Virus record (IMG/VR): IMGVR_UViG_3300044625_001174
Span: 1-27,039 of that record
Strand: one strand, 5' to 3'
DNA: 27,039 bases
Source: a virus
Shown: positions 1-27,039 of the stretch, piece by piece
How positions within the stretch are numbered: the first letter of the stretch is position 1
How the letters are laid out: each line of letters opens with the position of its first letter
The notes under the pieces: generated by a model
Seen by the model: only the letters and a program-made list of their open reading frames with translations
The model's database searches: none
What the model was told of the DNA's origin: nothing
Program-made: the position numbers and the translations under genes

Positions 1-1418
1 GGTGTAAATGAGTTATCTATCGTTCCTCCTGAATTGAGAATTGCTACTCGTTGCTTTGGATTTGTGAAACTTCCAACACAGACTATTCGTCCATCAGATA
101 ATTCCTCCATATCATATACCAAAGTATTTCCGAATGGGGATACAAATGTAGAATCGAACGTTCCATTAGCATTTAATTTACAGATTCCTTGTCTTGCATT
201 TCCGTTGAATGAAGTGAATTGACCCCCAAGAACAATTCCACCATCATACGCTACGAGAACTTTCCAAACTTGTTGATTCGCACCTGTTCCCATATTAGTT
301 CGGAATGTTGTGTCAAGAACTCCCGTTTTGGATATTTTGGTAATTCTGTTTTGAGTTGTTCCCTTGATACTTGTGAAAGCACCACCATAATAAACATCAG
401 TGGAATCCAACGCTACTGAATTAACTGATGCATTCGCGTTCAATAAAGCAAAATCTCCAGCGTTAATCAATTCCCCTGTTTGAGAGTTGATTTGAACCTG
501 ATTCGGTGAAGCGACCCCTGAATAATAGTTGTCGACGTTTGTCGATGGGAAAGAACCCACAACATACATTTCAGAATTGACAGAATCAACAGCACTATCG
601 TATATGCTTATTGTGCTGTCATTAGGTATTCCAGGGAAACCTGAAGCAAAACCACCCAAAGGATTTCCATTATTGTCGATATTAACAATCTTCGCTTTTC
701 CTAAATTCTTGTAGAAGTTAAATTGACCAAACACAAACAAATCACCCTGAATATCTACGTTAATACTTTGGACGACACCATCGAAACCTGAACCCAATTG
801 GAATCTGAAATCAGGAGTCGCGCTTGGAGTCGGAGTCAATGTAGGAGTTGAAGTGATGGTAGGGGTATTCGTAATAGTTGGAGTGATTGATGGAGTAATC
901 GATGGACTTGGTAAAGGTGGGGTAGTAGAAGGAGTAATCGAAGGAGTTGGACTCGGTGAAGCAGGAGGGGTAATTGCAGGGTTGTAGTATATCACGTTGT
1001 CCGCAGTCAATGAAGTATTTCCCGTGTAGTAGGTGGAGTTCTCAAACTTGAAAATGAATGCGAGTTCGTTGAAAACCTTGTTGTATGACGCAGCAGGATT
1101 TAGATTGTAATCTCCCTGATTTTGCTCCCAAATCGACAACCAATACTGATTCTCGTTGAAGAGGTGGATATTGCAATCCGTCGAACCTGACGCAACAAAA
1201 CTCTGTGGGTTTCCCTGATAGGTGGAGAACTCAAAAACCAAATACTTGTTTGCGTAGGAATTCGCTACCGATGAGGTGATATTTTTGGGAATGAAATAAT
1301 GTGTGTCCTTACCCTGTGAGTTCTGCAACTTAAACAGATAGGTTGGATTCGTCAAAGACGACCACTCGTTTATCCCCAACCATAACTGATTGACTGCGTT
1401 ATTCTGAATATAAATCAT
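1..1418 (-). CDS. Beta-propeller tail/fibre protein with Thr/Pro linker (3' end missing)
   Basis: This is an open frame of 472 codons from ATG at 1418 that leaves the window at its left edge, so the C-terminus is missing. Residues 1-145 resemble a domain common beside tail genes of Bacteroidota phages (NPTYLFKL, THYFIPKN, NKYLVFEF, QYWLSIWE). Residues 150-202 are a Thr/Pro/Ser-rich linker. From about residue 203 there are repeats with motifs such as GVLDTTF, GTFDSTF and GTIDNSF, each followed by a segment like DGGIVLGGQF or DGRIVCVGSF. That pattern is typical of delta-60 (DUF5122-type) beta-propeller repeats. The gene begins 18 nt after the preceding gene stops and is the last of three fibre-like genes. 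A virion-surface or adsorption role is inferred from the architecture and position. The propeller call is firmer than the role. Confidence 0.75.
   Translation of the reverse strand, partial: MIYIQNNAVNQLWLGINEWSSLTNPTYLFKLQNSQGKDTHYFIPKNITSSVANSYANKYLVFEFSTYQGNPQSFVASGSTDCNIHLFNENQYWLSIWEQNQGDYNLNPAASYNKVFNELAFIFKFENSTYYTGNTSLTADNVIYYNPAITPPASPSPTPSITPSTTPPLPSPSITPSITPTITNTPTITSTPTLTPTPSATPDFRFQLGSGFDGVVQSINVDIQGDLFVFGQFNFYKNLGKAKIVNIDNNGNPLGGFASGFPGIPNDSTISIYDSAVDSVNSEMYVVGSFPSTNVDNYYSGVASPNQVQINSQTGELINAGDFALLNANASVNSVALDSTDVYYGGAFTSIKGTTQNRITKISKTGVLDTTFRTNMGTGANQQVWKVLVAYDGGIVLGGQFTSFNGNARQGICKLNANGTFDSTFVSPFGNTLVYDMEELSDGRIVCVGSFTNPKQRVAILNSGGTIDNSFT
813..971 (-). repeat. Thr/Pro-linker coding repeat, block 1
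   Basis: Degenerate tandem units of about 6-12 bp (plus-strand GGAGTAATCG-like) encode residues 150-202 of the beta-propeller protein. The block is very similar in unit and composition to the other three. Confidence 0.8.
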
Positions 1419-1436
1419 ATCTCAATAAATAGTTTG

Positions 1437-2369
1437 TTATAGGGGACAACTCAAGCAATCGTTGTAAGACAGGGTTATGACATCGTCCCAAGCACCTGAT
1501 GAAACGCTGTCGATTTCCCAACAACCTGCGGTAAGTTGTGCTTTCACCACTTTTCCAGGAACGAAGGTCGAGTTTGACGCAAACTTTCTAAAAGTCAGTG
1601 GGTCAGAACAATCAAACGCTAAATATACATTTGCGTATCCCGACTTGCTCGGAGTAATCGTTGGGGTTTTTGTAATCGTCGGTGTGGGGGTCTTCGTAGG
1701 TGTATTGCTCGGAGTAGTTCCAGGAGTCTTGGTAGGTGTAGCACTCGGGGTGTTGCTCGGAGTTGTAGCGGGTGTTCTCGTAATTGAAGGAGTCGGAGTG
1801 TTGGTCGGAGTATTCGTAGGAGTCGTGCTCGGACATACCGATGGATAAGCAATTGTGATACTTCGAATTGTTTGAGGAGGAATTGTGATGGGTGGAATAT
1901 TATTTTGAGTTCCAACTTTCAAATACCTGATTGAACCCTCTTCAACATAATCAAAGAAATATGCTAAAAAATTTCCTCCAATCGCAGGAAAAAAAAACGG
2001 GTCTTGATTCAAAGAAAAGAATCCCCAACCAATATCAATTCCCAAAGATGAGAAACAACGAATAATAAACATATTCGCTGAAGGGTATTGATAGACGGGA
2101 TAGTTGAAACCATCAGGAGCAGTGGTCGTATAAAATAAATTATTTTCTCTATAGTATGCGTAGAAGAATGTTCCCCCCGAAAAATCATATTTTCTATTGT
2201 ATGTCCCTGTATTGAGTTGAGGTGCGGAAGGGAATAGAATATCAGTAGATTGAAGAATAACTGATTCAGGACAAACCACATCCTCAATCAAGGGAGCAAA
2301 CCCCCCAAAATTGTATTGTATCCCTCCGTTCAGTTCGTTCTGAATTCGACCTCTAAAAAACTTTGTCAT
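1437..2369 (-). CDS. Putative tail fibre/appendage protein with Thr/Pro linker and Cys-rich C-terminus
   Basis: This 310-residue protein is not assigned to a named family. Residues 1-30 contain a FF...YNFGGFAP stretch that resembles the start of the next gene upstream (FF...YEYGGFVP), suggesting a shared anchor. Residues 30-177 form an aromatic, beta-rich domain. Residues 178-243 are a long linker of TPTNTPTP-like units. Residues 244-310 form a small domain with four cysteines (C254, C283, C305, C308). The start overlaps the upstream gene by 4 nt (ATGA), indicating translational coupling. The order anchor, flexible linker, small terminal domain fits a virion appendage, but this is inferred from composition and neighbours. 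ORFs antisense to the linker here are Val/Gly-rich shadows. Confidence 0.65.
1641..1838 (-). repeat. Thr/Pro-linker coding repeat, block 2
   Basis: The longest of four such blocks, encoding residues 178-243 of the 310-residue appendage protein in units like TPTNTPTP and TPSNTPS. Confidence 0.8.
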
Positions 2370-3370
2370 CGACTCAAACTTGTATTAAAGTTCTTTATTA
2401 TATCCCTCAAATCTCCGAGTTCTGTATAATTTAATCCTCTTGTAATCAAATGAGTTCCATACGTCTTGGAACTAAAAAAACCACCACCACCTTGATTCAA
2501 TAATTTTAAGGAAATGGTTATTAGTGCAGATTCGGTTGAATTAACTGAAGCAGCAGAGCCCGTGCTTCTGATGTAATCGATACGAGTAGTTCCTGTTCTT
2601 GAGGTTGCATAGAATCCGTTCTCGTAATTGGTTGCGACCAAATTAACATTGCCAGTTGAACCCATTCTTGCTACCCATTGAGTTCCACCAACACCATTGG
2701 TATTGAAACCTAAAGTTATTCCACCTGTTCCGACCTGACCCATATCCCAACCTGTATTTCCACTTGCAACAATATAACAACCAATCGTAGTATCTCCTGC
2801 GGTAGTTCCAGTGGATTGAATCCAACCTGTATCACCCGCACCGCTAACCCCATTCCCACGAACACCTTGAGCATTATGGGTAATTGTTCCTGACCAAGTG
2901 ATTAAATAATTAGTCAAATTCACAGCATTGATTCTATGTGAATTCGCTACTCCCCCGATATATGGATAAAGAGCAATAATCTTGGAATAAAGACCTGCGG
3001 TTTTGAGGTCAGTGAATAAGGTCTGCGTTGCTGCAGAAATAGTTGAAGTAATCCCTGTTCCTCCCGATAGCAAGACAGCATTCAAGAAAGCGTCCGCATC
3101 AGGGTCAGTAGCGGGTGCTGACGAAGGTGTCGGGGTCAACGTGGGTGTCGCAGTAATCGTTGGAGTAATCGTTGTCGTAGGGGTAATCGTAGGAGTCGCT
3201 GTTATTGAAGGAGTCGGAGTGTTGCTTGGTGTCAGCGAAGGTGTCGGACTTGGTGATGGAGGTGGAGCAGGAATAAATAATCTCTGTGGAACAAAACCTC
3301 CATATTCATAGACATACTCCCCTTGGAAATATTTCTCCTCTAAACTCTTAAAAAATGGGTTATCCGACAT
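2366..3370 (-). CDS. Putative tail fibre/receptor-binding protein with lectin-like C-terminal domain
   Basis: This 334-residue protein has an N-terminal YEYGGFVP motif (about 21-28), a Thr/Pro linker (33-89) and a C-terminal domain (90-334). The C-terminal domain starts [16 protein letters not shown] and continues through [21 protein letters not shown]. From memory this opening is common in Bacteroidota phage tail-associated proteins with a concanavalin/LamG-like beta-sandwich. The rest is Gly/Thr/Ser-rich and beta-prone, as expected for such a fold. It overlaps the downstream fibre gene by 4 nt and the upstream 83-aa gene by 11 nt. Carbohydrate or receptor binding is an inference, and no catalytic residues are recognisable. 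Confidence 0.6.
3104..3274 (-). repeat. Thr/Pro-linker coding repeat, block 3
   Basis: Encodes residues 33-89 of the lectin-like fibre protein in units like TPTITPT and TPTLTPTP. Confidence 0.8.
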
Positions 3371-3611
3371 TAGAAATTGCTTCGTGTGTTCTTCTTATCA
3401 AGTCATCGACGCTAATGTCTCCTTTGTCTCCAAAATCGTATCTACGTCTAAATATAAATACTCCGTCTCGGTGGAAATCCACCCATAAACCGACAATAGA
3501 ACTCTCGAGTTCCAATTCCAATTTTGTAATGGAATAGGAGGTAATCGGGACATATAAATTGTCCTTTCGAACCTTCAAACTTTTTTCTACAAATAAAATC
3601 GGTTTCTCCAT
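3360..3611 (-). CDS. Conserved-looking small protein of unknown function
   Basis: An 83-residue protein I do not recognise. It is charged and beta-prone (VPITSYSITKLELELE, VGLWVDFHRDGVFIFRRRYDFG), with no signal peptide or membrane segment. It is the first gene after the strong intrinsic terminator at 3614-3641, and its 3' end overlaps the start of the lectin-like fibre gene by 11 nt, so those two are probably translated together. The ATG at 3611 lies directly beside the terminator T-run. Its mRNA must therefore come from read-through or from a promoter I cannot see. A minor virion or fibre-assembly role would fit the place, but nothing in the sequence shows it. Confidence 0.55.
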   Translation of the reverse strand: MEKPILFVEKSLKVRKDNLYVPITSYSITKLELELESSIVGLWVDFHRDGVFIFRRRYDFGDKGDISVDDLIRRTHEAISNVG

Positions 3612-3613
3612 AT

Positions 3614-3641
3614 AAAAAAAAAGGGGGACTATTGTCCCCCC
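3614..3641 (-). terminator. Intrinsic (rho-independent) terminator
   Basis: Read on the minus strand, a perfect 7-bp GC-rich stem (GGGGGAC / GTCCCCC) with loop AATA is followed directly by nine T residues. It starts 18 nt after the stop of the tail-tube gene. It should end the late head/tail transcript and lower expression of the fibre genes beyond it. This is the clearest terminator in the window. Confidence 0.93.
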
Positions 3642-3658
3642 TTGAATATAATACTCAA

Positions 3659-4231
3659 TTACTCTCTATCAATAGCGATATTCGAGTTCGCTGCCAACCA
3701 CGCAGTAAGCGTCGTCGTAACGTCCACCTCGGGAACTGAAATCGTATTAGACGAAGTCAATGTCAAAGTGTAAAGTTGAGAATCTCCAGGTAAAGAACCT
3801 GAAGCGATAGTTGCACTCTCGATATACATTCCAAGTGGTGAAGCGAAGAAGTATTTTCCTGTCTTCAATTTCACGATGAAGTATGATTGAGTGTTCTGAA
3901 CGATTTGCTGATACAAGTTCGTTCCATCTTGGAAAAGTCCAGGGATGGTGAAGATAAGTTGTGTGTTGTAGTCGAAACCAAGAGACTCGAGGTTGATTGC
4001 AACGCTCTCGTTAAGAGCCGCACTCGAGTTTCTTACAACATCAATCTTCTTGAACTCTGTTCCTGCATTCGCTGTAAGACCTGTGATTTCACCTCCAGTA
4101 TTGTAGGTGATTCCAGTGATTTCAGCAGTCGTTCCTGTAGTAGTCAAGACCCATAGAGCCTCAAGTCCTGGGATATTATTAACGCACGATGTAAGTGCTA
4201 ATCCATTGGTAATTACGCAGTTAGAACCCAT
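3659..4231 (-). CDS. Putative major tail tube protein
   Basis: A 190-residue protein directly after the capsid gene. Residues 16-29 read CVNNIPGLEALWVL, which resembles the C-x-N-x-x-G-x-x-x-hydrophobic opening of tail tube proteins from Bacteroidota phages. The later segment SYFIVKLKTGKYFFASPLGM (about 117-136), followed by SGSLPGDSQLYTLTLTSSN, matches the usual run of such proteins (a core strand with GKYF..G, then GD.....TLTFTG). The length is normal for a tube subunit. It is the last gene before the intrinsic terminator, a usual place for a highly expressed virion protein. A head decoration protein is the main alternative. Confidence 0.6.
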   Translation of the reverse strand: MGSNCVITNGLALTSCVNNIPGLEALWVLTTTGTTAEITGITYNTGGEITGLTANAGTEFKKIDVVRNSSAALNESVAINLESLGFDYNTQLIFTIPGLFQDGTNLYQQIVQNTQSYFIVKLKTGKYFFASPLGMYIESATIASGSLPGDSQLYTLTLTSSNTISVPEVDVTTTLTAWLAANSNIAIDRE

Positions 4232-4258
4232 TGTTTAATGTATTAGTTTAATAGTTTA

Positions 4259-5206
4259 TTAAGATGCTAATACAACTTGAGAACCGAATCCGATTGCAGC
4301 ACCCAATTTAGCAGCGAGTTTAATTCTTTGCTCTTGGAAGTCGAGAGAATACCAAGCGATAGGATTTTGGAAGTCAGACATAAGGTCAGTTCCATACATC
4401 AAGTTTTCAGGGTTGGTAAGAACCGCTTTACCTGCACCTACAGCAGTGTTGCCCAACTCAGTTGAGATAGCAATTACGTTGGTGAAAGGAATCTGAACAG
4501 CCATCATACCTGAAGCAAGTTGCTCAGGATTGTAGTGGAACAAGTTCTGATTTCTCAATGACAACTGAAGCGCTTGGAAGTCAGAGTGATTCAAAGCGAG
4601 GATAGTTGTAACTGGTTTCAATGCGTCAGGAAGAGACTCGATGTAAGCGTCAGCAACGTCAGTAGCGTTTGATGAAGTCATCGCAGTGTAAGTTACTGGA
4701 ACAACTGAACCTGAGAAAGTAGCACCTGTCAATTGCTCGATTACACCTGAACAACCATCAACTGCGGTGGTAGCACCCCAAAACTTACGAGACATATAAA
4801 CGTTTGCTTTTCTCGAGATGTCGTTCATAAATGCTTCTTCCATTGGAACGTTTGACTCAACGTAAGAACCTGGAGCAAGTCTGATAGACAAGATGGTTCT
4901 ATTCAACTCATCATAACAATAATTTTTCTGAATGTTGTATTGGCATACCTTCAATTCACGCTCTTCCAAGGTGATAGTTCCACCAGTGAACGAACAAGAA
5001 TTACCAGGGAATGCGATGTTGTCGATATCACCTGTTTCAAATACGGGAATCAATTCACCATACTTGATATTTGGGAGGACACGATAGTATTGTGCTTCGG
5101 TCGTATCCATAACGATTTTGTGAAGGAAGAGGTCAGCATTTGCGTTCAAATAATCACTCAAACCTGCAGTATCAAAATCAAAAGAATATCCTTTAAGATT
5201 TTTCAT
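4259..5206 (-). CDS. Major capsid protein (HK97-fold type)
   Basis: A 315-residue protein that forms the icosahedral shell. It follows the protease and scaffold genes, the usual order of a head module. The sequence fits the short capsid proteins of Bacteroidota phages. It has an N-terminal helical arm (about 1-35, DYLNANADLFLHKIV), a central part with RKANVYMSRKFWGATTAVDG (about 131-150) before the first surface loop, and the segment LALNHSDFQALQLSL (about 203-217), typical of the A-domain in many such proteins. The C-terminus returns to a conserved-looking YSLDFQEQRIKLAAKLG strand and helix. No transmembrane segment is present. The identification rests on position and overall pattern rather than on a diagnostic motif. 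Confidence 0.75.
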   Translation of the reverse strand: MKNLKGYSFDFDTAGLSDYLNANADLFLHKIVMDTTEAQYYRVLPNIKYGELIPVFETGDIDNIAFPGNSCSFTGGTITLEERELKVCQYNIQKNYCYDELNRTILSIRLAPGSYVESNVPMEEAFMNDISRKANVYMSRKFWGATTAVDGCSGVIEQLTGATFSGSVVPVTYTAMTSSNATDVADAYIESLPDALKPVTTILALNHSDFQALQLSLRNQNLFHYNPEQLASGMMAVQIPFTNVIAISTELGNTAVGAGKAVLTNPENLMYGTDLMSDFQNPIAWYSLDFQEQRIKLAAKLGAAIGFGSQVVLAS

Positions 5207-5233
5207 TTTTGTTTGTATTTTATAATTTAATTT

Positions 5234-5794
5234 TTAACGAAGTTTTGACTTCATCTCCTTTAAGATATCATATCTATGGTCGGAGAAATTTTGTGAAATA
5301 ACTTTATCCTCTTTCAAGGGGTTGTGAGATGCTGTTTTTTTGAACTCGTTGTAGTCCTTTTTCATCTTCTTCATCTCTTCAGAAATCATTTTGAGTTCTT
5401 CTACAATTGGAGTGAGTGCTTCAACAACAGCAGAAACGACCGCAGGAGACATAACATCTACCACTTCTGTCGGAACTTCTACCGCTACTTCTTCCATCTC
5501 AACTTCAACTTCGATTCTCTCTTCCGTATCTTCTGATTTGATTTCTACAAGTTTCCCTTCAACATCGGTCATAAAGACTCTCCCGTCAGCAAGTTGGTGA
5601 GTTCCCTCTCCTACGATGGTGAATGTTCCGTCCTCGTTCTTAATAGAGATTGTGTCTCCAACAAGGAAATCTTCACCTTCGCTTGAGTTGGTAATTACCA
5701 CTCCACCCTCGAGGGTTGCTTCAGCAAACTTATAAGATGAAAACTGAAAACCTACCAAGTCAGCGACTTTCTTAAGTAATTCAATATTTTTCAT
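5234..5794 (-). CDS. Putative capsid scaffolding protein
   Basis: A 186-residue protein between protease and capsid. Residues 20-85 form a beta-rich domain with repeated phrases (ATLEGGVVITNSSEG, VGDTISIKNEDGTFTIVGEG, HQLADGRVFMTDVEGKLVEI). This domain is common in scaffold or protease-associated proteins of Bacteroidota phages. Residues 86-112 are an acidic Glu/Val tract. Residues 113-155 form a Glu/Lys helix likely to be a coiled coil (EALTPIVEELKMISEEMKKM). The basic C-terminus (DILKEMKSKLR) could contact the capsid shell, as in other scaffolds. Such proteins guide procapsid assembly and are then cleaved or released by the head protease, here the next gene upstream. Confidence 0.65.
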   Translation of the reverse strand: MKNIELLKKVADLVGFQFSSYKFAEATLEGGVVITNSSEGEDFLVGDTISIKNEDGTFTIVGEGTHQLADGRVFMTDVEGKLVEIKSEDTEERIEVEVEMEEVAVEVPTEVVDVMSPAVVSAVVEALTPIVEELKMISEEMKKMKKDYNEFKKTASHNPLKEDKVISQNFSDHRYDILKEMKSKLR

Positions 5795-5845
5795 AATACT
5801 AATTAATAGTTTAGTTTAAGATAAATAGGACAATAAAAATCAAAA

Positions 5846-8323
5846 TCACCCCATCACCCTTTTTATCAGTTCTTCAAGGAGAAAAACCCGAGTATGTGCG
5901 TCCCATAATTCCTCTGCTTGTGCGTGAGTTCTACACGGAACAAATCCATACTCCATTTTATGCGAACCCTCACAACCAATCTCTTGAGCGATTAGGTTCG
6001 CTTCTTCCTCCAAGTCAAAGAACGGAACTTTTCCGTTTATCCCTTGAAGACCCATATTCTCTGAACGAATTTTTCCACAGATACGGGGTGCTGATTCTGA
6101 ACCATATCTCTCGGTCATATCAGCGATACATTTATCCCACGGGTAGTCCTCCATAGTTTGCTTTGAAGTTCTCACGGGAACACAATTGGGGACTTCTCTA
6201 CCATCGAGAATCTTTGTCCCGTATGGTTCGTATCCCTCCCAACAAGTTCCCTCGGGGAAGTTGAAACCAAAATCCATTATTTCAATGCGTCTGATGAAGT
6301 CGTCGTAGTCGTAGTGGATTCCATCACGAGCAAAATCTCTAATTACGTCTTTAGCCATTTGTTTTCTGTTCTCGAGGTCTCTGACCTTCAACAACAATTC
6401 AACAATACCATCGACCATCTCTTTGTCTTCTGAATGTTCGTAGTTCATTTTCTCTGAATAATAATTGTAGCAAACTGCGAGTCTTTGTTGCTCGTCAGGG
6501 AACTCTCCAACCATCTTGGAATCACCCATACAACGACCGATAAAATCGCTTTCAGATTCACCTGCATTTGGATAAACAAATTCTTGTTTTTTATCACTAA
6601 AAAAGTTGAATGGAATCTCTTCGAATAGACCTTCAAGGGAAATTCCTGAGGTCTTATTGGATAAAATGAAATCTTCGAATAATTCTTTTGACCTAAAATG
6701 TATGGTTGTAATCCAAGTTCCTGGCTCAAATTCACGACCAAAAATTTCATAAGATTTATCCATCTTTGGGTCTTCTCCTACCAACCAATTCTCATAAGAA
6801 TAAACTTCATCACCCGAGAATACTTTATCGGAGTGCTCAAAGTTGATTAGATTTTTTGGACGTAATCTGCTCAATTTCATCAATGCAGTTCTGATGGTTT
6901 CCTTCGACATAAAGACCCAATAAGGTGAGTTGCTCTGTCGGTCGTAGCGGTAGATGTATTGGTTGGGTTGGAAGACTACCGCAGTGATGTCCTGTCTAAA
7001 CTCATCACGGGAGAACTGAATATTCATTTGAGTCGCTCTGTCGATTTGACCCTTGAGAAAATTCATAGCGTCATCATAGTTGTCAGGAGAGAACCCCCAC
7101 GACAACATCATCAAATAACCACACCCGTCGTCAATAGACTTTGAACTATCCCAATCTACCTTATGACGACTCCCGTAGGAATACATTCTCGTGAGAGTCT
7201 CCAACGAATGTTCCGCACCTGCTCTCGCAAGGTCGTGTGCTCTTTGTTTTCCTACGTCAGTTCCGCAGTCTCCCCAACCATTCTCCTCAGCGTAATCTAC
7301 TGCTCTCTGTGCTGCGTCTTGAATATACTTGGGGACTTCAATAAAATTATGACGAACCGAGAAGACATCTTCTACCTTCGCAGTTCCTTCGAAATATTCA
7401 GGGTAAATCTCAATGGGGATATACCCTTCACATCCCCAACCCATATCACACATCTCGACCTTCACCTTGGTAATCTTTTTTGCTGATGGTTCAGCAACCA
7501 ACGCTGCAAATCTTGACGGATACATAAACAAACCGAAGTGGAAGTTGACGGGGTCTAAAGCAAACTCTTCGTCTTTAGAAAACCCTGCAGGTCGTCTGTT
7601 GAGTTGAGAAGGGGGAACTACCTTCGCTTCAGCGATAAAAGGTCTTCCTGCTCCTCCTATGTTGATTCCACTACCCAATGCACCCTGTGCTTTGAGTGGG
7701 ATTTTCTTTAATGTCTCCTCGTAAGTAGAGTTTTCTGCAATAGGGAAATCAATCTGAAACCATCTGTGCCGACATAGCGCACCCATTTTGTATTGGAACG
7801 CGTCGACCTGTGCGTTCATCTTTGCTCTCGGAACTAACTTAAAGGTGTCAGATGCGGAAGTGAGTTCAGAAGACAAATTATTGATGTCAGTAATGGAGAA
7901 TACCTTTTGTGCTGCAATCATCTTTCTACACATCTCTCTTGAGGTTCTAATCAAGGGTGCACCCAATCCTGTATCAACTCCGTAGATGTAGCGAGTAATT
8001 GCACCACCAGGTTGGTCTTGGTCTCCGAACGCAGGGTTCCTTGGGTTAGGATTTACCTGTGGTGCAAACCCGTGTTTCGTCAATGAAAACTCTGCAGGTT
8101 TGATTCGAGCACCAACCAAAGAATCAGGGTTCAATACCTCCCCGTAGTTATCCAAAACCTTCAAGGTCTCGTCTGAGAAATCCTGTGGAACATAACAAGT
8201 ATGGGGGGTCTCATCAGAGAACACCTCAAATGCAAATTCATTCGCAGGAGATTTTACAATTGATATGTATTGGATTCCCGACAAGTCATCGTCCTCATCT
8301 ATCTTCAATTCAAAGATTCTCAT
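5846..8323 (-). CDS. Composite head-maturation protease (XkdF-like, S78-related) with large insertions
   Basis: An 825-residue protein. Residues 1-36 (MRIFELKIDEDDDLSGIQYI, then SIVKSPANEF) are the usual start of XkdF-like prohead proteases. The catalytic core, however, lies at about 440-570, with FMSKETIRTA (471-480), NFEHSDK (494-500, candidate His497), the GTW..T strand and SGISLEGLFEE (559-569, candidate Ser562). The roughly 400 residues between contain TSREMCRKMI with CRHRWF (127-189), a minor-head-protein-like Cys/His module, and a second module with NGWGDCGTDVGKQRAHDLAR and DDGCGYLMMLSWG (348-410). The C-terminal part adds FIGRCMGD...FPDEQQRLAVCY (594-619), WEGYEPYG...VPNCVP (695-716), KCIADM...RICGKI (731-752) and IGCEGSHKMEYGFVPCRTH (782-800). 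All are phrases known from phage head proteins. It cleaves scaffold and capsid during maturation (family knowledge). The start overlaps the tape measure stop (ATGA). Confidence 0.8.
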   Translation of the reverse strand: MRIFELKIDEDDDLSGIQYISIVKSPANEFAFEVFSDETPHTCYVPQDFSDETLKVLDNYGEVLNPDSLVGARIKPAEFSLTKHGFAPQVNPNPRNPAFGDQDQPGGAITRYIYGVDTGLGAPLIRTSREMCRKMIAAQKVFSITDINNLSSELTSASDTFKLVPRAKMNAQVDAFQYKMGALCRHRWFQIDFPIAENSTYEETLKKIPLKAQGALGSGINIGGAGRPFIAEAKVVPPSQLNRRPAGFSKDEEFALDPVNFHFGLFMYPSRFAALVAEPSAKKITKVKVEMCDMGWGCEGYIPIEIYPEYFEGTAKVEDVFSVRHNFIEVPKYIQDAAQRAVDYAEENGWGDCGTDVGKQRAHDLARAGAEHSLETLTRMYSYGSRHKVDWDSSKSIDDGCGYLMMLSWGFSPDNYDDAMNFLKGQIDRATQMNIQFSRDEFRQDITAVVFQPNQYIYRYDRQSNSPYWVFMSKETIRTALMKLSRLRPKNLINFEHSDKVFSGDEVYSYENWLVGEDPKMDKSYEIFGREFEPGTWITTIHFRSKELFEDFILSNKTSGISLEGLFEEIPFNFFSDKKQEFVYPNAGESESDFIGRCMGDSKMVGEFPDEQQRLAVCYNYYSEKMNYEHSEDKEMVDGIVELLLKVRDLENRKQMAKDVIRDFARDGIHYDYDDFIRRIEIMDFGFNFPEGTCWEGYEPYGTKILDGREVPNCVPVRTSKQTMEDYPWDKCIADMTERYGSESAPRICGKIRSENMGLQGINGKVPFFDLEEEANLIAQEIGCEGSHKMEYGFVPCRTHAQAEELWDAHTRVFLLEELIKRVMG

Positions 8324-11300
8324 AGTCTCGCTAATTGTGTAATTTTTCTGTTTAATTTTTCAGTCCCCTGAATGTCATTATAGAGGACAAATGCTTTAAG
8401 TGGAGTGGAAGTTCTGTTTTGGTCAGCAATTGCTTGAACCAATCTCGAATCGTCAATCGCTAATCTACGACCTCCCGATGCACTATTCAATTCTCCAATA
8501 ATATCTCCGAACTGCGAAACAGCATTTCTTGAGACCACGAATTCTCCTCCTTCCAACATAGCAGGAACTCCACCCATCTCGTGCGAGTTTCCTGATATAA
8601 GTCCTCCCTGTCTTGCAACGAATTGTTGCGAACTTACGAAGGTCAATTGGTTTCGGATTGCTTGAACCTGTGCTCCTGTGAGTGCTGCTAAACTCGAAGC
8701 ATAAATTACACTCAGAGGTGGTGGTATTGTAGCGAGTGCGTTAATAATCGCTCCTGCACTATCAACCAACGCATTTGCGATAGCGAAGTTCAATTCTTGG
8801 ATTCTTGCTTTCTTCTCGATATTGAATCTCTGCTCTGCGAATTTTTTCTCTTCAGCAAGTCTCAATTCTCTCGCTCTTTCATTTGCATCTCCGATTCTCT
8901 GTAGAGTCAATTCTTCATCTCTTGCGAGTTGTTCTAATAATAATGACGTGTTCGTTTGCAGAACATTTTGTAATCTACCTGATAAGTCAGAAATAGCACC
9001 GAGAATAGTTTGTGTTATTTCCTGAATCTTCATAAACTCCTTTTGGATTGGAGTCAATTCCTTGGGTAGTTGCTTGAGTTGTGCTCTCAAGAATTTTAGG
9101 ATATCAGAGAATGGTTCGAATACACCACCGAATGCAATTTTAATTCCTATTGCTGCATTTTCAAAAATATTTACGAGATTTTCTGCTTCTTCACGGGTTA
9201 TATTACCCTGCGCCTTCAACCCTCCTACTACACCTTTAATAATTGCTTTGGTTCCGTCTTCACCAAATCTCTGAAGGAATGCACCTGTGTCCAACGCTAA
9301 GACCTTTAATACATCATCTAAACCATCACCATACTCACGGAAATATTCTTCCAATTGCTTGGGGTCAAATGTTTGCTCAATCGCTTTTTTGTTCTTAAGG
9401 ATTTGTGCTTCGTTTTTCTCAAACGCTTTGTTTGCTTCATTGATACTCTCCACAAATTTATTGTTTCTCACAACACCTTCCAAGATGGTATCGACAATAG
9501 TGGTGATTTGAGTTTTTTCTTGGAGAAGAAGATTCAATCTTTCATTCAAGACTACCGCAGTTTTGTCATCTGATGCAGCAATTCTGGTTTTCAAATCAAA
9601 AATTTGAACGTCTAAACTAAATAATGTTTGATTTAATCCAAGTTGTTGTTTGATTAAATCTCTACCCTTTTCCAAAACCTGATTTTCTGTGAGTCCTCTT
9701 TCTATCCGACTCTCAAATAATTCAGATTGTTGATTTTCTACTTCCCTCAAAATATCAAAAATTTGTTGAGGTGTCTTTCCAAACAATTGTTCTACCCCGA
9801 CTATTCCACGAGTCAGTTTTTGTAATTCAGTAATTCTGAATTTGTAAGAGTTGAAGAACTCCACAAAAGATGATTGAGTTTCCTTGGGGAGGTTTCTTAA
9901 TAACTCAACTTGACTCTCTGTCAATTCACCCGTTTGAGCAACCAACTCAATCAATCTGCTAAATCCAACTTCACCTTGAACTAATGCACCACCCAAATTA
10001 GACCTCACGGAATTGAATAAGGTGAATACTGCATCGGTGGTCTTATTGACTTGCTCCTCTGATGGAATGGTTTGGAAGAATAGTCGAGCAATCTCCTCTA
10101 CTGCTTCAGAGTTTTTATTTAGCGCTTCGGCTCTGTCCCCCAATAATTCTGTCTGTAATTGGAGAATTTCATTTTGTCTTTGTAGAATATCGTCAGTGAA
10201 GACGAGTTCAGCACCCTGAACTTGCTTTAATTTCTCTTGGATTTGGGTCAATAATTTGAGTCTCAATGCAAGAGCAACTGATTGTTTGTCGATGACCTCT
10301 GTGGTTTCTTTCGCTGCTTTCGCTGCGTCCTCATCTGCTTTGACCTGTGCTTTTGTCTTCTTGGTGAGAGGTTCAAGTTGTTGTAGAATCTTTTCTTGTT
10401 GCTCAGTATTCTCGTCTAAAAACCCATTCAAGATTCCGATTTCTCTCGATTCATCTTCGATTGCTGTGGTCAGTGCTGCTGCTTTGGTAAATGCAGTTCC
10501 GTATCCGTTTGCAAGACCTGCAAGGAAATTGATTGCTTGACCGAACTTACTATTCTGAAATTCTAATTCAGCATTGAGGTCTTCCGCTCCCTTGATTTCA
10601 GCGTCAGTTATTTTTTGAAGAATAAGTTTTCTACGAGCAGAGAGTTCCTCTAACGCGATTTGTAGTTTGAGGAATTTGATACCCTCTTCGGTCAATCTGT
10701 TATTGTCATCGATAAATGCGTTCAGACCTGGATAAGTCTTTTTCAAATCCTCAAGAGTCTTCAACTCAAGGGTTCTCGTTGAAACGTTGTCAGTGAGGAT
10801 TGTAAGTTGTTCTTTGAGTGTCAACCCTGCTTTGAGAGTTTCTGCATTCAAATCATTCTGTATTTCGATGGTCTCCGCTTCGACTTTGTTTTGCTCGGAG
10901 AACGCATCAATCAATAGATAGATTCCCGCTGCTAATCCTGCTATCGCCGCAGTGACCGCGACGACAGGATTCAACGCTAAAATTGCATTCCAAATTGCAG
11001 TTGCTTTTGATGCTGCTTTGGTTGCTAATTCTGATGCTGCGGTGGATAGGGTATAACCTTTCGCTGCTAGTTCTGCTCGTTGGAATAATAGAGTATTGAT
11101 TCCAAGTGCTACGTTAAGGATATTCAACGCTGTGGTCTCTGCTTTTTGAACTGCTTCTAAATCCTCTTGGTCGGTGATAAACAAACCAATAATACCTGAC
11201 AGGATTTGGAATGATGACACGACCACTCCTACTGCTTCTCCAATTGCTTGAACTCTCTGTGCGGTCTCTAAACCTTCTGTTGCTTTATCGATGTCCTTAA

Positions 11301-11481
11301 TCTGTGATTTTAAGACATTGATATTTCTCACCGCTTCCTTAAATGCAGGAGTTCCAAAATCCAAAGTTTTTAATTCACCTTGGAGTATTTTTAATTCACT
11401 CTCCAAGTCAGAGAGGTTCTTGATAACCTTCTCTGCACCCTTGCTTTGGATATTGATTGAAATTGCTAATTGTTTTGCCAT
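8320..11481 (-). CDS. Tape measure protein
   Basis: A 1053-residue protein that sets tail length and helps DNA ejection. The N-terminus is a coiled-coil opening (AKQLAISINIQSKGAEKVIK, then LSDLESELKILQGELKTL). Hydrophobic segments lie at about 81-103 and 170-193 (VVAVTAAIAGLAAGIYLLID). Long Gln/Glu/Lys-rich helices with many heptads follow, with a further Ala-rich hydrophobic stretch near the C-terminus. The last hundred residues have the usual tape measure ending, with RQGGLISGNSHEMGGVPAML followed by EGGEFVVSRNAV. By the rule of about 1.5 Å per residue the tail would be near 150-160 nm. It is unusual that the next gene downstream is the head protease rather than distal tail genes. Confidence 0.92.
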   Translation of the reverse strand: MAKQLAISINIQSKGAEKVIKNLSDLESELKILQGELKTLDFGTPAFKEAVRNINVLKSQIKDIDKATEGLETAQRVQAIGEAVGVVVSSFQILSGIIGLFITDQEDLEAVQKAETTALNILNVALGINTLLFQRAELAAKGYTLSTAASELATKAASKATAIWNAILALNPVVAVTAAIAGLAAGIYLLIDAFSEQNKVEAETIEIQNDLNAETLKAGLTLKEQLTILTDNVSTRTLELKTLEDLKKTYPGLNAFIDDNNRLTEEGIKFLKLQIALEELSARRKLILQKITDAEIKGAEDLNAELEFQNSKFGQAINFLAGLANGYGTAFTKAAALTTAIEDESREIGILNGFLDENTEQQEKILQQLEPLTKKTKAQVKADEDAAKAAKETTEVIDKQSVALALRLKLLTQIQEKLKQVQGAELVFTDDILQRQNEILQLQTELLGDRAEALNKNSEAVEEIARLFFQTIPSEEQVNKTTDAVFTLFNSVRSNLGGALVQGEVGFSRLIELVAQTGELTESQVELLRNLPKETQSSFVEFFNSYKFRITELQKLTRGIVGVEQLFGKTPQQIFDILREVENQQSELFESRIERGLTENQVLEKGRDLIKQQLGLNQTLFSLDVQIFDLKTRIAASDDKTAVVLNERLNLLLQEKTQITTIVDTILEGVVRNNKFVESINEANKAFEKNEAQILKNKKAIEQTFDPKQLEEYFREYGDGLDDVLKVLALDTGAFLQRFGEDGTKAIIKGVVGGLKAQGNITREEAENLVNIFENAAIGIKIAFGGVFEPFSDILKFLRAQLKQLPKELTPIQKEFMKIQEITQTILGAISDLSGRLQNVLQTNTSLLLEQLARDEELTLQRIGDANERARELRLAEEKKFAEQRFNIEKKARIQELNFAIANALVDSAGAIINALATIPPPLSVIYASSLAALTGAQVQAIRNQLTFVSSQQFVARQGGLISGNSHEMGGVPAMLEGGEFVVSRNAVSQFGDIIGELNSASGGRRLAIDDSRLVQAIADQNRTSTPLKAFVLYNDIQGTEKLNRKITQLARL

Positions 11482-11496
11482 ATCACGATTTTTCCG

Positions 11497-14037
11497 TTAG
11501 CACAGGGTAAAGAAATCCAAGACCCCATATTCTACTACTTGATAAATATTCGGGTCTCCTGACACCTTGATAAACACACCCTCATTCAATGGGTTTGTAG
11601 CACCTGAATCGGTGAAGACACTACACCCTTCTGACAGGATTGAGCAGTTCGAATAAACCGAAACTTGAGTTCCAACCTCATTACATAGGTCAGTGATGTT
11701 TGTTCCTGAAAATACCCCAATGGAGAATGTTGACCCCGATGGTGTCGGAATTGGAACGGGAACAGATTGCTCGTATGTCGGAGCAACCAAAGGTAGTGGT
11801 GTTTGTGTGTAGGGTAGTTTAATCCACTCCGTCTCCACCAACGTTGTATTTGTGATATCCCCATCGATTATGTTGAGCAATCTCCAATACGCTTCAAGGA
11901 AATAAACCCTGTCGTTGAATTGAATGTTGTTAATCTCCGTGGGGGTCAGTTTCATTCGACCTCTCAAAATCTTTACGTCAGGGTCGTATAAAGGTTGGAT
12001 ACGTCCACTCCAAAAATCCCCATATACATCACGAGTGGTGAATCCCACATAAGTGTCGTTGGGTTGTTGCCAGAAGTCATATTGGTTTCCAAAGTTCAAA
12101 TCCGAAAAAGTCGAGTTCAGAAATTCATAAGATGACAGGTGTGAAATCGCAGGATATGTAGTGAATCCCTGTGCTGTGGAACCCGACAACAAATACCAAG
12201 TTTTTGTCGTTCCTGTGATGGTAAAATCCAACAGACCATTGTAGAAACCAAGACGGATTTCTGACCCTTGAGGTTGGAATATGTTCGGAGGAGAAGGGTT
12301 GTCTGCAACATTCTGCTTATCTCTATTCCAAAAGTAGATGTGGGGTAATAGCATATTGCTATCACTCACACCATCGAAGGTCATAATCGGTAGTGGTTGA
12401 AATGGAACCTGAACTTCCAAGGTTCCACTATGGTAGGGAATGTTTGAGAAGTATCTGTAAGTTCCGAATTGTTGGTTTCTGTTCTCTTGGTTGATAACTG
12501 AATATCTGTCCGTAGAATCAGCATAACGTAGAATATATTCCCTCTGTAATTCGTTTGTGGGGTAAAGCGAGTATTCACTACCTATGTCAATTTTAGACGA
12601 CCAATTCAACGTTGAACCTGAATTAAAATAATCGTCCCATCTTTCAATTAAAAAATTCTTATCTCCCTGTGGAATAATCACCAAGTTGAATAGGGTGATG
12701 AGACCTCTGAAAAAATCCAAACAAGACAATTCAGGAGGGAAGTTATTTTGAATCAAAACCAAAGCGCTCTGTGATAGGTTTGGTGAGTCATAGAGTTCAA
12801 GTTCTGCAGAATATATTCCGAGTTGTTGGAAACCAAACTGATTCGCTTGACGAGAATAGAATACACCGATTCTTCTCGCTGCAGGAAGATTGAGAGTAAA
12901 ATACAAATTATTAAACTCTGTCAAATCTGTCGTAGGTCGAATCAATAATCCCTGTATGCTTCCGTAGAGGGTTCCGTTATCCAAATCCACGAATCCAACA
13001 TTCAAATAAAGTGGAAATGAGGTATTCTGTAAAAATGCTGTGAAACTGAATCTTAATCTAAATGTTCCACTGACGGCTGTGGTGAAAAAATGTTGTCTAT
13101 TCGAAGTAGAAATCGAAGGGGTAAAAATATTCAACGGGTCATTGTTCTCCGTCCCCAAGAAAAAGTATTCTTGGAAGGTGAGTCCTGTATTGTTGAAATT
13201 AACGTCAGAGAATGCACCACTACTACTACCCCCTCTACTTTGAACGAAGAATATGTTTGCATTATTAGAATTACCTGAAACTATAGAAGCACCCATATTG
13301 TTGGAGGTCTTTGCTAAACCAAAAATTCCTGTGAAATAATCCGATTCAAAAAACTCCGAAGAATACGTGAATCCTGCTCTTTGGAAAATCTTATCCACAA
13401 CATACTTCATATTCACCCACGGAGCAAACTGATTGACCGATAATGGATATGAAGATTGAGTAAATCCTGTTGGGTTGTCAGCAAAGACCCCGTAGTATTG
13501 GTCAGCGTCGTATCCGTATTGAGCGAGAGGATAAACCACCGAACCAGTAAGTCCTGTGTAGTTCTCATAAGTCCCTCCCGTATAAGACCACGTCGATACG
13601 ATGTTGTCGAAACTCAAGATGTGCTGAATATCGGAATAGTCGATGTCGATGAGTTTAATGTCTTGGATTGTATTTGCAAAGTCAGGTAGGGTCTGTGTTA
13701 AGAAAATCTCATACGCAGGGTTGGAGGGGTCGTTGATTATTCTCTCCAATCTACAATCCCCAACAAACACGTCTGCTCCTCCATACTTCACCACCGCAGG
13801 AACTACCACGCTCTCAGCAAACGAGGAAGCATTCACCATATACGCTGCTTGGAAAAACTTATTGTTCGTCGCTGTCTGTGGAATCGTAAAGGTCTTGGTA
13901 TAAGTGGATAGACGAGTTGTAAAATCCTCAATCTCCTCAAAAGACTTATTCACCGATATGGTGAGTTGTCCTTCAATATCCATAGAAATCCACTCGTCAT
14001 TGACGGGTGATTGCAACCATAATTCCACGTTAACCAT
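11497..14037 (-). CDS. Putative distal tail/baseplate protein
   Basis: An 846-residue beta-rich protein. The first about 150 residues (VELWLQSPVNDEWISMDIEG, then FTTRLSTYTKTFTIPQTATN and NNKFFQAAYMVN) match a tail protein found in many Bacteroidota phages, in which an opening strand describing a nucleus-like domain is followed by a K-T-F-x-I-P motif. The central part is Tyr/Phe/Asn-rich, as expected for a virion surface protein. The C-terminus (about 775-846) is a small Cys-containing module (NITDLCNEVGTQVSVYSNCS, GCSVFTDSG, VVEYGVLDFFTLC) of a kind repeated in related phages. It lies just upstream of the tape measure, separated by 15 nt. A role at the tail tip is inferred from family resemblance and place. 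Confidence 0.6.
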   Translation of the reverse strand: MVNVELWLQSPVNDEWISMDIEGQLTISVNKSFEEIEDFTTRLSTYTKTFTIPQTATNNKFFQAAYMVNASSFAESVVVPAVVKYGGADVFVGDCRLERIINDPSNPAYEIFLTQTLPDFANTIQDIKLIDIDYSDIQHILSFDNIVSTWSYTGGTYENYTGLTGSVVYPLAQYGYDADQYYGVFADNPTGFTQSSYPLSVNQFAPWVNMKYVVDKIFQRAGFTYSSEFFESDYFTGIFGLAKTSNNMGASIVSGNSNNANIFFVQSRGGSSSGAFSDVNFNNTGLTFQEYFFLGTENNDPLNIFTPSISTSNRQHFFTTAVSGTFRLRFSFTAFLQNTSFPLYLNVGFVDLDNGTLYGSIQGLLIRPTTDLTEFNNLYFTLNLPAARRIGVFYSRQANQFGFQQLGIYSAELELYDSPNLSQSALVLIQNNFPPELSCLDFFRGLITLFNLVIIPQGDKNFLIERWDDYFNSGSTLNWSSKIDIGSEYSLYPTNELQREYILRYADSTDRYSVINQENRNQQFGTYRYFSNIPYHSGTLEVQVPFQPLPIMTFDGVSDSNMLLPHIYFWNRDKQNVADNPSPPNIFQPQGSEIRLGFYNGLLDFTITGTTKTWYLLSGSTAQGFTTYPAISHLSSYEFLNSTFSDLNFGNQYDFWQQPNDTYVGFTTRDVYGDFWSGRIQPLYDPDVKILRGRMKLTPTEINNIQFNDRVYFLEAYWRLLNIIDGDITNTTLVETEWIKLPYTQTPLPLVAPTYEQSVPVPIPTPSGSTFSIGVFSGTNITDLCNEVGTQVSVYSNCSILSEGCSVFTDSGATNPLNEGVFIKVSGDPNIYQVVEYGVLDFFTLC

Positions 14038-14038
14038 C

Positions 14039-16324
14039 TTACTCTTGTGTTTGTCTTAATGTATCGTATGCAGATTGGTAAGTAATCTCAATCTGATATT
14101 GAATGGTGTTGATTTGGTAGTTCGGAACCACCACCTCTGCGTTGGTAATGACGATGGGTTCCAACACTCCGTCATCTCCCAACATATAAACCGATGGTGA
14201 TTGGAATAACTCCTTGGACAACCAAATCGATTCTGCTTGGGGAAGGAAATCTGTGTAGAGAACACCCGATTTTTTCACCAAGTTATTATAGACGTTTCTA
14301 CGAGAGTTCCACCCGTAATATGAGTTCGTGTCCCACCCTTGTGAATAAAGTTCAGGAGAAGACTGATATGTCTGTTTTTCGACCGAATAACCCGTGTCTT
14401 CCTTCTGACGGAAATTATACGAGTCCCACGCACCGAAGGTATTCATAAAATAAACCATTCTATCACCCCTCGAGCATTCACCATCGAGGTAGAAGTAGAA
14501 GGGTTCAGAAATAATCGTGGTTGTCAGACAAGTCCCTGCTGAATAGGTAGGACAAGGGAACGCTGAAATCGCTTGTGCTTCGTTGATAAAAACCAAAGGA
14601 TTCTCCAACGGAATGAAGCAACCCCCACCTTCTCCGATGACCTCATAGATAGTGTTTTCAAATTGAACGAACGTCCCCTCAAAAATTGGGTCTCCTGAAT
14701 AACGGAAATACTGAAGGGTGTCATCACAAACATTCCGTCCAATAATACAGGTTCCTCCCGAGAACGAAGTCGGAAGAGGAATGACCTCTTCAGGACAGGT
14801 AAATCCTGTGAAGGTTCCAAAGTCTGTAGCGGTAATTCCAGGGGTCGATGGTAGTGGGTTATTCGCTATGATAAATAAACTCGTTGAAGGGGGAATAACA
14901 ACGCTCTGAAGACTTCCACAGCACCCTGTGTATTGGAAGGTGTATGGTGTCGCAGCAGAATAAGAAACTGAGTAGCGATGACAATCTGCTACAAACGGAA
15001 GGGGACACTCTCCAACTTCCACGATTGTCATTCCCCCTGCTTCTACCGACCCTTGACAAGCACAAACACGGAGGGTCTCCAAAGCACCAATTCCCTGACT
15101 TACCGAATCTCCCTCACAAGTGGTATAGGAGAAAAGTGCGGGGAATTCCGATAAGTTTGTAATGTCGTAGGTGTAGCAATCGCAGACCTCACAAAGACCA
15201 AGGTCAATTGCTCTCTCGGTGTCGATATTCGGAACGTTTGAGTTCTGACACGCACACCAAGTCTCTGAAGCCAAGGGGTCAATTTGAATCGTTTGCGTTC
15301 CACCAGTGCAATCCAAATAAGTGAAAATTACCGCACTCTCATCAAACAGATTTTGATAGGAATAGTTATGACAGGAGCACCCATCAAAGTCATCAATCTC
15401 GGGTTCAGGAGGGGTGGGTTGTGCTTGAGTTCCTTCCAACTCAACCGAATAATATTTTGTGTTTGTCGGAACAGATATCCCGTGGTAGTTCTCAATCTGC
15501 GGAACACCACAACCAAGATAAACGACTTGCTGCTCTGCGTAGTTCGTTGGGAGGTCAAACCAAAAGTCATACCACGAGCAATTCGGACGGGTTCCACACA
15601 AGTCCTCCGTATTATACGAACGTGAGGTCTGAAGTAAGTTATTGTCTGAATCGTAGAACTTAAACAATGCAGAATAAATCTGACGTGCTGATGAATTGAT
15701 AGGGGTAGAAAAATCTCCTCCCGTCTCCTTCCACCAATTAAGTGCTGCGAGGTTGTAGTAGTCGGTTGTCCTCGCATATCTTGAACGAGGTGAGTTCGTC
15801 AAAAACCTTGACGTATATTGTGGGAATGTCCCTGTGCTTCCTGTGAGCCAGTAGGGTTGGAAATCGAATGACTTTCCATTGAACCATTCCTTTACTCCGT
15901 TGTAGGAATAACAAATGTTGGAGAGGACTGATGGAGCACCAACTCCACCTTCTCCGTCATAACCAACGACAATACCATTCTGTGTGGTCGCATACTCCTC
16001 ACCGACCTTAATGGAATAGACAATCATATTATCGTTGAGATAACCCCACGCTGACTGATGAAGTGGTGTCTCACCACTACACCCTACATTCAGAGGTTGT
16101 GATGAGGTGTAGTTCAATAATATCGGGGATAAATCACACTGACCCCAACCTTCTGTCGATGGGGTAATCTTTAGGGTTGTCAAGAATCCTTCGTTGCTGA
16201 ATACATCAACGACATAACGAAACTTGTATTTTGTGGGGTCTGTAGCACCCGTGCTCTCGAATTGGAAAACCAAGTTTCCATATCCAGGTTGCACATAATC
16301 AGGTTGTGATAAAAATGTAATCAT
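14039..16324 (-). CDS. Putative tail protein with internal Cys-rich repeat insertion
   Basis: A 761-residue protein. Residues 1-300 and about 600-761 look like the two halves of one tail-protein backbone. The second half holds the phrase ECSRGDRMVYFMNTFGAWDS (616-635), which recurs in Bacteroidota phage tail proteins. Between them, residues about 316-510 form three tandem Cys-rich repeats of about 60 residues each. They begin near CSCHNYSYQN (316), CDCYTYDITN (381) and DCHRYSVSYS (448), and each runs on to a Phe-x-Tyr...Cys...Gly core. A fourth, different module at about 520-592 (GGTCIIGRNVCDD...EVIGEGGG) follows. The ATG is 4 nt inside the previous gene (ATGA). The backbone role is inferred, but the repeats can be seen directly. 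Confidence 0.6.
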   Translation of the reverse strand: MITFLSQPDYVQPGYGNLVFQFESTGATDPTKYKFRYVVDVFSNEGFLTTLKITPSTEGWGQCDLSPILLNYTSSQPLNVGCSGETPLHQSAWGYLNDNMIVYSIKVGEEYATTQNGIVVGYDGEGGVGAPSVLSNICYSYNGVKEWFNGKSFDFQPYWLTGSTGTFPQYTSRFLTNSPRSRYARTTDYYNLAALNWWKETGGDFSTPINSSARQIYSALFKFYDSDNNLLQTSRSYNTEDLCGTRPNCSWYDFWFDLPTNYAEQQVVYLGCGVPQIENYHGISVPTNTKYYSVELEGTQAQPTPPEPEIDDFDGCSCHNYSYQNLFDESAVIFTYLDCTGGTQTIQIDPLASETWCACQNSNVPNIDTERAIDLGLCEVCDCYTYDITNLSEFPALFSYTTCEGDSVSQGIGALETLRVCACQGSVEAGGMTIVEVGECPLPFVADCHRYSVSYSAATPYTFQYTGCCGSLQSVVIPPSTSLFIIANNPLPSTPGITATDFGTFTGFTCPEEVIPLPTSFSGGTCIIGRNVCDDTLQYFRYSGDPIFEGTFVQFENTIYEVIGEGGGCFIPLENPLVFINEAQAISAFPCPTYSAGTCLTTTIISEPFYFYLDGECSRGDRMVYFMNTFGAWDSYNFRQKEDTGYSVEKQTYQSSPELYSQGWDTNSYYGWNSRRNVYNNLVKKSGVLYTDFLPQAESIWLSKELFQSPSVYMLGDDGVLEPIVITNAEVVVPNYQINTIQYQIEITYQSAYDTLRQTQE

Positions 16325-16923
16325 TCTCCTCCGAATAATAAGTTGTAATCTGATTTTCCAAATAGGTTTATTCTGTCAATTAAACCATCAACAAATTCAT
16401 TGGAAAGTCCCTCTAAATAATTGGGGTCGTCCAACAATCTGTCAATCTGATTCTCGACTTTTGTTTGGAAATCTTCAGTAAATAATGGGACACCTCCGTA
16501 TCCACTTTTGAATAAGTTTTTCCTAACCGCAAATGCTATACCTTTTGCCTTAGCAGGACTGACACCAAACTTCGCTTGAGCCCAAGGTATAAGAGCGGTA
16601 ATCAGTGCAGAACGACTCTGCTTTTGACCCCTACTTCTTAAATCAGGGTAGTATCTTCCCCCGCCAGGAAATGAACCTCCACTCTCGGTTGGGTTGAATA
16701 CATTGTTGACACCATAGTCATTCATCAAGATGTCAATCTCGTTGTCTCTCACAACATACGACACGCTGTTCTTTAGAGCACCTGTCGCATTGACTTTGTA
16801 TCTTGGGGGTGATTTGGGAAGTCTTGGGGATTTGGAATAACGATTTCTATTTGGGTCGTCAATTTCTAAGCGGATTAAACCCACCAAAAATTCACCCAAT
16901 TCATTTAGAAACTGCTCCTCCAT
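16321..16923 (-). CDS. Putative HK97 gp10-like tail-completion/neck protein
   Basis: I take the ATG at 16923 as the start (200 residues). It lies 2 nt after the upstream stop. A TTG at 16932 would add three residues but lies inside the upstream gene. The segment KVNATGALKNSVSYVVRDNE (about 43-62), followed by IDILMNDYGVNNVF, has the gp10-like pattern of a Gly/Leu turn, a basic residue, Ser, strands and a DYG motif. A later ALIPWAQAKFGVSPAKAKGI, AFAVRKNLFKSG part matches the helix and the Arg-rich end of that family. These proteins sit at the head-tail joint or tail terminus. The neighbours (tail-completion-like protein upstream, tail proteins downstream) agree. Confidence 0.6.
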   Translation of the reverse strand: MEEQFLNELGEFLVGLIRLEIDDPNRNRYSKSPRLPKSPPRYKVNATGALKNSVSYVVRDNEIDILMNDYGVNNVFNPTESGGSFPGGGRYYPDLRSRGQKQSRSALITALIPWAQAKFGVSPAKAKGIAFAVRKNLFKSGYGGVPLFTEDFQTKVENQIDRLLDDPNYLEGLSNEFVDGLIDRINLFGKSDYNLLFGGE

Positions 16924-16925
16924 AA

Positions 16926-18092
16926 TTAACAACTACCAAATCCACCGCCTTGTAATTCTCCTGAGCCGTTCGCTAACCAATAGTTATTTGAGGTTCCCAT
17001 ATCGTTTGCGTAGTATCCTGCATTCACAGGTAAAGTTCTGTGGAAATCATAATAGAGCACTTGACCTGCGTTTAGACAAGCCCAACAATTATTCGGGAGA
17101 CACGGAGCACAATTACCCAAATCTTCAGCATATACGTTGAAGGTCGTTCCTGTGATTAAGTTTCCACACGCATCAATTGAGGTCGCTCCACTTGCTACTA
17201 AGAATACCAAAGAATTTTCAGCAGGGGGTAGAATAACATTCACAGGACAGGTGCAACCACTGAACTCAACACCCAAAACATCAAACCCTACGACTACTTC
17301 GCCAGGAAGTAGAACGGGTGCTAAATCGAACTGATATGCGTGGTCTCCTTGAGGAAATACTTCTGTTCCTGTGTAGGTGGTTCCAAGACTACCAAACGCA
17401 GTTCCTGAGAAAATGTAATTACATTGTGATTCTGCTTGAGATGTAAATCCTGCGTCATTCCATAAAAGGAGTTTGAATTTAGTATTGTCAAAAACTTCTA
17501 CCTCCAAATATTGCGTAATCGTAGGACAAACCGATGGTGATGGTGTCAAAGTTGGAGTAATGGACGGAGTGATGGTAGGAGTAATCGTGGGGGTCATCGT
17601 AGGGGTCGCAGTCACTGGAGTTGGACTTGGACTTGGTTGTGGAACAAACGGAGGAATACACGCAATTTGGTCGACCAAAATCTGTATCTGTGCTTCCACG
17701 CCTGCTACCGACTGATTAAATCTATCGACAAACGGATTGTAAGTGATGGGGGTCAGAATATAGAATCCGTAATCAGTTAAGTTGTTAGCAAACCAAGCAT
17801 AGAAATCATACAAGATTTCGTGAGCAATTGACATCGCATAAATCTGATTACTTTGGTCTTCAGTCCCAACGTATTCGTTGAGCAAATCATAAATTAACAC
17901 GCTCCAATTGAACGTATTTTGTGTTTGGTCGATTATCGATTGCGTGGGGACAAAGTGAATCGCAGGATACTTTGTAATGTAGTCCTCCCTCGAGTAGTCA
18001 GATAGATTACCCCAAGAGAATGTCGTTCCCGATAAGATGGGGTGTTGATTTCTGAATTCGTAGAATAAATCTAAAATGTTTTTGTAGGTCAT
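16926..18092 (-). CDS. Putative tail-completion protein with Thr/Pro linker and appended C-terminal domain
   Basis: A 388-residue protein in three parts. Residues 1-147 (ILDLFYEFRNQHPILSGTTF, then YPAIHFVPTQ, NWSVLIYDLL, AMSIAHEILYDFYAWF and YNPFVDRFNQSVAGVEAQIQ) follow the pattern of a small head-tail joining protein common in Bacteroidota phages. That protein normally ends near here. Residues 148-190 are a linker of TPTITPTI-like units. Residues 191-388 are an extra beta-rich domain with many cysteines (CNYIFSG, SGCTCPVNV, NCAPCLPNNCWACLN). The first domain is probably the working joint protein and the rest a virion decoration. The ATG overlaps the stop of the frameshift extension upstream (ATGA). 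Confidence 0.6.
   Translation of the reverse strand: MTYKNILDLFYEFRNQHPILSGTTFSWGNLSDYSREDYITKYPAIHFVPTQSIIDQTQNTFNWSVLIYDLLNEYVGTEDQSNQIYAMSIAHEILYDFYAWFANNLTDYGFYILTPITYNPFVDRFNQSVAGVEAQIQILVDQIACIPPFVPQPSPSPTPVTATPTMTPTITPTITPSITPTLTPSPSVCPTITQYLEVEVFDNTKFKLLLWNDAGFTSQAESQCNYIFSGTAFGSLGTTYTGTEVFPQGDHAYQFDLAPVLLPGEVVVGFDVLGVEFSGCTCPVNVILPPAENSLVFLVASGATSIDACGNLITGTTFNVYAEDLGNCAPCLPNNCWACLNAGQVLYYDFHRTLPVNAGYYANDMGTSNNYWLANGSGELQGGGFGSC
17523..17651 (-). repeat. Thr/Pro-linker coding repeat, block 4
   Basis: Encodes residues 148-190 of the tail-completion-like protein in units like TPTITPTI. This copy is about 14 kb away from the other three. Confidence 0.8.
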
Positions 18093-18376
18093 TTTTTCAC
18101 TGCGTTTCTTGCTCTCTCTGCTTCTTTATTTGCTTTATCTATCCTATAGGATAAATACCCCAAGACCTCAAATAGTTCCAACTTCAAAATGGGTTCGACT
18201 TTGAGGATATCATCACCCGCACAAAGCATCAACGCTTGGTAGTAGTAGTCAATAACGGATTGGATAATTTCTTCAATCGGAGTTCTCTCTCCATTTCTTG
18301 GATTTTTTTCTTCTTCTGTTTGTTCGGGATAGAGGATAGGAAATTTTCGGTAAGTGTCTGTGCGAAAGTTGTTAAA
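18089..18376 (-). CDS. -1 frameshift extension of the tail assembly chaperone-like gene
   Basis: The -1 frame relative to the gene at 18229-18867 is open from 18397 down to the TGA at 18091-18089. Upstream it is closed by a TAA at 18400-18398, and it has no early ATG that could start a separate gene. It reads as ordinary protein (EKNPRNGERTPIEEIIQSVI, DYYYQALMLCAGDDILKVEP, LKLELFEVLGYLSYRIDKAN) and ends in ATGA overlap with the next gene. A slip at the T-run gives a 259-residue fusion (164 + 95). The extension is therefore best read as the C-terminal part of the longer chaperone form, by analogy with lambda G/GT. An unassembled indel in the T-run is the alternative. Confidence 0.75.
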   Translation of the reverse strand, partial: FNNFRTDTYRKFPILYPEQTEEEKNPRNGERTPIEEIIQSVIDYYYQALMLCAGDDILKVEPILKLELFEVLGYLSYRIDKANKEAERARNAVKK

Positions 18377-18867
18377 AAAAAAAGCGCCGTGGTGAGTTTA
18401 TTCATCTTGAACTTCTTGCGAAACAACTCCTCACGACCACTACACTCCTCCAAAGAATACTTAATCAACTCACGCTCCTCCCCCAATTTATCTGACGCTA
18501 ATGGACGATAAAGATGGGTCGCAATCTTTGGTAAGTTGATGGGGGATTCAGTCATAAAGACCTCCATATTAATCCATTCCTCATAACTCATTTTAGAGGG
18601 ACGGATAAGTCCGTAGAGAACTCCGTCAATCTCCAAGTCCAAATCAAGTTCGGTGAGGTCTTCACTCTGAGCATATTCACCCAAGAGCATATTCGCAACG
18701 AACTTCACATCACTCATAGGTGCTTGAAGAATTTCCTCGATTGGGATACCTGTTAAGATGTGTATCAATTCATAATCCTTGAGGTCGGGGTTTTCCTTCA
18801 GTGCAAGGTATTGTTCGATTGTGAGGGATTTTACCTCAAATGACTTATTGTCTAATAGAACCTTCAT
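18229..18867 (-). CDS. Tail assembly chaperone-like protein, zero-frame product
   Basis: A 212-residue protein that starts at ATG 18867, inside the end of the 58-aa gene. Residues 1-70 (VKSLTIEQYLALKENPDLKD, YELIHILTGIPIEEI, FVANMLLGEY) are helical and resemble tail-assembly-chaperone or similar small assembly proteins. The C-terminus is basic and low-complexity (SSIPNKQKKKKIQ, NPLLTTTTKR), as if it read through into a frame not meant to end there. An in-phase T-TTT-TTT heptamer covers L162-F164, and a good -1 frame continues for 95 codons. That two-frame arrangement is characteristic of tail assembly chaperone pairs. The family name rests mostly on this and on position between terminase and tail genes. 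Confidence 0.6.
   Translation of the reverse strand: MKVLLDNKSFEVKSLTIEQYLALKENPDLKDYELIHILTGIPIEEILQAPMSDVKFVANMLLGEYAQSEDLTELDLDLEIDGVLYGLIRPSKMSYEEWINMEVFMTESPINLPKIATHLYRPLASDKLGEERELIKYSLEECSGREELFRKKFKMNKLTTALFFLTTFAQTLTENFLSSIPNKQKKKKIQEMERELRLKKLSNPLLTTTTKR
18374..18383 (-). promoter_or_regulatory. Candidate -1 slippery site (ten T in mRNA sense)
   Basis: Read on the minus strand, ten consecutive T lie in codons CTT TTT TTT TTA, so the heptamer T-TTT-TTT (18382-18376) is in the correct X-XXY-YYZ phase for -1 ribosomal slippage. The long run could also allow polymerase slippage. A second homopolymer (seven A in the mRNA, 18303-18309) lies within the same two-frame window and could be used instead, but it does not form a standard heptamer in this phase. 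Confidence 0.6.
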
Positions 18868-19021
18868 ATTCGCTAATTAAAAAATCAATCGCTTTGGGAA
18901 GCGATACATTGTGTTTATCTGCAACTCCTCGAAGTCTTTCGTAGGTTTGCGTTTTCATAAAAATCTGTGAGTAGTTGTAGGTGTATATTTTATCACCCCT
19001 TTTTCTTTGGACTTGAGCCAT
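18845..19021 (-). CDS. Small ribbon-helix-helix-like protein
   Basis: A 58-residue protein from ATG 19021, overlapping the terminase stop by 1 nt (TAATG) and ending 23 nt inside the next gene. It has a basic N-terminus (AQVQRKRGDK), then a strand-like YTYNYSQIFMKTQTYERLRG and the helix ADKHNVSLPKAIDFLISEYE. The Tyr-x-x-Leu-x-x-x-Ala, Ser-Leu-x-x-Ala-Ile pattern is that of CopG/Arc-like ribbon-helix-helix DNA-binding proteins. It may regulate late genes or bind DNA at packaging, but only the fold is suggested. Tight coupling to the large terminase supports it being a real gene despite its size. Confidence 0.6.
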   Translation of the reverse strand: MAQVQRKRGDKIYTYNYSQIFMKTQTYERLRGVADKHNVSLPKAIDFLISEYEGSIRQ

Positions 19022-20190
19022 TACCTGAATGAATATTTTGCTTTGGGTTTATCTATGAACTCCATCACAATATAGCGCAATGGGTCGAGTAAGTGGTCGC
19101 TACCTTCAGGGACGTTTGTTAGTCTTCCCTGTCGGTCTCTTTTGAATTTATAGGATTGAAATTCTTTGATGAGGTTTGTGGAGAATTCGCTGACAAAAAC
19201 CTTGAAGGTTCTCAACTTCTGAATCCCGTAGAGGACAGACCCGTCACCCTTCTTCACCCCTCTGACTCTAAACCCTCCTCGTCTTAATTCTTCGATTGAC
19301 TTGGGTTCAGACGAATCACAAACTATCTCATAGTTTTTGTCTATACCAAGTTCTCTTAATCTGAACATCAGGTCTTGGTTTGTCAATCCAACCTCATACA
19401 GAAGTTCTGTTGCGTAGATATTCGATTCTCCATCTACATCAACTCTAATGACTCCACACTCATCTGATGCATAACCAAAGTCAATCCCGATGTATGTCCC
19501 CTTTATATTTTTGGGTTCTCCTGAAAAGGTTTGGGGTTGTTGGTAAATCTTCTCTCGTGGGGGAACCAATTTACCCTCTGAATAGATTTGCCAGAGTTCG
19601 TAGTCAATCTCTTTGAGTTCTTGGATTGAACGAATAATCTCTTTATCCAAAAACGGGTTGTCCCTCCACGAGGAAATGTAGAGTTTTGAATTCTCCTTTT
19701 TCTCGTAGTCAAAACCCCACCACGACTCCTCCACTTCAGGGTTGTAGCAGCACACAATAAATCTCTCACATCTGATGTCGAGTTGAACGAATGAGTTTCG
19801 GTCTATGGTATTAACCTCATCGACCATTACGATGCTGTGTTTGAGACCTCGTAGTCTTCCTGTGGTGTCATCAAGACCCACGAACCTTATAATGGATTGG
19901 TTGGGAAAGGTATAGGTCATATCGACCTTGTTTAGGACACCATCGTCCCATATACCCATTTGACCCATAATATCTTTGAAATCCACGAGGATTGTGTTCT
20001 TGATGGACACTTGGGTCGCTCGAGCAATTGTAATCGAAATTTGGGGTTCTTTGTATGCTTGAATAATCAGGTATTGTAGTGCTGAAATTGTCTTGGAACT
20101 TCTTGAACTACCACGCAGAAAAATGTATCTGCTCCCTGACTCTACCCCCTCGTTAATGTCTTGAAATATCTTTGTTGCTTGAATCCTCAT
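19021..20190 (-). CDS. Terminase large subunit (TerL)
   Basis: A 389-residue ATPase-nuclease that cuts concatemers and pumps DNA into the procapsid. The Walker A-like motif is GSSRSSKT (27-34), and Walker B with the catalytic Glu is IVMVDE (120-125). The Cys/Asn-rich coupling segment FIVCCYNP is at 144-151. The RNase H-like nuclease begins at YIGIDFGYASDECG (233-246, candidate Asp237), continues with IVCDSSEPKSIEELRRGGFR (289-308, Asp292) and closes with DHLLDPLRY (365-373, Asp365/Asp369). Acidic residues at these three places are what the family uses to hold metal ions. The length is short but within the family. Its start overlaps the small subunit stop by 1 nt (TAATG). Confidence 0.96.
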   Translation of the reverse strand: MRIQATKIFQDINEGVESGSRYIFLRGSSRSSKTISALQYLIIQAYKEPQISITIARATQVSIKNTILVDFKDIMGQMGIWDDGVLNKVDMTYTFPNQSIIRFVGLDDTTGRLRGLKHSIVMVDEVNTIDRNSFVQLDIRCERFIVCCYNPEVEESWWGFDYEKKENSKLYISSWRDNPFLDKEIIRSIQELKEIDYELWQIYSEGKLVPPREKIYQQPQTFSGEPKNIKGTYIGIDFGYASDECGVIRVDVDGESNIYATELLYEVGLTNQDLMFRLRELGIDKNYEIVCDSSEPKSIEELRRGGFRVRGVKKGDGSVLYGIQKLRTFKVFVSEFSTNLIKEFQSYKFKRDRQGRLTNVPEGSDHLLDPLRYIVMEFIDKPKAKYSFR

Positions 20191-20654
20191 TATGATTCTC
20201 CCTGCTCCTGCTCCTCCCCCTCTTCACTTTTGGGAAGCACAATATCAACTATGATTTTGTTATCGGGGGTTATACTCTGACCTTGAGTCGTGATGTCGAT
20301 GCTCTTTTCTGTTTTCCAATCCTGACGATACACGTTTTCCATATAGTATTTCCAAAAAGTGGAATTGAGTTTCTGAGACTTTTCTTCTTCGAATGCTTCC
20401 AAACCCTTATCCACCCACCATTGTTGGGAAAGTTCCATAGCGAGTTTTATAGTGTCCGAAAATTCTTTGTCTCTATCCATCAATTTATACATCGTATCTC
20501 GTGAGATTTTGAGGTAGTTTGCAAAGTGCAATTTGTTTCTACCTCTCTCTCCGAGCGTAAGTATGTCTTGTTTCCAAGTAGAAGGGATTTTACCACGCTT
20601 AACCAAGTAATCAAGCGTGGTGTATTTTGGTCTCCCTACAGGTTGTTTTTCCAT
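20190..20654 (-). CDS. Terminase small subunit (TerS), putative
   Basis: A 154-residue protein immediately upstream of and overlapping TerL. An N-terminal helix-turn-helix can be seen at about 40-62 (NKLHFANYLKISRDTMYKLM), followed by the helical part KEFSDTIKLAMELSQQWWVD (64-83), which is close to the central oligomerisation region of small terminases. The segment NSTFWKYYMENVYRQDWKTE (about 97-116) is typical of this group. The acidic tail (LPKSEEGEEQEQGES) could contact the large subunit. It recognises packaging-site DNA and regulates TerL (family knowledge). Genomes of this kind often have the packaging site nearby, but no cos or pac sequence was recognised. Confidence 0.85.
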   Translation of the reverse strand: MEKQPVGRPKYTTLDYLVKRGKIPSTWKQDILTLGERGRNKLHFANYLKISRDTMYKLMDRDKEFSDTIKLAMELSQQWWVDKGLEAFEEEKSQKLNSTFWKYYMENVYRQDWKTEKSIDITTQGQSITPDNKIIVDIVLPKSEEGEEQEQGES

Positions 20655-20666
20655 ATCAATAAATAC

Positions 20667-20915
20667 CTAAATACTGACGAATGGGGTAGTGTTGAATCTC
20701 AATCGTAGGATTTCAACTTCTTCGTTTGTCATTTCCGTGTAGATGTTTTCAAAGAACTCTTTGGATTTTGTTCTAAATCCTTTATCAAACACATAGGGTG
20801 CTTGTTCTACTTCAGAGAAGTCTCTAATGACAATAGCGTCGAATTCTTTTTGTCTGATGTCTTTGATTTGAAGGAACTCGTAGTTCTTCCTTCTATACCA
20901 TTTTCCTATTTCCAT
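20667..20915 (-). CDS. Small protein of unknown function upstream of the terminase
   Basis: An 82-residue protein with no recognised family. It begins MEIGKWYRRKNYEFLQIKDI and continues with FDAIVIRDFSEVEQAPYVFD and EEVEILRLRFNTTPF. It has no membrane segment or cysteine motif. The basic beta-prone N-terminus with Trp/Tyr followed by acidic helices could be a small SH3-like or nucleic-acid-binding fold, but this is a guess. It is 1 nt after the HTH gene and 12 nt before the small terminase gene, in the same transcript. Confidence 0.55.
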   Translation of the reverse strand: MEIGKWYRRKNYEFLQIKDIRQKEFDAIVIRDFSEVEQAPYVFDKGFRTKSKEFFENIYTEMTNEEVEILRLRFNTTPFVSI

Positions 20916-20916
20916 T

Positions 20917-21273
20917 TTAATTTGATAGTGTTATTACGATTGTTATTCCCCCTGATTGATTGACAAAAATATCGCTGATATGTTCTCTCAAATCGATTAC
21001 TTGGGTGTAGTCGATTTTTGTAGAACACAATACTTTTGATTCGGAAACTACTCTTAAAATATTGAAATTTTTAATATCTTGGTTTCTGTCTCTGTGTGCG
21101 ATTTTGAATGAATCAGATTCAGGATTCCATCTATCACCTTTGCGTATTCTTCGGATATGTTCTGCTGAAACTTGGAAGAGTTCTGCTATTTGTGAATTTG
21201 ATAGAGTTGTGTTTTCGAAGAGACCTCTAATCTCTTCTACTTGCGCTTCATTGAGTTTGTATGCTCCGTTCAT
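20917..21273 (-). CDS. Helix-turn-helix protein
   Basis: A 118-residue protein. Residues 5-48 form a clear HTH (YKLNEAQVEEIRGLFENTTL, SNSQIAELFQVSAEHIRRIR, KGDRWN), of the kind used by small phage regulators and by the DNA-binding ends of some homing nucleases. The rest (about 50-118) is an unrecognised domain with FNILRVVSESKVLCSTKIDY and VNQSGGITIVITLSN; no nuclease motif (HNH or GIY-YIG) is seen. Its HTH is similar to that of the 63-aa protein at 25595-25786. The gene overlaps its upstream neighbour by 4 nt. Regulation of late genes, starting just downstream with terminase, is a plausible role. Confidence 0.65.
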   Translation of the reverse strand: MNGAYKLNEAQVEEIRGLFENTTLSNSQIAELFQVSAEHIRRIRKGDRWNPESDSFKIAHRDRNQDIKNFNILRVVSESKVLCSTKIDYTQVIDLREHISDIFVNQSGGITIVITLSN

Positions 21274-21851
21274 AATGAAATTGTTTTTTCTTCACCACAA
21301 TCGCAATCAGCAAGTTCGTTGTCGATTTTGATTATGACTTTTTTTAGTTCGTTCAAATATTGCTCGAGTTGCTCATCTTTTCCCGTGAAGACAGGGAACC
21401 CTACCTTGTAGTGAGATTTTGTCTCCTGACCTCCGTAAATCATCTTAACAGAGATTTTCTTGAGGATTTTGAACGGGGTTGTCTTTTGGTCTTCCAACAC
21501 TCTAATTTCGTAGGTGATGTCGGGGAAGATGAAGTGCTTCTCCAAGTCCTTATTTGAAAGATTTATTCCCCAAAAGATTACTCCAGTCCCGACGGGTGTT
21601 CCGTCTGAATTGAGTTGGTTGTAGAACGCTAATCGCTTCTTTTCTACTTTGAGGTATTTGTAGATGTGCTCTGTTGAGAAGGTTTGAATTTTCTCCCATA
21701 TCTCCATATACGAAACCTCTGAACGTAGGTTCTGAAGAAGTAGGGTCTCCATGACTACTCTTAACACTCCATCTACCCCTCCGTCGTGATTGATGTAAGC
21801 ACCCATCTCGAACTTATTGTTGTGGTAAAATTTTAGAACTGCTTTGCTCAT
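21270..21851 (-). CDS. Protein of unknown function (193 aa)
   Basis: I choose the ATG at 21851 (193 residues). A longer frame from TTG at 21950 would add 33 residues whose DNA looks like a leader (T- and A-runs). The protein begins SKAVLKFYHNNKFEMGAYIN and contains VMETLLLQNLRSEVSYMEIW and GVIFWGINLSNKDLEKHFIF. It is charged and mixed alpha/beta, with a closing acidic CDCGEEKTISL. I do not recognise the family. It is separated from the small-gene cluster upstream by a 114-nt gap with an AT-rich leader and overlaps the HTH gene downstream by 4 nt, so it is probably the first gene of the packaging transcript. Confidence 0.55.
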   Translation of the reverse strand: MSKAVLKFYHNNKFEMGAYINHDGGVDGVLRVVMETLLLQNLRSEVSYMEIWEKIQTFSTEHIYKYLKVEKKRLAFYNQLNSDGTPVGTGVIFWGINLSNKDLEKHFIFPDITYEIRVLEDQKTTPFKILKKISVKMIYGGQETKSHYKVGFPVFTGKDEQLEQYLNELKKVIIKIDNELADCDCGEEKTISL

Positions 21852-21965
21852 TTTGGTTGGTTTTCTATTGTAAATATAAAAAATTCCAAAAAAAACTATA
21901 GAGATTATAGTTTGTAAATCTGCTCTGCGACCTAGGAATTGATACACCAACCAAGGTTGAGGTTT
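21852..21965 (-). promoter_or_regulatory. AT-rich leader with weak promoter-like element
   Basis: This non-coding gap lies before the 193-aa gene. It has long T-runs in minus-strand sense and a TTATATTTA element (21871-21879) about 20 nt before the ATG. That element is one base from TAnnTTTG, but no TTTG lies at the proper distance. The same nonamer is seen in two other intergenic leaders (24041, 25947). It is a plausible promoter but not a consensus one. Confidence 0.3.
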
Positions 21966-22082
21966 TTAGTTGTTGGTTTTTTCTTTTGGTGTTTTGAATC
22001 CTGCTGTAATCGCTGCTTGGTTCAATCGTTTCACTAAACGTTCTGTCCGTTCGTTGAGTTGCTTCAGTTCTTTTTTTGTCAT
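21966..22082 (-). CDS. Very small Lys/Arg-rich helical protein
   Basis: A 38-residue ORF starting MTKKELKQLNERTERLVKRL and ending with AAITAGFKTPKEKTNN. It is almost wholly a basic amphipathic helix and not a known family. It belongs to a string of three small genes on the minus strand with short spacers. Its 5' spacer carries AAAAACCTCAA, also found just beyond its own stop. Because of its size it is called on context (ATG with ordered spacing, clean protein-like composition) rather than on homology. Confidence 0.4.
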   Translation of the reverse strand: MTKKELKQLNERTERLVKRLNQAAITAGFKTPKEKTNN

Positions 22083-22101
22083 TTTAGATTGAGGTTTTTA
22101 A

Positions 22102-22275
22102 TTAGGATTTGAAGATACTACTTAAAGAGTTGATAATAACATTTACATCGGTGTCTTCGTAGATAGGTTGAGACATCTTACCATTTTCAGTCCAGTAGGT
22201 CAATACCTGCTCGGTGCGTTCCCATTTAGTATTGGGGTTGATTTTGATTGTTTCAATCTTGAAGTCGTAGTTCAT
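22102..22275 (-). CDS. Small protein of unknown function (57 aa)
   Basis: A 57-residue ORF beginning MNYDFKIETIKINPNTKWER and continuing with VLTYWTENGKMSQPIYEDTD and INSLSSIFKS. It has alternating polar/hydrophobic strands at the start and is moderately acidic in the second half. It lies 25 nt or so downstream of a consensus Bacteroidota promoter (22301-22332) that sits in the end of the preceding small gene, so it can be transcribed independently. No known family is recognised. A small host-directed or regulatory protein would fit such a cassette. Confidence 0.55.
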   Translation of the reverse strand: MNYDFKIETIKINPNTKWERTEQVLTYWTENGKMSQPIYEDTDVNVIINSLSSIFKS

Positions 22276-22300
22276 TTTGTTTCGTGTTATTTTAGTGGGT

Positions 22301-22332
22301 CAAAGATACTACAGAGATTTCAATTCCACAAA
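22301..22332 (-). promoter_or_regulatory. Bacteroidota-type promoter
   Basis: In minus-strand sense it reads TTTG (22332-22329), 20 nt, TATCTTTG (22308-22301). This is a full match to the -33 TTTG / -7 TAnnTTTG consensus. It lies within the last codons of the 53-aa gene and about 25 nt before the ATG of the 57-aa gene at 22275. Confidence 0.75.
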
Positions 22333-22470
22333 CTCAAATTCGTCTTTGATGTTTTTGGTCTTGAGGAGTTCTACGCAATGCTCGAGTTTCTCGATGTCGT
22401 CCCAAAAAGCATTACCATGTTGGAACTCGATGTTAGCAAGCGTGGTTTGGATTCGGTCTTGAATAGTCAT
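22309..22470 (-). CDS. Small protein of unknown function (53 aa)
   Basis: A 53-residue ORF beginning MTIQDRIQTTLANIEFQHGN and continuing with AFWDDIEKLEHCVELLKTKN and IKDEFEFVELKSL. It looks like two amphipathic helices, acidic overall, with one cysteine. Its ATG lies 28 nt downstream of a consensus Bacteroidota promoter (22499-22530), with an A-rich leader as is usual for that phylum. The family is unknown. Its last codons double as the -33 element and spacer of the next promoter. Confidence 0.6.
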   Translation of the reverse strand: MTIQDRIQTTLANIEFQHGNAFWDDIEKLEHCVELLKTKNIKDEFEFVELKSL

Positions 22471-22498
22471 TTTGTTTTTGTTGTTTTTAATTACACAA

Positions 22499-22530
22499 CA
22501 AATATAGGAACAAAAATCTATTCCACCAAA
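22499..22530 (-). promoter_or_regulatory. Bacteroidota-type promoter
   Basis: In minus-strand sense it reads TTTG (22530-22527), 20 nt, TATATTTG (22506-22499), an exact match to the consensus. It lies in the 77-nt gap before the 53-aa gene and gives a leader of about 25 nt. It likely starts the small-gene cassette to its left. Confidence 0.8.
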
Positions 22531-22547
22531 TAGTCCTAAAAAAAATT

Positions 22548-22814
22548 TTACCTGATTAGATAGAAGTCCACGATAATTTCGAGTTCGGTGTCTTCTATGT
22601 TTTCAATTACAATAACAAAATCTTCTCCTTGAGGTGAAGTCAGGAAGATTCTTTCTGCGTAGTGGTCTGTATCTTCGTTGTAATCTACATTCCAGTCTTC
22701 GGTGATGGTATAACCGAATTTTTTCATTACATCACCTGCAAGGAAAAATAAGAATTCTTCTGCAGAGGAAAAATCATATACATACCGAAGTTGGTCGGTT
22801 GTAATCATTTCCAT
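22548..22814 (-). CDS. Small acidic protein of unknown function (88 aa)
   Basis: An 88-residue protein with an N-terminal helix (TTDQLRYVYDFSSAEEFLFF, then LAGDVMKKFGYTITEDW) and a strand-rich, acidic second half (ERIFLTSPQGEDFVIVIENI, TELEIIVDFYLIR). No known family is recognised. The strong net negative charge and size are like DNA-mimic or host-takeover proteins, but this is only a composition argument. Its start overlaps the upstream stop by 1 nt (TAATG) and it ends just before a promoter, so it is the last gene of the transcript that begins with the replication block. Confidence 0.6.
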   Translation of the reverse strand: MEMITTDQLRYVYDFSSAEEFLFFLAGDVMKKFGYTITEDWNVDYNEDTDHYAERIFLTSPQGEDFVIVIENIEDTELEIIVDFYLIR

Positions 22815-23011
22815 TATTTTTTGTGGTTTTGAACGTGTTTTGCTTCAGCGTATAAACTCGGTCTCTCTTCGTTGGTATTTGGTCTTTTACCCAAAATTTC
22901 GTTGATGAAGTTATCTATGATGACCATTTCTGAACCACTCATTCTTGCCCAACCATTTGCTACCAATCTCATTTCTACCTTCTGTAGAGGTGTTTGACGA
23001 CAATTACACAT
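22814..23011 (-). CDS. Small protein of unknown function (65 aa)
   Basis: A 65-residue ORF beginning MCNCRQTPLQKVEMRLVANG and continuing with MSGSEMVIIDNFINEILGKR and ERPSLYAEAKHVQNHKK. Two cysteines at the very start (C2, C4) may bind metal or be incidental. The middle is a probable helix-turn-helix-length helix pair, but no motif can be named. It is joined to both neighbours by TAATG overlaps, which supports a real, translationally coupled gene. Confidence 0.5.
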   Translation of the reverse strand: MCNCRQTPLQKVEMRLVANGWARMSGSEMVIIDNFINEILGKRPNTNEERPSLYAEAKHVQNHKK

Positions 23012-23304
23012 TACAATACTCCTTTATCTTTTCTTTGTTCTTGAACTCTTTTATGTGTCCCCCAAATCACTTCGTCCAAAAAATAACAGAGTTCGTATTC
23101 TTCTTGCTCTTTTAATTCTTTGACCCTTAATTCAAGGCTCGACATACTCTGTGAAATAATAACCCCTAATTTCTCTTGCGTCAATATCGACCGAAGTTCG
23201 CATTCCCTCCAAAATAATTCCACAGCACCATTGATGAGTTCTCTACGATGTTCAGGTGGAAGTATAAATAAATCCCTATGGTCTATCTGATACTGATTTT
23301 TCAC
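23011..23304 (-). CDS. Helical protein of unknown function (97 aa)
   Basis: A 97-residue protein, nearly all charged helix (LPPEHRRELINGAVELFWRE, LELRVKELKEQEEYELCYFL, VIWGTHKRVQEQRKDKGVL), with no membrane segment. It overlaps the membrane/coiled-coil gene upstream by 29 nt and the next gene by 1 nt. The overlap with a holin- or spanin-size membrane protein raises the possibility of a shared job, but there is no motif to test this. No family is recognised. Confidence 0.5.
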   Translation of the reverse strand: MKNQYQIDHRDLFILPPEHRRELINGAVELFWRECELRSILTQEKLGVIISQSMSSLELRVKELKEQEEYELCYFLDEVIWGTHKRVQEQRKDKGVL

Positions 23305-23587
23305 TTTTTTGAGGTTGGGACTTCCTCTGCTTCATTTCGTTGCGGAGGGTATTTATCTCTCTTGTGAGTTTGGAAACCAACCGCTCGTATTCGTCAATCT
23401 TTTCCTTGAGTTCTCTAATTTCAATCTTGAGGTCGTCTATAACATCGGAATAGACTGCGAGAATCTCCTTGACGTTCTCTATGACAATTTTATCTGTCTC
23501 TGCTTGTGTTCTTCTGTTTCCGACAAAATAACCCACAATAGACGAAGCAAAGGTCAATACTGCGGTCAAAACCATATTGTAATCCAT
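23276..23587 (-). CDS. Small membrane protein with coiled coil
   Basis: A 103-residue protein. Residues about 5-23 form one transmembrane helix (VLTAVLTFASSIVGYFVGN). Residues 30-90 are a long charged coiled coil (ENVKEILAVYSDVIDDLKIE, IRELKEKIDEYERLVSKLTR) that ends in a Lys/Ser-rich tail. The basic NRR after the membrane segment suggests that the coiled coil is cytoplasmic by the positive-inside rule. An i-spanin would normally place it in the periplasm. A holin-like, i-spanin-like or membrane-anchored replication role are all open. No lysis enzyme lies nearby. The start is 14 nt after the zinc-ribbon gene stops. Confidence 0.6.
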   Translation of the reverse strand: MDYNMVLTAVLTFASSIVGYFVGNRRTQAETDKIVIENVKEILAVYSDVIDDLKIEIRELKEKIDEYERLVSKLTREINTLRNEMKQRKSQPQKSEKSVSDRP

Positions 23588-23601
23588 CTCTATAAATACC
23601 T

Positions 23602-23934
23602 CTATTTTTTCTTTTTGTATGGTGGTAGGTCTTCGGGTAAGTATCCCGTGTGTTTTTTGTGTTTTGCTCTATACCACTCCTCAGCACTTTCGTATTCGTA
23701 GAATCCAATTAAAGTCAAAATGTGTTTGATGGATTCTTGCTCGTTTTCTTTTTGGGTCTGACGGGTTTGCTTTGCTCGACAAGAAGAACAAATTAGACAA
23801 TTCCCGTAGGGGTCTGTATATTGAACGCAACCACGAAATTTAGGTTTCTCCAACCAACGTTCACAACGCACGCACTCATACTCCCACTCTCCGTCTTCTC
23901 CGACCCGTTTGCGTCTAATATTGAAATCTGTCAT
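23602..23934 (-). CDS. Zinc-ribbon-like small protein
   Basis: I choose the ATG at 23934 (110 residues). A TTG start further upstream would translate through a structured leader. The protein has C21-x2-C24, then C36, and C46-x2-C49-x2-C52, giving six cysteines in about 30 residues, in the phrases YECVRCERW and NCLICSSCRAKQTRQTQ. That spacing suggests one or two zinc ribbons. The second half (SIKHILTLIGFYEYESAEEW, YRAKHKKHTGYLP) is helical and ends in KKKK, as expected for nucleic acid binding. It is preceded by the long inverted-repeat region 23943-24033 and may be regulated by it. The exact family is not recognised. Confidence 0.65.
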   Translation of the reverse strand: MTDFNIRRKRVGEDGEWEYECVRCERWLEKPKFRGCVQYTDPYGNCLICSSCRAKQTRQTQKENEQESIKHILTLIGFYEYESAEEWYRAKHKKHTGYLPEDLPPYKKKK

Positions 23935-23942
23935 AAGATAAA

Positions 23943-24033
23943 GGGGGTGAAGGGGAAAAAAAGAAATCCGAACCTCGATATGAAAGTTCTTGTTGATGGG
24001 AGCAACAAACAACAAGAAAACCCCAACACCCCC
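23943..24033 (-). promoter_or_regulatory. Structured RNA leader of the zinc-ribbon gene
   Basis: On the minus strand an outer stem pairs GGGGGTG-TT-GGGG (24033-24021) with CCCC-TT-CACCCCC (23955-23943). That gives 7 + 4 G-C-rich pairs around a small internal loop. It encloses a perfect 9-bp stem TTCTTGTTG / CAACAAGAA (23987-23995 and 24010-24018 on the plus strand). The outer 3' strand ends 8 nt before the ATG at 23934, so pairing would cover the ribosome-binding region. It may be a translational switch, a regulator-binding site or a small RNA. It does not match a riboswitch class that I know. Confidence 0.5.
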
Positions 24034-24040
24034 GTATGAA

Positions 24041-24070
24041 TAAATATAAACAACAATAGAAATATCTAAA
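24041..24070 (-). promoter_or_regulatory. Weak promoter-like element before the structured leader
   Basis: In minus-strand sense it reads TTTA (24070-24067), 18 nt, TATATTTA (24048-24041). Each box is one base from the TTTG / TAnnTTTG consensus. A start 5-7 nt downstream would fall just before the outer stem of the structured leader, and that position is the main support. The element overlaps the last codons of the 246-aa gene. Confidence 0.35.
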
Positions 24071-24806
24071 TCCCGTTGAAAACGTCAATAGTATCAGAGT
24101 CGGATTGTTTCGGTTGTTTGTTGTTGAATCCCTTCCCGATTTGGTAGGTTTTGTTCGATTTGGTTTTTTTTCCATTTACGGGACTTTCTCCGAGTTCCGT
24201 GAGTAAGTCCTCATAGAACGTCCGAAGTGTCGGGAAACGTGTCCAAAACGGGTCGTTTGGGTCTGATTTGATATCGACAATAAGTTGGTGGAGATGGGGA
24301 AGGGTTAAGGTCGTCAAATCGAGGGTGAGTGCTTCCTTGAATTTCGTGTAGTCTGCGGTGCTCATAATCAGACCTTCGGTGAATCCCTTGATGGATATTT
24401 CTCGTTTGTCCGTGTAGCGAACCAATATCCCGTTGGAAGTTTTTACACTTCGGTTCTTAATCCACTTTGGGTATTCGTATTTGGGTTTCTTAATCTTGAC
24501 CTGCTCGACCCCTACCACTCTACCACGCTCGTCTGTAATTTTCTTGTCGAGAATTAGACTCTCGTCCAATAGTTCCTTGGAGAGGATTTTGAAATACTCC
24601 TCGGGATTCAACAGAGAGTCTGAATCAACCTTGTCCCAAACCCAATGATTTTGATTTTCTTCCAAGAAATTACAGAGTGAGTAAAAGATTTTATCCTCAC
24701 GAGTTCCGTAATCGTGATTCTTGTTGAAGTAAGGGAGAACCTGCTTCCAAAGTTCTCTCATCATACTTTCTCCGTGTGCTTCAAATGCTCCGATGTTTGC
24801 TTCCAT
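24066..24806 (-). CDS. Protein of unknown function, replication-linked by position
   Basis: A 246-residue protein, 6 nt after the replication initiator stops. The N-terminal half is helical and aromatic (MRELWKQVLPYFNKNHDYGT, FYSLCNFLEENQNHWVWDKV, LNPEEYFKILSKELL). The middle has a basic segment (QVKIKKPKYEYPKWIKNRSV), and about 160-215 form another helical domain (YTKFKEALTLDLTTLTLPHL, FWTRFPTLRTFYEDLL). The end is a Lys/Asn/Gln-rich tail. No Walker or nuclease motif is seen, so it is not an obvious helicase or helicase loader. By analogy with lambda O-P the place next to the initiator suggests a partner that recruits the host helicase, but the sequence alone does not show that. Confidence 0.6.
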   Translation of the reverse strand: MEANIGAFEAHGESMMRELWKQVLPYFNKNHDYGTREDKIFYSLCNFLEENQNHWVWDKVDSDSLLNPEEYFKILSKELLDESLILDKKITDERGRVVGVEQVKIKKPKYEYPKWIKNRSVKTSNGILVRYTDKREISIKGFTEGLIMSTADYTKFKEALTLDLTTLTLPHLHQLIVDIKSDPNDPFWTRFPTLRTFYEDLLTELGESPVNGKKTKSNKTYQIGKGFNNKQPKQSDSDTIDVFNGI

Positions 24807-24812
24807 TTTTTT

Positions 24813-25598
24813 TTAGATTTTAATTCCTTTACGTTTCATTTCTTCTTCAAAGATACGAATTTTATCCTGATTCGTCAAAACAGGTTTTGGTTTGGGTCTC
24901 CTTGAGATTTGTTTAATCGTCTTCCATTCCCATACCTTATCCTCCAAAAAATAGTGAAGTGATTTTTTCTCCGCTTGGTTTTCCTTGAGGTAAATCTCAT
25001 AGAACGGGAGAGAGTTCTTTGCGTCAAGTTTTTCCTTGTCAGTCATCTTTTCCCATCGTTGGAATCCCCAACCCAAGTGAGCATCCTCGTCTTTGTATTC
25101 TTCAACGAAAGATAAAAAATCGGAGGGGTGGAAGTGGTTTCCACCATATACTCCCTCTACTCTACTCTCTTTTATATCTTCTTTTATATCTACTCTTATA
25201 TTGGTGGAAATGGTTTCCGCTTGGGTGGAAGTAGTTTCCATAGGGGTGGAAGTAGTTTCCATAGGGGTGGAAATCATTTCCATAGGGGTGGAAGTATTTT
25301 CCACCCCATCTGAAATCTCACAAGAAGGTGGAAGGTCAATGTAAAGTGGAGTCTTCAAGAGTTTGATGATTCTTCCATTTGAGGAATATGTCAATTCAAC
25401 ATATCCCTCTTTAACGAATTTGCTCAAGATAGTTCGTATTGTTCTATCACTACAACAACATTTTTTTGCTGCATAGTCATTAGCGAAACAAATCCTCTGT
25501 TTATTCTCGTGGAGAGAAACAATCAACGACATCAACGCATTTTCAGTCAGAGTAAATTCAACGAAATTGTAAAGTTTGATGTATGGTTGTGTTTTCAT
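24813..25598 (-). CDS. Winged-helix replication initiator (lambda O-like organisation)
   Basis: A 261-residue protein. Residues 10-85 are a winged-helix domain (LTENALMSLIVSLHENKQRI, CFANDYAAKKCCCSDRTIRT, FVKEGYVELTYSSNGRIIKL). This is the pattern seen in phage initiators and DnaD/RepA_N-type proteins. Residues 101-132 are a repetitive 7-residue unit (STPMETT-like) encoded by the 21-bp iterons at 25203-25305. Residues 153-235 form a helical domain (PSDFLSFVEEYKDEDAHLGW, HYFLEDKVWEWKTI), probably for partner contact. The C-terminus is basic. In lambda O the N-terminal domain binds iterons located in its own gene, and the same arrangement appears here. It overlaps the HTH gene by 4 nt (ATGA). 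Confidence 0.75.
   Translation of the reverse strand: MKTQPYIKLYNFVEFTLTENALMSLIVSLHENKQRICFANDYAAKKCCCSDRTIRTILSKFVKEGYVELTYSSNGRIIKLLKTPLYIDLPPSCEISDGVENTSTPMEMISTPMETTSTPMETTSTQAETISTNIRVDIKEDIKESRVEGVYGGNHFHPSDFLSFVEEYKDEDAHLGWGFQRWEKMTDKEKLDAKNSLPFYEIYLKENQAEKKSLHYFLEDKVWEWKTIKQISRRPKPKPVLTNQDKIRIFEEEMKRKGIKI
25127..25305. repeat. Putative replication origin: six iterons and AT-rich stretch
   Basis: Six copies of GGTGGAA-N3/5-TTTCC(A) lie in the initiator gene. They start at 25127, 25203, 25224, 25245, 25266 and 25287. The last five are spaced exactly 21 bp, two helical turns, so they lie on one face of the DNA. Each is itself a partial palindrome. Copy 1 is GGTGGAAGTGGTTTCCACC, with 7-bp arms. 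Between copies 1 and 2 (about 25146-25202) is a pyrimidine-rich, T-rich stretch with TTTATATCTTCTTTTATATC, a good candidate unwinding element. The layout is that of iteron origins placed in the initiator gene. Confidence 0.75.
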
Positions 25599-25786
25599 TT
25601 CTCGATTTCAATGTGAGACCAACGTGCGTTTTTATCCATAGGGTCTTTCATTCCCAACCAAATCTTTCCAATCTGACCTCTTGAGACCATATACTTGTTT
25701 GCGATTTCTTGTTGAGTGTAGTCTCCTGTCTCCAAGAGGATTTTAATTTTACGAACTTGATTTGGGGTTAGTTTGATTCGTGGCAT
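25595..25786 (-). CDS. Small helix-turn-helix DNA-binding protein
   Basis: A 63-residue protein, almost all HTH (PRIKLTPNQVRKIKILLETG, DYTQQEIANKYMVSRGQIGK, IWLGMKDPMD). The pattern Leu-x-x-x-Gln-Val-x-x-Ile and Gln-x-x-Ile-Ala-x-x-x-x-Val-Ser is like small phage regulators, and the protein at 20917-21273 begins in the same way. It is at the head of the replication transcript, with its ATG overlapping the stop of the 46-aa gene (TAATG) and its stop overlapping the initiator start. It may autoregulate this operon or help at the origin next to it. Confidence 0.7.
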   Translation of the reverse strand: MPRIKLTPNQVRKIKILLETGDYTQQEIANKYMVSRGQIGKIWLGMKDPMDKNARWSHIEIEK

Positions 25787-25926
25787 TATTTCTCGATTTT
25801 GTATTTGAAGTTTATGTTGCGTTCTGTTTGGAGGTCATTTTTCCATTCAATGTCCTTCGCACAAATATAATCTTTAGCCGACATATTTGACGACCATAGA
25901 ATATGGGATTGTTTTTTTGTTTTCAT
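25786..25926 (-). CDS. First gene of the replication operon, small unknown protein
   Basis: A 46-residue ORF: MKTKKQSHILWSSNMSAKDY, ICAKDIEWKNDLQTERNINF, KYKIEK. It is basic and has no known family. Three points support it. AGGAG lies 5 nt before the ATG at 25926, one of the few Shine-Dalgarno-like sites here. A TAATG overlap joins it to the HTH gene. It also begins right after the divergent promoter region. It may be a small leader gene that couples translation of the HTH protein and initiator. Confidence 0.6.
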   Translation of the reverse strand: MKTKKQSHILWSSNMSAKDYICAKDIEWKNDLQTERNINFKYKIEK

Positions 25927-25946
25927 TTTGCTCCTATCTTTCCTAA

Positions 25947-25976
25947 TAAATATAACACAAATCGAAAAAAGTCAAT
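25947..25976 (-). promoter_or_regulatory. Probable leftward promoter of the replication operon
   Basis: In minus-strand sense it reads ATTG (25976-25973), 18 nt, TATATTTA (25954-25947). Each box differs by one base from the TTTG / TAnnTTTG consensus. It is placed about 20 nt before the ATG at 25926 and divergent from the rightward promoter at 25976-26006. The two share the palindrome at 25974-25991. Confidence 0.45.
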
Positions 25977-25991
25977 TTGTAGGAACAAATT
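25974..25991. promoter_or_regulatory. Palindromic operator candidate
   Basis: A perfect inverted repeat, AATTTGT-AGGA-ACAAATT, overlaps the -33 TTTG of the rightward promoter and touches the upstream box of the leftward promoter. A dimeric repressor here could control both promoters. A further half-like ACAAAT lies at about 25957-25962. The nearby HTH proteins or the plus-strand gene product are candidate binders. Confidence 0.5.
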
Positions 25992-26006
25992 TTTTTACTA
26001 TCTTTG
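25976..26006 (+). promoter_or_regulatory. Bacteroidota-type promoter for the plus-strand gene
   Basis: TTTG (25976-25979), 19 nt, TATCTTTG (25999-26006) is an exact consensus match. The ATG of the plus-strand gene is only 5 nt after the -7 box, so the transcript would be leaderless or nearly so. Confidence 0.8.
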
Positions 26007-26011
26007 AGCCT

Positions 26012-26329
26012 ATGGAAAACAAACGACCACTAAAAAGAAGTCTCACCCTCCCTATAGAGGACGGATACTTGAGTGTTTTTGTATGGGGATATATCCTCGA
26101 CCCCTTCAACGAATACTACGAAGTTCAGGTTTTTACCGAGGGGAAGTGGGAGCAGAAGATTTTCTACACCCCAAAGAAGGTTATTTCTTTTTTTCGTCTT
26201 TACCGAAAGGTTGTCTCATCGCTTCCCTCATCTGTTCTGCGTGTTCTTGACAAATCTGCTGACGAAGTGCTACTTGAGGTATTGAACGGGACAACCTTCC
26301 AGTCGAGCACCGAACCACATATCCAATAA
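26012..26329 (+). CDS. Only plus-strand gene: small protein of unknown function
   Basis: A 105-residue ORF from ATG 26012, chosen because it lies 5 nt after a consensus promoter; a longer in-frame start at 25928 would run through that promoter. The first 60 residues read as a compact beta-rich protein (KRPLKRSLTLPIEDGYLSVF, VWGYILDPFNEYYEVQVFTE, GKWEQKIFYTPKKV). The rest (SSVLRVLDKSADEVLLEVLN, GTTFQSSTEPHIQ) is less certain, because a protein-like minus-strand frame covers it. I see no HTH and recognise no family. Its lone orientation, opposite the replication operon, is where phages often place a regulator or a host-takeover gene. Confidence 0.6.
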   Translation: MENKRPLKRSLTLPIEDGYLSVFVWGYILDPFNEYYEVQVFTEGKWEQKIFYTPKKVISFFRLYRKVVSSLPSSVLRVLDKSADEVLLEVLNGTTFQSSTEPHIQ

Positions 26330-26365
26330 GGGATTCTCCTCTGCGGTAAGTTGGTAATAAGTCAT
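26181..26365 (-). pseudogene. Small split-frame ORF (frameshifted or programmed)
   Basis: Two consecutive minus-strand frames read as one small protein. From ATG 26365 there is MTYYQLTAEENPLLDMWFGA, then RLEGCPVQYLK and a TAG at 26272-26270. In the -1 frame, open across that TAG, it continues VALRQQICQEHAEQMREAMR and ends QPFGKDEKKK at 26181. The first part of the second frame (from ATG 26369) is Arg/Ser-rich and does not look like protein. Joined, they would give about 60 residues, plausible for a small gene after the head-completion protein. A point indel, an assembly error or a -1 shift could each explain it. It lies antisense to the plus-strand gene. Confidence 0.35.
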
Positions 26366-26417
26366 TCATTCGATTCTACCCTGTTTTTCTTTGATTTGCG
26401 GGACTTTCTCCCCCTCG

Positions 26418-26978
26418 TTAATACCAACACATATTATTATAAGAGAACCTTCGTCCTTGACCTAAAACGAGACCTCCTCCACGGAACTTGTTTTTCGCAG
26501 ATGCAGGTTGTTCTCCGTTGTAGGAAACGTATTGGTATTGAGGGAAAAATTGTTGATTCCACCATAACCAATCTCTACAACGCTCAGACCAATAGGTTGC
26601 GTAGTCTTCCATCTCGTTCTTCAAAGTCTTGTAGAGTGAGAGGTCAGCACTTGAAGCGAATTCTGCGGTTTCTTGGGACAATCCCTTGTTTGCATATTTT
26701 GCTAACAGATTCGTGGTGAGGTATTTCGCAGTCCAAAACAACACAACATTCTGAAGGTAGGTATCCATCAGGTATTTGTAGTTCGAGTATTGAGGGAGAT
26801 TCATCTGATTATTGACAATCAAGTCGTTGATGAAGTTGTAGAGTTTGTCTCCCAACAAATCTCTTGCGTTAATAAAGTGTGCTTGTTGAAGAGCAGGTTG
26901 AATATTCCCACTTAACAACGAGTATTCTACAGGGAGGTTATTTCGAACATAACTCTCGTCAATCCAATAAATCATCAT
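26418..26978 (-). CDS. Putative head-completion/connector protein (DUF6712-like)
   Basis: A 186-residue protein. The opening YVRNNLPVEYSLLSGNIQPA, then LQQAHFINARDLLGDKLYNF (about 9-48), matches in order the helix, loop and helix of small head-completion proteins of Bacteroidota phages (I would place it in the DUF6712 group). These usually have I-x-x-A-x-x-x-x-I-x-x-x-L-G-x-x-x-Y. The rest is helical and rich in Trp/Tyr (LFWTAKYLTTNLLAKYANKG, ATYWSERCRDWLWWNQQFFP), and the end is Gly/Arg-rich (GGGLVLGQGRRF). Such adaptors lie under the portal and usually follow the capsid gene, but here it is far from it. The start overlaps the preceding stop (ATGA). Confidence 0.5.
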   Translation of the reverse strand: MMIYWIDESYVRNNLPVEYSLLSGNIQPALQQAHFINARDLLGDKLYNFINDLIVNNQMNLPQYSNYKYLMDTYLQNVVLFWTAKYLTTNLLAKYANKGLSQETAEFASSADLSLYKTLKNEMEDYATYWSERCRDWLWWNQQFFPQYQYVSYNGEQPASAKNKFRGGGLVLGQGRRFSYNNMCWY

Positions 26979-27039
26979 TTTAGGTTATACGAATTAAACT
27001 TGTTGATTATTTTGACAGGTTGATTGAACTTCAATGCGA
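26975..27039 (-). CDS. C-terminal end of an upstream gene (5' part outside window)
   Basis: An open minus-strand frame enters from the right edge and ends at TGA 26977-26975, overlapping the ATG of the next gene. Only 20 residues are visible (ALKFNQPVKIINKFNSYNLK). That is too few to identify the protein. The coupling by ATGA suggests that it belongs to the same structural transcript as the head-completion-like gene. Confidence 0.5.
   Translation of the reverse strand, partial: ALKFNQPVKIINKFNSYNLK

Follow-up and report, generated by a model that had tools for sequence, protein, structure and literature searches.

For the majority of environmental phages, the site at which replication begins is, to our knowledge, not known. 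A gene near one end of the viral record studied here (IMG/VR record IMGVR_UViG_3300044625_001174, positions 1 to 27,039; this 27,039-nt stretch is referred to as the window) carries an array of palindromic repeats within its coding sequence, which raises the question of whether these repeats are the origin of the virus or serve as operators, as a protein repeat or as mRNA hairpins. On comparison with related genes, the array is very probably a lambda-type iteron origin located inside the initiator gene and a candidate target of that gene's own product. The nearest matches of the window terminase belong to phages of Bacteroides and Phocaeicola (about 32% identical), which makes a Bacteroidota host likely. 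Elsewhere in the window, at 1437–3370 and 16926–18092, several predicted structural proteins contain PSPTPSITPT-type repeats with a 12-bp DNA periodicity.

The initiator-type gene (24813–25598, minus strand) is an open reading frame encoding 261 aa, and its assignment draws on profile matches and on the domains of an AlphaFold2 model built with eight relatives. In this model, a winged-helix DNA-binding domain at about aa 10–88 (25335–25571, minus strand; pLDDT mostly 72–92) contains a recognition helix at aa 51–64 (25407–25448, minus strand) and is followed by a predicted disordered linker at aa 90–155 (25134–25331, minus strand; pLDDT below 50), the coding stretch of which coincides with the repeats and an AT-rich tract. 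The predicted helical C-terminal domain (aa 159–256; 24831–25124, minus strand) is presumed from the model to be the replisome-recruiting part. PHROG matches spanning the winged helix and linker were to phrog_270 (replication initiation protein, E 4e-6), phrog_428 (8e-5) and phrog_186 (DnaD-like, 1e-4). Pfam HTH_36 (PF13730) matched with an E value of 0.003 and 18.0 bits, below the curated cut-off of 25; the homologue at locus L012 scored 24.4 bits, and three members of a wider group of relatives (L035, L120 and L153) scored above the cut-off. A PDB fold search with the model placed the N-terminal domains of plasmid RepA-type initiators and DnaD first, with weak scores (E 0.02 or worse), and the viral structure models that best matched the initiator were replisome organizers and HTH proteins. 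A search of the protein against annotated phages gave no match.

Six exact GGTGGAA-N5-TTCC sites, starting at 25127, 25203, 25224, 25245, 25266 and 25287, are found in this gene, with no further sites elsewhere in the window; with one mismatch permitted, the site count was reached by no shuffle. This bears out an earlier note, made from the sequence of the window, which described six palindromic repeats in a winged-helix gene; the repeat was written there as GGTGGAA-N-TTTCC, but the gap in the motif is in fact five bases. The last five sites (25203 to 25287) follow an exact 21-bp period, and an AT-rich stretch does separate copy 1 from them, both as had been described. As putative iterons, none of them assigned to a strand, the repeats comprise GGTGGAAGTATTTTCCACC at 25287–25305, GGTGGAAATCATTTCCATA at 25266–25284, GGTGGAAGTAGTTTCCATA at both 25245–25263 and 25224–25242, GGTGGAAATGGTTTCCGCT at 25203–25221 and, beyond the AT-rich tract, GGTGGAAGTGGTTTCCACC at 25127–25145. 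The copies at 25127–25145 and 25287–25305 are full 19-bp palindromes of the form GGTGGAA-N5-TTCCACC, and an extra GGTGGAA half-site, likewise unstranded, is located at 25327–25333. Near-identical DNA is present in two other contigs, one of which covers the iteron region and is identical there. The intervening tract (25146–25202; 57 bp, 74% A+T, no strand) is a candidate DNA unwinding element; it contains tandem repeats of TCTTTTATATCT at 25168–25201, and the gene's least stable 50-mer, which begins at 25155 (25155–25204), is surpassed in instability by just 0.4% of window 50-mers. The tract sits between copies 1 and 2 and not only beside the array, a placement that speaks against an in-gene origin, as does the HTH_36 score below the cut-off. 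The GC-skew check that had been proposed was uninformative, as no switch was seen at the locus in a partial record with most genes on one strand.

The same note took the repeats to encode a heptad (STPMETT-like) linker, which is true of the five copies that are in frame; copy 1 (25127) is in a different codon phase, is read as GGNHFHP and therefore falls outside the heptad. Since its phase differs from that of the other five, the element common to all six copies is a DNA word and not a heptad peptide. When synonymous codons were resampled from the window's own codon usage with the protein kept, a mean of 0.26 matches was obtained versus 8 observed (the two full palindromes each being counted twice), with a maximum of 3 in 20,000 samples. 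As judged from these sequences, selection in the iteron array demonstrably acts on the DNA rather than on the heptad peptide.

Relatives were gathered by a paired-motif scan and two protein-alignment scans, yielding homologues and a wider HTH_36-like group that includes Flavobacterium phage FCV-1; a Vibrio phage initiator and a human-gut phage record were added, and the removal of near-duplicates left a test set of 67 distinct genes. At least three palindromic sites spaced 20–25 bp apart were present in 49 of the 67, usually at about aa 90–130, just after the winged helix; because a motif search supplied part of the relatives, this fraction does not estimate a population frequency, even though neither of the two alignment scans used the motif for selection. 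For 44 of the 67, the codon-permutation test (100 shuffles per gene) gave its lowest attainable p, about 0.01, weak palindrome chains being hard to judge in AT-rich genes. Of the 49 array-bearing relatives, 47 had sites in at least two codon phases, and L041 (22-bp steps) and L067 (23-bp steps) used all three. The agreement of 21 bp with seven codons, to which the earlier note gave weight, is not essential. Had the protein repeat mattered, homologues might have kept it while the DNA varied freely; the opposite was seen, with palindromes kept and the peptide lost, because a 22–23 bp spacing shifts the motif through the codon frames. The A+T content after the repeats averaged 0.77 in the relatives, compared to 0.66 for the genes (Wilcoxon 6e-13). 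These counts were obtained with a spaced-chain statistic, which replaced an initial repeat-count statistic confounded by AT-rich low complexity; it recovered lambda O as a positive control (4 sites, p 0.01), and among 90 other ORFs of the same loci only one scored, itself initiator-like.

The searches also returned material of other kinds. The 31 viral loci of the paired-motif scan were mostly chance or unrelated, and a paired-repeat scan of genomes returned mostly intergenic arrays of Bacteroides-type assemblies unrelated to winged-helix genes; a genome scan with protein alignment found no relative. Many of these assemblies (within L124–L163, e.g., L129, L132, L149 and L151) carry GGTGGAACNNGTTCC arrays with a period of about 22 bp, several arrays in each genome, mostly outside long genes and not in winged-helix genes. 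Two Mariprofundus genomes have in common one pair of GGTGGAAA-N3-TTTCC-like sites (L147 3145–3181 and L161 2029–2065), located outside any ORF of at least 100 aa. In a GC-richer contig (L026 12653–13364, plus strand), a winged-helix gene contains GTGGAA-N5-TTCCAC sites about 20 bp apart and possibly follows the same scheme. Only two loci from the paired-repeat scan were relevant. One is a winged-helix gene on an uncultured Ruminococcus contig (L153 6410–6991, minus strand), in which seven 21-bp STPMEKT-type units are followed by an Asn/Tyr-rich, AT-rich stretch, and whose 193-aa product matches HTH_36 strongly. The other, L159 in Atopobium fossor, is the same prophage gene as L004. Like the Ruminococcus gene, it is initiator-like and contains GGTGGAA repeats.

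The pairing of protein and repeat across these genes supports an iteron-type origin within the initiator gene, as the earlier note proposed. The half-site GTGGAA is found in the window, L012, L045, L046 and L050, the half-site of the Vibrio phage is GTGACA, and GTAAAG, TTAAAC, TGCAAC and others occur elsewhere. More dissimilar half-sites went with more dissimilar recognition helices (r 0.515 between the two distances, or 0.42 as a partial correlation that accounts for the remaining N-terminus; permutation p 0.0005). The Mantel p-values are approximate, and the correction for shared ancestry is incomplete. The correlation is highest at the recognition helix, DRTIRTIL; a partial correlation of 0.33 between the iterons and the remainder of the N-terminus indicates that shared ancestry was incompletely removed. 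L050, on the same contig as L004, encodes a product of the other protein group, yet has a GGTGGAAA site and a DR-type helix as in the window. L042 and L043 are 92–97% identical over the first 40 codons, 42–68% over the recognition segment and iterons, 98–100% from the AT-rich tract on and at least 87% to the gene end, a profile which shows the recognition segment and iterons to have been replaced as one block. A broader reading, which we hold to be evenly balanced between true and false, is that a large group of phages from several host phyla shares a portable cassette, composed of the recognition half of the winged helix and its matching iterons, that is swapped as a unit and obeys a readable recognition code. 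Under this reading, for example, [DE]R-[ST]-[IV] helices would pair with GTGGAA, K-Q-G with TTAAAC and P-T-V with GTAAAG.

No recognisable helicase loader is encoded within the window, which also speaks against an in-gene origin. The gene downstream of the initiator (24066–24806, minus strand; 246 aa) is, by position only, a candidate helicase-loading partner; profile searches gave no family match for it, and its low-confidence structure model had no meaningful fold match. Homologues occupy the same place in L042, L043, L013, L012 and L025. Among related loci, the gene after the L004 initiator encodes an IstB/DnaC-like ATPase, a Porphyromonas phage initiator is followed by a DnaC-like loader, the Vibrio phage initiator gene is followed by a DNA helicase gene, and a plasmid of E. 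eligens carries genes for an HTH protein, an ATPase and a DnaB-like helicase in a row. On the other side, a 63-aa HTH gene (25595–25786) extends into the beginning of the initiator gene; L040 and L049 have a homologue in the equivalent position, but none was seen in L043.

Repressors are common among small winged-helix proteins with palindromic binding sites, and with a small HTH gene just upstream (25595–25786) the palindromes could instead be operators, through which the winged-helix protein would repress an early operon or set copy number while the true origin lies elsewhere. The covariation of helix and half-site would suit a repressor equally. We nonetheless consider this reading unlikely, as the array lies in the middle of a gene and not at a promoter, AT-rich DNA follows it across families, the family matches of the protein are to initiators and not to repressors, and related genes adjoin those of loaders and helicases. 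Autoregulation and origin function are compatible, and binding to the iterons could also autoregulate the gene.

That the repeats serve the protein, as a tandem STPMETT linker or a low-complexity array arising by slippage with no role for the DNA, would suit the five in-frame copies at 21 bp and the similar STPMEKT array of the Ruminococcus contig. The second frame of copy 1, the spread of the same DNA through all frames in relatives at 22–23 bp, the destruction of the palindromes by synonymous resampling and the predicted disorder of the linker already contradict this explanation, which we regard as highly improbable. Each palindrome could also pair into a short stem around a 5-base loop in mRNA, and hairpins of this kind might control translation or stability; there is very little likelihood of this, given that covariation peaks at the DNA-recognition helix of the protein and that neither the regular two-turn spacing nor the adjacent AT-rich tract has an obvious role in RNA.

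As an in-gene origin, the locus would be expected to work as follows. The N-terminal winged helix would bind each palindromic iteron as a dimer and read the GTGGAA half-sites with its recognition helix, a step that the pattern of sites and helices supports indirectly. By analogy with lambda O (PMC7466680) and pSK41 Rep (PMC5703833), we infer that a number of bound dimers, spaced at about two turns of the DNA helix, would form a nucleoprotein origin complex, that this complex would melt the adjacent AT-rich tract, and that the C-terminal domain would bring in the replicative helicase by way of a loader or of host factors, allowing the origin to fire. Translation of the origin DNA would yield a flexible linker in which nearly any peptide is tolerated, leaving the DNA free to evolve as a binding array.

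The lambda origin lies midway along the initiator gene O, and its iterons are imperfect inverted repeats adjoining an AT-rich tract (PMC7466680). The window gene likewise has in-gene iterons and an AT-rich tract, but its iteron differs and no P protein is recognisable in the window. The lambda O iterons, in the same test as the relatives, are spaced 20–24 bp apart in several codon phases. Lambda O itself matches PF04492 (Phage_rep_O), which is absent among the Pfam matches of the window protein, and hhalign found nothing between the two proteins. The earlier impression that the sequence looks unrelated to lambda O agrees with this lack of direct similarity, but O-like PHROGs (678 and 345) match both lambda O and the initiator family of the window, which suggests a distant kinship. 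With these PHROGs in common and the architecture common in phages, an independent case, as the earlier note suggested, is not established.

Staphylococcal plasmid initiators of the pPR9 type resemble the window protein in their HTH_36 N-terminus, a domain that scored below the cut-off in the window protein, and in its joint exchange with the origin. This N-terminus is related to phage replication proteins, it and the origin were exchanged together as a ~500-bp block, and autonomous replication was shown (PMC5703833). Unlike the window protein, pPR9 Rep ends in a C-terminal domain of the RepA type, and its linker, which contains direct repeats, gave no significant chain of palindromes in the spaced-chain test. 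In pSK41, four Rep boxes lie in the middle of rep, the origin-coded linker is dispensable and the N-terminal winged helix is DnaD-like (PMC5703833); proteins of this RepA_N plasmid type gave the window model its best, though weak, fold matches in the PDB (E 0.02 or worse), whereas the window protein has no RepA_N match in Pfam. Covariation of DNA-binding domain and origin has been published for the RepA of Vibrio PLE satellites, in which the two swap as a module (PMC8263062); that origin is intergenic and its protein belongs to RepA_N, while the candidate origin of the window is in-gene and its protein HTH_36-like. In-gene origins (lambda, pSK41) and the HTH_36 N-terminus and origin as a functional exchanged block (pPR9) were thus already known. 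What is new here is the GGTGGAA palindrome and the breadth of the arrangement across phage initiators; the suggestion of a new iteron stands, in that no report of GGTGGAA was found in the literature searched, mostly outside subscription journals.

The recognition code, if true, could allow origins and incompatibility to be predicted from sequence. If the in-gene rule holds, the origin of such a phage would be readable from the linker of its initiator gene, and each phage would pair a DNA-binding helix with its target inside a single gene, giving a natural data set on how this winged helix reads DNA. The arrangement would also offer phages a simple route to change their replication specificity, by which they may avoid competition or origin-targeting nucleases.
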